Assembly: GCA_020629635.1 (NCBI GenBank)
Contig: JAHDCX010000003.1
Coordinates: forward strand, 81,480-145,479
Direction of reading: 5' to 3'
Source of the DNA: Acidimicrobiales bacterium
GTDB lineage: Bacteria; Actinomycetota; Acidimicrobiia; Acidimicrobiales; SHLQ01
DNA: 64,000 nucleotides
Both the position numbers and the translations under genes were made by a program. Below the pieces are notes generated by a model that saw nothing but the letters and a program-made list of their open reading frames with translations, was not told where the DNA came from and searched no databases. This document shows, piece by piece, positions 1 to 64,000 of this stretch. Numbering within the stretch: the stretch's first letter is position 1; each line of letters begins with the position of its first letter.

Positions 1-734
1 TACGCCGTCGACAACGCCGGCAACATCGAAGACTGGGCCGACGACCGACCAACCGCCACATTCACGGTCGACCCGGCCACACCGACCGACACCGTCGTCC
101 CCGACTCGGCCATCGACCCGATCGGCACCCCGACCGAAGGCACCGTCACCATCACCGGCACCGCAACCGACGCCGACTCCGGCGTCGCCACCGTCTTCGC
201 CCGCATCCGCCGATTGTCGGACAACACGTACTGGGACGGCGCAACCTGGACGACCGACAAGAACACCTGGATCCCCACGACGGGAACCACCACCTGGTCA
301 ATCGACGTGCCCCTCACCCCCGGCGACTACCGGATCAACACCTACGCCGTCGACAACGCCGGCAACATCGAAGACTGGGCCGACGACCGACCAACCGTGA
401 ACTTCTCCGTGGACCCTGCGACTCCGGCCGACACCGTCGTCCCAGAGTCGTTCATCGACCCGATCGGCTCGCCAGCCGCCGGACTCGTCACCTTCACCGG
501 TACGGCTACCGATGACGACTCCGGTGTCGCCACGGTCTTCGTCCGCATCCGAGACCTCGCCACCAACACCTATTGGGACGGCGCAACCTGGACGACGGAC
601 AAGGTGTGGATCCCGGCCACCGGAACCACCACCTGGTCGATCGATGCACCGCTCAGTGCCGGCGATCACCGGATCAACGTCTACGCCGTCGACAACGCCG
701 GCAACATCGAAGACTGGGGCGATGGGCGACCGAC
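1..734 (+). repeat. tandem 342/339-nt coding repeats
   Basis: The string starting TACGCCGTCGACAACGCC occurs at 1, 343 and 682, giving unit lengths of 342 and 339 nt. Long stretches of the copies are identical at DNA level, not just in protein. The array continues beyond the left edge, so its copy number cannot be counted. Such arrays commonly change length by recombination and are prone to collapse in short-read assembly. Confidence 0.85.
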
Positions 735-756
735 CGTCACCTTCACGGTGAACTGA
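1..756 (+). CDS. Ig-like repeat surface/secreted protein, 3' end only
   Basis: The frame is open at the left edge, so the start and any signal peptide lie outside the window; 251 residues are visible. They consist of about two and a half copies of a 113-114-residue unit. Each unit starts near DTVVP and contains GTATDxDSGVATVF, NTYWDGATWTTDK, TTTWSID and YAVDNAGNIEDW. The TGTATDDDSG stretch is typical of bacterial Ig-like domains of large extracellular or adhesin-like proteins. The protein ends in TFTVN with no LPxTG/LAxTG anchor, so it is probably secreted or held by an N-terminal region not seen here. Its last 14 bases overlap the 3' end of the converging flippase gene. Exact function unknown. 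Confidence 0.75.
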   Translation, partial: YAVDNAGNIEDWADDRPTATFTVDPATPTDTVVPDSAIDPIGTPTEGTVTITGTATDADSGVATVFARIRRLSDNTYWDGATWTTDKNTWIPTTGTTTWSIDVPLTPGDYRINTYAVDNAGNIEDWADDRPTVNFSVDPATPADTVVPESFIDPIGSPAAGLVTFTGTATDDDSGVATVFVRIRDLATNTYWDGATWTTDKVWIPATGTTTWSIDAPLSAGDHRINVYAVDNAGNIEDWGDGRPTVTFTVN

Positions 757-2029
757 CCGGCACCTGCAGCCGTCTCGCCGAGGAGGCGAACAACACGAGC
801 AGGGCGATGTCTGCCGCGTAGGTGCTGATCGCCGCGCCCTTCCAACCCAGAGTTGGGATGAGAAGCAGGTTGAGCACGATGTTGAACACGCCGGCGACGA
901 TCGTCCAGCGCGAACGCGTGGCGTGCGCCCCGAGCCCGCTCAGCACGTCTCCGGCGAGCGACTGGGCGATGCGGATCACCGGAAAGCCAGCCATCGCCAC
1001 GATCACCCACCGAACCCCCTCGAAGCCATCGTCGAGCAGCCACTCGAGGATCGGTCCGATCACGAGCAATCCCGCGGCAGCCACCAGCCCATAGAGCCCC
1101 AGCGGCTTCAGGAGACGTCGCGCCATCGCCTGCGCTCGTCCTTCGCCACGGGCACCGGCCCGGAAGAAGTCCGGGTAGACGGTCTCGAGGACCGCCTGCG
1201 CAGGCATCATCGCGTTGAAGACCACTCGGGCGCCAAGGCTGTAGATGCCCGCCTGCGCATCGAGCCCGGCGCGTAACAACAGCGTCTGGTCGATGCGTGT
1301 CGAGACCACGAGCGAGGTCTGACCAACGGCGATCGAAAGCCCCCGACGGAGTTCGCCAATCGTCGCCGGGATCGAGAGCGAGGGCCGGCCGACGACACCT
1401 GCCGCCAACGTCGAGCCAACCAGCATCACCGCTGCTCCCGCGATCAGGAAGCGTCGCCCAAGATCGTCAAGGTCGACCAGCGGCCAGACGAGCACCGAAG
1501 CGACGCTCGCGAGCCGGATCGCCGTACAGACGACGGCCACGATTGCTGCTCGACGGAACCGTTTCGTGGCGTGGAGCAGCCGCATCGCGGTGTCCATGCC
1601 GGCGACGTGCAAGAACTCCCCCAGCGAGAGCGTGACCACCAGGGTGAGGCCGATACTCGGGAGCAGGACGGGACGCAGCGCGAGCATCGCGGCAAGACCG
1701 ACGAGTGTGGCCACGCCAATCGTCCCGAGCGCTCGTCCGTAGGCGCTCCGCCCACAGTCGGGGTCTCGGGCCAACGCCTCGAGCATCAGCTCGCTTGCGC
1801 CGAGCCGAGCGACGCCACCAAGAATCGCCACGAGCGCAGAGACGCCGGCGAATCGGCCGAACTGCTCGACCTCGAGCGTCAACGACAGCAGCGCAATGAG
1901 TGTGAGCGCGCCGCCGGCGATGGCCGCTCGCGACACGAGACCCCATCGACTGTTCCGCAGCTGTGATCCGACCGACGGATCCTCTCCGTCGACCTCGTCG
2001 GCTGCGTCCGGAGCGTCGGTCAGACTCAC
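743..2029 (-). CDS. Polysaccharide flippase (Wzx/MATE-like)
   Basis: A 428-aa multi-pass membrane protein with about 12 hydrophobic segments beginning near residue 30, after a charged acidic N-terminus, and with the scattered glycines, prolines and arginines typical of the oligosaccharide flippase superfamily. Its expected role is to turn lipid-linked glycan repeat units across the cytoplasmic membrane. The GTG start at 2029 overlaps the stop of the upstream GT4 gene by 4 nt. It is the last gene of a four-gene leftward operon (Wzz-like, Wzy/WaaL-like, GT4, flippase), and this setting supports the call. The substrate cannot be read from sequence. A second flippase lies at 13649-14980. Confidence 0.8.
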   Translation of the reverse strand: MSLTDAPDAADEVDGEDPSVGSQLRNSRWGLVSRAAIAGGALTLIALLSLTLEVEQFGRFAGVSALVAILGGVARLGASELMLEALARDPDCGRSAYGRALGTIGVATLVGLAAMLALRPVLLPSIGLTLVVTLSLGEFLHVAGMDTAMRLLHATKRFRRAAIVAVVCTAIRLASVASVLVWPLVDLDDLGRRFLIAGAAVMLVGSTLAAGVVGRPSLSIPATIGELRRGLSIAVGQTSLVVSTRIDQTLLLRAGLDAQAGIYSLGARVVFNAMMPAQAVLETVYPDFFRAGARGEGRAQAMARRLLKPLGLYGLVAAAGLLVIGPILEWLLDDGFEGVRWVIVAMAGFPVIRIAQSLAGDVLSGLGAHATRSRWTIVAGVFNIVLNLLLIPTLGWKGAAISTYAADIALLVLFASSARRLQVPVSSP

Positions 2030-3117
2030 GCGGCGGCGCCCAACGACCGCCCGTCTGGCCCGGATTCCGAATGGGGCTCGGCGGTGAGCTCATCAAGGAT
2101 CGCGTGCAACGCAGCGGCGCCCGCCTCCTCGGAGAGGTGCTCGAGCGCATACGCCCGCGCGTTGCGGCCCAGGCGGGCGCACTCCTCGGGGTCGTTCCAG
2201 AGTCGTTCGATGGCGTCGCGAAGTGCGGCCTGATCGTTCGGCGGCACGAGAATCCCGGTTTCACCGTCGATCACGTAGTCGCTCATCGTGTAACAGTCCG
2301 ACACGATCAGGGCGCACCCCATGTACATCGCCTCGACCACGGTGACGTATCCGGCGGCGCAGACACCCGGCTTCGGGAGGAGGGGCACGACGTTGATGCG
2401 AGCCCGTTGGGCGAGCTGGTGGCATTCGAGTTTGCCGATCTCGAACGGTGTCTCGACCGCTTCTGGCACGTCGATGCCGTCGAGGGCGTTGCGACTTGCG
2501 GCGACCGTTGCCGGAATTCCGAGCTCCTCGAGGGCGCCAAAGAAGCTCGGGAAGTCCCGGTGCGCGGAGCCGAGCGCGGCGACGAAAGGCTCGGCCGGCT
2601 CCTCGTCGCCGACCCAGTCAAGGATCGACGCTTCGTCGGTCGTGTACGGGACGAACACAAACCGCTCCTCCGGAAAGCGCAGCCACTCTCGATAGAAGTC
2701 CATCTCGCCACGCGAATGGACCACGAACCGATCCACATGGCGCAGAGTCAGTCGGGCCATCGCACTCTTCACCGGGTGGATCTCGGTGTTCGGAATGCTG
2801 AACATCCACGCAACGATCGGCTTCTTCGTGAGGCGGAGCAGCTTCTGCAGACCCGCAACGGCGGGGAGCTGCGGAAACAGGGTGATGATGCCGTCGACAT
2901 CGCTCCGAAGGGCCTGCCGAGCATGCTTCCAATGCAGGACCCATTCGTTCGGCGGCGTGAACTTCGTGCGCCGCTGATGCCAGCTGGTGATGGGTGTGTC
3001 GCGGGCGATGAGCCGAACGCGATGGCGCGCGTTGGAGGCTTTGCCACCCAACCACTCGTCTCGTTCGACGTTCTCGCTCGAGAAATATCCCGCGATGACC
3101 GCCCAGTTCGTCGTCAT
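2026..3117 (-). CDS. Glycosyltransferase, GT4-like (GT-B fold)
   Basis: 363 aa. The C-terminal half has the GT-B donor-site signature: PGVCAAGYVTVVEAMYMGC (about residues 253-271), followed by DYVIDGETGILVPPND and the helix RNARAYALEHLS. The N-terminal half is less conserved but has the acceptor-domain pattern (FVVHSRGEMDFYR, then FVFVPYTTDEASI). It is expected to add a sugar from a nucleotide donor to the growing lipid-linked glycan on the cytoplasmic face. The ATG at 3117 overlaps the stop of the upstream polymerase gene by 4 nt (ATGA), which suggests translational coupling. Sugar and linkage specificity are not predictable here. Confidence 0.8.
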   Translation of the reverse strand: MTTNWAVIAGYFSSENVERDEWLGGKASNARHRVRLIARDTPITSWHQRRTKFTPPNEWVLHWKHARQALRSDVDGIITLFPQLPAVAGLQKLLRLTKKPIVAWMFSIPNTEIHPVKSAMARLTLRHVDRFVVHSRGEMDFYREWLRFPEERFVFVPYTTDEASILDWVGDEEPAEPFVAALGSAHRDFPSFFGALEELGIPATVAASRNALDGIDVPEAVETPFEIGKLECHQLAQRARINVVPLLPKPGVCAAGYVTVVEAMYMGCALIVSDCYTMSDYVIDGETGILVPPNDQAALRDAIERLWNDPEECARLGRNARAYALEHLSEEAGAAALHAILDELTAEPHSESGPDGRSLGAAA

Positions 3118-4403
3118 GATGTCTCCCGCTCACGGCTCGAAGAGCCCGTTGTCGAAATGAGTTCGAGCGTGTCTTGTTCGCCGTCGCCGCTGCTCCATGC
3201 CTGGACATCCACGACGCTACCGCGGCGCGTGCCGTCCGAGACGGCCACGCCGACCGAGCCGAGTGTGGCGGCGGCGATGACGAGAAAGATGTTCGGCTCG
3301 GCCGAGAAGACCGGTTCGGAGATGCCGAAGATCGCGAGACACAGCACGATTGCGTCTCGGTCCCACAAACGTACGTGGCGGGTACGGATCAGGTAGCCGA
3401 CGAAGGCGAACGTCACGAGCAACATCGACGGCACTCCACCGATCAGCCCAAGCTGCAGCCAGAGGTTGTGGGCGTGGTTGATCTCGAAGGTGCCGAGAAC
3501 GTCGTCGGGTTTGATCTCGGCGAAGAGTTCGGTGGTGCTCCCGGGGCCGTATCCCACGATCGGGTTCTCGACGATCGCCGGTACGGCGATGTTCCAGATC
3601 TCGGTACGGCCCGTCAGCGTGGCGAGCTCGGCCGCGTCACCGGAGCGCGACAACGACTCGCCCGTGCCGAACACCGAGGTTTGTGTGAACAAGATGATGG
3701 CCGTGACCATGAATCCGAATGCGCCCGAAAGCGCCCCCTTCGGCCACACATCACCCAGGAGGACGAAACATCCAAGCATCGCCGCGGCCAGCGCCGTCCG
3801 CGAGTCGGACAAGTAGAGAAGCGCGAAGGCTGAGAGCCACAGGGGCGCCGCCCAGTTGCGCCCGAGCAGCAACTGGCGGGCGAAGATCACGACGGCAAGC
3901 GACATCGCCCCGCCGAACGCATTCGGATGACCCATGATCCCCTGCGTACGGAGAAAGCCGCCCTGACCAACCGCCACCAGAAGCAGGCTTGCAACCGTCA
4001 CGACGGCGAGCACCACCGTGAGGATGCCCCGAGCATTTGGCCACCCACGTCGTGCGATCAGCAATCCCACTCCGACACAAGCCACGAACCCCATTGACAG
4101 GACCACACTGACGGCAGGTTTCCGCGCGAACAGCGCCGCGATCAGCTGCCAGGCGCAGAACAGGCCAAGCCAACGTGCCGGCGTGAGCACAAGCCGTTCC
4201 AGCCCGCCGCGGCCGAGGGCCACGATGCCGATACCCGCACAGAATGTCGGGAGCTGCAGGACCCATCGGATCCAATCGTTTGCCGGCGACCGCTCCGGAG
4301 CGCCGGGCAGTTGGTAGGGCTCAACGCTCAGCAGAATGCCAAGGGCGATGAGCACGATCGCGAGCCATGGGATGTCGGTCACCCCGACTCGACGCAGAAT
4401 CAC
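3114..4403 (-). CDS. O-antigen polymerase/ligase family membrane protein (Wzy/WaaL-like)
   Basis: 429 aa, with about 10-12 transmembrane segments and one long extracytoplasmic loop. The loop contains NPIVGYGPGS and then EINHAHNLWLQLGLIGG, the AHNxxLQ-type signature of the Wzy_C (O-antigen ligase) family. The protein would polymerise repeat units or transfer the glycan to an acceptor outside the membrane. The GTG start at 4403 overlaps the upstream Wzz-like gene by 4 nt. The pairing flippase-GT-polymerase-chain-length protein is the normal Wzy-pathway gene set. Polymerase and ligase cannot be told apart from sequence alone. The tail after about residue 380 is hydrophilic. Confidence 0.8.
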   Translation of the reverse strand: MILRRVGVTDIPWLAIVLIALGILLSVEPYQLPGAPERSPANDWIRWVLQLPTFCAGIGIVALGRGGLERLVLTPARWLGLFCAWQLIAALFARKPAVSVVLSMGFVACVGVGLLIARRGWPNARGILTVVLAVVTVASLLLVAVGQGGFLRTQGIMGHPNAFGGAMSLAVVIFARQLLLGRNWAAPLWLSAFALLYLSDSRTALAAAMLGCFVLLGDVWPKGALSGAFGFMVTAIILFTQTSVFGTGESLSRSGDAAELATLTGRTEIWNIAVPAIVENPIVGYGPGSTTELFAEIKPDDVLGTFEINHAHNLWLQLGLIGGVPSMLLVTFAFVGYLIRTRHVRLWDRDAIVLCLAIFGISEPVFSAEPNIFLVIAAATLGSVGVAVSDGTRRGSVVDVQAWSSGDGEQDTLELISTTGSSSRERETS

Positions 4404-5728
4404 GCTGCTTTCGCCTCAGAACGTTTGGCCTTCGGGCCAGGTCGGGAGGCGTTGACCGCCGTTGGACGGCTTGGCGTCGTTGCGCTGGTCGACTTCGCCG
4501 CGAGAGCCACAACGGACGGGGCCACGCCCAGCGCCGTGAGGTCGACCGCCAGATCTCGGACCGTGTGCAGCGCCACCTGTCCGGTCGGGACCACGATGCC
4601 GACCCGGTCGGCCTCGAGGAGGGATTCGAGATGCCGGATCGACGACATGTCGACAAACGCGCAGTGCGCCTGCTTTGCGTCGACAATCTCGCGCAGCCGT
4701 GCGATCGCGGGACCGTCCGCCAGGCTGACCACCGCCGCACGCTCGCCATCGTCGAGCCCGGCAGTCAGCATCAGTTCGACGACCTCGAGTGGATCGACCC
4801 CACCGTCGGTGGACGACGCCCGCGCGTCGACGATCGGCGCGTCGGGCCAGGCAACGCCGAGCTGGTCGAGCGACCGAGCCTTACCGAATCGACGTTCGAG
4901 GAACGGAACGACGAGCAGGGACAACAAGAAGAACAGGATGGCGAACACGGGGCGGAGATCGCGCTCGCTCGTACCGTCGACCGACGGCAGGTTGCTGATC
5001 TCGATCGGGGCGCCAACCCGTTCTCCGTCGATCTCGACCTGGGCGAGCTGCGTGATCAGCGTGGTCTCGAATCCAATCGCCGCGTCGCGGCGGCGCTGCA
5101 CGGCTCGACGTTCGTTGTCGATGTCGGTGGCCTGTCCGAGCAGGGCGGGCGCAGCGGCGTCCTCCGCGACGACGATCGCCTCCTGGACCGAGACCCACTG
5201 CGCGTTCAAGTCGGCAAGCTCCGTGTCGTAGCCGGCGACCACCGCCTCTTGTTCGGCGATCTCGATCCGGAGATCCGCGGCGTCGTCGAGGTACCCCTGG
5301 CGTTGCGTCGCCAGATTTGCGTCGACGAGAAGTTCGCCGAGCGCCGAGGCAAAGGCCTGCGCGTCTCCCTGGCTTCCCTGCACGTCGACCGCGATGACGA
5401 GCGTCGAGTTCTGGACGTTCGTGCTCGTCACCTCGACCGAGTTGGCCACCACACCCGATCGTTCGGAGGCAAGCGCCGACAGATCCTGCGTCTCGATCAG
5501 CCCCTCCTGCCGGGCAAGTACCGCATCGAAGAAGGGCCATCGAACCTCGTTGGTGAGCCCAACAACGAAGCTCGCTTGGGTCGACCGAGACTCCTCGGCA
5601 GAGCCGGCGGGAACGAGCGTTCCGACCGCGAATCCGAGAACGAGTGCAGCCACGGGCACCCACGCCCACCGTACGTATGCCCACAACGCCATGCGGGCGC
5701 TGCGCGCGTCAATCGTGTTCTTTTCCAC
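4400..5728 (-). CDS. Wzz-like chain-length protein with degenerate BY-kinase-like domain
   Basis: 442 aa. There is one membrane helix near residues 18-42 and a second near 272-292, with a mostly helical extracytoplasmic region between them that looks coiled-coil-forming. This is the layout of polysaccharide co-polymerases (Wzz/CapA-like). After the second helix comes a cytosolic domain of about 120 residues whose pattern (AAVVSLADGPAIARLREIV, then GIVVPTGQVALHTVRDLAV and GVAPSVVALAAKS) resembles the Rossmann-like fold of bacterial tyrosine kinases, but no Walker A lysine loop is present. It is the first gene of the leftward operon, with a GTG start at 5728, and probably controls chain length. 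The kinase-like reading is inference. Confidence 0.7.
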   Translation of the reverse strand: MEKNTIDARSARMALWAYVRWAWVPVAALVLGFAVGTLVPAGSAEESRSTQASFVVGLTNEVRWPFFDAVLARQEGLIETQDLSALASERSGVVANSVEVTSTNVQNSTLVIAVDVQGSQGDAQAFASALGELLVDANLATQRQGYLDDAADLRIEIAEQEAVVAGYDTELADLNAQWVSVQEAIVVAEDAAAPALLGQATDIDNERRAVQRRRDAAIGFETTLITQLAQVEIDGERVGAPIEISNLPSVDGTSERDLRPVFAILFFLLSLLVVPFLERRFGKARSLDQLGVAWPDAPIVDARASSTDGGVDPLEVVELMLTAGLDDGERAAVVSLADGPAIARLREIVDAKQAHCAFVDMSSIRHLESLLEADRVGIVVPTGQVALHTVRDLAVDLTALGVAPSVVALAAKSTSATTPSRPTAVNASRPGPKAKRSEAKAA

Positions 5729-5878
5729 GTCACCTGAATCGGCTGATTCGGCGGCGTCCTTAGCGTGACTCGCGCCCCCATTTCGGGCTCAGGTCTGCGC
5801 CAAATGGACCGATTGAGAAGGGCGCCGGTTTCCGCCGCAGCGCAGGCGGGTGTCCGCGCAACTCCCCGAAGGACTCAG

Positions 5879-6805
5879 ATGGCAGAGCACGCCCCGATCG
5901 CGGTGGTGATTCCGTGCTACAACGCAGCCGCGACGATCGAGTCCACCATCGCGTCCGTGCAGGCGCAGACCGCTCGGGAGTTCGAGCTCGTCGTCGTCGA
6001 CGACGGGTCGTCCGACGACTCCGCGGCCATCGTGGAATCGATCGCTCAGACCGAACCTCGCCTTCGACTCCTCCGACAATCCAACGGTGGGGTCTCCGCT
6101 GCACGAAACACCGGCATCGCAGCGACAACCGCCCCACTCCTCGCCTTCCTCGACGCAGACGACACGTGGTACCCCGAGTTCCTCTCGACCATGGCGTCAC
6201 AACTCGACCTCCGCCCCGACGTGGGGGTGCAGTGGTGCAGGGCCGAAATTCGCAGCCCTGATGCACGACCCACTGGCGTGATTTCATCGAGCCCTTCGGG
6301 CACACCATCACTGGGAGAACTGATTCTCGGCAATCCCGCCACGACGTGTTCGACGTTGATGGTCCGTCGAGCGGTCTTCGATGATGTCGGGCTCTTCGAC
6401 ACCGAACTCCGGGCCTGCGAGGACCAGCACTGGATGATCCTCGCCCACCTCAGCGATTGGCGCCTCCGCGGCGTCGACGACGTGCTCGTCGCCTACCGCA
6501 CCTCTCCGGACGGCCTTTCTGCGAACCTCGAGAACATGCTCGAATCATGGGAGGCGATGATCGACCGCATCGGCCCCGAGCGGCTTGGAGCCGACCTCGA
6601 AACGGCGCGCGCCGAACACCTCTACTACCTCGCCCGCCGGTCCCTCCGTCTCGGCCGCGGGCCGAGCACCACCCTCAGCTACCTTCGTCAATCCTTTGCG
6701 TCCGACCCGGCAGTACCCTTGAAGAAGGCGGCAAGTGCACCAGTCGCCGTTCTCCGTCGGGTGGCGCAGCGTTCGTCATCAACCGAGTTGGAGGTTGCCG
6801 CATGA
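5879..6805 (+). CDS. Glycosyltransferase family 2
   Basis: 308 aa, GT-A fold. The N-terminus has the family hallmark IAVVIPCYNAAATIESTI. VVVDDGSSDDS follows near residue 40, then SNGGVSAARNTGI, the metal-binding FLDADDTW and the later acceptor-side ACEDQHWM. The ATG at 5879 was chosen because AAGGA precedes it at a good distance and the domain begins five residues later; an upstream in-frame ATG at 5765 would add 38 unconserved residues. It is the first gene of a rightward trio (GT2, GT2, sulfotransferase) joined by ATGA overlaps, divergent from the Wzz-like operon with about 150 bp between them. Sugar specificity unknown. Confidence 0.85.
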   Translation: MAEHAPIAVVIPCYNAAATIESTIASVQAQTAREFELVVVDDGSSDDSAAIVESIAQTEPRLRLLRQSNGGVSAARNTGIAATTAPLLAFLDADDTWYPEFLSTMASQLDLRPDVGVQWCRAEIRSPDARPTGVISSSPSGTPSLGELILGNPATTCSTLMVRRAVFDDVGLFDTELRACEDQHWMILAHLSDWRLRGVDDVLVAYRTSPDGLSANLENMLESWEAMIDRIGPERLGADLETARAEHLYYLARRSLRLGRGPSTTLSYLRQSFASDPAVPLKKAASAPVAVLRRVAQRSSSTELEVAA

Positions 6806-7842
6806 CCTCGAGTCCCCGTGCAAGCGTCGTGATGCCCGTCTATGGAGCCGAGCGATGGGTCGGCGCAGCTGTCGAGTCCGTCCTTGCTCAGGACATGACC
6901 GACTTCGAGCTGATCATCGTCGACGACGAAGGTCCACGCGAGTCGATCGCCATCTGCGAAAGCTACGACGACGAGCGCATCCGCATCATCGCCCAGAAGA
7001 ACCGAGGACTCCCGGGCGCTCGCAACACCGGAATCCGCAACGCGGTTGCGCCGATCATCGGTTTCATCGACGCCGACGACATCTGGCGCCCCGACAAGCT
7101 CCGCCGCCAGTTCGACCTGCTCGAAGCCCGCCCCGACGTCGGCATCACCTACAGCGGTTCGAGAATGATCGACGAGGAGGGCGAGCCGCTCGGGCCGACC
7201 ATGGAGCCGAAGTTGGACGACGTGACGGTGCGTGACGTGTTCTGCCGCAACCCGATCGGAAACGGGTCGACAGCGATTCTGCGCCGCGCCGTGCTCGACG
7301 AGATCGGCTACGACTCCGACCGCAACGGCGAGACCGAGACCCACTACTTCGATGAATCCTTCCGATTCGCCGAAGACGTCGAGTGTTGGACTCGAATCGC
7401 GGCGACCACCAACTGGGGATTCGCGGGCGTCGGTGATCTGCTCACCGACTACCGGCTGACGACGGGCAGTCTCTCGTCGAGCACCGACAGCCACTACGAA
7501 CATTGGCTTCGCCACTACGCGAAGGTCGCCGAGTACGCACCCGAGCTCGCAGAAGCACACGGCGAAGCCGCACGGGGATACCAACAGCGTTTCTACGCAC
7601 GGCGAGAACTCCGCGATGGCCGCCCACGCGAGGCAGCCCGATGGTTTGCCTCGTCGATGAAGGTCTACCCGAAGATGCTGACCGAAGAACCCAGCCGAAC
7701 ATTGGTGACGGGTGCGGCGGTCGCCGCCGGAAACGTTCTGCCGGCGTCGGTGATGGAGAAGGTTCTCGACAAGGCGATGCGCGGTGGCGGTGCTTCGTCC
7801 GCCACCACCCCCACTGACACCACCATGGAGAATGCGGCATGA
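6802..7842 (+). CDS. Glycosyltransferase family 2
   Basis: 346 aa, GT-A fold: ASVVMPVYGAERWVGAAVES at the N-terminus, LIIVDDEGPRES, NRGLPGARNTGIRN, then FIDADDIWRPDKL as the DxD region, and EDVECWTRIA further on. The ATG at 6802 overlaps the preceding stop (ATGA); the upstream extension of the same frame is a shadow of the previous GT2. It has the same domain arrangement as its left neighbour but diverged sequence, so the two probably add different sugars to the same repeat unit. Its own stop overlaps the start of the sulfotransferase gene. Confidence 0.85.
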   Translation: MTSSPRASVVMPVYGAERWVGAAVESVLAQDMTDFELIIVDDEGPRESIAICESYDDERIRIIAQKNRGLPGARNTGIRNAVAPIIGFIDADDIWRPDKLRRQFDLLEARPDVGITYSGSRMIDEEGEPLGPTMEPKLDDVTVRDVFCRNPIGNGSTAILRRAVLDEIGYDSDRNGETETHYFDESFRFAEDVECWTRIAATTNWGFAGVGDLLTDYRLTTGSLSSSTDSHYEHWLRHYAKVAEYAPELAEAHGEAARGYQQRFYARRELRDGRPREAARWFASSMKVYPKMLTEEPSRTLVTGAAVAAGNVLPASVMEKVLDKAMRGGGASSATTPTDTTMENAA

Positions 7843-8783
7843 GTCTGCCCAACCGCCACCTGTTGATCATCGGCTCCGCGAAGTCCGGAACGTCGTCGCT
7901 GTATCGATGGCTCGCCGATCATCCCGACGTCTGCGGGTCGAACGTGAAGGAGACCTACTTCTTCGCGCCGAACTTCCACAAGGATGCGGCACATGGCCCC
8001 GACGAGCCGATCGACGTGTTTGCGCAGTACTTCGATCACGCCACGTCGGACGATCAGCTGCGGATCGAAGCCACGCCGTTCACGATGTACGACGCGACCT
8101 CCGCAGAACGCATCAGCGACGGTTTCGAGGACGTCCGGGTCCTCGCCCTCGTTCGCGACCCGGTCACCCGCTTCGTCAGCGACTACCGATTCTTGAAACA
8201 GCGCGAGAGTCTCCCGACCCCTGACGCGTCGGCGCGAGAGTTCTTCGAGTCGATGGCCTCACTCGAGGACCCCAAGACGAACACGCTCGGCATCGGCCGG
8301 TACGAGACCTTCTTGCAACCCTTCGCCGAACGCCTCGGCCGCAACCGCGTCGAGGTCATGTTCTTCGAGGAGCTCCGGGACGACCAGGTCGGGGAGATGG
8401 AAGCGCTCGCCAGCCGCCACGGGCTCGAAGCCGGCTTCTACGCCGACTATGGATTCGAGGTGATGAATCGCACCATCGCGGTCTCCAACCCCCGGATCAA
8501 CGCCCTGCGGATGCGTTTGGAGAAGCCCGTTCGGGCGGCTCGCAACGCCGTGCGGAGCAACGAAAAGCTCCACGCGGCCTTCGAACGGGCCGTCGACGCG
8601 GGTCGGCATCGCATGGAGGAGTGGAGCAGCTCGCCCGACGCTGAGCCCGAGCCCATCCCCGAAGACGTGCTCACCTCACTGGCCGAGTGGTACGCGCCGC
8701 ACAACCGCGCGCTCGCCGAGTTCTGCGGACGCCCGCTGCCGACGAGCTGGAAGCTCGCCGGCGAAGCCGCCGAGGTCACCTGA
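7839..8783 (+). CDS. Sulfotransferase (PAPS-dependent)
   Basis: 314 aa. GSAKSGTSSLYRWLADHP near residue 12 is the 5'-phosphosulfate-binding loop, and VLALVRDPVTRFVSDYRF near residue 100 is the 3'-phosphate-binding region. A C-terminal RPLPTSWKL resembles the terminal motif of bacterial carbohydrate/heparan-type sulfotransferases. It would transfer sulfate from PAPS to a hydroxyl of a glycan precursor. It is translationally coupled to two GT2 genes, which argues for a carbohydrate acceptor. Together with the second sulfotransferase at 22809 it suggests a sulfated polysaccharide. The exact acceptor is unknown. Confidence 0.85.
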   Translation: MSLPNRHLLIIGSAKSGTSSLYRWLADHPDVCGSNVKETYFFAPNFHKDAAHGPDEPIDVFAQYFDHATSDDQLRIEATPFTMYDATSAERISDGFEDVRVLALVRDPVTRFVSDYRFLKQRESLPTPDASAREFFESMASLEDPKTNTLGIGRYETFLQPFAERLGRNRVEVMFFEELRDDQVGEMEALASRHGLEAGFYADYGFEVMNRTIAVSNPRINALRMRLEKPVRAARNAVRSNEKLHAAFERAVDAGRHRMEEWSSSPDAEPEPIPEDVLTSLAEWYAPHNRALAEFCGRPLPTSWKLAGEAAEVT

Positions 8784-8791
8784 CCGGTCGC

Positions 8792-8811
8792 GTTGGGGTC
8801 AGACACCCAAC
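8792..8811. repeat. GGGGTCAGACACC palindrome (REP-like), site 1
   Basis: GTTGGG (8792-8797) and CCCAAC (8806-8811) form a 6-bp stem around a loop containing GTCAGACA. The element sits in the 35-bp gap between the ends of the sulfotransferase and the converging FG-GAP/RTX gene, so it could terminate both transcripts, although no T-run follows. The core is shared with sites at 49198 and 54933. Confidence 0.65.
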
Positions 8812-8818
8812 ACGCTGG

Positions 8819-11023
8819 TCAGCTTTCGCAGTTGACTCGCGACCCGCGGAAACAGGCATCGGTCGATTCGCCGCCGTCCAAGGTGTTGGTTCCGCCACCA
8901 CCGCGCAGCGTGTCCGCACCACCCCCGCCGAACATCCGGTCATTGCCCTGGATGCCCCACATGTCGTCGCGGCCATCACCGCCCAACATCAAGTCGTTGC
9001 CGCCCTGGCCAATGATCGTGTCGTGCCCGGCGTCCCCGTAGAGGAAGTCGTGGCCCGCCTGACCCCACAAACGATCCTTGCCGTCGCCTCCCCGCAGAAG
9101 ATCCCGACCTCGTGATCCGCGCAACACGTCGTTGCCGCCATCGCCGAACACTCGATCATGGCCGCCACCAGCCCAGACCACGTCGTTGCCCGCTCCGGCG
9201 TAGACCGTGTCGGCCCCACCGCCCGAGGTGATCTGATCGTCGCCTCCGAGCCCGCAAATGATGTCGTCACCATCCAGCGCGTCGATGACATCGGCGCCAT
9301 CGGACCCGAGGATCACGTCGTCGCCGTTTGTCGGGCGTTGACCGCGGGCCAGATCCACCGTCACGATCCGACCAGCACACGTGCCTGCCGGTTGCGCCGT
9401 CGGGGACACGTCGAGGGCGGCCAGAAGCGCTCCCACGGACATCGGGGTGCAGCTGGCACTCCCCTGTCGGATCGTGACTCGCCGATCGATGCCGGCCACG
9501 ACGCATGAGTCGACGCCGCCGTTCGGCCACCGAATCAGGACCGGCGCGACCGACGTCGCCGAACCGAGCCCGAAGTGCAGGTCTCTCCCGTCCTGACTCC
9601 GGTGGTAGCGATGCCCGGACTCTCTGACCTGCCACCGGTCCGTGCCGACGAATACCTGAGCGCCGAGTGCGTCGGGGTTGTCAGCTGACTCGAGGTCCAC
9701 AGAAAGCCAGTGCGCGGTGGTTCCGCCACGGTTGGTGTAGACGTGATCGGGAGCCTGATCGAAGTCGTACCCGTTGGCGACGAAGGCGTCCATCCATCCG
9801 TTCTGATCGAGATCGGCGACGACGATTGCCCCCGGCGTTTCGGCAATGGTTGCCGGAAGGACGGTCGTGGCGCCGATGGAGAAGTTCCCCCGGCCGTCGT
9901 TGAGCAGCACGATGTTGCGGGTTTGCCCCTCCTGGCGCTGCGCACATCCCGCAAGAATGTCGAGATCTCCATCGTTGTCGAAGTCGGCTGCGGCACCTGA
10001 CCGGCAGTTGTCCACGAGTCCGTCTCGACGAAGCGACACGGTGCGTGCAGCTCCCGCGGCGGACACCTCGTGCGCAAGCATCGGCCACGTGCCCCCGCTA
10101 CGGGCCTCGCTCCCGACAAAGACGATGAACTCCGGATACAGATCGTTGTCGAAGTCGCCGACGATCACCTCACGGATCGGTTTCGACGTATCCGTTTGGG
10201 GCGTCGCCGGGTTGACCGGCTCCGCCATTGCGCCGGTCCCGATCGCAATCGAATCCTTGGCGAGGTTGAACACGTCGTGGGTGACGATGATTGGATCGGT
10301 GCCCGGTCCCGTCGTCGTCAGCTGCGCGATTCGGATGTGGCCGTCCGACATCACTTCGCCCGGATCCGGGACCTTCGTCCACCGAGTCCCATTGCCATTG
10401 TTGAGATAGATCTCGCTCGGCTTGAGCTGGCGCTCGTTCTGCGGGACAGGATCGGAGCGAAGGTCGAGGTTCGTGATGATCGCGTCCATGTCTCCGTCAC
10501 GGTCGAAATCGACGAACAACGGTTGGCGCCCACGCCCGAAGCCATCCTCGAGCCCACCCGCATCGACGAAGCGCAGCGTGCCGCTGTCGTTGCGGAACAG
10601 GCGGTTGTCGTTGTTGCGGCCCATCAGCTCGAAGAGATCCTCGTCGCCATCACCATCGATGTCGGTGAACGCCACGCCGTGGGTGTCGGGGCCGACCGTC
10701 GTCGGGTCACCCGCCTGGATGGCCGTCTGCGACGTCCGCGCCGGCGTCGCGACGTCGACGAGGGCTTCGGAAAGGCTCCCGTGATTGTTGTTCCACACGT
10801 CGACGCCGGGCCCACCGAGATCGGTGGTCACACCGAGTCCCCACGACGGCGATGCCCCGTTGCCCACGACCGACGGCGCGGTTGTCACGGCAAACCCCTG
10901 CCAACCCGCCGCATCGACGGCGACTGGCGCGGGCGCGATCGTGAGACTCGTCGCCAGCACGGCACCGACGCCGAGCGCCGCCAATCGCCCCCAACGGGTC
11001 CGCCCTGATCGCCTCACGTCCAC
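8819..11023 (-). CDS. Secreted FG-GAP/VCBS - ASPIC/UnbV - RTX repeat protein, copy A
   Basis: 734 aa. Signal peptide about residues 1-38 (arginine-rich start, hydrophobic core ending at VAVDA). Residues about 90-430 carry FG-GAP/VCBS calcium motifs such as DIDGDGDEDLFE, DFDRDGDMDAII, DFDNDGDLDILAG and DLDQNGWMDAF, predicted to form a beta-propeller. An ASPIC/UnbV-like module with RESGHRYHRSQDGRDLHFGLG follows. The last 160 residues are haemolysin-type GGxGxDxLxGG nonapeptide repeats, which bind calcium after export. There is no membrane anchor. It is probably an extracellular adhesive or matrix protein. It is the tandem paralogue of copy B (11263-13512), with one fewer RTX repeat. The GTG start at 11023 gives a complete signal peptide. 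Confidence 0.8.
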   Translation of the reverse strand: MDVRRSGRTRWGRLAALGVGAVLATSLTIAPAPVAVDAAGWQGFAVTTAPSVVGNGASPSWGLGVTTDLGGPGVDVWNNNHGSLSEALVDVATPARTSQTAIQAGDPTTVGPDTHGVAFTDIDGDGDEDLFELMGRNNDNRLFRNDSGTLRFVDAGGLEDGFGRGRQPLFVDFDRDGDMDAIITNLDLRSDPVPQNERQLKPSEIYLNNGNGTRWTKVPDPGEVMSDGHIRIAQLTTTGPGTDPIIVTHDVFNLAKDSIAIGTGAMAEPVNPATPQTDTSKPIREVIVGDFDNDLYPEFIVFVGSEARSGGTWPMLAHEVSAAGAARTVSLRRDGLVDNCRSGAAADFDNDGDLDILAGCAQRQEGQTRNIVLLNDGRGNFSIGATTVLPATIAETPGAIVVADLDQNGWMDAFVANGYDFDQAPDHVYTNRGGTTAHWLSVDLESADNPDALGAQVFVGTDRWQVRESGHRYHRSQDGRDLHFGLGSATSVAPVLIRWPNGGVDSCVVAGIDRRVTIRQGSASCTPMSVGALLAALDVSPTAQPAGTCAGRIVTVDLARGQRPTNGDDVILGSDGADVIDALDGDDIICGLGGDDQITSGGGADTVYAGAGNDVVWAGGGHDRVFGDGGNDVLRGSRGRDLLRGGDGKDRLWGQAGHDFLYGDAGHDTIIGQGGNDLMLGGDGRDDMWGIQGNDRMFGGGGADTLRGGGGTNTLDGGESTDACFRGSRVNCES

Positions 11024-11104
11024 CCTCTCATCTCGTTGGCTCGATCGTCCTCAATCACGTCGGGTGCCGACCCAAACGGGCCGGCACCCACGTGCTTCCT
11101 CCAC

Positions 11105-11193
11105 GCCCCTTACGGGGCGATCTTGTTGCCACCCCTCCCGGGGTGCGAGCCCCTCACGGGGCGATCTTGTTGCCACCCCTCCCGGGGTGCGAG
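11105..11193. repeat. two tandem copies of a 44-bp GC-hairpin repeat
   Basis: The 44-nt unit starting at 11105 repeats at 11149 with one base change (CCCCTTACGGGG versus CCCCTCACGGGG). Each unit contains two palindromes: CCCC-TNAC-GGGG and ACCCC-TCCC-GGGGT, joined by CGATCTTGTTGCC. Four short hairpins therefore lie in a row between the stop of RTX copy B and the start of copy A. They may act as a terminator for B or an mRNA leader element for A, or be a small mobile repeat. Confidence 0.75.
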
Positions 11194-11262
11194 AGGGGCC
11201 ATCATCTCATCGGGTGGGCGGCCGCGACCCGCTGGGCCGCCACCGTCCACCCGGAGTTCATG

Positions 11263-13512
11263 TCAGCTCTCGCAGTTGACGCGCGAACCCCGGAAACAGG
11301 CGTCGATCGAATCGCCGCCGTCCAAGGTGTTGGTTCCGCCGCCACCGCGCAGCGTGTCCGCACCGCCCTCGCCGAACATCCGGTCATTGCCCTGGATGCC
11401 CCACATGTCGTCGCGGCCATCACCACCGAACATCAAGTCGTTCCCGCCCTGACCGAGCAGGGTGTCGTGCCCGGCGTCGCCGTAGAGGAAGTCGTGGCCC
11501 GCCTGACCCCACAACCGATCCTTGCCGTCGCCGCCGCGGATCAGGTCCCGGCCACGGGACCCACGCAACACGTCGTTGCCGCCATCGCCGAAGAGGCGGT
11601 CATGGCCGCCGCCGCCCCAGATCAGGTCGTTGCCATCACCGCCGTTCACCGTGTCGAGGCCACCGTCTCCGTAGAGTCGATCGTCGCCGACGCCACCAGT
11701 GATCTGATCGTCCCCGTCGAGGCCGCAGACCAGGTCGTTGCCACCGAGGGCATCGACGATGTCGGCCCCCGACGTTCCGAGGATCACGTCGTCGCCGTTG
11801 GTCGGGAGCTGTCCGGCACCGAGATCGACCGTGACGAGTTCGCCCTGGCAGAACTTGTCGAGCGACGGCGAGGCAGCCAGCGCAGCCGCCTGGCCCGATG
11901 CGGTCTGGGCCACACACCCGGCTCCACCTTGCGTCACGGTGACCGTGCGATCCACACCCGCAACGGTGCAGGTCTCGTGCGTGCCGTCGGGCCAACGGAT
12001 CTCGAGCGGAGCGACCGCGGTGTTGGTCCCGAGACCGAAGTGCAGCTCGCGCATGTCCTGGCCCTGATGGTGGCGGTGCCCGGATTCACGGACCTGCCAC
12101 TTGTCGGTGCCGACAAACACCTGCGTGCCGACGGCGTCGGGGTTGTTGGTGGCGACGAGGTCGACCTTCAGCCAGTGGTTTCCGTTGCCACCCTTGTTCA
12201 TGAACAGGTGGTCGGGTCCCTCCTGATTGTCGTGACCGGTCGCTGAGTAGGTGTCGACCCAGCCGTTGTTGTCGAAGTCGCCGGCGACGACCACGGTGGT
12301 CGTGTTGGTCACGGTGGCCGGTACCTGCGTCGACGAGGCGAGCGAGAAGTTCCCGCTTCCGTCGTTCAGGAGCACGATGTTGCGATTCTGACCCTCCTCC
12401 TGGAAGGTGCACCCGCCGAAGATGTCGAGGTCCTGATCGTTGTCGAAGTCCGCGAGGGCGACGGCACGGCAGCTGTCTGCCAAATCGTCGTTGCTCACCG
12501 CCTGAATCGCCAGCGGCACGAGATTCGAGCGGGTGATCTGGCCGACGCCGATCGGCAGCGTGCCGAGGAGGTCGGGTTCGTTGTTGAAGTCGTCTTGTCG
12601 AGCGACGACGAACTCGGGATCGAGGTCGCCGTCGAGGTCGCCGAGCGCCACATCACGGATGCGGGTGGCGTTGTTCGCAGCGAACGCCGTCTGACGGATC
12701 GGCGTGTCCGATTCGGCGAGCGTCGCCGAACCGATCTTGATCGAATCGAGCGCAACGCCGAAGGCGCTCGACGTGATGACGGCGTTGGGGGTGCCCGGAC
12801 CGCTGGAGGTCACATGGGCGAACCGTCGGTTCTCGTCGCCGATGGCGTTGGACGGGTCCGCCGCCTTGGTCCACGAGGTGCCGTCGCCGTTGTTGAGGTA
12901 GAGCTCGCTCGGTGCGGCGGCGAGCGGATTGTCGTCCTCGTCGAGCAGGACGGTGCGATCGAGGTTCACGATCATGGCATCCATGTCGCCGTCGAGATCG
13001 ATGTCGACCATCACCGCATGTCGACCGCGCCCCGGTGCGTCTTCGAGACCGGTCGTCCCGCCGACGAGCGACAGCGAGCCGTTGTTGTTGCGCCAGACGA
13101 TGTTCCGGTTGTTTCCCCCGTCGGGGTTGCGACCAGCGACCTCGATCAGGTCCTCGTCTCCGTCCCCGTCGATGTCGGTGAAGGTGACGCCATGCGTGTC
13201 GAGATCGGCGATCGCGGACGGGATCGCGTCGGCAAAGACCGTGCCTCCGCCCGTGTAGTCGATCAGCGCCTCCGACTTGATCGCGTGGTTGTTGACCCAG
13301 AGGTCAGCAGCGGAACCACCGAGATCGTTGGTGACACCGGCGCTCCACGCCGGGAAGGTGTTGTCTCCAGCCTCGACCCCGGTCGGCACACCGGTCGTGT
13401 CGAAGCCGTCCCAGCCCGCTTGGGCTCCGGCCGGCGTCGCCGCCGACGGAACGGCGAGCACGGCAGCGACCATCGACAGGCCGAGCAGCGAATATTTGAC
13501 CCTCTGTAGCAT
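11263..13512 (-). CDS. Secreted FG-GAP/VCBS - ASPIC/UnbV - RTX repeat protein, copy B
   Basis: 749 aa with the same plan as copy A: signal peptide (about 1-31, cleavage after a PAGAQA-like stretch), FG-GAP/VCBS region with DIDGDGDEDLIE, DIDLDGDMDAMI, DFDNDQDLDIFGG and DFDNNGWVDTY, an ASPIC/UnbV-like module (RESGHRHHQGQDMRELHFGLG), and C-terminal RTX repeats. Compared with A it carries one extra RTX nonapeptide block near DDRLYGDGGLDTVNGGD. The C-terminal RTX part is nearly identical to A at DNA level while the N-terminal part has diverged, which suggests duplication followed by gene conversion. It is divergent from the flippase at 13649. Likely an extracellular calcium-binding matrix or adhesion protein; partner unknown. 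Confidence 0.8.
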   Translation of the reverse strand: MLQRVKYSLLGLSMVAAVLAVPSAATPAGAQAGWDGFDTTGVPTGVEAGDNTFPAWSAGVTNDLGGSAADLWVNNHAIKSEALIDYTGGGTVFADAIPSAIADLDTHGVTFTDIDGDGDEDLIEVAGRNPDGGNNRNIVWRNNNGSLSLVGGTTGLEDAPGRGRHAVMVDIDLDGDMDAMIVNLDRTVLLDEDDNPLAAAPSELYLNNGDGTSWTKAADPSNAIGDENRRFAHVTSSGPGTPNAVITSSAFGVALDSIKIGSATLAESDTPIRQTAFAANNATRIRDVALGDLDGDLDPEFVVARQDDFNNEPDLLGTLPIGVGQITRSNLVPLAIQAVSNDDLADSCRAVALADFDNDQDLDIFGGCTFQEEGQNRNIVLLNDGSGNFSLASSTQVPATVTNTTTVVVAGDFDNNGWVDTYSATGHDNQEGPDHLFMNKGGNGNHWLKVDLVATNNPDAVGTQVFVGTDKWQVRESGHRHHQGQDMRELHFGLGTNTAVAPLEIRWPDGTHETCTVAGVDRTVTVTQGGAGCVAQTASGQAAALAASPSLDKFCQGELVTVDLGAGQLPTNGDDVILGTSGADIVDALGGNDLVCGLDGDDQITGGVGDDRLYGDGGLDTVNGGDGNDLIWGGGGHDRLFGDGGNDVLRGSRGRDLIRGGDGKDRLWGQAGHDFLYGDAGHDTLLGQGGNDLMFGGDGRDDMWGIQGNDRMFGEGGADTLRGGGGTNTLDGGDSIDACFRGSRVNCES

Positions 13513-13648
13513 CTTGTCCCCAGATCATCACGATTAGTGGTCCACTGGGCTGAAACGGTAGGCCAATATCGCCCAGACGTGAAATGGGCCCAATGAACTG
13601 GACAACGAGCCAACCGGCGGCGGGGCAAATCGGCGAGAAGATGCGATC

Positions 13649-14980
13649 ATGGCGGCCGTGCCTGGGCGCATCACCACTTCGATCGCACGCGTGCGAGGTC
13701 TCGAGCGACAACAGCTCGACACGCTCGTCACCAGCGCGGCCTTCGTGATCACCAACGGGCTGTTCTTTCTCAACTCGATCATGATCAACCGCGCCCTCGA
13801 CACCGACGGCGCAGGCGCCGTCACCGCGGCCTACCGCAACACCATCGTGCTCGGCTGGGCGTTCCAGATCGGCGTTCCGGCGGCCGCCGCCTTCGTCGCC
13901 AAGGACATCGACCACCGACGCGTCGCCCAGTCCGCATGGCACATGACGCTCCGCTATGCCGTCCCCTTCGCCATCGCCCTCACCCCGTTCTACTGGTGGA
14001 TGATGCGCGGCGAGGTCTTCGACGAGTTCGCCAATCTCCGGGCATGGTTCGTCGCATTCATCGTCCTGTCCGTCTTCAACGGACCATTCCTGTCCTGCGT
14101 GCTCTGGCTGCGTGGCGTCGGAAGCACGACGCGCTTCAACGTTTTCCTCGCGCTTCCCCAAGTCCTCATCACCATCGGATACGCCGCCTGGTTCATCACC
14201 GGCTCGATGACCGTCGACCGGGCGCTCGCCTCCACCATGGTCGCCCTCGTCGTCGGATGGGGTCTCGCCCTGATCCGGACCGACAGCCTCCCGGGCGCGG
14301 GATGGTCAAAGCCCGCATTCGAGAAGATCCGGAACTTTGCGTTCAGGTCGTGGATCGGCAACCTGTCGTACTTCGTCACGCTCCGATTCGACCTGCTGCT
14401 GCTCGCCGGCATCGTCGACGGCGCCCAGCTCGGCATCTACGGCGCAGCGGTTGCGATCAGCCAACTGGGCAGTCCCATCGCCCGCGGTATCGCGCAGGGC
14501 CTGTTTCCGCACGTGCGCAAGGCTGCGACCGACGCCGAACGCCTCGCCCGAATCCGCACGTCACTGCTGTGGGTGTCACTGGCGTCCGCGGCCGCCTGCG
14601 CACTCCTTGCTGCGCTTGCGCAGTTCGTGATTCCGCTGTTCTACGGGGACCGCTTCGAACCGGCCGTCACGCCACTGCTGCTTCTGCTTCCGGGCGCCTT
14701 CGCCACCGACGTCACCCAGGTGTACACGAGCGCTCTCGGTGCGTTCGACCGGCCGCAAGATTCGTCGAAAGCGCAGATCATCTCGGCCGTCGCGACGGTA
14801 CTCGGGCTTGCGACCCTCCTCCCCCTCTACGAGATCCGCGGAGCCGCGATCACGACGTCGGCCGCCTACCTCATCGGCCTGATCGCATCGATGGTCTTCT
14901 GGCATCGCCTGGTCCGAGACGTGCGCGCAGGCCGCGCCACCGGCGAGACCACGACCCTCCACGTGGAAGAGCCGGTCTGA
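13649..14980 (+). CDS. Polysaccharide flippase (Wzx/MATE-like)
   Basis: 443 aa, about 12-14 transmembrane segments. The N-terminal TLVTSAAFVITNGLFFLNSI begins the first helix. The loops contain conserved polar residues such as LRFDLLLLAGIVDGAQLGIY and the recurrent LFYGDRFEPAVTPLLLLLPG, typical of polysaccharide-biosynthesis flippases. It is the first gene of a four-gene rightward operon. Its stop overlaps the start of the next gene by one base (TGATG at 14978-14982). It presumably exports a lipid-linked repeat unit different from, or alternative to, that of the flippase at 743-2029. The ATG at 13649 was chosen as the first start that keeps the full N-terminus. Confidence 0.82.
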   Translation: MAAVPGRITTSIARVRGLERQQLDTLVTSAAFVITNGLFFLNSIMINRALDTDGAGAVTAAYRNTIVLGWAFQIGVPAAAAFVAKDIDHRRVAQSAWHMTLRYAVPFAIALTPFYWWMMRGEVFDEFANLRAWFVAFIVLSVFNGPFLSCVLWLRGVGSTTRFNVFLALPQVLITIGYAAWFITGSMTVDRALASTMVALVVGWGLALIRTDSLPGAGWSKPAFEKIRNFAFRSWIGNLSYFVTLRFDLLLLAGIVDGAQLGIYGAAVAISQLGSPIARGIAQGLFPHVRKAATDAERLARIRTSLLWVSLASAAACALLAALAQFVIPLFYGDRFEPAVTPLLLLLPGAFATDVTQVYTSALGAFDRPQDSSKAQIISAVATVLGLATLLPLYEIRGAAITTSAAYLIGLIASMVFWHRLVRDVRAGRATGETTTLHVEEPV

Positions 14981-15918
14981 TGGACCAACGAGTCGTCCGC
15001 GCCCTGCTCGAACCGCAATGGCTCGCGCTCATCTTCGGGTCGATGGCCATCGCGGCCCTCGGAGCCTTGTGGCTCGGGCTCCAAGGCGACCCGCAGTACA
15101 CCGCCACCACTGTCGTCTACGGGCGACGGATCGGCTACCTCAACCGTCCCCTCCCCACCGTTGACGATCACCTCAACGACATCGTGAACGCGGTCGAGTT
15201 CCCCGACGTCTTCCTCGCCATCGAGGACCGCACGCTTCTGCGCGCGGACACCGACTACGACTTCACGATGTCGCGGATCGACGACACGGATTCGGTGGTC
15301 GAAATCGTCGTTCGGGCGGATCGCCCCGGAGACGCCGAACGGATCGCCCGGATTCTCGCCGAAGAGGTGGTCGACTTCGTCCTCGCTGGACAGGAGGTCA
15401 CCGCCCGGTCCGAACTCGAAGCGATCGACGCCGACCTCGCAATACTCGAGGACGACCAGGCCCGGCTGCGCCGACTCGCGGGAGGCACCGATCCGGTCGT
15501 CGCTGCCGCAGACGCCCAGACCCGGCTCGTCGGGATCCGCGGTGACGCCGACACCGAAGTGACCGGCACGCTCGAAGGCGATGTGCAGGCACAGCTTGTC
15601 GATCTCCGACCGCTCGCAGACCAATACGCCCGCAACGACATCGAGATCCGCCGACAGCAACTCGACCGGGCCCGTGCCGTCGTCGAGCTCGCCGACATCG
15701 TTTCGTCTCGCGCCGCGGTCAATCAGGAGTGGTACCGGGCGATCTCTCCGGTCGAGCCGTCCTCGCGGACCCCGCTCGCCATTGCGATGGCGTTCGCTGC
15801 GGGAGTGCCGGCGCTCCTCGCGGCCGCCGGGTTGTCCGCGGTCAACATCGCTCAACGGCTCCGCCGACGCGACCAGCGCGCGCGATTCGAGCAGGCAACG
15901 GCGATGGCCGCCCCATGA
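14980..15918 (+). CDS. Wzz/polysaccharide co-polymerase-like membrane protein
   Basis: 312 aa. There is an N-terminal membrane helix (about residues 14-34), then an extracytoplasmic region rich in helices (RSELEAIDADLAILEDDQAR and the following stretch are likely coiled coil), and a second helix near 265-290, ending in a short basic cytoplasmic tail. This is the topology of chain-length regulators, without any kinase domain. The start overlaps the flippase stop (TGATG) and the stop overlaps the lipoprotein start (ATGA), so the genes are tightly coupled. Likely controls chain length for the polymer handled by the neighbouring flippase. Sequence similarity alone is weak; topology and context carry the call. 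Confidence 0.65.
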   Translation: MDQRVVRALLEPQWLALIFGSMAIAALGALWLGLQGDPQYTATTVVYGRRIGYLNRPLPTVDDHLNDIVNAVEFPDVFLAIEDRTLLRADTDYDFTMSRIDDTDSVVEIVVRADRPGDAERIARILAEEVVDFVLAGQEVTARSELEAIDADLAILEDDQARLRRLAGGTDPVVAAADAQTRLVGIRGDADTEVTGTLEGDVQAQLVDLRPLADQYARNDIEIRRQQLDRARAVVELADIVSSRAAVNQEWYRAISPVEPSSRTPLAIAMAFAAGVPALLAAAGLSAVNIAQRLRRRDQRARFEQATAMAAP

Positions 15919-18218
15919 CGACCGAGTCTCGCTCCCTCGTCGTCCTGGTCGTCGCTGCGGTGCTGATGAGCGCCTGTGCATCGGCCGGCAACGCCGTCGT
16001 CACCCCCACAACCGACGCGCCGGTCGTGACGGGCGAGGCGTCGGCCGATGACGACGCAGGCCAGACGGTGGGCACTCCGGCCGAACCCGATCCGCCAACC
16101 CGGCTCGGCCCGACGTTTTCGAAGATGACCGAACCTGGTGTCGGTGGACGCATCACGTCGCTCGCCTTCGACCCCGACGACCCAAATCGGCTCCTCGTCG
16201 GCGGAGACATGCTCGGCATCGCCGTGACCGACGACTTCGGTCAATCGTGGAACGAGACCACCGGCCTCGCCTCCTGGGAAATCGGCGACATCACCCCGGT
16301 TCGGTCGAGCGACGGTCACATCTGGACAGGCAGCCTCTCAGGCCCGCAGGCGTCGATCGACGGCGGCATCACGTGGGAGCTCCGACGGAACGGGATGCCT
16401 CCACTCTCGGACTCGAACTACTCGATGCCCGTCGACGCCGTGCTCGTCGACCCCGAGAACCCGAGCGTGATTCGGGCCTTCAACGGCAACCAACGCAACT
16501 GGCCCGCCGCCGGCGTCTACCGAGACGGCATCTGGCAGGGCGATGGATCGGTCTGGAAATCGACCGACGGTGGCGCCACGTGGCAACAGCTCGCCGTCGT
16601 TGCGCCGAACACCAACATCCGGGCGGCCACTCACCTCGGCGGCCAGAGCACGCTCCTCCTGGCCGCCACCTCGGATGCCGGTGCCCGTCGATCACTCGAC
16701 GGCGGCATCACCTGGACCGATGCCTCCCAAGGACTCCCCCATCTCGACACCTACGACGTCTGGGCAGACCCCGTCGATCCAACCCGGGCCTGGATCGCCC
16801 TCGGCCCGGGCCCGCTCGGCGACGACGGACGACACGTCCCGGGTGGCATTTGGCGAACGGAGGACGGAGCCGAGTCCTGGCAGCCCGTCAACGAGGGCAT
16901 GACCATCGTCGGCAACCAGACCCTCGGCGACACCGCCTCGTTCCACCAGATCGTCGGGACTCCGGACGACCCGGAGCGCCTCTACACGTCGAACGTCGCT
17001 CCCGGCCAGGCCGCGGTGTACCGCAGCGACGATGGCGGGGACAGCTGGCGCATCGTCGCTGACGGCGCCACCATCTGGCCCAACCCCTACGACGGCGCAC
17101 TCCGAGCGTTCGACATCGCCGTTCACCCTGACGATGCCGACCGAGTGGCGATCGGCAGCGACGACGCCGTCCTGGGTTCGACTGACGGCGGTACCAACTG
17201 GACCGATCTCACCACCATCGAGGACACGACGGCGGGTTTCTTCGCCGGTCGGGGCTACAGCGGGCTCGTGTCCACCGACATCGTGTTCGATCCCGAGCAA
17301 CCCGGAGAGGTGGTTCTGCTCGGCTTCGATGGCGGCAACTTCGTGCAGACGATTGACGACGGGCTCACCTGGCGACGTACCGCCCAGACGGTTTCGCGCT
17401 GGGGCGGGGCCATCGAAGGCGTCTATTCGCCGTCGGACCCCGATCGCCTACTCGTGCTGCTCGGTCAGTTCTCGAACTTTCGTGGTGTCGGCATCTCCGA
17501 CGACGGCGGAGCAACGTTCCGCCTCCTGGCTGGCGCCGACGTCGGGTTGCCCGAGGCCGGCACGGTGGCCGGCCCCAACGAACGCGGAATCGCCATCGCC
17601 GAGACCGGCGGAGCCGATCTCGTGTTCGTGGCCCTTGGTGGACAACTCCTCCGTAGCGACGACGGCGGAGAACTCTGGGCCCCCGTTCCGGGCCTGACCG
17701 ACGTCCGCGACGTGGAGATCGCGGCCAGCGGCGACGCCGTCTGGGTGGCGACGTCCTCGTCGGTGCTGCGAAGTCTCGACGGCGGGATCGGATTCGACTT
17801 CGTTGCCGGCGCACCCAGCGGGGTGACGCACCTCTACGCGTCGGCGGCCGAGCCGGATGCGATGTACACCGTGGCGTTCCGAGCTCCCAACGGGGGCGTG
17901 CAACGATGGCACGGCGACGGGTGGGAATCGGTCTTCGACGATCCCTTTGCCCACGCCATCGCCATCGACCCGATCGACCCGACACGCCTCGCCGTCGTGA
18001 CCACCGAACCCGCGTTCCACGACGTGTCCAACGCAACCGGCGTGCATTTCTCGATCGACGGAGGACGGAACTGGTCGATCATGAACGACGGCCTCTCGAT
18101 GACCCGCGCCCGCACCGTCGAGTTCGACCCCCACGATCCTGATCGGCTCATCGTCGGCACGACCGGGCGCGGCTTCTACGAGGTCTCGTTCGGCCAGGCG
18201 ACGGGATCACCCCGATGA
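15915..18218 (+). CDS. Lipoprotein with Asp-box (BNR/sortilin-like) beta-propeller
   Basis: 767 aa. The lipobox VLMSAC puts the lipidated cysteine at residue 21, followed by a Ser/Thr/Pro-rich linker. About eleven Asp-box motifs of the form SxDGGxxW follow, e.g. SIDGGITW, STDGGATW, SLDGGITW, SDDGGDSW, STDGGTNW, SDDGGATF and SIDGGRNW, roughly every 60 residues. These mark one or two seven-bladed propellers as in sortilin/VPS10, GH74 xyloglucanases and YCF48-like proteins. It lies between a Wzz-like gene and a GT4 with ATGA overlaps on both sides, so it probably acts on or binds the polysaccharide at the cell surface. No catalytic pair can be assigned with confidence, so an enzymatic role is open. 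Confidence 0.75.
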   Translation: MTTESRSLVVLVVAAVLMSACASAGNAVVTPTTDAPVVTGEASADDDAGQTVGTPAEPDPPTRLGPTFSKMTEPGVGGRITSLAFDPDDPNRLLVGGDMLGIAVTDDFGQSWNETTGLASWEIGDITPVRSSDGHIWTGSLSGPQASIDGGITWELRRNGMPPLSDSNYSMPVDAVLVDPENPSVIRAFNGNQRNWPAAGVYRDGIWQGDGSVWKSTDGGATWQQLAVVAPNTNIRAATHLGGQSTLLLAATSDAGARRSLDGGITWTDASQGLPHLDTYDVWADPVDPTRAWIALGPGPLGDDGRHVPGGIWRTEDGAESWQPVNEGMTIVGNQTLGDTASFHQIVGTPDDPERLYTSNVAPGQAAVYRSDDGGDSWRIVADGATIWPNPYDGALRAFDIAVHPDDADRVAIGSDDAVLGSTDGGTNWTDLTTIEDTTAGFFAGRGYSGLVSTDIVFDPEQPGEVVLLGFDGGNFVQTIDDGLTWRRTAQTVSRWGGAIEGVYSPSDPDRLLVLLGQFSNFRGVGISDDGGATFRLLAGADVGLPEAGTVAGPNERGIAIAETGGADLVFVALGGQLLRSDDGGELWAPVPGLTDVRDVEIAASGDAVWVATSSSVLRSLDGGIGFDFVAGAPSGVTHLYASAAEPDAMYTVAFRAPNGGVQRWHGDGWESVFDDPFAHAIAIDPIDPTRLAVVTTEPAFHDVSNATGVHFSIDGGRNWSIMNDGLSMTRARTVEFDPHDPDRLIVGTTGRGFYEVSFGQATGSPR

Positions 18219-19456
18219 GTGGACCGGCCACGACGACCCGGACACAGATCTCGGTCACGAGCTACTACTACCGACGAGGTGGGGCCGAGGCCGTCATGCT
18301 CGATCAGAACACGATGCTCGAGGAGCACGGCTGGTCGATCGTGCCCTTCGCCATGCAGTACCCCCTCAACGACGAGTCGGACTGGAGCGACCGCTTTGTC
18401 GAGGAGATCGACTTCGCGAGCAGCTACGGGACGCTCGAGCGGGTCCGAAAGGTCGCCAAATCGGTCTACTCGTTCGAGGCTCGATCGGCGATCGGGCGCC
18501 TCATCGACGACACGAAGGCCGACATCGTCCACGCGCACAACGTCTATCACCACCTGACACCGTCGATCTTCGGGGCGGTGCAGGCGAAGGGGATTCCGGC
18601 GGTGATGACCGTGCACGACCTGAAGATCGGGTGCCCGTCAAAGCTGATGCTGGCCCCCGACGGCGTCTGTGACCGGTGCAAGGGAGGCAAGACCTGGCAT
18701 GCGGTCCAGCAACGTTGTCTCAAGGGCTCGCTTGCGCTGTCCACCGTCGCTGCCGTCGAAACGAGCCTGCACCGGGCGCTCGGGAGCTATCGGAACAACG
18801 TCGACCGGTTCATCGTCCCGAGCCGCTTCCATCTCGACACCCTCACCGAGTGGGGGATGCCGCGCGAGAAGGCCCGCCATCTCCCGAACGCCGTCGACGT
18901 CTCCCATCTTTCGCCCGCCGACCACGTCGGTGAGCGATTCGTCTTCGTCGGTCGGCTCGCCGAGGAGAAGGGACTCACGACGTTCGTGCGTGCGGTTGCC
19001 GAAGCCGGCGTCGGCGCGACGATCGTCGGAACCGGACCCGAAAAGGCCCAACTCCAGCGCCTCGTCGACCAACTCGACGCCGACGTCGAGTTCGTTGGCT
19101 ATCGAACGGGCGAAGATCTCTTCGATCTCGTCGCTGCGAGCCGAGCCCTCGTCCTGCCGTCGGAGTGCTACGAAAACGCCCCGGTGGTCATTCTCGAGGC
19201 GTATGGCGTGGGCATACCCGTGATCGGGTCGAACCTCGGAGGCATCCCCGAGCTGATCGCCGACGGCGAGACCGGATTGCTCGCCGAGGCCGGCGACGTC
19301 GAGGGCTTCGCCAACGCGATGACCGACCTGGCCGGTCGCCCCGACCGAGAGATCGCCGAGATGGGCGCGGTGGGACGGCGCTTCGTCGAGACCAACTTCA
19401 CCCGCGAGAAGTATCTCGACGGGCTTCTCGCCATCTACGGCGAGCTCGGCCTCTGA
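18215..19456 (+). CDS. Glycosyltransferase family 4
   Basis: 413 aa, GT-B fold. The acceptor domain starts SVTSYYYRRGGAEAVMLDQN, with the GGAE motif common in GT4 enzymes. ADIVHAHNVYHHLTPSIF and PAVMTVHDLKIGCPS follow. A short cysteine cluster (CPSKLM ... CDRCKGGK ... CLKGS, about residues 134-168) resembles a small metal-binding insert seen in some GT4 proteins. The donor site has FVFVGRLAEEKGLTTFVRAV and PSECYENAPVVILEAYGVG. The start overlaps the lipoprotein stop (ATGA). It closes the 13649-19456 operon. Sugar donor unknown. Confidence 0.85.
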   Translation: MSGPATTTRTQISVTSYYYRRGGAEAVMLDQNTMLEEHGWSIVPFAMQYPLNDESDWSDRFVEEIDFASSYGTLERVRKVAKSVYSFEARSAIGRLIDDTKADIVHAHNVYHHLTPSIFGAVQAKGIPAVMTVHDLKIGCPSKLMLAPDGVCDRCKGGKTWHAVQQRCLKGSLALSTVAAVETSLHRALGSYRNNVDRFIVPSRFHLDTLTEWGMPREKARHLPNAVDVSHLSPADHVGERFVFVGRLAEEKGLTTFVRAVAEAGVGATIVGTGPEKAQLQRLVDQLDADVEFVGYRTGEDLFDLVAASRALVLPSECYENAPVVILEAYGVGIPVIGSNLGGIPELIADGETGLLAEAGDVEGFANAMTDLAGRPDREIAEMGAVGRRFVETNFTREKYLDGLLAIYGELGL

Positions 19457-19488
19457 CGCGCCCGCCACCTCCCACTAGCGTCGCGTCG

Positions 19489-20214
19489 GTGATCAACGAA
19501 CTCGAACAACACATCCATCCCAAGCTTCAGCTGATCGGTGCGCTCCACTACTTCGACGAACGAGCACGACCCGCCGGAAAGGCCATCGGGCTCGACATGT
19601 TTCGTCTCTATGTTGCGGGGCGCGGCGGCGTGATGGGTGACGTCGATGCCCCGGTCGTGCAGGCGGCATTCGGCTACTTCTCGCCTGGACTGATCGCGAA
19701 GATGTGGGACTCGAGCCGTGAGCGGAGCTCGGTCCGTGAAGCTGCGAAGGTCCACATGGACGTCGCACGAGAGATCGGCCGTGACCGACTGGCCGGTGTC
19801 GATGGGATGGCGGAGACGGCGTCGGCACTTCGGGCCATTTCTCAGTCCGTCGACGCGAGTGGGCTGCCGCTCTTCGCCGGGTTCCAATCACTCGACGCCG
19901 TCGACGACGGTCCAGGAGCCTTCATGCAGGAGACGATCGTGATGCGCGAGCTTCGCGGAAGCGTCCACCTGGCCGCCATCGCCTCGAGCGGATGTCGACC
20001 CGTCGTTGCGCATGCGATTCGGCGACCAAATGACGTCGAGGGGTTCGGCTGGGCCGAAGCGCCGACCGTGACCGACGAAGACCGCGAAGCGTTGGCGCAG
20101 GCCGACCTTCGCACCGACGAGGTCATGGGCGGGCTGTTTGCCGCGTTGCCCGACGGAACGACCGACACCGTCCGTTCGACTGTTGACGCGGCGTACGCAT
20201 CGCTCACACGCTGA
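19489..20214 (+). CDS. SCO6745/SalK-like conserved protein
   Basis: 241 aa from a GTG at 19489. Features such as HPKLQLIGALHYFDERA, the glycine-rich AGRGGVMGDVDAPVVQAAFG and YFSPGLIAKMWD match my recollection of the actinobacterial SCO6745 family (annotated from the SalK protein); its biochemical role is not established. The sequence is mainly alpha-helical with no signal peptide. The frame extends upstream without stop into the GT4 gene, but that part is out of frame with GT4 and unconserved. No clear ribosome site precedes 19489. The 3' end overlaps the converging metallophosphoesterase by 11 nt. Confidence 0.6.
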   Translation: MINELEQHIHPKLQLIGALHYFDERARPAGKAIGLDMFRLYVAGRGGVMGDVDAPVVQAAFGYFSPGLIAKMWDSSRERSSVREAAKVHMDVAREIGRDRLAGVDGMAETASALRAISQSVDASGLPLFAGFQSLDAVDDGPGAFMQETIVMRELRGSVHLAAIASSGCRPVVAHAIRRPNDVEGFGWAEAPTVTDEDREALAQADLRTDEVMGGLFAALPDGTTDTVRSTVDAAYASLTR

Positions 20215-21328
20215 GGACGGCGATCGACGGGCGTACCCCGATTCGGACCTTCGGGCTCTCACCGCGCTGAACGCCGACGCCGGTCGAGACGTAGAGACGC
20301 TGTCGCCGGTACTCATGGAGACCGCCCGCCGCGACCGAATCCGGAAGCTCGGTGACGTTCCACAACGGACCGAGGAACGGAAGCGCGATCTGTCCACCGT
20401 GGGTGTGGCCGGCGATGACCAGATCGAGCGGTTCACCGGCGAGCTGCGTGACGACGTCGGGCGAGTGTGCCAGCAAAACGTCGATCGTCTCGGGCGAAGC
20501 ACCATCGACGAAGTCGTTGACGAACGCCACCGCATCAGCGTCGTCGTTCGGCCACGCGATACCACCCAGACGAAGTGAGCGGCTGCCGATCCGGACGACC
20601 GCCTCGCGTCCGTGGAGGGCCACCGCACCAACGTCCGCGGCGACGGCGGCCACCTCGGCCGAAGACGGGTCGGTGTTGCCACTGACGACGAACACCCCAT
20701 GGGGCGCCTCGATCTGCGCGAGCAGCTCGATGAGGTCAGGCCGCATCGTCTGGTACGAGCGAGCATCGACCTGGGTGAGGTCGCCGACCACGACGACGAG
20801 ATCCGGTTGCTGGGCATTGAGCTGTTCGACCACGTCGTGTTCCCAGTCGCCGACGCGGTCGGTCTGGATGTCGGTGAGCACGCCGATTCGGATGGGCGAC
20901 TCGGTCTTGGCGATGTCGATTCGATCGACCCGGAGCCACTGCGGTTCGACATGGGTGCCCCACACCCCGAGCAGACCGGGGATGAGGAAGAGCACCGCGA
21001 CGGCGACGCCGAGTCGAGAGACCCCGGCGCGTGGCTTCCCTTCCGGCGAGCGGGACTCGCTTCGCCGTTGCGAACCGAGCAACACGAGCGCAGCGACCGG
21101 AAACCCGACCGTGGCAAGCACGTACAGGTGATGAAACCCGGCTTCCTCGGTCGTCACGAGGTCGAGGCGTTGCGCGGACCACGTTGCGAGAAACCACGCC
21201 AGGACGGCGGCCCACACGGCGACGAGCATTCGAGCGACCCGCGTCTCGGAGCGCTTCGCCGGAACCAGACCCAGTACGCCGAAGAAGACGGCGAGCAGCG
21301 CAACGGACGCCCCGAGCGATGCGGCCAT
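20204..21328 (-). CDS. Membrane-anchored metallophosphoesterase
   Basis: 374 aa from the ATG at 21328. The N-terminal 140 residues hold about four transmembrane helices. The catalytic domain follows: IGVLTDIQTD (metal-binding Asp, with Gln where DxH is usual), VVVVGDLTQ, VVSGNTDP and LVIAGHTHGGQ. This motif series is that of calcineurin-like phosphoesterases of the YkuE/MPE type, which cleave phosphoester bonds at the membrane; the substrate is unknown. A GTG at 21358 would add ten residues. Longer extensions upstream are implausible because they overlap the promoter of the divergent Wzz-like gene and lack conserved features. Confidence 0.8.
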   Translation of the reverse strand: MAASLGASVALLAVFFGVLGLVPAKRSETRVARMLVAVWAAVLAWFLATWSAQRLDLVTTEEAGFHHLYVLATVGFPVAALVLLGSQRRSESRSPEGKPRAGVSRLGVAVAVLFLIPGLLGVWGTHVEPQWLRVDRIDIAKTESPIRIGVLTDIQTDRVGDWEHDVVEQLNAQQPDLVVVVGDLTQVDARSYQTMRPDLIELLAQIEAPHGVFVVSGNTDPSSAEVAAVAADVGAVALHGREAVVRIGSRSLRLGGIAWPNDDADAVAFVNDFVDGASPETIDVLLAHSPDVVTQLAGEPLDLVIAGHTHGGQIALPFLGPLWNVTELPDSVAAGGLHEYRRQRLYVSTGVGVQRGESPKVRIGVRPSIAVLSV

Positions 21329-21561
21329 CACGTTGGCAGTGATGGGGACGGATGACACCTGTGCCAATCGGGTTACGAACCGGTGAATCAAGCGCGTCGA
21401 AGTGCCGGTGCGCGCCCGCGGTGGTGGTTCGCATGGCTTATGGTCCCTGGGGGTGTCACCCATCGATACTGGTCGACATCCCGAGTGGCGGTCGTGCTTT
21501 TTTCGATCGCTCGAGATCGACCTACCCTGTGCACCTGAATGGTGAGCGAAAGCGCCCTCCG

Positions 21562-22803
21562 ATGACTGCTGTGGACAACAACGCCGGCGAGCTGACGTCG
21601 TTTCTCCACCTGACGGGCCGACGACCCCTGGTCGTCGTGCTGTTGGCGGGTCTTGCCGGCGCGCTCGGCGTCCTGTTGGCGCTCGGCGACCCGGCGCAGT
21701 GGCAGGCACGGTATGTGGTGAACGGGCAACGCGTCGCCGACGACACACTCGCCCCCGCAGAACTCGACATCTTCGTCGAAGAGATCGCGACCACGATGCG
21801 ACTCCCGATCGTGATCGGCCTCGTCGAGGAGCGGACCGGCTACGTCGAGGAAGAGGACTACGAGATCACCGTCAACCAATCCGGATCGAGCGTGGCGCTG
21901 GTCGACGTGAACGTGGTGGCCGACGACCCGGTCATCGCCCAGACCGTCGCCGTCGAAACAGCGATCGCCGGACTCGAGATCACGCTGGACAAGACACGCC
22001 AGAGTCTCCAAGCGACCGTCGACCAACTCGACGATGCGATCGAACAGAACGAGATCCGAATCGCCGAACTCACTTCCGAGGCCGGAGGGATCAACCCGAC
22101 ACTCGCCTACGACAACGCCGCGCAGGCCGTTCTCGACCGCCGCGCGTTCCTCGCAAACCCGCCCACCGAAGAGGTCACCGACGACGAGGGCAACGTGACC
22201 GAGGTGCAGGTGGAGGAGCCGGCGCCACCCCTCGCCGAACTCGAAGCGACCGTCGAACGGCTCGCACCACTCGATCGAGAGTTCACTCAGCTCGCAAACG
22301 AGAACACCGAGCTCTCCCTCCGACTGTCCGAGCGACGCGCCTCGGTCCGAGACGCCGCAGGATCCATCACTGCGCTCGACACCGAACGAGATGCGCCGCA
22401 GATCATCGACGAGGTCGTGACCGAAGAAACCTCGCGCATCACTGCGCTGCTCACCGGCCTGTTGCTCTTCGCCGTGCCCGTCGTCCTCGGGCTCATCGCC
22501 CTCTACTGGATCTACGACCTGCTTCGACCCCCGACCCGCACGACAGGCCACGATGCCGCCGACATCGACGCTCACGGGACCCTCGAGGCTGCGTCGGCAC
22601 GCGCCTTGCCGGAGGCGCGCATCACGCCGCTCGTCGTTGTCGACGAAGACGACGACGCCCAAGAGCCCGCTGCAGACCTCGACGAAGGCCTTGTCGACAG
22701 CGACGGTAACGGCGACGGAGATGGCGACGACGACGGAGATGGCGACGGCCCGAGCTCGTCAGCGAATCGCTGGGGACGCGACGCCAGCAGCAAAGCGGGC
22801 TGA
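21562..22803 (+). CDS. Wzz-like polysaccharide chain-length protein with acidic tail
   Basis: 413 aa. First membrane helix about residues 23-43 (PLVVVLLAGLAGALGVLLAL) and second about 298-318 (ITALLTGLLLFAVPVVLGLI). Between them lies a long helical region with coiled-coil character (LDKTRQSLQATVDQLDDAIE and the later ELEATVERLAPLDREF). The cytosolic tail of about 90 residues is low-complexity, ending in a run of Asp-Gly repeats. There is no kinase domain. It heads a rightward operon with sulfotransferase, Wzy/WaaL-like and GT2 genes, and is the third such protein in the window. The ATG at 21562 is the first start with the whole first helix; a GTG at 21529 is possible. Confidence 0.7.
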   Translation: MTAVDNNAGELTSFLHLTGRRPLVVVLLAGLAGALGVLLALGDPAQWQARYVVNGQRVADDTLAPAELDIFVEEIATTMRLPIVIGLVEERTGYVEEEDYEITVNQSGSSVALVDVNVVADDPVIAQTVAVETAIAGLEITLDKTRQSLQATVDQLDDAIEQNEIRIAELTSEAGGINPTLAYDNAAQAVLDRRAFLANPPTEEVTDDEGNVTEVQVEEPAPPLAELEATVERLAPLDREFTQLANENTELSLRLSERRASVRDAAGSITALDTERDAPQIIDEVVTEETSRITALLTGLLLFAVPVVLGLIALYWIYDLLRPPTRTTGHDAADIDAHGTLEAASARALPEARITPLVVVDEDDDAQEPAADLDEGLVDSDGNGDGDGDDDGDGDGPSSSANRWGRDASSKAG

Positions 22804-22808
22804 GCCCG

Positions 22809-23720
22809 ATGCCGACCCCTCCTCCGATCTTCATCGTCGGGGCGGGCCGAAGCGGATCGACCGCCTTTCACCACGCCTTCGCCCGACACCCCCACGTCTC
22901 GTGGATCTCGAAGATCCTCGATGTCGCACCTCGCGCCGAGGCACTCAACGCCGCCGTGCTACGCGGGCTGTCCACGCCGGGCATCCAGACGCTCCTCCGC
23001 CGAGGGGTCATCGAACCCGGGCATCTGAAGCCGAGCGAGGCATACGCCTGGTGGGAACGTGTGGCACCGGGCTTCTCCGAGCCGTTCCGCGATCTCCGGG
23101 CCGATGACCTGACCCCGAAGTCGCGTACACGTATCCGATCGGCGATCGACCGACTCGTCCTCGACGAACGCCCGACTCCATTGATCAAGATCACCGGATG
23201 GCCCCGCATCGGCTATCTCGATGCCGCCTTCCCCGACGCACGCTTCATCCACGTCGTCCGCGACGGTCGAGCGGTCGTCAACAGCATCCTCCAGGTCGAC
23301 TTCTGGGATGGCTGGCGCGGAACGAAGGGCTGGCGGGGGCTCGACATGACGCCAGACCAGAAGGCCCGGTGGGACGCCTCGGGGCAGTCATTCGTCACGC
23401 TTGCGGCAATGGAGTTGTCGGACATGCTCGACGCCATGCGCGTTGCTCAACCGCTGATCGACGCCGACCGCGTTCTCGAGGTCCGGTACGAAGACCTCTG
23501 CGCCTCGCCAACCAGTACGTTCGAAGCGGTGACGGACTTCTGCGACCTCGAACACCCGGAGGGCTTCGCTCGGGAGATCGCCGACTTCGGGTTCGAGAAC
23601 ACGAACGACAAGTGGCGTCTCGATCTCACCGATCACCAGCAACGTCTCCTCGAATCCGAGCTCGGGCGCCACCTCGATCACTGGGGCTACGACCGCGTGT
23701 TCGAGCCGGACACCCCATGA
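22809..23720 (+). CDS. Sulfotransferase (PAPS-dependent)
   Basis: 303 aa. IFIVGAGRSGSTAFHHAF at residues 7-24 is the 5'-phosphosulfate loop, and RFIHVVRDGRAVVNSIL near 140 the 3'-phosphate region. EVRYEDLCASPTSTFEAV is the later helix typical of the sulfotransferase_3 group. Only five bases separate it from the Wzz-like gene, and its stop overlaps the polymerase start (ATGA at 23717), so it belongs to a glycan operon and probably sulfates the polymer or its precursor. It is clearly distinct from the sulfotransferase at 7839, suggesting a second sulfation position or a second polymer. Confidence 0.85.
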   Translation: MPTPPPIFIVGAGRSGSTAFHHAFARHPHVSWISKILDVAPRAEALNAAVLRGLSTPGIQTLLRRGVIEPGHLKPSEAYAWWERVAPGFSEPFRDLRADDLTPKSRTRIRSAIDRLVLDERPTPLIKITGWPRIGYLDAAFPDARFIHVVRDGRAVVNSILQVDFWDGWRGTKGWRGLDMTPDQKARWDASGQSFVTLAAMELSDMLDAMRVAQPLIDADRVLEVRYEDLCASPTSTFEAVTDFCDLEHPEGFAREIADFGFENTNDKWRLDLTDHQQRLLESELGRHLDHWGYDRVFEPDTP

Positions 23721-25243
23721 CGCTCACCAACGATCCACACGTCGACCGGATCTCCATTCGCGTCGATGAGCCGCAACCGGACGTCGCGACCGAGCCGAGT
23801 CCGACGCCCGGCCCGATGGCGATGTTCGTGGCGGTCCTCGCCGTCATGGCCGGACTCGTGGTCGCGATCGCGTTTCGGGCGACGGACCCCGACACCCCGC
23901 TCGTCATCCTCGGCTTCACCTTCTTGGGCGCAGCGATTCTCGCACTCATCGGGCTGTACCGATTCGAGTGGTTCCTCCTCATCACCCTTGCGATACGGAC
24001 CTCGCTCGACGACCTCGTGGCCGACGAGCTCGGCACGTTCCAACCATCGGCAATCCTCGGAATCCTGGCGATCCTCGTCTGTGCGCTCCATCTGTTGTCG
24101 TTGCGACTCACCGGGGGCTGGCGTCGGATCACCCCACTCGGACTGGCCTTCGTCTGCTTCTTCGTCGCCTTCGTGCCGAGCTTCGCCACCTCGGTCGATC
24201 GACAACTCTCGATGGGTGCGATGTTCGGACTGGCGTCCGTCGCCCTCCTGTATCTCACGACCGAGCAGCTTCTCCTCCGAGACCGCTCTGCGATCTGGCG
24301 CCTGCTCGCCGCGATGGCCGTCGGCGCCGTCGTACCGATGATCGTCGGCTTCGTCCAGTTCTTCTGGACCGGATCACTCGACCCCGGCGGGAGCGGGCTC
24401 GTGCGGATCGACGGATCCTTCGCGCATCCCAACTCCTACGCGACGTTCCTGTGCTTTGCCGCGTTGTTCGGGTTCAGCGTCGTCCCACTCGTCGACGTCC
24501 GGCAACGAGTGGCGCTCCTTGCGATCTCGCTGACCGGGACGTTCCTGCTCATCGCGACGTTTGCTCGTGGCGCATGGGCGAGCTTCCTGATCGGCTCGCT
24601 GATCCTCGCTGCCCAAATCAACAAACGGTTGGTCGTCGTCATCGCGGCAGGTGCGCTCGCGGCAGCAGCGGTGGTCCCCGGTGTCGGCGACCGGCTCGCC
24701 AACCTCACCGCGACAACCGGGGCGTACGGCGGAGCCAAGACGGACGACTCGCTGGCGTGGCGACTCGGCTACTGGGAAAAGGTCTGGCCGTTCTTCGGCG
24801 ACAACCCGGTCACCGGCGTCGGCATCGACGCGACGAAGACCCTGACCGTCGAGTACAAAGACCCCCACAACAGCTTCCTGCAGGCCCTCATCGAAGGCGG
24901 AGTGATCGGCGGCTTCGGCTTCTTCACCCTGCTCGTCGTTGCGAGCCTCGCGGCGATTCGTGCGTGGCGGCACGCACGACGTGAGTCCAGCGACAGAGCC
25001 ACATCGTTGCTCTCGGTCGGCGCCATCGCGGCACTCGTCTCGGTCGGGGTCCAGCTCGTCACCGAGAACGTGCTGCTCAACACCATCGTCTGGTGGTACC
25101 TCAACATCGCGTTCGCCTGGCTTGCCGCAGTCGTGTGGGGACCCGTCCGGGGTCCTCGTCGCCCGCAACCCGAACCCGACACTCCCCTCGCCCTCCCGGC
25201 GGCCGGCCAGACGACCACCATCATGATCGAGGACCCCCGATGA
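23717..25243 (+). CDS. O-antigen polymerase/ligase family membrane protein (Wzy/WaaL-like)
   Basis: 508 aa, about 12 transmembrane helices. An early conserved loop reads SFAHPNSYATFL. The long extracytoplasmic loop carries NPVTGVGIDATKT and then DPHNSFLQALIEGGVIGG, the HNxxLQ-type Wzy_C signature. It would polymerise or ligate glycan chains outside the membrane. The ATG at 23717 overlaps the sulfotransferase stop; the long upstream extension of the frame is a shadow of that gene. It is partnered by a Wzz-like protein and a GT2 in the same operon. It is the second family member in the window, the first being at 3114-4403. Confidence 0.82.
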   Translation: MTLTNDPHVDRISIRVDEPQPDVATEPSPTPGPMAMFVAVLAVMAGLVVAIAFRATDPDTPLVILGFTFLGAAILALIGLYRFEWFLLITLAIRTSLDDLVADELGTFQPSAILGILAILVCALHLLSLRLTGGWRRITPLGLAFVCFFVAFVPSFATSVDRQLSMGAMFGLASVALLYLTTEQLLLRDRSAIWRLLAAMAVGAVVPMIVGFVQFFWTGSLDPGGSGLVRIDGSFAHPNSYATFLCFAALFGFSVVPLVDVRQRVALLAISLTGTFLLIATFARGAWASFLIGSLILAAQINKRLVVVIAAGALAAAAVVPGVGDRLANLTATTGAYGGAKTDDSLAWRLGYWEKVWPFFGDNPVTGVGIDATKTLTVEYKDPHNSFLQALIEGGVIGGFGFFTLLVVASLAAIRAWRHARRESSDRATSLLSVGAIAALVSVGVQLVTENVLLNTIVWWYLNIAFAWLAAVVWGPVRGPRRPQPEPDTPLALPAAGQTTTIMIEDPR

Positions 25244-26136
25244 CCACTCGTCCCCGACTGTCGATCGGCATGCCCGTCTACAACGGAGATCGCTACATCG
25301 AAGAGGCGATTCGAAGCCACCTCGACCAGGACTTCGGGGACTTCGAGCTCGTGGTGTCGGACAACTGCTCGACCGATGGCACTGCCGACATCGTCCACGA
25401 ACTCGCGAAGACCGACGCTCGAGTTCGCTACGAACGATCGGACACCAATGTCGGCGGACCGGCAAACTTCAACCGGTGCTTTCGGCTCACCGACGGCGAA
25501 CTGTTCCGTTGGGCCGCCGCCGACGACCGAATCGAACCCGGCTATCTCTCCGCGGTGATCGACCTGCTCGACGACCGACCCGACGCCGTGATCGGGCACA
25601 GCCAGAGCCTGCTGATTGACCCCGACAGCATCCCGATGCTCCAGATGGATCAGGGCTGGCTCGGCGGCGACGGGTACCTCGAAGCCATCACCCTCGCCCC
25701 ACCTCCCGGCGACGATCGATTTGCGGCCACCCAGCCGCACCGCCGCGTCGATGCCGTGATCAACAACAATCATCGACACTTCTACATCTTCGGAGTGATG
25801 CGTCGGGCCGCGATGATGCAGACCCGACTCCACGGGCTGTTCTACGGCGGTGACCGAACGCTGCTCGTCGAGCTCGCAATGCGAGGCACGTTCGAGAAGG
25901 TCGATGCACCACTGTTCGCCTCTCGGAGCCACGCGAAGAACAGCGGCCGAAACGGGCTGAACTTCGAGGAGCTGAAGGAGCACGGAGCGCAGGACCTGTC
26001 ATACGCCAGTCGCGTTCTCGCTGGCTACATCGCGGCCATTCGCGCTGCCGACGTCGACAAACGGGACGAGCTCAAGTGCCTGGCGGTCGTCGCGAAGAAG
26101 TTCAAGCAACCGAGCCGACTCCTTCGCGGCTGGTGA
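25240..26136 (+). CDS. Glycosyltransferase family 2
   Basis: 298 aa, GT-A fold. RLSIGMPVYNGDRYIEEAI opens the domain. ELVVSDNCSTDGTADIV, NVGGPANFNRCF and RWAAADDRIEPGYL follow, the last holding the DxD-like metal site (AADD). The protein ends in a basic helix. The start overlaps the stop of the polymerase gene (ATGA at 25240). It presumably adds a sugar to the lipid-linked precursor polymerised by its neighbour. Confidence 0.85.
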   Translation: MTTRPRLSIGMPVYNGDRYIEEAIRSHLDQDFGDFELVVSDNCSTDGTADIVHELAKTDARVRYERSDTNVGGPANFNRCFRLTDGELFRWAAADDRIEPGYLSAVIDLLDDRPDAVIGHSQSLLIDPDSIPMLQMDQGWLGGDGYLEAITLAPPPGDDRFAATQPHRRVDAVINNNHRHFYIFGVMRRAAMMQTRLHGLFYGGDRTLLVELAMRGTFEKVDAPLFASRSHAKNSGRNGLNFEELKEHGAQDLSYASRVLAGYIAAIRAADVDKRDELKCLAVVAKKFKQPSRLLRGW

Positions 26137-26165
26137 CGAGCGTCACTTCGACGTACCGTTGCACG

Positions 26166-26687
26166 ATGCCCGTCTACTCCCTCGGCGATGACTGGACCCC
26201 GACCATCGATCCGGACGCCTATGTGCACCCCGACGCCACCCTCATCGGTCGGGTCGTTCTCCACGCAGGATCGTCGGTGTGGCCGAACGCGGTCATTCGG
26301 GCCGACGACAACCTGATCGAGATCGGGCCCCGGTCATCGGTCCAAGATGGCGCCGTACTGCACTGCACCGCCGAACATCGCACCACGGTCGGCGCGGATT
26401 GCACGATCGGCCACAACGCCCACCTGGAGGGCTGCACGATGGAGGATGCCTCCCTCGTCGGATCGGGTGCAATCGTGCTCCACGGAGCCGTCGTGTCGAC
26501 CGGCGCCCTCGTCGGCGCCAACGCGCTTGTCGCCGGCGGCAAGGTCGTCCCTCCCAACGCCATGGCCCTCGGTGTCCCCGCGAAGTTCCGTGAGGACACG
26601 AACAGCGTCGAACTCAATCTGTTGAACGCCGCCAACTACGTCGAGCGGGCGCGACGGTATCGCACCGAACTGACCCGGCTCGACTGA
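26166..26687 (+). CDS. Gamma-carbonic-anhydrase-like hexapeptide repeat protein
   Basis: 173 aa forming a left-handed beta-helix of imperfect hexapeptide repeats (DATLIGRVVLHAGSSVWPNA, TTVGADCTIGHNAHLEG, GALVGANALVAGG), with a C-terminal helix. This matches the gamma-carbonic-anhydrase family. In the metal site, the His of VLHCT and that of IGHNAH are present, but the residue where many members have the third His (GHxAxLHG) is Glu here (GHNAHLEG), with a His two residues earlier. CO2 hydration activity is therefore uncertain; a structural or acyltransferase-like role is possible. It sits 29 bp after the GT2 gene. Confidence 0.75.
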   Translation: MPVYSLGDDWTPTIDPDAYVHPDATLIGRVVLHAGSSVWPNAVIRADDNLIEIGPRSSVQDGAVLHCTAEHRTTVGADCTIGHNAHLEGCTMEDASLVGSGAIVLHGAVVSTGALVGANALVAGGKVVPPNAMALGVPAKFREDTNSVELNLLNAANYVERARRYRTELTRLD

Positions 26688-26781
26688 TGCACCCTGGCGG
26701 GGCAATGGTTCGCTCGACCCTGTCGCGGGTTGGTTCGCTCTTCTACTCTTGCGGCCAGCGTGAGTGTGGAGTGATCGAACT

Positions 26782-27945
26782 ATGAGACGTCGTCGGAAGT
26801 CCGACACCCTCAAAATTGCGATGGTGGGCACCCGGGGCATGCCGGCGAACTACGGCGGCGTCGAGACCGTTGTGGATGTCCTTGCGCGTCAGCTCGTCCG
26901 CCGGGGCCACGACGTGACGGTCTTTTGTCGATCCGAGGACTACGCCGAACATCCGCCGATGGTCGACGGCGTCACCCTGACCTATTTGCCAGCCGTTCCA
27001 CGCCCCGGTTTCGGTGCGCTCGTGCACGCACTTCGGGCGACCGTGTGGTCGATCGGACGCGGGTTCGACGTCATTCACTTCCATGCGCTGGGCCCGGGGA
27101 TGATGTCGCTCATCGCTCGGCCGTTCACGCGGGCCGCCATCGTCGTGACCGTTCACGGCCGTGACGACCGGCGAGACAAGTGGGGCCGGGTGGCCCGAAC
27201 CGTCCTTCGTTGTGCGGCCTCGATCAGCGCACGGGTCCCGCATGCGACCTTCGTGGTGTCCCAGGCACTTGCCGATGAGTACGCCCAAGAGTTCGGTCGA
27301 TCAACCACCGTCGTCCCGAACTCGATCAACGCGATCGAGCCACAGCCACCGGGTGAGACACTCGCCAGGTTTGGGCTCGAGCCGGGGCGGTACTTCGTCT
27401 CGGTTGGACGACTCGTTCCGGAGAAGGCGCCGCACGAGCTGGTGAGCGCCCACAGTCGATCGCTGACCGACTTCCCGCTGGTCGTCGTCGGCGGCGCCGC
27501 AGGCACCGAAGACTACGTCTCTCACATTCGTGAAGAAGCTGCTCCAAACGAACAGATCCTCTTCACCGGCCCGCTGTATCGCGACGAGCTCGCCGAGGTC
27601 TTCACCAACGCAGGAGCGTTCGTCACCGCCTCACACCTCGAGGGTTTGCCGACCGCGCTGATCGAAGCCGGGCGAGCCGCGGTGCCGATCATCGCCAGCG
27701 ACATTGCGCCGCACCTCGAGATCCTCGGCATCGAGCACGGCGGCGCCGGACGCCGCACCTTCCCCGTCGGTGATGTCGACGCGCTCGCCAAGATGATGGA
27801 GGCCGTGAGCGAGGCAATCGGAGAGGAGCGGTTCGGCGCAAAACAACTCGCCCAGCAACTCGACGAGAAGTACGCCCCCGCCCGAACGGCCGAGGTTCAC
27901 GAACGCGGGTATCTCGCAACGCGTGGACGGCTGAGACGTCGCTGA
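26782..27945 (+). CDS. Glycosyltransferase family 4 (rhamnosyltransferase-like N-terminus)
   Basis: 387 aa, GT-B fold. The N-terminus has KIAMVGTRGMPANYGGVET, a pattern of the DUF1972/GT4 subgroup often annotated as rhamnosyl- or similar sugar transferases. FDVIHFHALGPGMMSL and TVHGRDDRRDKWGRV follow. The donor domain has FVSVGRLVPEKAPHELVSA and TASHLEGLPTALIEAGRAA. The ATG at 26782 was chosen; a GTG at 26764 would add six residues. It is separated from the gamma-CA-like gene by 94 bp and probably has its own promoter. It is the last glycan gene of the block before the converging MBL hydrolase. Confidence 0.85.
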   Translation: MRRRRKSDTLKIAMVGTRGMPANYGGVETVVDVLARQLVRRGHDVTVFCRSEDYAEHPPMVDGVTLTYLPAVPRPGFGALVHALRATVWSIGRGFDVIHFHALGPGMMSLIARPFTRAAIVVTVHGRDDRRDKWGRVARTVLRCAASISARVPHATFVVSQALADEYAQEFGRSTTVVPNSINAIEPQPPGETLARFGLEPGRYFVSVGRLVPEKAPHELVSAHSRSLTDFPLVVVGGAAGTEDYVSHIREEAAPNEQILFTGPLYRDELAEVFTNAGAFVTASHLEGLPTALIEAGRAAVPIIASDIAPHLEILGIEHGGAGRRTFPVGDVDALAKMMEAVSEAIGEERFGAKQLAQQLDEKYAPARTAEVHERGYLATRGRLRRR

Positions 27946-27949
27946 GCGT

Positions 27950-28780
27950 TCAGAGAGAGATCTTCATGCCTTCGGCGGCGGCGAAGATCTGCATCGACGA
28001 GTCGAGCCGAGCAGCATCCGCTTCCATCTGGCCGACGGTGTCGTCATCGTGCAGCGGATCATGGTGGTGCAGCGCAACGGCCTTCGCCCCAGCCTCCTGG
28101 GCCACGCGGACGGCGAACGCTGGCGTGCTGTGCCCCCAATCGGGCCGCTTCGCGAGAAGCTCCGGGGTGAACTGGGCGTCGTGGATCAGCAAGTCGACCC
28201 CGTCGGCGAGTTCGAGCACTCCCGGATCGATTGGACCGCCGTCGATCGGTTCTTGATGGTCGGGGATGTAGGCAACCGAGCAGTCGCCCCAGTCGAGGCG
28301 GTACCCGTTGGTCCGCCCCGTGTGTGGCACGGAGCGAGCGGTGATGATCGCCGAGTCAGACGTCGTCGACGCTTCCCAGAGGTCCTCGAAGCGAACCGCT
28401 CCGGCCAACTGTTCAAGGGTGACCGGGAAGTAGGGCGGGCGAAGAATGCCGCCAAGCGCTTCGTCGAAGGACTGATCGAGCTCGGGAGGGCCGATGATTC
28501 GTGTCTTCGACTCGGGATGCAACAGCGGCGGGAAGAACGGCAGCCCCTGGATGTGGTCCCAGTGCAGGTGGGTGATCAACATCGACCCATCGAATGAGGC
28601 ACCGGCAAGATCGCAGCCGTAGAACCGAAGGCCAGTCCCAACGTCGAGGATCAACGGCGACTCACCTTCGCGAGTCACCACGACACAGGACGTGTTTCCG
28701 CCGACGCGAGCGTGTGACGAACAGGAGCAGGGGGTCGAGCCACGCACGCCGTAGAAGGCGACGGTCACCCCAGCCTGCAT
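27950..28780 (-). CDS. MBL-fold metallohydrolase (cyclic-nucleotide phosphodiesterase-like)
   Basis: 276 aa. Metallo-beta-lactamase fold with the HLHWDH zinc motif, preceded by LILDVGTGLRFYGCDL and followed by SVPHTGRTNGYRL, LLIHDAQFTPEL and VALHHHDPLHDDD. The N-terminal FYGVRGSTPCSCSS and GGNTSCV resemble the group annotated as MBL-fold hydrolases related to 3',5'-cyclic nucleotide phosphodiesterases and PhnP; the substrate is not proven. The ATG at 28780 has a strong GGGAGG ribosome site six bases upstream and begins right at the domain, so the longer frame from 28828 was rejected. Confidence 0.8.
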   Translation of the reverse strand: MQAGVTVAFYGVRGSTPCSCSSHARVGGNTSCVVVTREGESPLILDVGTGLRFYGCDLAGASFDGSMLITHLHWDHIQGLPFFPPLLHPESKTRIIGPPELDQSFDEALGGILRPPYFPVTLEQLAGAVRFEDLWEASTTSDSAIITARSVPHTGRTNGYRLDWGDCSVAYIPDHQEPIDGGPIDPGVLELADGVDLLIHDAQFTPELLAKRPDWGHSTPAFAVRVAQEAGAKAVALHHHDPLHDDDTVGQMEADAARLDSSMQIFAAAEGMKISL

Positions 28781-28827
28781 CCCGGTCCTCCCTCTGCTTC
28801 GCTTCGTGAGGCCGTTGCGCGCCGCCA

Positions 28828-28843
28828 CGTGATCTTGGTCACG
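28828..28843. promoter_or_regulatory. CRP/FNR-like inverted repeat
   Basis: CGTGA-N6-TCACG is a perfect 16-bp palindromic half-site pair (28828-28832 and 28839-28843) in the 120-bp gap upstream of the MBL hydrolase. GTGA-N6-TCAC is the core recognised by CRP-family regulators. It lies 48 bp upstream of that gene's start. Chance occurrence cannot be excluded. Confidence 0.35.
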
Positions 28844-28900
28844 CCAACGTTATGTGTTCGTGACGCTTCCCGAAAATGCATGTGACGAAATTGACGCGCA

Positions 28901-29785
28901 TCAGGCCAGCCGGAGCTCGTCGCCGTGAACCTCGATCAGACCGTCGTCGAGAAGGCCGACGACGACGCGATCCACTCGAACATCGTCATTCCAGCCGAGG
29001 AGACCCGGAAGCGAAGACCGGGTGAGCGGTCCAGACCGGAGCGCATCGACGAGGCGCCCACGTCCTTGTCGATCCGAGCCCTCGAACCGCGATTGTCGAG
29101 CACTGACCCCGGCCGAACCGACGGCGGGATCCTCGCCGACACCCTGGTAGCAACACACCGCCCACGACGGACAGCCGTCGCAGATCGGCTGGCGCTTACG
29201 GCAACACGAGGCGCCGAAATCGAGGATCGCCTGGTTCCACTCCCACCCGAAGCCAGCTGGCACGAGGTCATCGGCAAGCTCTTGGGCTTCTCGTGCGGAC
29301 AGCGGCCGGCCAACGAGTCGGGCCAACACCCGACCGACGTTGGTGTCGAGTACGGCGACGTCGCGTTCGAAGGCGAAGGCGAGCACGGCCCGAGCGGTGT
29401 ACGGGCCAACCCCCGGCAGCGCCAACAGCGCCTCGAGCTGATCGGGAACCACACCGTCGTGGTGATCGACGATCCGGGTCGCCGCGGCGTGCAACATGAT
29501 GGCCCGTCGGTTGTAGCCGAGTCCCGCCCACGCTCGGACGACCTCGGCTGATCCGGCCTCCGCCGCCTCCCTCGGGTTGGGGAATCGCTCCATGAAGCGG
29601 AGGTACGGGTCGACGACCCGCTCGACCTGAGTCTGCTGCGACATCGTTTCGCTCACGAGAATCGCCCACGGGTCCCGACTCGCTCGCCAAGGAAGGTCTC
29701 GAGCCGGAGCGTCATGGCGCCACCAACCCAGCACGAGCGAGGCAACCTCCTCACTGGACGCGAAATGGTGAACTGGATCAGGCAT
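28901..29785 (-). CDS. mutY: A/G-specific adenine glycosylase MutY
   Basis: 294 aa. Base-excision repair enzyme removing adenine mispaired with 8-oxoguanine. Visible: catalytic Glu46 in ILVSETMSQQTQ, helix-hairpin-helix LPGVGPYTA at 123-131, catalytic-site Asp147 in VLDTNVGRVLARLVG, and the [4Fe-4S] ligands C195-x6-C202-x2-C205-x5-C211. The C-terminal region is short (about 80 residues) compared with the NUDIX-like 8-oxoG recognition domain of E. coli MutY, as in other short actinobacterial forms. The ATG at 29785 was chosen; the frame continues upstream into the divergent aminotransferase gene and that part is not conserved. Confidence 0.92.
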   Translation of the reverse strand: MPDPVHHFASSEEVASLVLGWWRHDAPARDLPWRASRDPWAILVSETMSQQTQVERVVDPYLRFMERFPNPREAAEAGSAEVVRAWAGLGYNRRAIMLHAAATRIVDHHDGVVPDQLEALLALPGVGPYTARAVLAFAFERDVAVLDTNVGRVLARLVGRPLSAREAQELADDLVPAGFGWEWNQAILDFGASCCRKRQPICDGCPSWAVCCYQGVGEDPAVGSAGVSARQSRFEGSDRQGRGRLVDALRSGPLTRSSLPGLLGWNDDVRVDRVVVGLLDDGLIEVHGDELRLA

Positions 29786-29850
29786 CGCCGACAGTGTGGC
29801 CGAAACGGCGAGGGGTTGAGCGGCCCAACTTGCTGCCGATAGGCCCTGCG

Positions 29851-31068
29851 ATGTCGCGGGTTCATCTCTCTCCTCCACACATGTCCGAGCGCGAACGAGC
29901 CCGGCTGCTCGACGCGTTCGACTCCAACTGGATCGCACCGTTCGGGCCGGCGCTCGACGAGTTCGAGCAGCGACTCACGACGCTCACCGATCGACCGGCT
30001 GCGCTGGCAACCAACTCCGGAACCGCCGCGCTCCACCTTGCGCTGCGATGTGTTGGCGTCGTCCGCGGAGACACGGTGATCGTCCCGACCGTCACGTTCG
30101 TCGCAACGGCGAACGCCGTGCGCTACCAGGGCGCGGTTCCGTATTTCGTCGACGTTGACCCGCGCACTTCCAATCTCGACGCCGCCCTACTCGAACCCTT
30201 GATCGACCGCCTCTCTCGCGCGGGTCGGCGGCCAGCAGCCGTTCTGTCGGTCGACTGCTACGGCTCGTGCGCAGACCACAGCACGATCGCCTCGATCTGC
30301 GAACGACACGGCATTCCCTACGTCGTCGATGCCGCAGAATCGATCGGCGCCAGCCATCGAGGCCACCCGTCAGGCTCGTTCGGCGATCTCGCCGTGTTTT
30401 CGTTCAACGGAAACAAGCTGGTCACGACCGGCGGCGGAGGCGCATTGTTGGGAAGCGAGCGCCACATCGAGCGGGCGCGACATCTGGCGACCCAAGCACG
30501 CAATCCGGGCCGGCACTTCGATCACGACGACATCGGCTACGCCTACCGCCTCTCCAACCTTTCGGCGGCTGTCGGCAACGGACAGCTCGATCGCCTCGAC
30601 GAACTCGTCGCCGCAACCCGCGCGGTTCACGCCCGCTATGTCGACGGCTTCGCAGACGTGGATGGCGTTCGGGTCCAACCGATCGACGCCGACGGACGGG
30701 GCAACGGGTGGCTGTCGGTCATCCACCTCGATCCGCAGCGGCATCGGACTCCCGACGAGATCGCGGAGATGCTCGATGGCCACGACATCGAAGCACGACC
30801 GACCTGGCGGCCAATGCACCGCCAACCGGTGCACGCGCACTCCGAGTTCTCCTCAACCGGCGTCGCGGATCGACTGGCGACCACCGGATTGTGCCTCCCG
30901 AGCGGATCGTCGCTCTCCGAGTCGGACCAGGACCGCGTGATCGACCTCGTGACCCGGTCGATGGTGGCTCCACTCGGCCGCCGACGAGAACGGGCCGGAC
31001 ACGTCGCGGTCCCTGCCCCACCTCCGATCCCTGCCGCGTTCGCACCCAACAACCGCGTCGCGAGCTGA
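29851..31068 (+). CDS. DegT/DnrJ/EryC1-family sugar aminotransferase
   Basis: 405 aa, PLP-dependent fold type I. ALATNSGTAALHLALR is the cofactor-phosphate region, VIVPTVTFVATANAV the conserved helix, and VVDAAESIGASHRG the Asp that binds the PLP ring. FSFNGNKLVTTGGGG carries the Schiff-base lysine. The usual substrate of such enzymes is a 4-keto- or 3-keto-nucleotide sugar, giving an amino sugar, which fits the nearby polysaccharide genes. The ATG at 29851 was chosen because conservation starts at HLSPPHMSERERARL; the frame is open for 19 codons further upstream. Confidence 0.88.
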   Translation: MSRVHLSPPHMSERERARLLDAFDSNWIAPFGPALDEFEQRLTTLTDRPAALATNSGTAALHLALRCVGVVRGDTVIVPTVTFVATANAVRYQGAVPYFVDVDPRTSNLDAALLEPLIDRLSRAGRRPAAVLSVDCYGSCADHSTIASICERHGIPYVVDAAESIGASHRGHPSGSFGDLAVFSFNGNKLVTTGGGGALLGSERHIERARHLATQARNPGRHFDHDDIGYAYRLSNLSAAVGNGQLDRLDELVAATRAVHARYVDGFADVDGVRVQPIDADGRGNGWLSVIHLDPQRHRTPDEIAEMLDGHDIEARPTWRPMHRQPVHAHSEFSSTGVADRLATTGLCLPSGSSLSESDQDRVIDLVTRSMVAPLGRRRERAGHVAVPAPPPIPAAFAPNNRVAS

Positions 31069-31088
31069 TCGGTCCCGCCAGACCCCGA

Positions 31089-31688
31089 TCAGCTCTGGCG
31101 CCCCGGCGCAGCCAGTTCGGGCGCTTCGCCACAGTCGGCGCGCCACGTCGCTCCGATGCCGTCCGGACCGACGAGCTCGTCGAAGCGATCGAGATCGATG
31201 CGTTCGAGATCACGCACCGTTTGTGCGCGTGCAGCGAAGGATCCTTCGAGGTTCTTCGGCAGGCGGGTGGCGAGCGGTGTCACGGCGTAGACCGCCCGAC
31301 CCGCTGCGCGTGCCGACTCGATCCAGGTCTCGGTGCCCGCGGCAGCGAGCACCGAGGTCGGCCCCGATGCGATGGTCTCGATCACGTCGACGCCGGCGCC
31401 TTCGGATGCGACGAGCGCGTCGGCATGCCCCGCTGTGGGGTCGCGTTCGACCTCCTCGACGAGATCCCATCCGGCGGTGAGGGGGTCGAGGTCGTGCAAC
31501 ATGCGGGCGCCGAGGACCACGATCGATGGGATGTCTGGGAGGCGAACGATGAGCTGGCGAAGCGGAATCAACAGTTCGGTCGGACCACGGCTGAACATCG
31601 CCAACGCCTGCAGCGACTCCGTGAGCAGGAGATGGTCCGGCGCCCCACCCGAACGGGCGACGTAGCGGAGGTGTTCGATGGGGTGCAC
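31089..31688 (-). CDS. Conserved actinobacterial protein of unknown function
   Basis: 199 aa from a GTG at 31688 (VHPIEHLRYVARSGG). I do not recognise a characterised family, but the N-terminal HPIEHLRYVAR and the C-terminal FDELVGPDGI ... CGEAPEL resemble a protein I recall from other Acidimicrobiia. The central part alternates hydrophobic strands and helices (DALVASEGAGVDVIETI, TSVLAAAGTETWIESARAAG, VYAVTPLATRLPKNL), suggestive of a Rossmann-like fold loosely like eIF2B-related proteins; this is only a guess. No signal peptide or membrane helix. It is divergent from the thioredoxin-like gene at 31796. Confidence 0.6.
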   Translation of the reverse strand: MHPIEHLRYVARSGGAPDHLLLTESLQALAMFSRGPTELLIPLRQLIVRLPDIPSIVVLGARMLHDLDPLTAGWDLVEEVERDPTAGHADALVASEGAGVDVIETIASGPTSVLAAAGTETWIESARAAGRAVYAVTPLATRLPKNLEGSFAARAQTVRDLERIDLDRFDELVGPDGIGATWRADCGEAPELAAPGRQS

Positions 31689-31795
31689 GCAACCGATCGT
31701 ATCGACCGGCCGGGACGCCTGGCCGTCGCTTCGACCAACCACGCGCTCGTACACAGAGCCGTGCGACCGGGCCTCCGCTCCGGTACCGTTTCGGC

Positions 31796-32281
31796 GTGCC
31801 ACAACTCTCCGGTGACCCCGATCTCGACCCGATCAACGGCGATCCACGGCCGTTCTCGGATTGGCTGACGACGTTCCCGATCCTGCTCGGCGTCATCGAC
31901 CCGTACACCCACGAGAGCAGCTGGCTGCTGGACACGGTCGCCCGAGTGTTCCACCACTATCGCGGCGCTGGTGTTCGGGTCGCCTGGCTGGCCACCGGAC
32001 CCGAGGACGGCGTGCACACGTTCCTCGATCACTACGCCGAGCAGTACCTCACGTTCTGCGACCCCGACTACGCCGCCGTCAAGGCGCTCGGGTTGGAAGA
32101 ATTGCCGGCGCTGACGCTGGTCCGACAAGACGGCGAGATCCTCGCATCGGCGTCGGGATGGGATCCCGAGGCGTGGCGAGACGTCGCCGTACAGGTGGGC
32201 GAGCTCACGGGCTGGACGCCGATCAACATCCCCGGCCCGAAGGACCCCGCGCCCTACGCGGGCACCGCGCTCCCGAGCTGA
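31796..32281 (+). CDS. Thioredoxin-like fold protein without CxxC
   Basis: 161 aa from a GTG at 31796. The order of elements (VARVFHHYRGAGVRVAWLAT, then FLDHYAEQYLTFCDPDYAAV, then ELPALTLVRQDGEILASA with the cis-proline loop ELPAL) is that of a thioredoxin-like domain. The redox CxxC pair is absent, so a disulfide reductase role is unlikely. The N-terminal PQLSGDPDLDPINGDPRPFS is, as I recall, conserved in related Acidimicrobiia proteins. No signal peptide, so probably cytosolic. Function unknown. Confidence 0.65.
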   Translation: MPQLSGDPDLDPINGDPRPFSDWLTTFPILLGVIDPYTHESSWLLDTVARVFHHYRGAGVRVAWLATGPEDGVHTFLDHYAEQYLTFCDPDYAAVKALGLEELPALTLVRQDGEILASASGWDPEAWRDVAVQVGELTGWTPINIPGPKDPAPYAGTALPS

Positions 32282-32306
32282 CTCTCTCCCCTCGTTCGGG
32301 CGCGCC

Positions 32307-33743
32307 TCATCCGCAGGCCGTCAGGCGAATCAAATCCGCGGTCGGGTAGAACACCCGACGGTCGACGCTCTCCGCAGCCCACAATTCGATGGCGTCGGCG
32401 AGCTGATCGAGTTCGGCGGCCGAATCCGCCTCGACGTGGAGTCGCACGCACGTCGCTTCTCCGGACCGCCACGCCACCCAGGCGTCGCCGCCCCATCCGT
32501 CGGCGGCCTCGTACGCCTCGTCGACCCCGAGGACCTCGGTGAAGAGGGCGGCGAATCGTGCTTCTCCCCACGTTCCCTGCCGGAAGATCGGACCGTCGCC
32601 CACCGGGGCGACAGCGACCGAATCGCTCGACGTTCCCGACAACCAGAGAGACGGATCGATCACGGCCTCGCTCGTCGCCGGTGGCGAGGTGAATGCAGCG
32701 TCGAGCCGCTCTGCCCCGCCAGCGTCCCAGACCACCTCGACGAAATCCCGCCCCGACTCGAGCCGACCGAGCTGGAGCTCGAGGAACGGGTCACTGAACG
32801 ACAGCAAGGACACCCCTCGAGGGACCGCTGCCACCGCTGCGTCCTCAGCGGCTCGCTCAGCGGCCGTGAGCTGCGCCACGAATCGGTCTTCGATTCGGAT
32901 CGCCGAACCTTCGACGATGGCGGAGTGGGTCCACGTGAGTTCGTCGTCGCGACCGTCGAAGTCCGCACGATCGATGTCGAAGAGTTGATCGTCGAGGGCG
33001 TGCACCAGCTCGTGCACCAGGACCGAGGGCACAAGGACCTGGCCACCATTGCCTCGCAGCACCACGGTTTCGCGGCTCGGGTCGTACCAACCCAGCACAC
33101 CCGCGTCACCGAACGACGCCCAGATCGATGCGAGGTCTTCGCCCGGCTCGATGATTCCGAGGGCGCGGTGAATGTCGGTGTAGTCACCGTATTCGGACCC
33201 CGTTGCGGCGACGTCTGCCTCGACCACGTCGGACCACGCAGACACGAAGGCCGAGTCGGTGAGGATTTCCACGGTCGGCCGACGGAGAAACTGGTGGCCG
33301 CGTTCGTCCTCAACGAAGGCGATGAGATCGTCGACGAGATCGTCGACCGACGTGGTTTCGCCGCTCGCGGGTTCTGCGTCACCGTCCGAGTCGTTCGGTT
33401 CGTCGGTGGTGTCGGCGGTTTCGGCGTCGGTTGTGCTGACCGAGTCCGACTCGCTGTCCGGGCCGGGCGCCTCTGACTCGGCGCCGTCGGGCATCACCGT
33501 CGTTTCGTCCGGTGACTCCTCGACACTCTCCAGATCCGACGAACTGTCCCCGGATGGCGATGCTGCGGCCCGCGGGCCGAGCTCGGCCTCGCCGTCGGGA
33601 CTCGCAAGGACCCGCGCCGCGTCCGAACCGAGCGCCGAAGTCGAGCCAATCGCTTCTGGCGCGCCGACGGTTTCGGGGTCCGCAGCAGGCGAACACGCAG
33701 CCGACGCCACGACCAGCAGAATGGGCAACAGCCAACGACGCAT
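32307..33743 (-). CDS. Lipoprotein with HExxH metalloprotease-like motif
   Basis: 478 aa. Signal peptide with lipobox ASAAC, lipid-modified Cys17. A disordered Asp/Glu/Ser/Thr/Pro-rich linker of about 110 residues follows, then a folded domain. LVHELVHALDDQ at 244-253 is a zincin motif (HELVH), followed about 35 residues later by a conserved EGSA stretch (IVEGSAIRIEDRF) that could supply a third ligand. This suggests a surface zinc peptidase or an inactive relative. The ATG at 33743 gives the complete signal peptide; the frame also has a GTG seven codons upstream. It is divergent from bpa (33799), with 55 bp between them. Confidence 0.7.
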   Translation of the reverse strand: MRRWLLPILLVVASAACSPAADPETVGAPEAIGSTSALGSDAARVLASPDGEAELGPRAAASPSGDSSSDLESVEESPDETTVMPDGAESEAPGPDSESDSVSTTDAETADTTDEPNDSDGDAEPASGETTSVDDLVDDLIAFVEDERGHQFLRRPTVEILTDSAFVSAWSDVVEADVAATGSEYGDYTDIHRALGIIEPGEDLASIWASFGDAGVLGWYDPSRETVVLRGNGGQVLVPSVLVHELVHALDDQLFDIDRADFDGRDDELTWTHSAIVEGSAIRIEDRFVAQLTAAERAAEDAAVAAVPRGVSLLSFSDPFLELQLGRLESGRDFVEVVWDAGGAERLDAAFTSPPATSEAVIDPSLWLSGTSSDSVAVAPVGDGPIFRQGTWGEARFAALFTEVLGVDEAYEAADGWGGDAWVAWRSGEATCVRLHVEADSAAELDQLADAIELWAAESVDRRVFYPTADLIRLTACG

Positions 33744-33798
33744 CCCCTCCAGTATCGGCAGCACTCCGAGAAACTGTCGGTCTCCCTACACTGCAACC

Positions 33799-34305
33799 AT
33801 GTCTGACATCGATTCTGCGACGCCCGACCCCTCCGCCGCCGAAGCTTCGGCGGCCGTGCCGGCGCCCGTCTCCGAGGGCTCCGTCATCACCGACGCCGCC
33901 AAGCTGATCCGGCTCGGCACGATGACCCAGTCGCTCATGACCGAAGCCCGCGAGGCGCCCCTCGACGAAGCTGGCCGTGCGCTGCTCGCTCGAATTCATG
34001 GCGAGACGATGGAAGCGCTCGAGGACACGATGAGCAACGATCTCCTCGAGGAGCTGAAGGAATTCCAGCTCTGCATCGACTGTGGAGACGCGCCTCCGTC
34101 GGAGAGCGAGCTTCGGATCGCGCAGGCGCAGTTGGTGGGTTGGCTGCAGGGCCTTCACCAAGGGTTTCAGGCGATGGCGATGGCCCAACAGGCAGCGGCG
34201 CTCCAGCAGCTGCAGCAACTTCAGGCGGGCGCGCAACCGCAGGCCGCCCCACAGATGCCATCCGAACCGATCGACGCGAGTTCCCGCCCCGGCACGTACC
34301 TCTGA
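33799..34305 (+). CDS. bpa: Bacterial proteasome activator (Bpa/PafE-like, DUF2587)
   Basis: 168 aa. The match to mycobacterial Bpa/PafE is seen in KLIRLGTMTQSLMTEAREAP (35-54), LDEAGRALLARIHGETMEAL, LRIAQAQLVGWLQGLHQGFQ (105-124) and a C-terminal tail ending GTYL, corresponding to the GQYL tail that docks into the 20S proteasome and opens its gate. In mycobacteria Bpa forms a dodecameric ring and promotes ATP-independent degradation. The first 30 and the stretch 140-163 (Gln/Ala/Pro-rich) are expected to be flexible. The gene implies a 20S proteasome elsewhere in the genome; no prcAB genes are in this window. Confidence 0.88.
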   Translation: MSDIDSATPDPSAAEASAAVPAPVSEGSVITDAAKLIRLGTMTQSLMTEAREAPLDEAGRALLARIHGETMEALEDTMSNDLLEELKEFQLCIDCGDAPPSESELRIAQAQLVGWLQGLHQGFQAMAMAQQAAALQQLQQLQAGAQPQAAPQMPSEPIDASSRPGTYL

Positions 34306-34306
34306 G

Positions 34307-35671
34307 TCACCCCTCCCAGAGGGTGTCCGGCCCGAAGAACGCCTGCCATGCAAACCAGAACTCGTTTCGGTGCACGACCGTTTCGAGTTGTTCGTCGGCG
34401 AGCGGACCCGCGGTCGCCCGGCCGAGCACGGTCCACGTGCTGCCGGTCTGTTCGTCGGTGAAGCTGCCGTCTACGGCGCGGGAGAACGTGAGCGTCTGGC
34501 CGTCCACGACCGGGTCGTACGCCACGGCGGTGCCGATGGCTTCGCTCAATCCGATCACCTGATCGTCGAGTGCGTCGGCCGTGTCCCCACCGCCCAAGAC
34601 GACGATGGGTCGTCCGCCGATCTCGTCGTTGATCGCGCCGGCCTCCTGAACCTGCGCGAAGCTGTAGGCACGGGTGCCCTCGTCGATGGTCACGCCCACC
34701 ACCCGGTTGAGCGCCGGCAGTCGATCGTCGGTCGTACCGTCGAACAGGAACGGACGGTCCGATGAGGAGTACCCCACGTACGGGTTGATTCCGTAGGTGT
34801 TGCGCCCGAACCCCGAATCGGCAGCGAGGGACTTTCCGTCCGGAAAGTTCTCTCGAAACTGTCCGAACGAGACGATCGACGTCGAGACCGTCTCGAGCTG
34901 GGCTCCGGCGAAGTCTCCGACGACGCCGGTGCCGGTGATCTGTTGCCACAGCGACGTCGTTGCGTCGTCCCACATGACGAGGTCGCTGTTTCGGAGCAGG
35001 CCCGACACGCCAAAGCGAAGGACCTCACCGTTCACACGGCGATCAAAGGCGATCGCCGTGTTGCACAGCGGGCAATAGGTGACCGCCACCGGGACGTCGC
35101 CGAACGCGTCGTTGACGATTTCGTGGCGGGTGAGAATCGAGAGTGGATAGAACCGTGCGTCGCCGTCCAGCTGCACGAGAGCACCCGGCTCGCGTTCGGT
35201 CAACCATTGCGACGCCAACGCCGGGGTCTCGAATACCGGGTCATCGATTGGTGGGATGCCGTCGCGGGGATCGCTTCCTCCCAAGCCCGCCAAGAACTCG
35301 CTCCAGTCTTCGACGGTGCGCCTCGTCCAATCCGTCGGGAAGCTCAAGCCACTCAGCGTGCCCGTCAGGTCGGGATCGTCGTCGATGATGACGTCGGCTG
35401 CGTCGCGGTCGAACGACGCTCCACCGGAAAGATCGAACGGACCATCGAGCGCGGGGACGAAGGTCGTGGTCGACTCGGGCGGCAACGATGTCGACGTCGC
35501 CGGCGTGGAGGACGCCTCGTCGTCGTCGGCCGCGTCGGCGTCGGTCACCGTCGGGGCACCGTCGGCCGAGACCGCCTCAGACGCCGTGTCGATCAGGTCG
35601 CTGCTGCAGCCACTGAGCAGGATCGTGAACAGGGCGATCAGGGCGAATCGGAGCGAGACGAAACCGGGCAT
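34307..35671 (-). CDS. DUF3179 lipoprotein
   Basis: 454 aa. Lipobox LLSGC with Cys22, then an acidic/Thr-rich linker of about 60 residues and a DUF3179 domain. Conserved features: YPLSILTRHEIVND, VAVTYCPLCNTAIAFDR (a CPLC cysteine pair), LLRNSDLVMWDDATTSLWQQ and PYVGYSSSDRPFLF, the hallmarks of this family. Its function is not established; the CPLC motif hints at metal or redox chemistry at the outer face of the membrane. The ATG at 35671 gives a proper signal peptide. Its end faces the bpa stop with one base between the genes. Confidence 0.82.
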   Translation of the reverse strand: MPGFVSLRFALIALFTILLSGCSSDLIDTASEAVSADGAPTVTDADAADDDEASSTPATSTSLPPESTTTFVPALDGPFDLSGGASFDRDAADVIIDDDPDLTGTLSGLSFPTDWTRRTVEDWSEFLAGLGGSDPRDGIPPIDDPVFETPALASQWLTEREPGALVQLDGDARFYPLSILTRHEIVNDAFGDVPVAVTYCPLCNTAIAFDRRVNGEVLRFGVSGLLRNSDLVMWDDATTSLWQQITGTGVVGDFAGAQLETVSTSIVSFGQFRENFPDGKSLAADSGFGRNTYGINPYVGYSSSDRPFLFDGTTDDRLPALNRVVGVTIDEGTRAYSFAQVQEAGAINDEIGGRPIVVLGGGDTADALDDQVIGLSEAIGTAVAYDPVVDGQTLTFSRAVDGSFTDEQTGSTWTVLGRATAGPLADEQLETVVHRNEFWFAWQAFFGPDTLWEG

Positions 35672-35730
35672 GGGGCGAGAACCCCGACCGGACAGCCCGA
35701 CATTCCCCACCCTCCGGTAACGTGTGGACC

Positions 35731-36114
35731 ATGCCGAAGACCGTCGATCTCGACGCCCGAATCCGCTCTGGCGCCAAGGTTCGGGCAACCGCAGACCTTC
35801 CCGGGGTCCCGATCGGAACGACCGGCAAGGTGGCCATGTCCAATGGCATCACCTGGAAGCGGTATTGGGTTCGTTTCGAGAACGGCGAGCTCGTTGGGCA
35901 CGTCGATCACGACGACATCGTCATCGCCCGCCACTGGGATCTCTGGCATCGCCGCAAAGAAGCCGAAGCCGAGGCGGCAGCCAACGCCGAGGCCGGCGGG
36001 AGCGACGCCGGCGCCGGCGCAGCGTCCGGTGGCGGCGACACCCCGTTCGGTGTTCCGCAGTACTTGCTCGACCGGACGAAAGCAGCGCTCGAGCGCTTCG
36101 GCGTCGAACGCTGA
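35731..36114 (+). CDS. Conserved actinobacterial SH3-like small protein
   Basis: 127 aa. The N-terminal 70 residues (GAKVRATADLPGVPIGTTGK, KRYWVRFENGELVGHVDHDD) look like a small beta-barrel of SH3/KOW type. A low-complexity Ala/Gly linker follows, then a C-terminal helix with FGVPQYLLDRTKAAL. I recall similar proteins in other Acidimicrobiia, but no function is known. A GTG at 35722 would add three residues. It is 15 bp upstream of the helicase start and likely co-transcribed with it. Confidence 0.65.
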   Translation: MPKTVDLDARIRSGAKVRATADLPGVPIGTTGKVAMSNGITWKRYWVRFENGELVGHVDHDDIVIARHWDLWHRRKEAEAEAAANAEAGGSDAGAGAASGGGDTPFGVPQYLLDRTKAALERFGVER

Positions 36115-36129
36115 TCGACGGGTCGGGCC

Positions 36130-38736
36130 ATCTCCCTCCTCGACCACCTGCCGGCCGGTGCCGATGTCGCCGACGATGACCTCATCGAGGGGTTCATCGA
36201 CTGGGCGTCGGGCGTCGGCCTCGAGCTCTACCCCGCACAGGAAGAGGCGATCCTCGAACTCCTGAGCGGCGAACACGTGATCCTCGCGACCCCGACGGGG
36301 TCGGGGAAATCCCTCGTTGCGATGGCTGGCCACTTCGCGGCGCTCGCCCGGGGTGTGCGCAGCTACTACACGGCGCCGATCAAGGCGTTGGTATCGGAGA
36401 AGTTCTTCGCGCTCAGCCGTGAGTTCGGGTCCGAGCGTGTCGGCATGATCACCGGCGACGTCTCGGTGAATCCGGACGCACCGATCATCTGTTGTACCCA
36501 GGAGATCGTCGCCAACCTGGCCCTCCGGCGAGGCCGCAGCGCGGAGCTCGGGCTCGTCGTGGTCGACGAGTTCCACTACTACGCCGATCCTCAACGCGGC
36601 TGGGCATGGCAGGTGCCGCTCCTCGAACTTCCCGACACACAATTCTTGTTGATGTCGGCCACGCTCGGGCCAACCGCCCGATTCGAGGAGGACCTCGCGG
36701 CGAGGACGGGACGGACCGTCGCCGTCGTCGACGGCGCAGAACGACCCGTCCCGCTCGACTTCGCCTGGCTCGACACCGCGGTCCACGCATCGGTGGAGGA
36801 CCTGATCGACGCCGACCGCACTCCCGCCTACGTCGTCTACTTCACGCAGAAGGCCGCGCTCGAAGCTGCTCAGTCGTTCACGAGCCTCTCGATCTGCTCG
36901 AAGGCCGAGAAGGCCGAGATTCGCGACGTCGTCGGCAACTTCCGATTCGACACGCCGATCGGCAAGGACCTCAAGCGATTCTTGTCGCACGGGATCGGCG
37001 TCCACCATGCAGGACTACTCCCCAAGTATCGGCTCCTGATGGAGAAGCTCGCCCAACAGGGACTGCTCAAGGTGATCGTGGGCACCGACACGCTCGGCGT
37101 GGGCGTCAACGTGCCGATTCGCTCGGTGCTGCTCACGCAGCTGTTCAAGTACGACGGCCGCCAGGTCAGAATCCTGACCGTCCGCGAGTTTCAGCAGATC
37201 GCCGGTCGCGCCGGACGCAAGGGATTCGACGACGAGGGTTTCGTGCGGGTGCAGGCGCCGCCACATGTGGTCGAGAACCTGGCGGCCGAGCGAAAGGCCG
37301 CCGCTGACCCCAAGAAGAAGCGCAAGGCGCAGAAGAAAAAGCCGCCCGAGCGCGGATACGCCCACTGGACCGAGGACACCTTCCGCAAGCTCGTCGACGG
37401 CCGCCCCGAACCAATGGTGTCGAGTTTCTCCGTCTCGCACCAGATGCTGCTGAATCTTCTCGACCGTCCGCCGGTCGACGGCCAAGCGGGCGGCTGTGGA
37501 GCCGTACGCCATCTCCTCACCGACAACCACGAGACCCGCTCCGCTCAGCGAGCGCACATCCGACGAGCCATCTCGATGTACCGGTCCCTGCTCGACGCCG
37601 AGGTCATCGAGCACCTCGACGAGCCCGATGCGGACGGCCGCGAGGTTCGGGTCACCGTCGACCTCCAGGACGACTTCGCCCTGAACCAGCCGCTCAGCCT
37701 GTTCGCCGTCGAGATCATCGAGCGCCTCGATCGCGAGGCCTACGACGGACCTGGCGGAGCGCTCGAGCACGCCCTCGATGTCATGAGCATCGTGGAATCG
37801 ACACTTGAGAATCCGGGAGCGATCCTCGCCGCCCAACTCGACAAGGCAAAGACGGACCTGCTCGCGGAGATGAAGCGAGATGGGGTGGAGTACGAGGAGC
37901 GCATGGAGCGGCTCGAGTCCGTCGAGTACCCCAAACCGCTGCGCGACGAGCTCTATGCGGCCTTCGATGTCTTTCGGGGCCGGCACCCGTGGGTGGGCCA
38001 GGACAACGTGAAACCGAAGTCGGTTGCGAGAGAACTCCACGAACGGGCGATGACCTTCTCGGAGTACGTGCGCGAATACGGGATGAAGCGAAGCGAGGGC
38101 CTGGTCCTGCGATACCTCACCGATTGTTGGCGAGCGATGTCGCAGACCGTGCCCGAGTCAGAGAAGACCGACGAGGTGCTCGATATGATCGAGTGGCTCG
38201 GCGAAATGGTCCGACAGGTCGATTCGAGCCTCATCGACGAGTGGGAGCGCTTGACCAATCCCCCTGACGTCGATGAGACGTCGGGCCTCGCACCGGACAC
38301 GCCGTCGGCTCGAGACGTGACCACCAACGAGCGAGCGTTCATGGTCATGGTTCGCAACGAGTGCTTCCGGTTGGTTCAGCTGGTGGCCAGGCGCAACGCG
38401 GCCGAACTCGCTCGACGATCCGATCCCGACCATTGGGTCGAAGAGGAACGGGCGCCAGCGGTCCTCCGGTCCGCCGAGCAGGTGGAACGGATGTTGGACG
38501 GCTACTTCGACGAGCACGACGAGGTCCTCACCGGCCCCGACGCCCGCGGCAGTTCCTTCTTCCAACCCGGGACGGTCGATGTCGACGACGTGCACGGCGA
38601 GCACGTGGCTGTTCGTCAGGTTCTCCGGGATCCAGCGGGCCACGACGAATGGGGCGTCCTGGCGTGGGTCGACCTGGATCGATCGCGGGAGGCCGGCCAT
38701 GCCGTCGTCGTGTTCGACGAGCTGCGCCGGCTCTAG
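36130..38736 (+). CDS. Ski2-like DEAD/DEAH helicase with DUF3516 region; apparent ATC start
   Basis: 868 aa if begun at the ATC at 36130. Motifs: Q-motif-like ELYPAQEEAI, Walker A TPTGSGKS (54-61), DEFH (146-149), SAT (176-178) and motif VI QQIAGRAGRKG near 355. A DUF3516-type C-terminal half follows. Homologues as I recall them begin MSLLxxLP... and have the LYPAQEEAI region; here the in-frame sequence between the TGA at 36112 and the GTG at 36277 encodes ISLLDHLPAGAD ... LYPAQEEAI without any ATG, GTG or TTG. Starting at 36277 would delete the Q motif and leave the Walker A at the very N-terminus. Probable RNA helicase in RNA processing or decay. Confidence 0.85.
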   Translation: MSLLDHLPAGADVADDDLIEGFIDWASGVGLELYPAQEEAILELLSGEHVILATPTGSGKSLVAMAGHFAALARGVRSYYTAPIKALVSEKFFALSREFGSERVGMITGDVSVNPDAPIICCTQEIVANLALRRGRSAELGLVVVDEFHYYADPQRGWAWQVPLLELPDTQFLLMSATLGPTARFEEDLAARTGRTVAVVDGAERPVPLDFAWLDTAVHASVEDLIDADRTPAYVVYFTQKAALEAAQSFTSLSICSKAEKAEIRDVVGNFRFDTPIGKDLKRFLSHGIGVHHAGLLPKYRLLMEKLAQQGLLKVIVGTDTLGVGVNVPIRSVLLTQLFKYDGRQVRILTVREFQQIAGRAGRKGFDDEGFVRVQAPPHVVENLAAERKAAADPKKKRKAQKKKPPERGYAHWTEDTFRKLVDGRPEPMVSSFSVSHQMLLNLLDRPPVDGQAGGCGAVRHLLTDNHETRSAQRAHIRRAISMYRSLLDAEVIEHLDEPDADGREVRVTVDLQDDFALNQPLSLFAVEIIERLDREAYDGPGGALEHALDVMSIVESTLENPGAILAAQLDKAKTDLLAEMKRDGVEYEERMERLESVEYPKPLRDELYAAFDVFRGRHPWVGQDNVKPKSVARELHERAMTFSEYVREYGMKRSEGLVLRYLTDCWRAMSQTVPESEKTDEVLDMIEWLGEMVRQVDSSLIDEWERLTNPPDVDETSGLAPDTPSARDVTTNERAFMVMVRNECFRLVQLVARRNAAELARRSDPDHWVEEERAPAVLRSAEQVERMLDGYFDEHDEVLTGPDARGSSFFQPGTVDVDDVHGEHVAVRQVLRDPAGHDEWGVLAWVDLDRSREAGHAVVVFDELRRL

Positions 38737-38745
38737 GTTGGCGAC

Positions 38746-39630
38746 ATGGTCGTCCACCTGCTTCGCAATCCGGCGAGTGGAGCGGGCCGCCGTGGAGCGG
38801 AGGCGTCGACGCCGATCCTCGATGCACTTCGCACGGAGGCCGACGTCATCGATCTGACCGGATCGAGTGCCGACGCGTCGGCCGAGGCGCTGCGTCGTGC
38901 CGTCGGCGATGGACTCGAGCGGCTCGTGGTCGCCGGAGGGGACGGGCTCGTCAATATGGCGATCCAATCGCTTGCGGGACGCGACGTGGTCCTCGCACTC
39001 GCGCCGACGGGAACCGGCAACGACTTCGCCGCGGCGCTCGGGGTCGACGAGCCAACGGTCGATTTGCTCCTCGGTCCGGCTGGACCGAGCGATCTCCTTC
39101 GAGTCGACCGTCCCGATTCTGGGCAGAGTCAATGGGTTGCGTCGATCGCCATCGCAGGGTTTCCGGCAGACATCAACAGGCGCGCCAACTCGATGACCCT
39201 CCCGATCGGTTCGGCGATCTACACGATGGCCGCCGCGCTCGAACTCCCGCGTTTCCGGCGTCGACGACTCGACGTGACCGTCGACGACGAGCGCCTCGAG
39301 CTCGACTCCGCGATGCTGGCGGTGGGCAACACGCGATTCTTCGGCGGGGGGATGCTCGCTTGTCCCGACGCTCGCCACGACGATGGCTTCTGTCACCTCA
39401 CCTCGATCGAGGGCGTTGGGCGCGCCGGGATCCTTCGCCACCTGACCCAACGTTCCGGCGGGAGTGCGTCGAGGCCAGAAGTGACCCGTCGACAGGGTTC
39501 TCGGGTCACCATCTCGTCGGTGGACGAGCGGACCGAGGTGTGGGGCGACGGAGAGTATGTCGGCGACACACCGCTGCGCATCACTGCCGTTCCTGGCGTG
39601 CTTCAGGTCGCCGGGCTGATGGCCGAATAG
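38746..39630 (+). CDS. Diacylglycerol kinase-like lipid kinase
   Basis: 294 aa. The DAGK catalytic domain is marked by HLLRNPASGAG at the N-terminus, VVAGGDGLVN (GGDG at 64-67) and LALAPTGTGNDFAAALG (87-99). The second domain contains GNTRFFGGGMLACPDA and later WGDGEYVGDTPL, typical of DgkB/YegS-like kinases. It would phosphorylate diacylglycerol or a related lipid using ATP, on the inner face of the membrane. The start follows the helicase stop by nine bases, so co-transcription is likely. Lipid specificity is not predictable. Confidence 0.87.
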   Translation: MVVHLLRNPASGAGRRGAEASTPILDALRTEADVIDLTGSSADASAEALRRAVGDGLERLVVAGGDGLVNMAIQSLAGRDVVLALAPTGTGNDFAAALGVDEPTVDLLLGPAGPSDLLRVDRPDSGQSQWVASIAIAGFPADINRRANSMTLPIGSAIYTMAAALELPRFRRRRLDVTVDDERLELDSAMLAVGNTRFFGGGMLACPDARHDDGFCHLTSIEGVGRAGILRHLTQRSGGSASRPEVTRRQGSRVTISSVDERTEVWGDGEYVGDTPLRITAVPGVLQVAGLMAE

Positions 39631-39684
39631 CGACTCGCCGCGGCAGCTACGCTCGTCGGCGGCGGAACACGAGAGGAACACACC

Positions 39685-40332
39685 ATGTCGAATTCACTGC
39701 TCAGCGGCCTCGCCGGCCAATTTGGACCGGAGACGCTCGGACAGATCTCCCAGCTTGTCGGCGCCGATCAGGAGACCACCGGGCGAGCTGTCGCGGCGGC
39801 GCTTCCGATGCTCCTCGGCTCGATGACGAACAGCGCCTCGTCGAGCGGCGGCGCGAACGCCCTCTTTGGGGCGCTCTCGAACGACCATGACGGATCGATT
39901 CTGGACATGCTCGGCCCGCTTCTCGCCGGCGGTTACGCCTCGAACGTGCTCGGCAAGGATGGCGCCAGGATCCTCGGGCACGTGCTCGGCGGGAGCCAAC
40001 CCGCCGTCGAACAGTCCGTGTCTCGGGGCTCCGGTCTTCCGATCGAGCTCGTGAAGCGGCTGCTGCCGATCCTCGCCCCGATCGTCATGGGCTACATCGG
40101 CAAACGGCTGAGCGGTGATTCGATGGACGCTGGCGGACTCGGCGGCATGTTGGGCCAGGAGCGGGAGCAGATGCGCGCCCCCGACCAAGGCCTCGGCGGC
40201 CTCCTCGACGTGTTGACGGGCGGGGGCGCACAGGACGCAAAGGACTCGGGCGGCGGACTGCTCGATGCCGCAGGCGATCTGCTCGGCAGCCCTGCTGGCA
40301 AGGCCATCCTTGGCCAGATTCTGGGACGCTGA
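39685..40332 (+). CDS. DUF937 protein
   Basis: 215 aa. The N-terminal GQISQLVGADQETTGRAVAA, ALPMLLGSM, and the repeated short helices with Gly/Leu (LLAGGYASNVLG, KDGARILGHVLGG) are those of DUF937, a helical family of unknown role. The C-terminal third is Gly/Asp-rich and ends LGSPAGKAILGQILGR. No signal peptide. AGAGGAA lies about eight bases before the ATG. It is six bases upstream of the YbaK gene. Confidence 0.8.
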   Translation: MSNSLLSGLAGQFGPETLGQISQLVGADQETTGRAVAAALPMLLGSMTNSASSSGGANALFGALSNDHDGSILDMLGPLLAGGYASNVLGKDGARILGHVLGGSQPAVEQSVSRGSGLPIELVKRLLPILAPIVMGYIGKRLSGDSMDAGGLGGMLGQEREQMRAPDQGLGGLLDVLTGGGAQDAKDSGGGLLDAAGDLLGSPAGKAILGQILGR

Positions 40333-40338
40333 CCGCCG

Positions 40339-40803
40339 GTGACGCCGGCCTGCCGGGCACTCGAGGCGGCCGGCGTCACGTACACCCTCCATCCGTACGA
40401 CCACGATCCGGCCGCCCCGTCCTTTGGTGACGAGGCCGTCGCCGCGCTCGGCGTCGAGGCAGACCGGGTCTTCAAGACCTTGATGGCAGACGTCGACGGC
40501 GAGCTCGTCGTCGCCGTCGTGGCGGTACCGGACGCCCTGGATCTCAAGGCGCTCGCCCGACTCGCTGGATCCAAGCGGGCGGAGATGGCCGACGTTGCGG
40601 CGGCCGAACGCAGCTCGGGATACGTCGCAGGAGGCATCAGCCCGTTCGGCCAACGTCAGCGACGCCGAACTTTCGTCGACGATTCGGCGATGCTTGCGAC
40701 GACCATGTTCGTCAGCGCCGGCCGTCGAGGGCTCGACCTCGAGATCGAGCCAGCGCAGCTGATCGAGGTGACCGACGCCGTCGTCGGGCGGATCGGTCGC
40801 TGA
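40339..40803 (+). CDS. ybaK: YbaK/EbsC-type aminoacyl-tRNA deacylase
   Basis: 154 aa from a GTG at 40339. Motifs: YTLHPYDHDP, GVEADRVFKTLMADVDG, LVVAVVAVPDALDLKALA, GSKRAEMADV, then GYVAGGISPFGQRQRR and RGLDLEIEPAQL. This is the YbaK fold, with the conserved Lys in FKTL and the GGxSPFG loop. The enzyme hydrolyses mischarged Cys-tRNA(Pro) in the cytosol and keeps translation accurate. Length is normal for the family. It follows the DUF937 gene by six bases. Confidence 0.92.
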   Translation: MTPACRALEAAGVTYTLHPYDHDPAAPSFGDEAVAALGVEADRVFKTLMADVDGELVVAVVAVPDALDLKALARLAGSKRAEMADVAAAERSSGYVAGGISPFGQRQRRRTFVDDSAMLATTMFVSAGRRGLDLEIEPAQLIEVTDAVVGRIGR

Positions 40804-41087
40804 GCCGCCCGGTCGGTGCTGGGCACAACTGACACCGAATCGACATCTCCGGCGCTCAGACGACGAATGTGCGACGACCGCGCGGCAATCGTGTCGCGTC
40901 GATCACCCGGAGCGCGGGAGCGCCGACAGGTGGTGAGTAGTGTGGGCATCGATCCCACCGGGCGGAGGTGAGTCACCACCAGTTGTGGTTTGAGTGGGAA
41001 TCGAAGGCCCTATTCTCTCGCTTCGTGAGATCTAGGATCATCGGCATGGAGGGCGTACCCCTCCCCTCACCACAAAGGAACCTCACC
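40804..41087 (+). promoter_or_regulatory. 284-bp leader of the LAxTG protein with short palindromes
   Basis: No gene is seen in this gap. It contains GGTGAGTCACC (a perfect 11-bp palindrome, near 40966-40976), directly followed by ACCAC-CAGTT-GTGGT, and an AAAGGA ribosome site eight bases before the ATG at 41088. TTGAGT and TATTCT (spacing about 15) around 40993-41014 could be a weak promoter. These sites are suggestive only. Confidence 0.3.
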
Positions 41088-41996
41088 ATGCATCATCCTC
41101 GACCCACCACCACCCGCCGCCGTCTCGCCGCCGCTGCGGTGTTCCTTGCTGCGAGCGTGGCAACGGCCGGCACCGCATCAGCCAGCGACGCCTGCGGTGA
41201 GTACAGCTACGGATTCAGCGGGACCCGACTCCTCAACGACAGCATCTCCACAAGCGCGGGTCCGTTCTCGATTGCGCTTCCGGCCGGAACCTACGACGTC
41301 ACAATGGTTTCACACGACAACCACCTCAGCGGTGCGCACCACGGCGACCAGCCGGCCGAACAGTGGTACATCGAACTCGACTCGGGGTGGACATCGCCGC
41401 TGTCGGCCGATCTGCCCGACGACCAGGATTGGATCACCACAACACACTCGGGACAGACCGTTCCGGCTTCGAGCACCATCTCCGTGCGGCACCGAGGCGT
41501 CGGCACGGTGAACTCGATCGATGTTATCTGCGTCGGCTTCAGCAGCGTTGCGGCGCCCGTACCGGCTCCGGCCGAGGCGGATGAACCGGCCGAGGCGGAC
41601 GAACCGGCCGTGGAGGAGGCCATTGACCCCGTCGCTACGGAAGAACCCGCCGAGCCGCAGGAAGCCGAACCCCCCGTCGAGGAGCCGGCCGCGCCGACGA
41701 CGACGCCAACCGAACCTGTCATCGAGACCGAGGTCAAAGGCATCGTCGAAGAGGCACCTGTGGAGATCGCCGACCCCGCAACCGTGATCGCCGGACCGGT
41801 CGCAACGACCCCGGCCGTCGCTGCTGCCGTAAACACACCAGCCGTCGCCCAACCTGCGCCAGCTGCGGCGCCTGCGCCCGCCGTCGAGGCTCAGCTCGCC
41901 CTCACCGGACCGAACCAGCCTCTCGTCCTGGTCGCCGCTGGACTGTCGATGATGATCCTCGGGCTCGGCCTCACCCGACGATTCTCGATTCGTTAA
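41088..41996 (+). CDS. Secreted surface protein with LAxTG sortase signal
   Basis: 302 aa. Signal peptide about residues 1-32 (basic start, AAAAVFLAASVATAG core, cleavage after ASAS). The N-terminal domain of about 115 residues looks like a beta-sandwich and carries two cysteines (DACGEYSYG and DVICVGF) that may form a disulfide. A Glu/Pro/Ala-rich stalk of about 120 residues follows. The C-terminus has LALTG near 270, a hydrophobic helix and RRFSIR, the layout of a sortase substrate; LAxTG is the motif of class E sortases. It is therefore probably attached to peptidoglycan. Function of the head domain unknown. Its last four bases overlap the converging dehalogenase. Confidence 0.75.
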   Translation: MHHPRPTTTRRRLAAAAVFLAASVATAGTASASDACGEYSYGFSGTRLLNDSISTSAGPFSIALPAGTYDVTMVSHDNHLSGAHHGDQPAEQWYIELDSGWTSPLSADLPDDQDWITTTHSGQTVPASSTISVRHRGVGTVNSIDVICVGFSSVAAPVPAPAEADEPAEADEPAVEEAIDPVATEEPAEPQEAEPPVEEPAAPTTTPTEPVIETEVKGIVEEAPVEIADPATVIAGPVATTPAVAAAVNTPAVAQPAPAAAPAPAVEAQLALTGPNQPLVLVAAGLSMMILGLGLTRRFSIR

Positions 41997-42853
41997 TCGA
42001 GCTGTTGGACCCACTCGGCGATCGCCTCGCCGATCGCCGAGCCGGAGTCCTCCTGGATGAAGTGCAGCCCCGGCACCGTGACTTCGGTCTGGTTCGGCCA
42101 AGTGCGGCAGTACTCGCGTATGGCGCCGGTGAGGATCATCCCGGGATCTGCGTTGACGAAGAGCTTTGGCACTTCAGCGGTCTCGAGCCAGGTTGCGTAC
42201 GCCCTGACGATCTCGGCGACGTCGGAGGGAGAGCCATCGATCGGGATCTCCCGCGGCCACGTGAGCGTCGGTCGGCGATCCTCGCCCGGCTCCGCAAACG
42301 GCGCCCGATAGACCGCCATCTCCTCGTCGGTCATGTTGCGGAGCACCGACGCCGGCAGAATCCGTTCGACGAACACGTTCTTCTCGAGCACGATCTCTTC
42401 GCCTGCCGGCGACCGCATCGCCTGGAAGATCCCGGTGGCCGCCTCGGGCCACTCGTCCCACGTCACCGGCCGAACGATCGCTTCCATGTAGGCGATGCCG
42501 GCGACCGCGTCTGGATGACGGTGCGCCCAATCGAACCCGAGCGCCGAACCCCAATCGTGGATCACGAAGATCACATCCTCGGTCACGCCGACCGCGTCGA
42601 GAAAAGATGACAAGAACCCTCGATGCTCAACGAACCGGTACACGCCGGGACCGGAGTTCTCGAGCTTGTCGCTCTGCCCCATCCCGATCAGATCGGGGGC
42701 GATGCATCGCCCCAGCTCGGCCAACGGCGGCATCACGTCCCGCCACAGGTACGACGACGTCGGGTTGCCGTGCAACAGCACGATTGGGCGCCCCTCGCCC
42801 ACCTCGACATACGACATCCGCCGGTCACCGATCGCAACGGAACGACGATCCAC
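41993..42853 (-). CDS. dhaA: Haloalkane dehalogenase (DhaA/LinB type)
   Basis: 286 aa, alpha/beta hydrolase. Catalytic set of subfamily HLD-II: nucleophile Asp100 in IHDWGSALGF, halide-stabilising Asn30 (LLHGNPTSSYLWR) and Trp101, catalytic acid Glu124 (YMEAIVRPVTWDEWPE) and base His264 (PGLHFIQED). It hydrolyses carbon-halogen bonds of haloalkanes to alcohols in the cytosol, without cofactor. Length and motif spacing match DhaA of Rhodococcus. The GTG start at 42853 has GGAGG seven bases upstream. Neighbours give no hint of a halocarbon pathway, so the natural substrate is open. Confidence 0.92.
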   Translation of the reverse strand: MDRRSVAIGDRRMSYVEVGEGRPIVLLHGNPTSSYLWRDVMPPLAELGRCIAPDLIGMGQSDKLENSGPGVYRFVEHRGFLSSFLDAVGVTEDVIFVIHDWGSALGFDWAHRHPDAVAGIAYMEAIVRPVTWDEWPEAATGIFQAMRSPAGEEIVLEKNVFVERILPASVLRNMTDEEMAVYRAPFAEPGEDRRPTLTWPREIPIDGSPSDVAEIVRAYATWLETAEVPKLFVNADPGMILTGAIREYCRTWPNQTEVTVPGLHFIQEDSGSAIGEAIAEWVQQLD

Positions 42854-42978
42854 GCGACTTCCTCCAGGTTGTAAGTCCGATCCCCGCGCTCCTCGAACCC
42901 ACGGGGCCAGAAGACGTCTCTAGTCTTGCGCCTCTCGGTGGCGTGCACCAAGTCTGCGCGCGATCCGACAGGGTGATC

Positions 42979-44004
42979 TCAGCTCGCGGCGTCGGCAAAG
43001 AAGCGTGCCGGCGCACCGCGATGCATCACCGAGACGTGCTCACCTCGAACGACATTGCGTGACGCGGCCGTCCGGACCTGAAGCTCCGTGCCGTCGACCG
43101 CCACCGTGAGCATCATGTCGTGTCCATAGAACTCGACGAAGGTGACCTCGTGAGGGCCGGTCGCCCCTACCTCGAGATCTTCGGGGCGGATCAGCACCAT
43201 TCCGGGGCCATCGGCCGCAGAGTCGAGCGGGATTTCCCCCACGCTGATGACCGCCGTCGACCCGGATGCGATCGCCGGAACGAGGTTGACGTCACCGACG
43301 AACGACGCGATCCACGGCGACACCGGTTCTCGATAGATGGTGTAGGGCGATCCGACCTGTTCGATCCGACCGCCGTTCATCACGGCAACCTGATCGCCCA
43401 GCACAAAGGCCTCTTCTTGATCGTGGGTGACGAACACCGACGTGATTCCGAGCTCGACGAGCAACCGGTGGACCTCGGCACGGACCTCGACACGCAACGA
43501 CGTGTCGAGGTTGGAGAACGGCTCGTCGAGCAAGAGCACGCTCGGACGAGGCGCGATCGCCCGGGCGAGCGCGACACGTTGTTGCTGACCGCCAGAAAGC
43601 GTGTCGGGCATTCGGTCCTCGAGGCCGGCCAACCCGACCATGTCGAGCGCTTCGGTGACCCGAGGGCCCCCGCGTTCGGCACGCGGAAGACCGTAGCCGA
43701 CGTTGCGTCCCACCGACAGATGCGGGAACAGTGCCCAATCCTGAAAGACCATGCCGACGTTTCGACGCTCGGGCGGCACCCAAGAACCCGGCCCCGTCAT
43801 CACGGTGTCGCCGATCGCGACCGTGCCGAGATCGGGTCGTTCGAGGCCGGCGATGATCCGAAGCAGGGTCGTCTTGCCGCAGCCGCTCGGACCGAGGAGC
43901 GCGACGCTCTGTCCGGGCGCCACGTCGAGATCGATGCCGGTGAGCACCGGAACCTCGTCGAACGCCTTGTCGACGCCCGAAACCTTGACGCCCCGTGCCG
44001 TCAC
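42979..44004 (-). CDS. ABC transporter ATP-binding protein, Fe3+/polyamine type
   Basis: 341 aa. Walker A GPSGCGKTT, Q-loop MVFQDWALFPH, signature LSGGQQQRVALARAI, Walker B LLLDEPFSNLD and H-loop VTHDQEEAF are intact. The C-terminal 100 residues form a TOBE-like domain (VLIRPEDLEVGA, VEFYGHDMMLTV). This is the CUT/FbpC/PotA class driving uptake of ferric iron, polyamines, sulfate or molybdate. No permease or binding-protein gene is adjacent, so the substrate is unknown. The GTG at 44004 avoids overlap with the upstream gene, whose stop is at 44009; an ATG at 44082 lies inside that gene. Confidence 0.88.
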   Translation of the reverse strand: MTARGVKVSGVDKAFDEVPVLTGIDLDVAPGQSVALLGPSGCGKTTLLRIIAGLERPDLGTVAIGDTVMTGPGSWVPPERRNVGMVFQDWALFPHLSVGRNVGYGLPRAERGGPRVTEALDMVGLAGLEDRMPDTLSGGQQQRVALARAIAPRPSVLLLDEPFSNLDTSLRVEVRAEVHRLLVELGITSVFVTHDQEEAFVLGDQVAVMNGGRIEQVGSPYTIYREPVSPWIASFVGDVNLVPAIASGSTAVISVGEIPLDSAADGPGMVLIRPEDLEVGATGPHEVTFVEFYGHDMMLTVAVDGTELQVRTAASRNVVRGEHVSVMHRGAPARFFADAAS

Positions 44005-44008
44005 CGGA

Positions 44009-44980
44009 TCAGATGTCTCCGGAGAAGGTGTCGCACGAGTCGTACGTGCCGTTCTGGTAACCGCGCGTGAACCAGTCAACACGTTGCTGGGAGCTTCCGT
44101 GCGTGAAGTTCTCCTGGTTCGAGCTCCCCGTGATGGCGTCGTCGCCGACAGCGCCCGCTGCGTTCACGCCCTCTTGGAGGTCGCCCGCGTCGAGGATGCC
44201 CTTTTGCTCGGCGTGGCGAGCCCACATGCCGGCCAGGCAGTCGGCCTGGAGCTCCATACGAACCTGCAGCTCGTTCGACTCCGCTCGGGATGCGCCCTGC
44301 TGGGCCTGTCGAACCGCGGTGTTGGTGCCGACCACATTCTGGACGTGATGGCCGACCTCATGGGCAAGGATGTACGCCTGAGCGAAGTCACCTTCGGCAC
44401 CCAACTGGCGCTGCAAGGTGAACATGAACTCGATGTCGATGTAGGCCGAATTGTCCGCCGGACAGTAGAACGGTCCGACGTTGGACGACGCGTTCCCGCA
44501 GCCACCGGTACTGACGCCTCCCTGATCGAAGATCACGAGGCGGGCTTCGGGGTATTGCTGGCCGGCCCGGGCGAACTCGTCGGTCCAGAAGGCCTGAACG
44601 TCGTCGAGCACGAAGTTGACGAGATCGAAGCTGTCCTCGACCTCCGGTGGGTCGACCCGCTCCACCGGCGCTGGAGCGGCGCCGCCGGTGTTCAGGTCAC
44701 CGGAGAGGTCGCCGAACCCTCCCCCGCTTCCGAGACACGAGAACAAGAGCAGTCCGAGCACGACCACGAGGATCAGGCCGGAGCTCCCCAGGCACCCACG
44801 CCGACCCGTCGGCGCACCGCCGACAGATGGGGTGCCGCCCCCCAACGATCCGCCCAGGCCCCCACCGCCGAGGCCTCCCCCGCTGCGCCGTGACGGAAAG
44901 CCGAACCCGCCGCCGCCGCTGCGTCGACCACGTCGATCCTCGACGTTGCGACTCCTGTAGCCCTTCGGGACCTTGACCAT
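44009..44980 (-). CDS. YpfJ/KPN_02809-type neutral zinc metallopeptidase
   Basis: 323 aa. Gly/Ser-rich basic N-terminus, a single membrane helix at about 67-82, then the extracytoplasmic domain of this family: FYCPADNSAYID, HEVGHH at 207-212 (zinc-binding histidines and catalytic Glu), ELQADCLAG with the third ligand Glu, and DDAITGSS. Cysteines at 161, 173, 227-region and near the C-terminus may pair. The ATG at 44980 follows GGAGGAG by eight bases. The substrate is unknown. It is followed four bases later by the ABC ATPase gene, so they may be co-transcribed. Confidence 0.87.
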   Translation of the reverse strand: MVKVPKGYRSRNVEDRRGRRSGGGGFGFPSRRSGGGLGGGGLGGSLGGGTPSVGGAPTGRRGCLGSSGLILVVVLGLLLFSCLGSGGGFGDLSGDLNTGGAAPAPVERVDPPEVEDSFDLVNFVLDDVQAFWTDEFARAGQQYPEARLVIFDQGGVSTGGCGNASSNVGPFYCPADNSAYIDIEFMFTLQRQLGAEGDFAQAYILAHEVGHHVQNVVGTNTAVRQAQQGASRAESNELQVRMELQADCLAGMWARHAEQKGILDAGDLQEGVNAAGAVGDDAITGSSNQENFTHGSSQQRVDWFTRGYQNGTYDSCDTFSGDI

Positions 44981-45101
44981 GTCGATTTCTCCTCCGACTC
45001 CACCTGCGCGACCCATCCCGCCGAAGAGGCAGTCCCATTCTGCGCCTCACCGGGCACAGATCCACATTCTTCCGCCTCTCGGCGCAGGCAGAGATCGCAG
45101 C

Positions 45102-45509
45102 TTAGCGAGCGGCGGGCCAGCGGATCTCTCCGCCTCGACGGGGCCCCGGACGACGTCCCCGCGCAGAGCGAACCGTCGGTTGCTTCCGGAGATGGATCTC
45201 CGACACCGGAGGAGATCCTGCCGGCCGGTGCCCGATGACGACGACCGGTCGTTCGTCGGCGACAGAGACGTTCTCGTCCGGAACCGGTCCCGGCCGACGA
45301 GAGCTCCGGCTCGGATGGGCGTCGGAGACCGGCCGCTTTCGAGGCCAGACCACGAAGGTGAGCAGCCACGCAAGCGTGGCGATCGCCGCCAGCTGACCTG
45401 CGAGCAAACCGTCACTCGGCGCTTCGTTGCGCGTGGCCACGAAGACCACTCCAACGACGGCCAACACCATCCCGACGTACGTGCCGAAGCGCACCCATCC
45501 CGACCGCAT
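45102..45509 (-). CDS. Small membrane protein with charged tail
   Basis: 135 aa from an ATG at 45509. Two membrane helices (about 8-26: VRFGTYVGMVLAVVGVVFVA, and 38-56: GQLAAIATLAWLLTFVVW), followed by a basic, Pro/Arg-rich cytoplasmic tail of about 75 residues. I do not recognise a family. The frame is open far upstream across the divergent gene at 45567, but only the part after 45509 has protein-like features. Divergent arrangement with a 57-bp gap supports this start. Confidence 0.55.
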   Translation of the reverse strand: MRSGWVRFGTYVGMVLAVVGVVFVATRNEAPSDGLLAGQLAAIATLAWLLTFVVWPRKRPVSDAHPSRSSRRPGPVPDENVSVADERPVVVIGHRPAGSPPVSEIHLRKQPTVRSARGRRPGPRRGGEIRWPAAR

Positions 45510-45566
45510 GACCGCGAACGTAGGGCGCGCCCCGACCCGCGCGCAATTCGACCGTAGGCTTGACCC

Positions 45567-46445
45567 GTGCATCGGCTGAACTTCCTTGCCCGCGAGCTGC
45601 GCGGGATCGTCGTCGTCGCCTTGGTCGCGATGATGATCCTCTGGCTGTTCGGACGGCTGAGCGACGACCGAGCCGAGGCAAAGGCCGAGATCGCCTCGCG
45701 GAACACGACGACCACGTCGTCGACAACCACGACCACCACCACGATCCCGCCGGTCGACGACACCGAACGCCTCTGCAGCCTCTCCAATGCGTTTCGTGAG
45801 GACCTCCGCGGTCTTCGGGTGGTGCTCGTCAACCGAGCCGGCGACCCGCTCGCCAATCCGGGCGACCGCGACATCGATCTCGGCATGCACCCCGACGGCG
45901 ACATCCCCATCGAAGTCCGAGAGGCCCGCACGGTCGCCTCCGAGGCCGCGATCGCGAGTGGCGCGATCAGCCCCGACGACACGGCGGCGCCCGTCACGAC
46001 GACGACCGAGGCCGGACCGCCACCGGGTGTGCCGCCTCCGGCGGTCGTCAACCCCAACCGCATCGACCCGCTCGAATCGGGACTGCTGGGACGCCCACAA
46101 GAGGTGGCGCTCAGCTTCTACACCGCAGCGTCCGCACTCCGCCTCGGGCTGATCGATGCGGACTTCGACGCCGCCGCAGACCATCTGGCCGACTTCGTCG
46201 CCATCGGCGAACCCGCCCGTTGGGATCTCGAAGAGCTCGAGGCCTCGGATTTCTACGACCGCTGGGTTGCCCTGTCCACTCGCCCGGTCATCAGTATCGA
46301 CAACACCCTCGAGTACATCGAAGAGACATGCACGATCCGAATCGGGAGTGGATTCCTGTACCGCGAACGTGCGCCCGAGCTGCCGATCCTGAGTCCGATT
46401 CTGAGCGAAACCGCCGTCGATCCCGATGCCGTTGCGGGAGGCTGA
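45567..46445 (+). CDS. Membrane-anchored protein of unknown function
   Basis: 292 aa from a GTG at 45567. One N-terminal membrane helix (about 13-29, GIVVVALVAMMILWLFG), then a Thr-rich linker (a run of about ten Thr and Ser), a hydrophilic region with a second Thr/Pro-rich stretch, and a C-terminal helical part (EVALSFYTAASALRLGLIDA, AAADHLADFVAIGEPARWDL). No catalytic motif is visible. Its 3' end overlaps the start of the glutaminyl cyclase gene by 20 nt, so the two are probably co-expressed and both act outside the membrane. Confidence 0.6.
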   Translation: MHRLNFLARELRGIVVVALVAMMILWLFGRLSDDRAEAKAEIASRNTTTTSSTTTTTTTIPPVDDTERLCSLSNAFREDLRGLRVVLVNRAGDPLANPGDRDIDLGMHPDGDIPIEVREARTVASEAAIASGAISPDDTAAPVTTTTEAGPPPGVPPPAVVNPNRIDPLESGLLGRPQEVALSFYTAASALRLGLIDADFDAAADHLADFVAIGEPARWDLEELEASDFYDRWVALSTRPVISIDNTLEYIEETCTIRIGSGFLYRERAPELPILSPILSETAVDPDAVAGG

Positions 46446-47433
46446 CACTCGCGGCGCGCTGTCGGTCGCGGTCCTGCTGCTCGCCATTGGCTTCCTGGCG
46501 TGGATCATCGTTCCACGGCTTGCGGGGTCGAACGACGGCGCGGAGCTCCTGGCGACCGACGCCGGTCCCGCGACCACCCAGCAACTCCCGACCACGTCGG
46601 CGCCGACGACATCGAGCAGCTCGATCGCCTCCAGCGGCTCGAGCACCTCAAGTGTCGGTCTAGAGGCCGCACCGACGCCAACGACGTTCCCCGCGGTGCT
46701 CGACGCCGCGATTACGGACGTCAGCGATCGGGGCGACCTCGTCACGTTGTCGATGGACGTCATCGAGACCATTCCCCACGACCCCGCTGCGTTCACGCAG
46801 GGACTCGAATTCGTCGGCGAGCGCCTGTTCGAATCGACCGGGCTGGTGGGGCAGTCGACGCTCCGAGAGGTGGACCCGGCGACGGGCACGGTGATCCGAT
46901 CGACTCCGCCGCCAGGAGACGTCTTCGCCGAAGGAGTCACCGAAGTCGACGGCGAGCTTCTTCAGCTGACGTGGCGTGCAGAGGTCGCCTATCGGTGGGA
47001 CCTGGAGACGTTCGAGCTCGTCAACACCCACCGCTACGACGGCGAGGGTTGGGGAATCTGCGATGACGGAGACCGACTCGTCATGTCGAACGGCACGTCG
47101 GAGCTCACCTTCAGAGACCGCGCCTCCTTCGCCGAGACCGGCCGGATCAGCGTCACCTACCGCGGGGCGCTGCTCGACCAACTCAACGAGCTCGAGTGCG
47201 TCGGCGGACTCGTGTGGGCCAACGTCTGGAAGACCGATCTGATCGTCGTCATCGACCCGTCCGACGGTGCAGTCGTCTCGGTGTTGAACGCCGGGGCGCT
47301 ACGACCAGAGTCGACACTCGACGACAGCGGGGCCGTGCTGAACGGCATCGCCTGGGACGCTCCGACGGACACCTTCCTCCTGTCGGGGAAGCGGTGGCCG
47401 GTGACCTATCGGGTGCGGTTGGTCCCCAACTGA
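46426..47433 (+). CDS. Glutaminyl-peptide cyclotransferase (plant-type beta-propeller)
   Basis: 335 aa. N-terminal membrane helix (about 10-28), a Ser/Thr linker, then a five-bladed propeller of the plant-type glutaminyl cyclase family. Landmarks are IPHDPAAFTQGLEFVGERLF (the HDxxAFTQGL motif), ESTGLVGQSTLREVD, the DVFAEGVTEVDGELLQLTW region, YDGEGWGICDDGDRLVMSNG, FRDRASFAETGRI, NELECVGGLVWANVW and LNGIAWD. The enzyme converts N-terminal glutamine of exported proteins to pyroglutamate, in this case at the outer face of the membrane. Start inside the preceding gene (46426). Confidence 0.87.
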   Translation: MPLREADTRGALSVAVLLLAIGFLAWIIVPRLAGSNDGAELLATDAGPATTQQLPTTSAPTTSSSSIASSGSSTSSVGLEAAPTPTTFPAVLDAAITDVSDRGDLVTLSMDVIETIPHDPAAFTQGLEFVGERLFESTGLVGQSTLREVDPATGTVIRSTPPPGDVFAEGVTEVDGELLQLTWRAEVAYRWDLETFELVNTHRYDGEGWGICDDGDRLVMSNGTSELTFRDRASFAETGRISVTYRGALLDQLNELECVGGLVWANVWKTDLIVVIDPSDGAVVSVLNAGALRPESTLDDSGAVLNGIAWDAPTDTFLLSGKRWPVTYRVRLVPN

Positions 47434-47476
47434 GTGGCGTTCGTGCACGCTCGAAGCGCTCCTAGAGTGTGTGGTG

Positions 47477-47647
47477 ATGGCTCCGAAGAAACCTCAACGC
47501 CAGGCACCGGGGCCGCTCCTCGCCGCAATGGGCACGCTGACCGCCGTGTTCTTGTTCGCCACCTGGGCGACGGGCGAGTGGGGATTTCTCGTCCTCGGAC
47601 TCGTCGGCCTCGCCGCAGGGCTCGTGCCGTTCTTCTCGCGACGTTGA
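47477..47647 (+). CDS. 56-aa two-helix membrane protein
   Basis: The 56-aa frame begins ATG GCT CCG AAG and ends CGA CGT TGA. It has a basic start (MAPKKPQRQA), two hydrophobic segments (about 14-30 and 36-53) separated by ATGEWG, and a terminal SRR, so a small membrane protein with both ends inside. The TGA overlaps a TTG of the following DUF429 frame. It starts 43 bp after the glutaminyl cyclase stop. Short length limits confidence; the codon use and amphipathic layout resemble a real gene. Confidence 0.55.
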   Translation: MAPKKPQRQAPGPLLAAMGTLTAVFLFATWATGEWGFLVLGLVGLAAGLVPFFSRR

Positions 47648-47664
47648 GTCAAGCGCCTGCCTCC

Positions 47665-48336
47665 GTGGCCGGTGTCGATGGTGCCGCAGGTGGTTGGGTG
47701 GTCGCTCGCAGCAGTTCGGTTGAGGGAGATGAGCTCGAGGTCGAGTACACGGATTCGTTTCGCACCGTGCTCGACTCGGGTGCAGACCTCGTCGTGGTCG
47801 ACATGCCCATCGGGCTGTCGGCAGATGGTCGTCGACCTGCCGATGTCGACGCACGGGCGCGCCTCGGCACACGACGGTCGACGTTCTTCCCGACACCCGT
47901 CCGCTGCGTCCTCGACTACGCCTCGCATGCGGACGCCAATGACGCCTCCCGACGTGCCAGCGGCCGTGGCCTGTCGATCCAGGCATGGAATCTCGTCCCG
48001 AAGATCCGCGAGATCGACGACGTGTGGACCGAATCACTCACCGATCGGCTCTTCGAAGGGCACCCCGAGACGACCTTCGCCGAGATGACCGGTGCGCCGC
48101 TCCAGGACACCAAATCGACCTTCGCAGGCCGGGCAGCACGGGTTGCAGCGTTGCGAGATCACGTCGCCGACAGCATCGAGGAAACGCTGATCACGTCGCT
48201 CCCCGCAAAGTTCCATGGCGACGCCGTGGACGCGGCCGCCCTGATCTGGACGGCGCGACGGCTCGCCGCCAAGACTGCGCTCATCCTCGGAGGGGAACCC
48301 GACCCCGCGGGCCGCCCGATGAGACTGGCGATCTGA
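47665..48336 (+). CDS. DUF429 protein
   Basis: 223 aa from a GTG at 47665. AGVDGAAGGWVVAR is the conserved start of DUF429. VVVDMPIGLSADG, RSTFFPTPVRCVLDY, LSIQAWNLVPKIREID, LFEGHPETTFAEM and KFHGDAVDAAALIWTARRL follow, with Asp and Glu residues placed as in an RNase-H-like fold. Biochemical function is not established. An alternative TTG at 47644 overlaps the stop of the small membrane protein (TTGA). The stop overlaps the GluQRS start by one base (TGATG). Confidence 0.82.
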   Translation: MAGVDGAAGGWVVARSSSVEGDELEVEYTDSFRTVLDSGADLVVVDMPIGLSADGRRPADVDARARLGTRRSTFFPTPVRCVLDYASHADANDASRRASGRGLSIQAWNLVPKIREIDDVWTESLTDRLFEGHPETTFAEMTGAPLQDTKSTFAGRAARVAALRDHVADSIEETLITSLPAKFHGDAVDAAALIWTARRLAAKTALILGGEPDPAGRPMRLAI

Positions 48337-49226
48337 TGGGAATCACCGGTCGATACGCCCCATCCCCGACCGGGACTCTTCACGTCGGGAACCTCCGAAC
48401 CGCCGTTCTGGCAGAGCTTCGTGCGCGCCAACGTGGTGGCGTGCTCCGACTTCGGATCGACGATCTGGACCCCGTGACCTCGAGCGACGAGCACCTCGAC
48501 AGACAACTCGCCGACCTCGAAGCAGTCGGGGTGACCTTCGACGGGGAGCCGGTGCGTCAGACCGATCGGTTCGTCCGGTACCGCAACGCCATCGAGGAGC
48601 TCGATTCTGCGGGACTCGTGTATCCCTGCTTCTGTTCTCGCCGCGAAATCCGAGAGGCCGCGTCGGCCCCACACGTCCATCTTCCCGACGGCGCCTATCC
48701 CGGGACCTGCGCAGACCTCGGCTCGACGGAGCGAGATCGCCGAGCCGAGTCGCGGCCGGCAGCCCTGCGCGTCAGGGCTGGTGGGGAAGAGGTCCAGTTC
48801 GCCGATCGAGCCGCTGGTGAAACGACCGGGTGGATCGACGACTTCGTCATCCGACGAAACGACGGAATCCCCGCATACAACCTCGCCACTGTCGTGGATG
48901 ACGCGGACATGGGGGTCACCGAGGTCGTGCGCGGTGCCGACCTGTTGTCGACCACACCCCGCCAGGTCTGGTTGCTGCGACGGCTCGGTTTCCCACCGGT
49001 CGAGTGGTGCCACGTTCCGTTGATGGTCAACGAGTCAGGCCAACGGCTCGCAAAGCGCGACGGTGCCGTGACGCGCGCCGACCTCACATCGCTCGGCGTG
49101 TCGGACGCCGAGTTGCGCGCTCGGCTCCTCGCGTCCGTCGGCCTCGCCGAGGGCGAACCCTTCGACCCCGCCACGCTCGGCACCGACCCCACCACCTGGT
49201 CACTTCGGGGTCAGACACCAACGTGA
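48336..49226 (+). CDS. gluQ: Glutamyl-Q tRNA(Asp) synthetase
   Basis: 296 aa. Paralogue of the GluRS catalytic domain lacking the anticodon-binding part. It has APSPTGTLHVGNLRTAV with the HIGH-type HVGN, LRLRIDDLDPVTSS, the zinc cysteines YPCFCSRREI and YPGTC, and the KMSKS counterpart RLAKRDGAV. It attaches glutamate to the queuosine base in tRNA(Asp), a wobble-position modification. The ATG shares a base with the DUF429 stop. The last eight residues (SLRGQTPT and before) and the stop codon are encoded by a REP-like palindrome (49198-49228), so the natural C-terminus has probably been altered. Confidence 0.92.
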   Translation: MGITGRYAPSPTGTLHVGNLRTAVLAELRARQRGGVLRLRIDDLDPVTSSDEHLDRQLADLEAVGVTFDGEPVRQTDRFVRYRNAIEELDSAGLVYPCFCSRREIREAASAPHVHLPDGAYPGTCADLGSTERDRRAESRPAALRVRAGGEEVQFADRAAGETTGWIDDFVIRRNDGIPAYNLATVVDDADMGVTEVVRGADLLSTTPRQVWLLRRLGFPPVEWCHVPLMVNESGQRLAKRDGAVTRADLTSLGVSDAELRARLLASVGLAEGEPFDPATLGTDPTTWSLRGQTPT

Positions 49227-49228
49227 CC
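49198..49228. repeat. GGGGTCAGACACC palindrome (REP-like), site 2
   Basis: GGTCAC (49198-49203) pairs with GTGACC (49223-49228) around a core GGGGTCAGACACC (inner GGT/ACC pairing). 22 bases (49200-49221) are identical to site 3 at 54933. The arm is in frame with gluQ and carries its TGA (49224-49226). Confidence 0.75.
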
Positions 49229-49242
49229 AGATCGGGCTCGGT

Positions 49243-50541
49243 TCAGAGAAACAGTTCTGCGCCGGCGTGGATGAGGAAGCCCACGAGCCCGCCGACGAGC
49301 GTGCCGTTGATCCGGATGAACTGGAGGTCCCGGCCAACCTGCAGCTCGATGCGGTCCGCCGTCTCGTCGGGATCCCAGCCCGCCACGGTGTTGGCGATGA
49401 GCGCACCGATCTCGCCACGGCCCTGCTCAGCGAGATAGACCGCCGTCGAGGTCAGCCAGGCGTCGACCTTCGCCTGAAGCGACGGGTCGACCATCAGCCG
49501 CTCCCCCACGGCCTGGATTGCGTGTGCCACACGTTCTCGAACCTCGTTGTCCGGGTCGGTCGTCGCATCGCCGAAGCCACGCTGCAGCGATGACCACAGG
49601 TCGCGGGTCCACGCCTGGAACTCGGGATGGTCGAGGAGTTCCTGCTTGAGCTTCTCTCCCTGCTCGATGAGCCGCTCATCGGAGCGGAGTCGGTTGGCGA
49701 GCTCGCGCGCTCGATCGTCAATGTCGCGCTTCACGTGGTGCTCGGGGTTGGAGTCGACCTCACGCAGGAACGTCATGACCGCGGCATAGATCTTGTCGAA
49801 GACCCGGTCGTCGATCTGCTCGGGCACCCACCACGGCGACTCGAGCATCATCCGCCGTCGGAACGTCTCACGGTTGTCTCCGAGGAAATTCGCTGCGCCG
49901 GACAATGCGGCGTTGTAGAGCTCGTGATGGTGGTCGCCGTCCATGCCCGCATCGATGACCCGGCCAACGACCGGTGCGACGGGCACATTGGAGAGTCGGT
50001 CTCGAACGAGCGAATCGACGACGGCGCGGACGTCCTCGTCGTCCCGCAGCACTTCGGAGACGGCACCGGCAACGACCGCGACCTCGCTCACGATCGACCG
50101 AGACTGTTCGGGGTCGGCCAACCACGAACCGAGCCGTTTGGAGATCTCGACGTCGGCCAACTTCTCCTCGACGACGTCACCGGTGAGGAAGTTCGACTGG
50201 ACGAACTCGCCGAGGCCCTCGCCGATCTCGTCCTTGCGGTTGCGGACGATTGCGGTGTGTGGGATCGGGAGGCCGAGCGGATGCCGAAACAGTGCCGTGA
50301 CGGCGAACCAGTCGGCCATGGCACCGACCATCGCGGCCTCGGACGTGGCCCGGATGTAGCCGGCGATCGTGCTGCCGTCGTTCTCGATGCCTTTGGAGAT
50401 GACGAAGATCACGGCGGCGATCACGAGCATGGCGAGTGCAACCATCTTCATCCGGCGGAGTTCGGCGCGCTGTTGCTCCTCGCTCGGCGGGATCGGACGG
50501 TCGTCGGGCGCGGCGGGGAGGGCTCGGCGGGTCGCGGTCAC
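49243..50541 (-). CDS. DUF445 membrane protein
   Basis: 432 aa from a GTG at 50541. One or two hydrophobic segments near residues 35-55 (MVALAMLVIAAVIFVIS), then the DUF445 core: EAAMVGAMADWFAVTALFRH, LGLPIPHTAIVRNRKDEIGE, GEFVQSNFLTGDVVEEKL. It continues with long amphipathic helices and closes with LQFIRINGTLVGGLVGFLIH. The family (YjiN/YheB-like) is membrane-associated and of unknown function. A GTG 14 codons upstream (50583) would place the start against the divergent ABC-F gene; the shorter form seems likelier. Confidence 0.8.
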   Translation of the reverse strand: MTATRRALPAAPDDRPIPPSEEQQRAELRRMKMVALAMLVIAAVIFVISKGIENDGSTIAGYIRATSEAAMVGAMADWFAVTALFRHPLGLPIPHTAIVRNRKDEIGEGLGEFVQSNFLTGDVVEEKLADVEISKRLGSWLADPEQSRSIVSEVAVVAGAVSEVLRDDEDVRAVVDSLVRDRLSNVPVAPVVGRVIDAGMDGDHHHELYNAALSGAANFLGDNRETFRRRMMLESPWWVPEQIDDRVFDKIYAAVMTFLREVDSNPEHHVKRDIDDRARELANRLRSDERLIEQGEKLKQELLDHPEFQAWTRDLWSSLQRGFGDATTDPDNEVRERVAHAIQAVGERLMVDPSLQAKVDAWLTSTAVYLAEQGRGEIGALIANTVAGWDPDETADRIELQVGRDLQFIRINGTLVGGLVGFLIHAGAELFL

Positions 50542-50597
50542 GAGATCGAGGCTACCGAGAGGCGTCGACGGCAGGGACGGCACGTATCCTTGGCGCC

Positions 50598-52588
<1,991 letters not shown>

Positions 52589-52592
<4 letters not shown>

Positions 52593-54139
52593 CGGCGATG
52601 CGGGCGATCGCCGCGATCGACATCGGCACCTCGTCGATGCACATGGTGATCGCCGAGCCGGTTCCGGGCGGCCGTCCGGAGATTCTGCTTCGGGAGAAGC
52701 TCCCCGTGCGGCTCGGGAGCGGCCCGAAAGACATGAAGCGGCTCGATCCCGCAGCGGTCGATCGGGCGATCGACGCGCTGATCACGTGCCGTGCGCTCGC
52801 CGATGCGAACGCCGCGGAGGTACATGCGGTCGCCACGTCGGCCGTTCGAGAAGCCGAGGACCCCGAGGTCTTTCTCGACCGAGCCCGCGACGAAGCCGGC
52901 ATCGACGTCGCCGTGATTGCCGGGGTCGAAGAGGCCCGCCTCATCCATCTCGGGGTGCTTGGGGCGGTCGACTTCGAGGCGCAGAAGCATCTCGTGATCG
53001 ACATCGGCGGTGGTTCGACGGAGGTCATCGTCGGCGAGGGCCGCACGCCGCTCGAGCTCCGCAGTCTCAAGCTCGGGCATGTACGTCTTGCCGATCGTTT
53101 CTTTCCTGATGGGCGCGTCGAGGCGGATTCGGTCGATCGCTGCCGGACCTTCATCCGCTCCTTCGTTGCGAGGCTCGCGCCGATCGTCCGGGAGCATGAG
53201 GTCGCCGTTGCGGCGGGGTCGTCGGGCACATTCGAGACGTTGGCGGCGATGCGAGACGCCTTGGCGCCGCGGCCCGTAGGCGAGATCGGCGCCGGGCGAA
53301 CGATCTCGCTCGACGAGGTGAGCGAGATCTGCCGACGGGTCTCGTCGATCGTCGACGCTCCCGACCGCAACCTGCCCGGACTCGACGCCCATCGATCCGA
53401 CACGATCGTCGCCGGTGCCTTGCTGGCCGAGACGTTGATGACCGAATTCGGCCTCGACGACATGATGGTGTCACCCGATGCGTTGCGCGAGGGACTCGTG
53501 CTCGATCGCATCGACCGACGCACCCCCGGCGAGGACGCTCTCCTTCATCTCGACTCGATTCGGGCGAGCTCGGTGCTGCGAGTCGCCGCACGCCACGGAG
53601 AGAACGTCGTCCACGCCCGCCAGTCGACCGACATCGCCCTGCGACTCTTCGATGCCGCGCAGGACCTCCACGGGCATGGCGACGACGTGCGAGACGTGCT
53701 CGAAGCGGCCGGCATGTTGCACAACATCGGTCGATTCGTCGGCCACGGCGCCCACCACAAGCACTCGTACTACCTGATCCGCAACAGCGAGCACCTCGCA
53801 GGCTTCAACGAACGCGAGCTCGAGCTCATCGCTCAGGTCGCCCGATATCACCGCAAGAGCGCCCCCAAGTCGGGCCACCGGGCATTCGCTGCGCTCAGCG
53901 AGCAGGATCAGGGCGTCGTGTCGCTACTCGCCGGCATGCTGCGCATCGGCATCGCCCTCGATCGCACCTACCGCAACGCTGCAGCCGATCTCACCGTGTG
54001 CATCGACGATGTGGTCACGATCGGCGTGCGCGGCGACGACCTCGAACTCGAGCTCTTTGCGGCGAACGAGCGCAAGGCCTTGCTCGAATCCGCGCTCGGC
54101 AGGGCCGTCGAAATCGTGCCGGTCGGAGCAGACGCGTAG
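52589..54139 (+). CDS. ppx: Ppx/GppA phosphatase with C-terminal HD domain
   Basis: 516 aa. Actin-like ATPase fold: AAIDIGTSSMHMVIAE (phosphate 1), VATSAVREAED, AGVEEARLIHLGV, VIDIGGGSTEVIVGE (phosphate 2) and VAAGSSGTFET. From about residue 310 an HD-like domain follows: LRLFDAAQDLHGHGDD, AAGMLHNIGRFVGHGAHHKH and YLIRNSEHLAGFNEREL. This is the exopolyphosphatase/pppGpp phosphohydrolase architecture, acting on polyphosphate or guanosine pentaphosphate; which of the two cannot be told. Translationally coupled to the ABC-F gene; PlsC follows 11 bp later. Confidence 0.88.
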
Positions 54140-54150
54140 GGTGCTCCCCC

Positions 54151-54828
54151 ATGGCTGAGAACGAGCTGGCCGAATGGGCCAAGGGCATCGCCGCCAAGCC
54201 CTACGGCGAACGGATCTACACGATCACTCGGGTCCTGACCGAGCAGACAGTCTTTCGGATCTGCAGCATTCGCGCCGAGGGGGTCGAGCACCTTGCAACG
54301 GCTCCTCCCGTGATCGTGGCGCCGGTTCACCGTTCGAACCTCGACAGCTTGATCGTGGGCACGCTCGGCCGTCGTCGCTTGCCGACACTCGCCAAGGAGT
54401 CCCTGTTCAAGGTCAAGCCGGTCGGGTGGTGGATCGCTGGCCTCGGCGCCATTCCGCTCGACCGTGACGCAGCCGACCGGGAGGCGACGTCTGCGGCCCG
54501 GGAGATCCTCGACTCGGGCAAGCCGTTGATGGTGTTCCCCGAAGGGACCCGCCAGACCGGCGACACGATCGGCGAGCTCTTCGACGGAACCTCATGGATC
54601 GCGGCCAAGACAGGTGCGGCGATCGTCCCGGTCGGCATCGCCGGCACCGAAGAAGCGCTTCCCCCGGGCGCAAAGTACCCCCGCCGCACGAATGTCGGCG
54701 TCGTGGTGCGCCCCCCGATCGAAATGCCCGAAGGCCGGGTGCCCCGCTCCGGCCTGACGAAGATCACCGATCAGCTCCGCAGCGAACTCCAATTCGCCAT
54801 GGACCGCGCCAACGAACTCCGCGCCTGA
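54151..54828 (+). CDS. plsC: 1-acyl-glycerol-3-phosphate acyltransferase (PlsC family)
   Basis: 225 aa. Acyltransferase block I is VHRSNLDSLIVG (a variant of HxxxxD, H-RSNL-D), block II is GLGAIPLDRDAADREA, block III is LMVFPEGTRQTGD, and block IV is AAIVPVGIAGTEEALP. The enzyme adds the second acyl chain in phosphatidic acid synthesis, at the inner membrane face. The basic, amphipathic N-terminus lacks a clear transmembrane helix. It is last in the operon ABC-F - Ppx - PlsC. Confidence 0.9.
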   Translation: MAENELAEWAKGIAAKPYGERIYTITRVLTEQTVFRICSIRAEGVEHLATAPPVIVAPVHRSNLDSLIVGTLGRRRLPTLAKESLFKVKPVGWWIAGLGAIPLDRDAADREATSAAREILDSGKPLMVFPEGTRQTGDTIGELFDGTSWIAAKTGAAIVPVGIAGTEEALPPGAKYPRRTNVGVVVRPPIEMPEGRVPRSGLTKITDQLRSELQFAMDRANELRA

Positions 54829-54932
54829 CGCGCCCGCTGGTGTGATGCGCACCGTCTTCGCCCTCCCGGTTCCGCTTCGCTCCACCAACGTCGGGCTTCG
54901 CCGGCACCCATCCCCACCAGCTCGTTTCCCTG

Positions 54933-54958
54933 TCACTTCGGGGTCAGACACCAAGTGA
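54933..54958. repeat. GGGGTCAGACACC palindrome (REP-like), site 3
   Basis: TCACTT (54933-54938) and AAGTGA (54953-54958) are perfect arms around CGGGGTCAGACACC, in which GGT and ACC can also pair. It is in the gap between plsC and the converging phoH. It shares 22 identical bases with the repeat inside the gluQ 3' end. Confidence 0.75.
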
Positions 54959-54962
54959 GCAC

Positions 54963-55074
54963 GGAGCCGGCTACGCCGGTCCGAGCGAACGCGACCTTGG
55001 CGTTACGCATGTCGAGTTTGCGAAGCAAACTCGTGAAGGGCTTGGCCCGAAGGGCCAAACCGACGGCGAGCCGT
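54963..55074. other. array of four short hairpins between plsC and phoH
   Basis: Four stem-loops lie in a row: GGAgCCGG/CCGGTCC (54963-54982), a 9-bp stem with GAA loop (CGAGTTTGC-GAA-GCAAACTCG, 55013-55033), a 7-bp stem with GAA loop (TTGGCCC-GAA-GGGCCAA, 55042-55058) and ACGGC-GA-GCCGT (55063-55074). They end eight bases before the phoH stop. They may act as a bidirectional terminator or an RNA-stabilising structure; there is no U-tract. Confidence 0.6.
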
Positions 55075-55081
55075 GCGGCAA

Positions 55082-56365
55082 TTAGTAGTCCAAGGCGGTG
55101 CTGACGAGGGCGGCGATTTCGCTGCGTTCGCTGCGGCTGAACGTGATGTGGGCGAAAAGTGGGTGGTCGCGGAGTGACGCGATGACCGAGGCGATGCCGT
55201 CGTGTCGGCCGACGCGGAGGTTGTCTCGCTGCGCGACGTCGTGGGTGAGTACGACGCGTGAACCTTCGCCGAGCCGCGACAGCGCGGTCAGGAGTACGTT
55301 GCGTTCCAGGTTCTGCGCTTCGTCGATGATCACGAAGGTGTCGGTGAGGGTGCGCCCGCGGATGTAAGTGAGGGGCAGCACCTCGATCAGCTCGCGGCGC
55401 ATGATCTCCTGGATGGCATTGTCGGACGCAATGGCGTCGAGGGCGTCCTTGACCGCGTCGGTCCAGGGACGCATTTTCTCGTCCTCGGTGCCGGGCAGGA
55501 AGCCGAGGTCCTGGCCGCCGACCGCGTACAGCGGGCGGAAGATCATGATCCGGCGATGGGTGTTTCGTTCGAGGACGGCGTCGAGGCCCGCAGCGAGGGC
55601 GAGCACGCTCTTGCCGGTGCCTGCGGCGCCGCCGAGGCTGACGATCCCGATCGACTCGTCGGCGAGAATGTCGAGCGCGATCCGCTGCTCGGCGTTCCGG
55701 CCCCGAACCCCGAAGAGATCTTTCTCGTTGATTGCCCGAATCCGGTTCTGGCCATCGACCCGGCCGAGTGCGCTCTGTCCGGGGGCAGACAACATGACCC
55801 CGGTGTGAACCGGCAGTTCCTGACCGTCGGGCACATCGACGACACGATTGTCGAACATCTCGTCGATCGCCGCGCCAGTCACGTCGAGCTCGACGATGCC
55901 CTTCCAGTCGAGGTCTTCGTTGATGTGGCGGAACTCTTCGGCATCGATGCCGATGACGCCGGCGCGCAGCCGAAGCGGAAGATCCTGGGTGACCAGAACG
56001 ACGGTCTGGCCCTCGGCCTTGAGATTCGCCGCAACAGTGAGGATCCGGTGGTCGTTGCTCGACTCGCGAAGCACCTCTGGGACGATGTCGTCGTCCTTGT
56101 GATTGAGCTCGACTCGGACCGTGCCACCCTCGTCACCGAACGGAATCGGCTCGGTGAGCGAGTCGTGGGCCTCGCGCAGCTCTTCGAGCGTGCGCAGCGC
56201 GGTGCGGGCAAACCAGCCGAGTTCGGGATGGTGACGCTTCGCTTCGAGCTCGGTGACGACGATGATCGGCAAGACCACGTCGTTGTCGCCGAAGGCGGTG
56301 AGCGCCGCCGGATCGCTCAGCAGTACGGAGGTGTCGAGAACGTACGTTTTTCTGTCGATGCCCAC
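55082..56365 (-). CDS. PhoH family protein (PIN domain + PhoH ATPase)
   Basis: 427 aa. N-terminal PIN nuclease-like domain (about 1-140): [18 protein letters not shown], then [13 protein letters not shown] supply the acidic residues of the metal site. C-terminal PhoH ATPase: [20 protein letters not shown] (Walker A), [38 protein letters not shown] (Walker B) and [11 protein letters not shown]. This is the PhoH2 arrangement, known in mycobacteria to act as an RNA helicase/ribonuclease. The start faces a perfect REPIN-like inverted repeat (56404-56481), which lies 38 bp upstream in its promoter region. Confidence 0.9.
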
Positions 56366-56403
56366 GAACCTACATCGGCAGAATCCGCCATTCGCGGAGC
56401 GAT

Positions 56404-56481
56404 GGGGTCAAGTCCCAACAAGTAACAGCTTCGTGGCGTACCCATTCGCGTACAGCCTGTTACTTGTTGGGACTTGACCCC
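56404..56481. repeat. REPIN-like element with perfect 25-bp inverted arms
   Basis: The 25-nt arm 56404-56428 (beginning GGGGTCAAGTCCCAACAAG) is an exact inverted copy of 56457-56481 (ending GGGACTTGACCCC), with a 28-nt centre that holds two direct copies of CGTAC. It lies two bases after the stop of the molybdopterin oxidoreductase and upstream of phoH, so it could act as terminator of the first and leader element of the second. The GGGGTCA tip is shared with the other four repeat sites. Confidence 0.85.
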
Positions 56482-56483
56482 CC

Positions 56484-59327
56484 TTATGCGTCGGGGCTGA
56501 GGTACGTCGGCGCTGTCGGCTTGAGGGGGCGGGCGTACCAGAGGGGGCGGCGGAGGCCGCCGGGGCCAGGTGCAGGGCGGGTCTTCGACATCCAGTCGAG
56601 GTACGCCTCACGAGACTTGTTCGTGTCGACCACGACGTCGCCGTACTCGTCGCCCGGCTCGGCCGGGGTCACATGCACCCGCTGGTGCCAGCACTGCATG
56701 CCCGAGATCGGGTCCGGCTGGACAGCGAAGGTCAGGTTCTGGTGCACACCCGTGTCGGTCCACCAGATCCGTTCGGTGTCGTCGTCGTCGGATTCCCAGT
56801 TGTCGATGCCGTCGGTGCGCTTGAGCTTCCAGACCCCACGCTCGTCGGGCTGACGCTCCGGGAAGGTGATGTCGGCCTTGCCAGCACCCCAGCTGCGCGC
56901 CTTGTCCTCTTCGAGACGCCAGCGGCCCATGTGATGCGACGCCGCGACGATGCCAGGACGGATCCCTTCGGTCTGCCACGCCGAGATGACGAAGTGGCCG
57001 ATCCGGGTCGTGATTCGCACGAGACCGCTCTCGGCGATGTTGAGCTTCTCGGCGTCCTCGGGGTGGATCCACAGCGGATGGCGGTGGGAGATCTCCGACA
57101 GCCACTTCGAGTTGGCCGACCGCGTGTGGATCAGCGTCGGGATCCGGAACGTCGGCAGCAGGATGCGCTCAGTGCCGGCCATGTCGAGGTCTTCCCAGTG
57201 CACGTGACTCGGGATCCACTTCGGCGTGGCGTATTCGGGCCAGCCCCAGTCCTTGAGCGTCGTCGAGAACAGCTCGAGCTTCTTCGACGGCGTGACGAAG
57301 CCCTCCTTCAGCTCGCCATCGATCTCGATCGCGGGCGATCCGTCGCCGAGCGGTTGGAGCTTGATGTCGCTGAGGCCCTCTGCGGTTCCGTCCCACGTCG
57401 CCGCGGTGCCGGGCTTGCGGTACACCCCCGACTCGTCCTTCTCGCAGCCCTCGACGACGGAGGGATCCACGTCTTTCTCGTACGGGGTGTGTGGGTCGCC
57501 AGGAATCGAATACGCCGTGCGGTCACGCATGTACTCGAGCGGCGTCTGTCCCGCAGCCTCGGCCTCTTCGGCGAGGCCGGGCACATTCTCGGCGAACATC
57601 CGCCCGTAGTACTCGTCCAGGCCGATCGGCTGGCCGGGGTTCTCCGAGCTCTCGAACCATTGGCGGATGCCCATCGATCCGTCGGGGTCGATCGCCCAGG
57701 ACAGGTCGATCCAGAACTCGTTCTCTTCCCAGACCTCGCCGGGGTTGAACTCATGCGTCCGGGACTCGGCGTTGACGTCCTCGCCCTGGATCTCGGCGAA
57801 GCGACGGAACACGCTCTGGCGGAACGCAATCCACTTGCCCTGGTGCGTCTCGTAGCTGACGACGTCGTGACGCTCCGCGCCCACACCCATCGGCAGCACG
57901 TAATCGGCGAACCATGCGGTTTCGTTCCACGTCGGGGTGAGCGCCACGTGGCACTCGACCTTCTCGGGATCGGTGAGCGCCTCCATCCACGAGAAGCCGT
58001 CCGGGTTGGTCCAGATCGGGTTGTAGACCCGGCTGAAGTACGTGTCGAGCTTGCCGCGGCCCTCGTTGAGGAAGTGCGGGAGCAGGATCGACATCTCGTG
58101 GTAGGCGAGCGGGAACTCCTTCGGCCATTCGAGGTCGTTCCAGCGTTCGATCCCCGGGGCGCCGAGCGGTGCGGCCGGCTTGAACTTGTTCCAGCCGTTG
58201 CCCGACGTTCCACCAACGGTGGCGACCGAGCCGGTCATGACGGCGATGAAGAACAAACAGCGCGCCACCTGCCAGCCGCCGTAGTTGCCGGCGCCAGCTG
58301 CCCGCCAGTTGTGCGAGGCGAACTTCGTGGGGTGCTTGCCGATGATCGCCGCGATCTCGCGAATCTGCTCGGCGGGGATACCGGTGACGTGTTCGGCCTG
58401 CTCAGGGGTGTACTCGGCGTAGTGCTGCTTGAGGGCATCACCGAACGAGTCCCATTCCTGGGGCATGTCCGGGTACTCCTCGGCGAGGAACGTCTCCCAG
58501 TTGACCCAGCGGCGGACGAAGTCCTTGTTCCACGTGTCGTCTTCGAGCATCTGGTGAATGATCGACAGGCACAGGAATGGCTCGGTGCCCGGCCAGGTCG
58601 GCAGCCAGTGATCGGCCTTGGACCCGGTGTTGGACAGCCGCGGGTCGCACACGATGACGGTGGCGCCGTTCTTCTGGGCCTCCATGATGCGCTGCGCGTG
58701 CGGGTTGAAGTAGTGGCCCGACTCGAGGTGGGCGGAGATCAAGAAGATGACCTCGGCGTTGGCGTAGTCGGCGGACGGGCGGTCGTGGCCCATCCAGCTC
58801 TGATAGCCGATGCGAGCGTTCGATGAGCAGATGTTGGTGTGGCTGTTGTGGCCGTCCACGCCCCAGGCCTTGAGGACCCGATCGGTGTAGCCCTCTTCGC
58901 CTGGGCGACCCACGTGGTACATGACCTCGTTGTGGCGGTCCTCTTCGAACGCCGTACGCAGGCGGGCGCCGAGCTCTTCGAGCGCTTGGTCCCAGCTGAT
59001 GCGCTCCCATTTGCCAGAGCCGCGCTCGCCGACCCGCTTCATCGGGTAGAGGATGCGCTCGGGGTCGTAGACCTGGTTGAGCGTGGCCGGGCCCTTCGCG
59101 CAGTTGCGGCCACGGCTGGCCGGGTGCTCGGGGTTGCCTTCGACCTTGGTGATTTCGCCGGTGGACTTGTCGAACCAGGCGACGAGACCGCAGCCGGCCT
59201 CGCAGTTGAAACAGCTCGTCGGGACGAGGGCGTAGTTCTTCTCGACCTTGTCGGGCCAAGACTTGGCGTCGAGGCCGGTGTAGTCGTGCCACTCGTCGAG
59301 CGGTGGGTACTTCTGCAGATCGGTCAT
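56484..59327 (-). CDS. Molybdopterin oxidoreductase catalytic subunit (DMSO reductase family)
   Basis: 947 aa. N-terminal [4Fe-4S] motif CFNCEAGC ... NCAKG (CxxCxxxC-x27-C, about residues 39-75), then the Mo-bisPGD domains: SHTNICSSNARIG, in which a Cys or Ser may bind Mo, VIFLISAHLESGHYFNPHAQ, TVIVCDPRLSNTG, and the C-terminal molydopterin-binding barrel (WIHPEDAEKLNIAESGLVRI). There is no twin-arginine signal, so the enzyme faces the cytosol, as in SoeA-type sulfite dehydrogenases and some respiratory reductases. Its electron-transfer/anchor partner is the gene 19 bp upstream. The substrate is unknown; sulfite, thiosulfate, polysulfide or another compound are possible. Confidence 0.85.
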   Translation of the reverse strand: MTDLQKYPPLDEWHDYTGLDAKSWPDKVEKNYALVPTSCFNCEAGCGLVAWFDKSTGEITKVEGNPEHPASRGRNCAKGPATLNQVYDPERILYPMKRVGERGSGKWERISWDQALEELGARLRTAFEEDRHNEVMYHVGRPGEEGYTDRVLKAWGVDGHNSHTNICSSNARIGYQSWMGHDRPSADYANAEVIFLISAHLESGHYFNPHAQRIMEAQKNGATVIVCDPRLSNTGSKADHWLPTWPGTEPFLCLSIIHQMLEDDTWNKDFVRRWVNWETFLAEEYPDMPQEWDSFGDALKQHYAEYTPEQAEHVTGIPAEQIREIAAIIGKHPTKFASHNWRAAGAGNYGGWQVARCLFFIAVMTGSVATVGGTSGNGWNKFKPAAPLGAPGIERWNDLEWPKEFPLAYHEMSILLPHFLNEGRGKLDTYFSRVYNPIWTNPDGFSWMEALTDPEKVECHVALTPTWNETAWFADYVLPMGVGAERHDVVSYETHQGKWIAFRQSVFRRFAEIQGEDVNAESRTHEFNPGEVWEENEFWIDLSWAIDPDGSMGIRQWFESSENPGQPIGLDEYYGRMFAENVPGLAEEAEAAGQTPLEYMRDRTAYSIPGDPHTPYEKDVDPSVVEGCEKDESGVYRKPGTAATWDGTAEGLSDIKLQPLGDGSPAIEIDGELKEGFVTPSKKLELFSTTLKDWGWPEYATPKWIPSHVHWEDLDMAGTERILLPTFRIPTLIHTRSANSKWLSEISHRHPLWIHPEDAEKLNIAESGLVRITTRIGHFVISAWQTEGIRPGIVAASHHMGRWRLEEDKARSWGAGKADITFPERQPDERGVWKLKRTDGIDNWESDDDDTERIWWTDTGVHQNLTFAVQPDPISGMQCWHQRVHVTPAEPGDEYGDVVVDTNKSREAYLDWMSKTRPAPGPGGLRRPLWYARPLKPTAPTYLSPDA

Positions 59328-59346
59328 CGTGTTTCTCCCGTGCGGC

Positions 59347-60891
59347 TCAGCTGAGCGGCACCGACTGGCCGGCCCGAACAAAGGCCGTTTCGGACAAGAA
59401 CATGCCCAGGAGGGCGAGGAGGCCGCCGAGGGCTCCGAGCGCAACGGCGCCCGACTCGTCGGCGCCGATCGCGAGTGCCCCAAGCGAGCACAGGATCGGC
59501 AAAGCACAGCCGATGGCGAGGCCGCCCCAGAAGAGCGATGCGTGGGCGCCTCGGCTCATCTCGTGGACGGCCAGCTCGACGTGGCGAGTACCGCGGCTGA
59601 CGAGCTCCATCCACGACAACGCAATCACGGCGATCGAGCCGCCGATAAGCACCCAGTGCACGGCGACGGGTTCGGGGTTGTCGATGAAGAGGTCGAGGAG
59701 CAGCCACGTGGCGCCACCGGCGAGCACCGCTCGGGCGAGCAACATCGGCAGGAGCAACGGTGTCTGCCACAGGTCTCGGCCTTCGCACTGGGCGAAGAGG
59801 AAGGCGGTGTAGCCAGCGGTTGCGGCACCGAAGATCGCTGCCGGTGCGGCGAGGATCTCGATGAGGCTCTCCGAGTCGGCGATACCGGCGATGAACCAGA
59901 GGCCGAGGACGATCGCGAACCCCATGAGCACGTACGCGCCCTTGACCAGCCACGACGACGTGTTGGATCGGGTGAGCAGGTAATAGAAGCGGCCGGGTTG
60001 CTTGAGGTCACCGACGAGCAGCGCCCCGGTGATGCCGAGGAACACGCCAGCGACGATCGGTGGAACGACGCCGACTGCGGCTTGTTCGCCGCCGTGGCCG
60101 AGCAACGCCATGAGCGCCGCGACGAGCATCACGCCACCGGCGATCGCCTTGGTGACCAGGTAGCCCGAGACCATCTGGCCCCAGGTCTGCTTGTGCTTGG
60201 TCGTGTAGGTCGTCCGGGCGGTGACACCGTCGAGGTCGACCGGCTTCTTGCCGAGTTCGACGTGCACCGACGGGTGATCCGCGGTGGTGTCTGCCCAGAT
60301 CATGCCGTCGTTGGCGATGGCGGTCCGGGTGGGATCGAGGCTCGCCTGGTCGGCGCCCCGGTAGTACACCTTCGGCTTGGTGTTCTGCTCGGGCGCCCGG
60401 ACGGCCACGTCGTCACGGGCGACGATCTTGGAGATCTTCGAGTTCGGGTCGTCGAGGTCGCCAACGATGATCGCCTCGGTCGGGCAGACCACCACGCAGC
60501 TCGGCTCAAGCCCGACCTCGACACGGTGGTTGCAGAAGTTGCACTTGTTGGCCGTGTTGGTCTCGGGGTTGATGTAGATCGCGTCGTACGGGCAGGCGTT
60601 CATGCAGGCCTTGCAGCCGATGCAGTTGCCGTCGTCGAAGTCGACCACGCCGTTGTCGGCACGGAACAGCGCCGAGGTCGGGCAGATCTCCATGCACGGC
60701 GCGTCTTCGCACTGGTTGCACCGCATCACGGAGAAGTGGCGGCTGACGTTGGGGAAGGTGCCGGTCTCGATGTATTTGACCCAGGTGCGGTTCACCCCGA
60801 GTGGCACGTCGTGTTCGCTCTTGCAGGCGACCGTGCAGGCGTGGCAGCCGATGCAGTTGTCGCTGTCGAGCACAAAGCCGAGTTTTGTCAC
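59347..60891 (-). CDS. Fused four-cluster ferredoxin / NrfD-type quinone anchor subunit
   Basis: 514 aa. Residues 1-180 form a DmsB/PsrB-like ferredoxin with four cluster motifs: CIGCHACTVACK, CNQCEDAPCMEICP, CIGCKACMNACP and CNFC ... CVVVCP. A linker follows, then from about 230 an NrfD/DmsC-like membrane domain of eight helices, with GDLKQPGRFYYLLTRSNTSS as the conserved loop between helices 2 and 3. The two parts are normally separate subunits; here they are one chain. It would transfer electrons between the catalytic subunit and membrane quinones. GTG start at 60891. It is the first gene of the operon, and LysR is divergent. Confidence 0.85.
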   Translation of the reverse strand: MTKLGFVLDSDNCIGCHACTVACKSEHDVPLGVNRTWVKYIETGTFPNVSRHFSVMRCNQCEDAPCMEICPTSALFRADNGVVDFDDGNCIGCKACMNACPYDAIYINPETNTANKCNFCNHRVEVGLEPSCVVVCPTEAIIVGDLDDPNSKISKIVARDDVAVRAPEQNTKPKVYYRGADQASLDPTRTAIANDGMIWADTTADHPSVHVELGKKPVDLDGVTARTTYTTKHKQTWGQMVSGYLVTKAIAGGVMLVAALMALLGHGGEQAAVGVVPPIVAGVFLGITGALLVGDLKQPGRFYYLLTRSNTSSWLVKGAYVLMGFAIVLGLWFIAGIADSESLIEILAAPAAIFGAATAGYTAFLFAQCEGRDLWQTPLLLPMLLARAVLAGGATWLLLDLFIDNPEPVAVHWVLIGGSIAVIALSWMELVSRGTRHVELAVHEMSRGAHASLFWGGLAIGCALPILCSLGALAIGADESGAVALGALGGLLALLGMFLSETAFVRAGQSVPLS

Positions 60892-60947
60892 GAGCGTATT
60901 CTGTGACGCCCGGCACGTTTCGGGAAGTAGGGCACGCTCTGGGTATG

Positions 60948-60964
60948 CATAGTTTCAATCTATG
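60948..60964. promoter_or_regulatory. LysR-type operator candidate (T-N11-A palindrome)
   Basis: CATAG (60948-60952) and CTATG (60960-60964) form a perfect inverted repeat around a 7-nt AT-rich centre, containing T60950-N11-A60962, the LysR-type box. It lies in the 100-bp gap, 27 bp before the lysR start and 56 bp before the oxidoreductase operon start, where an auto-regulator normally binds. Confidence 0.55.
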
Positions 60965-60991
60965 GCTGGTCGGTGCCGATAGACTCGCCGT

Positions 60992-61921
60992 ATGTCTGAT
61001 GAGCGAGCGCTCCTTCCACCGAGCTTCCCGGCGCTGGCCGCGCTCGACGTCTTCACCTCCGTCGTCGAATTGGGCAGCCTGGGCCTCGCCGCCGAACGTC
61101 ACGGCATCAGCCAACCCTCCGTCTCGGTCCGTATGCGCAATCTCGAACGCCAGCTCGGCGTCGAACTCCTCGACCGTCATGCCCGCGGTTCGACTCCCAC
61201 CCCAGAAGGGCTCGTCGTCGCCGAATGGGCAGACACGATCCTGCGGGCCGCACATCAGCTCGACGCCGGCCTCACTGCCCTCAAGGCACAACGTGTGGGA
61301 CGGCTCCGAATCGCCGCCAGCTACACGATCGCCGAGTACCTGTTGCCCGGCTGGCTCGGTCGCCTCCTTTCCGAATACCCCGACGACGCCATCTCGCTCG
61401 ACGTGGCCAACTCGACCCACGTGATCGAACGCCTCGAGAACGGCGACGCCGATCTTGGCTTCGTCGAGACCCCGCTCGAACTCGACGGCATGAACGAGTC
61501 CGTCGTCGGCCACGACGACCTCATCGCGGTCGTGTCGCCTCGCCACCCCTGGGCGGGCCGAGACGACGTGAAGATCGACGATCTCGCCAACACTCCCCTC
61601 GTCATGCGTGAGGAGGGCTCGGGCACGCGAGAGGCGTTCAGCGCAGCGCTCCGATCGGCGGGCCTGGCCGAACCCCGGTCGGTTCTCGAGCTCGGTTCGA
61701 CCTCTGCCGTGCGCTCCGCCGTGATGAATGGCAACTCCCCCACCGTCGTGAGCCGCCTCGCCGTCGCCGCCGAGCTCGACCGCGGTCAGCTCGTCGAGGT
61801 CGCCGTGCAAGGACTCGACATCACCCGACGCCTCCGCGCCGTCTGGCCCGAGGGCCGAGCGCTCCCGCGCTCAGCCACCACACTTCTCGCCGAACTCGAT
61901 GTGGGGTCAAGTCTCACATAG
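60992..61921 (+). CDS. LysR-family transcriptional regulator
   Basis: 309 aa. N-terminal winged helix-turn-helix (about 14-72): DVFTSVVELGSLGLAAERHG, ISQPSVSVRMRNLERQLGVE, LLDRHARGSTPTPEG. The effector-binding domain follows (about 95-295) with LRIAASYTIAEYLLPGWL, NGDADLGFVETPLE and LVMREEGSGTREAF; the last motif is typical of CysB/CysL-like anion-sensing members. It probably controls the divergent molybdoenzyme operon. The last six codons and the stop lie within the arm of a REPIN-like element (61902-61921), so the end GSSLT is repeat-encoded. Confidence 0.9.
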   Translation: MSDERALLPPSFPALAALDVFTSVVELGSLGLAAERHGISQPSVSVRMRNLERQLGVELLDRHARGSTPTPEGLVVAEWADTILRAAHQLDAGLTALKAQRVGRLRIAASYTIAEYLLPGWLGRLLSEYPDDAISLDVANSTHVIERLENGDADLGFVETPLELDGMNESVVGHDDLIAVVSPRHPWAGRDDVKIDDLANTPLVMREEGSGTREAFSAALRSAGLAEPRSVLELGSTSAVRSAVMNGNSPTVVSRLAVAAELDRGQLVEVAVQGLDITRRLRAVWPEGRALPRSATTLLAELDVGSSLT

Positions 61922-61991
61922 TTGACAGAGCGATGGGCTCGCCGTGTCGACGCGATCCTTCACACCTGTTGCTATGTCAGACCTGACCCCA
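61902..61991. repeat. REPIN-like inverted pair supplying two stop codons
   Basis: 20-nt arms at 61902-61921 (TGGGGTCAAGTCTCACATAG) and 61972-61991 (inverted; its reverse complement reads TGGGGTCAGGTCTGACATAG) match at 18 of 20 positions, separated by a 50-nt centre. Read outward-in, each arm encodes G-S-S/G-L-T-stop: the left arm for LysR, the right arm for the DUF11 surface protein. Both convergent genes therefore end inside the repeat. Confidence 0.85.
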
Positions 61992-64000
61992 TGGGGCGGC
62001 GCCGGCGGTCTGTCCGCACCAGGAACAGGCCGAGGAGCAGAAGCCCGAGGGCGATCTGGACGAGCGTCAACGAGTTCGCGCCCGTGAACGCCAACGGAGG
62101 TGGACTCGACACCGCAAACGTGATCTCGGCGCTGTTGTCGTCGGGATCGTCGGGCGTGATGCCGACCGGGTTGGTCACATCGTTCGACAGGATCTCCACC
62201 TGATTGGCGAAGTCGCCCGTGGCGTTCATCCGAAGCGAATACTCGATCTCGAAGACTTCGCCGGGGCCGAGTTCGTCGATCGTCCATCGCAGCACGTCGC
62301 CATCGCGAACCGTGTCGTCAGGTACCGCCACCACCTCGGTTCCCGACGTTGGTGTGTCGGCGACCTCGATGTCGGTCAGTGTCCGACTGCCGTCGTTCGA
62401 GACGATGAGCGTGAAGTCGACAACGTCGCCGAGCTGCGCGGTCTCGGAGTTGGCGAGCTTTTGCACAGAGAAGCTCGCCGGTTGAATGACCTCGGCGGTG
62501 TCCGTGCTCGTGATGTCGCTGTTGCAGAAGGCCAACGAACGATCGTCACAGTCGGTACCGGTGTCTTCGACCGGCGAAGTTCCGACCACGGTCGCAACGT
62601 TCTCGAAGAAGTCCACGATCAGCTCAACCTCGGTGATCGAACAGGTCCACGCCTCGGACTCGCCAGGCGCCAATGCAGCGATGGACCGCTCGCACTCGGG
62701 GACGGCCGGGTCGATCGCCTCGATGTCGGTGAGCTCGACGTTGCCGGTGTTGGTCACCTCGAGGCGCCACACGGCCTGATCGCCCGTGGCGACGACGGCC
62801 TGCTCACCCCAGTGCGTTGGATCGTCGATGTCGCAGTCGTCGACAACGCACACCGTCTTGTTCATCTCGATTGCCGGTCCGGATCCGAAGTGGTGCGCGG
62901 CGTCCTCGCCCGAAGATGGCGTGACGGGCGTCGTACCGTCGGGATTGGTCACGAGCGTCAGCGGCGGCAATCCCGTATCGGGATCGATCGGCTCACCCGG
63001 AGTCGGAATCGCTGGCGACCCGGTCACGGTCCCGACATTCACATAGGCGCCTGCGGTCACGAGCTGAATCTCGCTCGTGCAGGTCATCGTGTCACGACCG
63101 GCAGCATCGCCGAATGGCGCGAGGACGGTGGCGGGGCAGGTCACCGCTACGCCTTGATCGTCGGTCACGACGACATCGGTGAGCCAGACACTGCCCGTGT
63201 TGGTGACCACATAGGTCCACGACACCGGATCGTCGATCGCCAAGTACGGGCCGGGGGCTTCGTCGGCGTCTTCGCCGTTGACGAACTTCTCGATCTCGAC
63301 CGAGGAGGACCAGCCATAGTGAGAAGCCGTGTCGCCGCCCGTGAGCGTTGCACCCGGCACGGTCGATCCGTCCGGTGCGGTCGTTTCCGGTCCGGTTCCC
63401 TCGACGACTGCGGAGTTCGTGTACTGGCCAAGCGTCGCGAGGCCGGTGGCCTCGAAGATCCAGGTTTCACCGACATCGAGCTCATCGTCGGCGTCGTCAT
63501 CACCCGAGACGAGGTCGGCGACGGTCAGCACCCAATCGTCGGCGGGGTCACTCGGGGTCCCGGCATCGTCGGTCACGGACACGTCGGTCAACGCGGTGTT
63601 CGAGGTGTTGGTGACCTCGTAGCGCCAATCAACGGCTTGACCGGGCTCAACGAACAGGCCCGGATCGGTGTCCGCTCCGTCGCCATTCACGCTCTTGGCG
63701 ATCGCGATCCCGCCATCGGTTCCGAAGAGTTCTGCGTCGTCGTCGCTCGTGACTTCCTCGCCTGGGTCGCTCGACCCGTCAGGAAGCGTCGTGTCGGGAG
63801 CGTCTCCGGAAACGGCGGCCGTGTTCGTGAAGGCGCCTGGTGTGGCGGTGCCGTCCACGACGAAGGTCCACGTCTCGCCGGGATCGAGTCGACCGTCGTT
63901 GTCGGTGTCGCCAGAGTCCAGGTCGGCGACCGTGAGTGTCCAGTCGTCTCCCGGGTCTCCTGGCGTCCCGTTGTTGTCCACCACCTCGACGTTGTCGAGC
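61972..64000 (-). CDS. DUF11-repeat cell-wall protein with LAxTG signal, 5' end missing
   Basis: 676 residues are visible; the frame is open at the right edge. It consists of DUF11-type repeats of about 110-130 residues with the landmarks VxWxYxVTNTGxxxLTDVxVTDD, LDxGETWxFxxxG and YTNxAxVxGTxPxT. Near the C-terminus comes PPPLAFTG, followed by a hydrophobic helix and RTDRRRRP, which is a class E sortase signal. It is therefore a long stalk-like protein bound to peptidoglycan. The last residues MGSGLT and the stop are encoded by a repeat element, so the tail after RRRRP is not original. Role: probably adhesion or S-layer-like structure. Confidence 0.8.
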   Translation of the reverse strand, partial: LDNVEVVDNNGTPGDPGDDWTLTVADLDSGDTDNDGRLDPGETWTFVVDGTATPGAFTNTAAVSGDAPDTTLPDGSSDPGEEVTSDDDAELFGTDGGIAIAKSVNGDGADTDPGLFVEPGQAVDWRYEVTNTSNTALTDVSVTDDAGTPSDPADDWVLTVADLVSGDDDADDELDVGETWIFEATGLATLGQYTNSAVVEGTGPETTAPDGSTVPGATLTGGDTASHYGWSSSVEIEKFVNGEDADEAPGPYLAIDDPVSWTYVVTNTGSVWLTDVVVTDDQGVAVTCPATVLAPFGDAAGRDTMTCTSEIQLVTAGAYVNVGTVTGSPAIPTPGEPIDPDTGLPPLTLVTNPDGTTPVTPSSGEDAAHHFGSGPAIEMNKTVCVVDDCDIDDPTHWGEQAVVATGDQAVWRLEVTNTGNVELTDIEAIDPAVPECERSIAALAPGESEAWTCSITEVELIVDFFENVATVVGTSPVEDTGTDCDDRSLAFCNSDITSTDTAEVIQPASFSVQKLANSETAQLGDVVDFTLIVSNDGSRTLTDIEVADTPTSGTEVVAVPDDTVRDGDVLRWTIDELGPGEVFEIEYSLRMNATGDFANQVEILSNDVTNPVGITPDDPDDNSAEITFAVSSPPPLAFTGANSLTLVQIALGLLLLGLFLVRTDRRRRPMGSGLT

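Follow-up and report, generated by a model that had tools for sequence, protein, structure and literature searches.

Where does translation begin in a gene whose reading frame offers no standard start codon ahead of its first conserved motif? The question is raised by a helicase gene in the window analysed here, a stretch of 64,000 nucleotides from an Acidimicrobiales bacterium. The helicase frame opens at 36115, immediately after a TGA at 36112-36114, and runs to the stop at 38734-38736. As an earlier note on this DNA had correctly stated, it contains no ATG, GTG or TTG between that TGA and the GTG at 36277; an ATC stands at 36130-36132. Based on comparison with relatives, translation of the helicase very probably starts at this ATC, and we give a probability of roughly 0.7 to the fuller reading that the start is reached by coupled termination-reinitiation behind a small gene lying directly upstream.

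Table 1. Features of the helicase locus, in positions of the window.
Feature	Position	Strand	Remark
TAACGT, -10-like TANNNT box	35718..35723	+	13 nt ahead of the small-gene ATG; putative leaderless promoter
Small upstream gene, 127 aa	35731..36114	+	start ATG 35731, stop TGA 36112-36114; conserved directly before the helicase in 11/11
Gap from upstream stop to ATC, 15 nt	36115..36129	+	in relatives 6-15 nt long, sequence not conserved; Shine-Dalgarno absent
ATC, putative helicase start codon	36130..36132	+	ATC in 11/11 genus genomes; 22 homologues outside the genus have ATG/GTG here
Helicase DUF3516 (PF12029), Ski2-like DExH	36130..38736	+	868 aa counted from ATC; PF12029 E=2.8e-177, PF00270 DEAD E=7.9e-20
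Q motif LYPAQEEAI	36226..36252	+	lies ahead of GTG 36277; aligned to Ski2 4a4z
GTG, first standard in-frame start codon	36277..36279	+	encodes Val50, ahead of Walker A
Walker A (motif I) ATPTGSGKS	36286..36312	+	read in the helicase frame

The protein belongs to the DUF3516 family, its C-terminal domain matching PF12029 with 590.9 bits against a gathering cut-off of 25, and it has a DEAD/DEAH core (PF00270, 71.7 bits) in which both the Q motif and Walker A are present. Counted over the frame from stop to stop, the Pfam DEAD match sets in at residue 40, which is residue 35 when counted from the ATC, and the nearest solved structures are Ski2/Mtr4 chains, with E values down to 2e-52. No papers on DUF3516 were found in the literature collection searched. 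A product begun at GTG 36277 would be without the first 49 residues, and only the ATC-started product has the Q motif. Among the 11 genus members, divergence at codon positions 1/2/3 was 0.153/0.109/0.509 in residues 1-49 and 0.162/0.114/0.484 in the remainder of the gene, with amino-acid identities of 76% and 80%, respectively. Because the codon-position pattern equals that of the rest of the gene, comparison indicates that the stretch ahead of GTG 36277 is real coding sequence. The proposal that 36130-36276 encodes a normal N-terminus was thereby borne out, and the Q motif within it aligns with that of Ski2.

It was found that ATC occupies exactly this helicase codon in all 11 genomes of the genus. 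Their helicases share 69-98% pairwise protein identity, with two pairs at 98%, so that nine lineages are represented. The N-terminus reads ISLLDHLP, ISLLDHRP or ITLVDRLH, and in codons 2-8 the third base differs among the members, which shows that the region is not merely too young for change; a single substitution would convert ATC to ATG, and it was seen in none of the nine lineages. Invariance of the codon as a stand-alone proof was rejected as weak, as 5 of the 16 invariant isoleucine columns of the helicase gene are likewise all ATC. For this reason the case for the ATC start rests on the absence of an alternative. In eight genomes there is no ATG, GTG or TTG at all from the in-frame stop to the Q motif, and thus strictly no standard start codon that could give the conserved protein. 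The other three (G009, G003 and G001) have unconserved alternatives only, namely in-frame standard codons that fall where the upstream gene is read in another frame, to which G003 adds a TTG at helicase codon 17. The distance from the in-frame stop to ATC is only 1-3 codons in G002, G008, G006, G005 and G004, and a single alanine codon separates the two in G005 and in G008/G006.

Outside the genus, 100 distinct homologous loci covered the N-terminus. Every one has a standard start codon in frame ahead of the Q motif, and in 22 an ATG or GTG stands at precisely the residue of the ATC, for example in VSLLDHAP (L092), VSLIDELP (L080) and MSLIDQLP (L104). The alignment of orthologous starts, which the earlier note had suggested, gives in this way a near-cognate codon conserved within the genus at the position of a homologous ATG or GTG, and supports its choice of ATC as the best reading. 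Since the out-of-genus starts are standard throughout and 22 fall on the same residue, we infer that ATC has taken the place of an ordinary start codon; among the genomes compared it is confined to one genus. As a separate observation, the helicase orthologues at L031 and in the matches from G052, G220, G289, G383, G213 and G164, all of the same order, show a single stop in frame within the matched region, which may reflect a pseudogene, the boundary of a short form or an error.

The earlier note was right about the stop at 36112, which closes the frame ahead of the helicase, and had overlooked that this stop ends a conserved small gene with a likely leaderless promoter and a likely translational coupling to the helicase. 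The small gene, for which no Pfam or NCBIfam match was found, stands directly before the helicase in this genus only; in other families of the order its homologues lie elsewhere in the genome or are separated from the helicase by some 0.6 kb (G179) to 2.7 kb (G034). The small protein family, to which the homologues L141-L159 belong, was found in 39 of the 59 relatives searched, with a conserved N-terminal part, KVRATxDLPGVPxGTxGKV..WxRYWVRFxNG, and, in genus members, a conserved C-terminal QYLLDRTKAALE. A TANNNT box at -12 or -13 from the small-gene ATG is kept in 11/11 genus members while the remaining upstream region is unconserved. In Actinobacteria, leaderless genes carry such a box roughly 12 bp ahead of the start codon (PMC3160421), and because the box of the small gene agrees with theirs in position and form, the mRNA is probably leaderless and would begin at the small-gene ATG.

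In the 11 genomes the gap between the small-gene stop and ATC measures 15, 8, 8, 9, 8, 11, 11, 10, 8, 6 and 10 nt, a short distance that is conserved throughout as expected of a coupled pair, and it places the two genes in all three relative frames. No Shine-Dalgarno was found before ATC in any of the 11 genus junctions; the duplex energies of -2.4 to -6.4 kcal/mol were no better than those of random coding 20-mers (median -3.2, 5th percentile -8.5 kcal/mol). In the alignment, judged by eye, G000 and G009 have a G+C-rich repeat close to where the small gene ends; sequence change disrupts it in G010, G007, G003 and G004.

In the mechanism that we propose, ribosomes terminating at TGA 36112 would remain on the mRNA, which would itself start at the small-gene ATG, and would shift a few bases to the ATC, where the ordinary initiator tRNA with its CAU anticodon would restart translation without a Shine-Dalgarno. 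The weak ATC codon would hold helicase output low and linked to the upstream gene. Reinitiation without a Shine-Dalgarno has been described in E. coli (PMC2268962); as a point against the proposal, the E. coli data (PMC2268962) would lead one to expect little efficiency from such reinitiation at a near-cognate codon. One initiator-type tRNA was found in the genome by a motif search that required an exact GGGCT...AACCC arm and was not exhaustive, and it has the anticodon CAU; an altered initiator tRNA with a GAU anticodon was rejected on the result of this same non-exhaustive search.

Ribosomes might also need no help from the small gene and bind directly at the ATC, by de novo initiation without a Shine-Dalgarno or on a leaderless transcript that starts internally. 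Many genes of Actinobacteria are leaderless or without a Shine-Dalgarno (PMC3160421) and the junction sequence is unconserved, so that no dedicated coupling element is visible, which both speak for this possibility. It is nevertheless the less probable course, since the adjacency of the small gene with a gap of 6-15 nt is kept in every genus member and is unique to the genus, and a TANNNT is not visible just before ATC in the junction sequences. Recoding or a start at another codon appears improbable. The small gene does share the helicase frame in this genome, though only by accident, and readthrough of the TGA would yield a fusion; the open frames of G009, G003 and G001 are moreover longer. 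However, the frame relation among relatives is 0, 1 or 2, the small-gene stop is TGA, TAG or TAA, and an extra in-frame stop stands directly ahead of the ATC region in G005 and in G008/G006. As the gap differs in length and frame between relatives, fusion by readthrough or programmed frameshift was excluded as a shared mechanism. No other near-cognate codon is conserved in the genus, and the candidates CTG at codon 7 and ACG at 36118 were rejected on this ground.

Initiation at GTG 36277, with the upstream stretch outside the protein, would be the choice of gene finders restricted to ATG, GTG and TTG, as this is the first standard codon. We regard it as highly improbable: the product would lack 49 residues that show protein-level conservation, the Q motif among them, the out-of-genus homologues begin upstream, and the codon is not GTG in G005, G004, G009 and G001. 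Still less credence is given to a sequencing or assembly error or to a decaying gene, even though the genus genomes are drafts with many contigs and the listed genus records are labelled MAG. The earlier note had kept open that an ATG was misread as ATC, and this is refuted by the recurrence of the same codon in 11 separate genomes; the long intact frames without internal stops and the strong third-position bias argue against decay. The preferred reading accordingly stays with a start at ATC 36130, reached by coupled reinitiation.

In E. coli, infC and pcnB have AUU starts, and infC is under autocontrol by IF3. The helicase resembles these genes in its near-cognate AUH start and its predicted IF3 sensitivity, and differs from them in that it is not IF3, that no autogenous loop is involved and that no Shine-Dalgarno precedes the ATC. 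The earlier note's view that ATC initiation belongs mainly to infC-like genes leaves cases out: in Listeria monocytogenes the non-canonical starts of infC (ATT) and rnhC (ATC) are fixed and experimentally confirmed (PMC13068326). The likeness to Listeria lies in an AUH start fixed across a taxon, and for rnhC in ATC itself; the Listeria starts were mapped by experiment, whereas the ATC of the helicase is deduced by comparing genomes, and it belongs to a different phylum and to a gene for 868 aa that follows a small gene. For the coupling, the closest parallels are termination-reinitiation of the M13 geneV/geneVII type and the coupled recJ of E. coli, which has no Shine-Dalgarno (PMC2268962). 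These share with the helicase a downstream gene without a Shine-Dalgarno close behind an upstream stop. Reinitiation at non-AUG codons is possible there with a matching mutant initiator tRNA (PMC2268962), whereas the non-AUG codon here is natural and presumably read by the wild-type initiator tRNA, and the coupling is proposed. Fixed non-canonical starts are thus already known, and ATC starts are rare but known; what is added here is a large helicase, the missing Shine-Dalgarno and the apparent coupling.

Gene finders that consider only ATG, GTG and TTG would shorten such a helicase gene or put its start in the wrong place. A near-cognate start that is fixed in a genus, in the gene of a large ATPase and without a Shine-Dalgarno, provides material for the question of how far coupling can replace a proper start codon, and the same case bears on whether weak start codons persist for regulation. 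As the junction is specific to the genus, its distribution suggests that the helicase moved tightly behind the small gene, after which a strong start either was less needed because of coupling or had been removed by the rearrangement, the weak start then being kept, for regulation or by drift.

Additionally, we considered IF3. When IF3 is in excess in E. coli, non-canonical starts, leaderless mRNAs and reinitiation without a Shine-Dalgarno are all inhibited (PMC2268962; the same paper cites the feedback at the AUU of infC). IF3-sensitive expression of the helicase, as had been suggested earlier, is on these grounds a plausible prediction only, to which the class of its start codon and the missing Shine-Dalgarno point. 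The genus tolerates AUH initiation elsewhere, judging by its own infC, which starts with ATA in 9/9 genomes where infC was found (L160-L168); the ATA (GTC ATA GCT GA..) lies three codons past an in-frame TGA. A more speculative and rather doubtful extension would be an operon in which every initiation is disfavoured by IF3, that is, a leaderless ATG followed by an ATC without a Shine-Dalgarno, in a genus with infC at ATA, and so a regulon defined by start-codon class. If this were true, infC, the small protein and the helicase would all be raised when IF3 falls, as might happen under stress or in slow growth.

At the infC loci a conserved GAAAGG(A) stretch was seen 20+ nt upstream, too distant to serve the ATA. 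It lies nearer to a short ORF, GTG-NNC-AGT-CAT-AGC-TGA, which overlaps the ATA and ends just past it, and also nearer to an in-frame ATT-GCG-CAG-TGA. Read by eye, the arrangement resembles a mini-cistron from which ribosomes would reinitiate on the IF3 gene itself. Downstream of the helicase, a gene at 38746-39630 begins 9 nt past the helicase stop; it is putatively assigned by eye to a diacylglycerol-kinase-like family, and it may be the third gene of the same operon.
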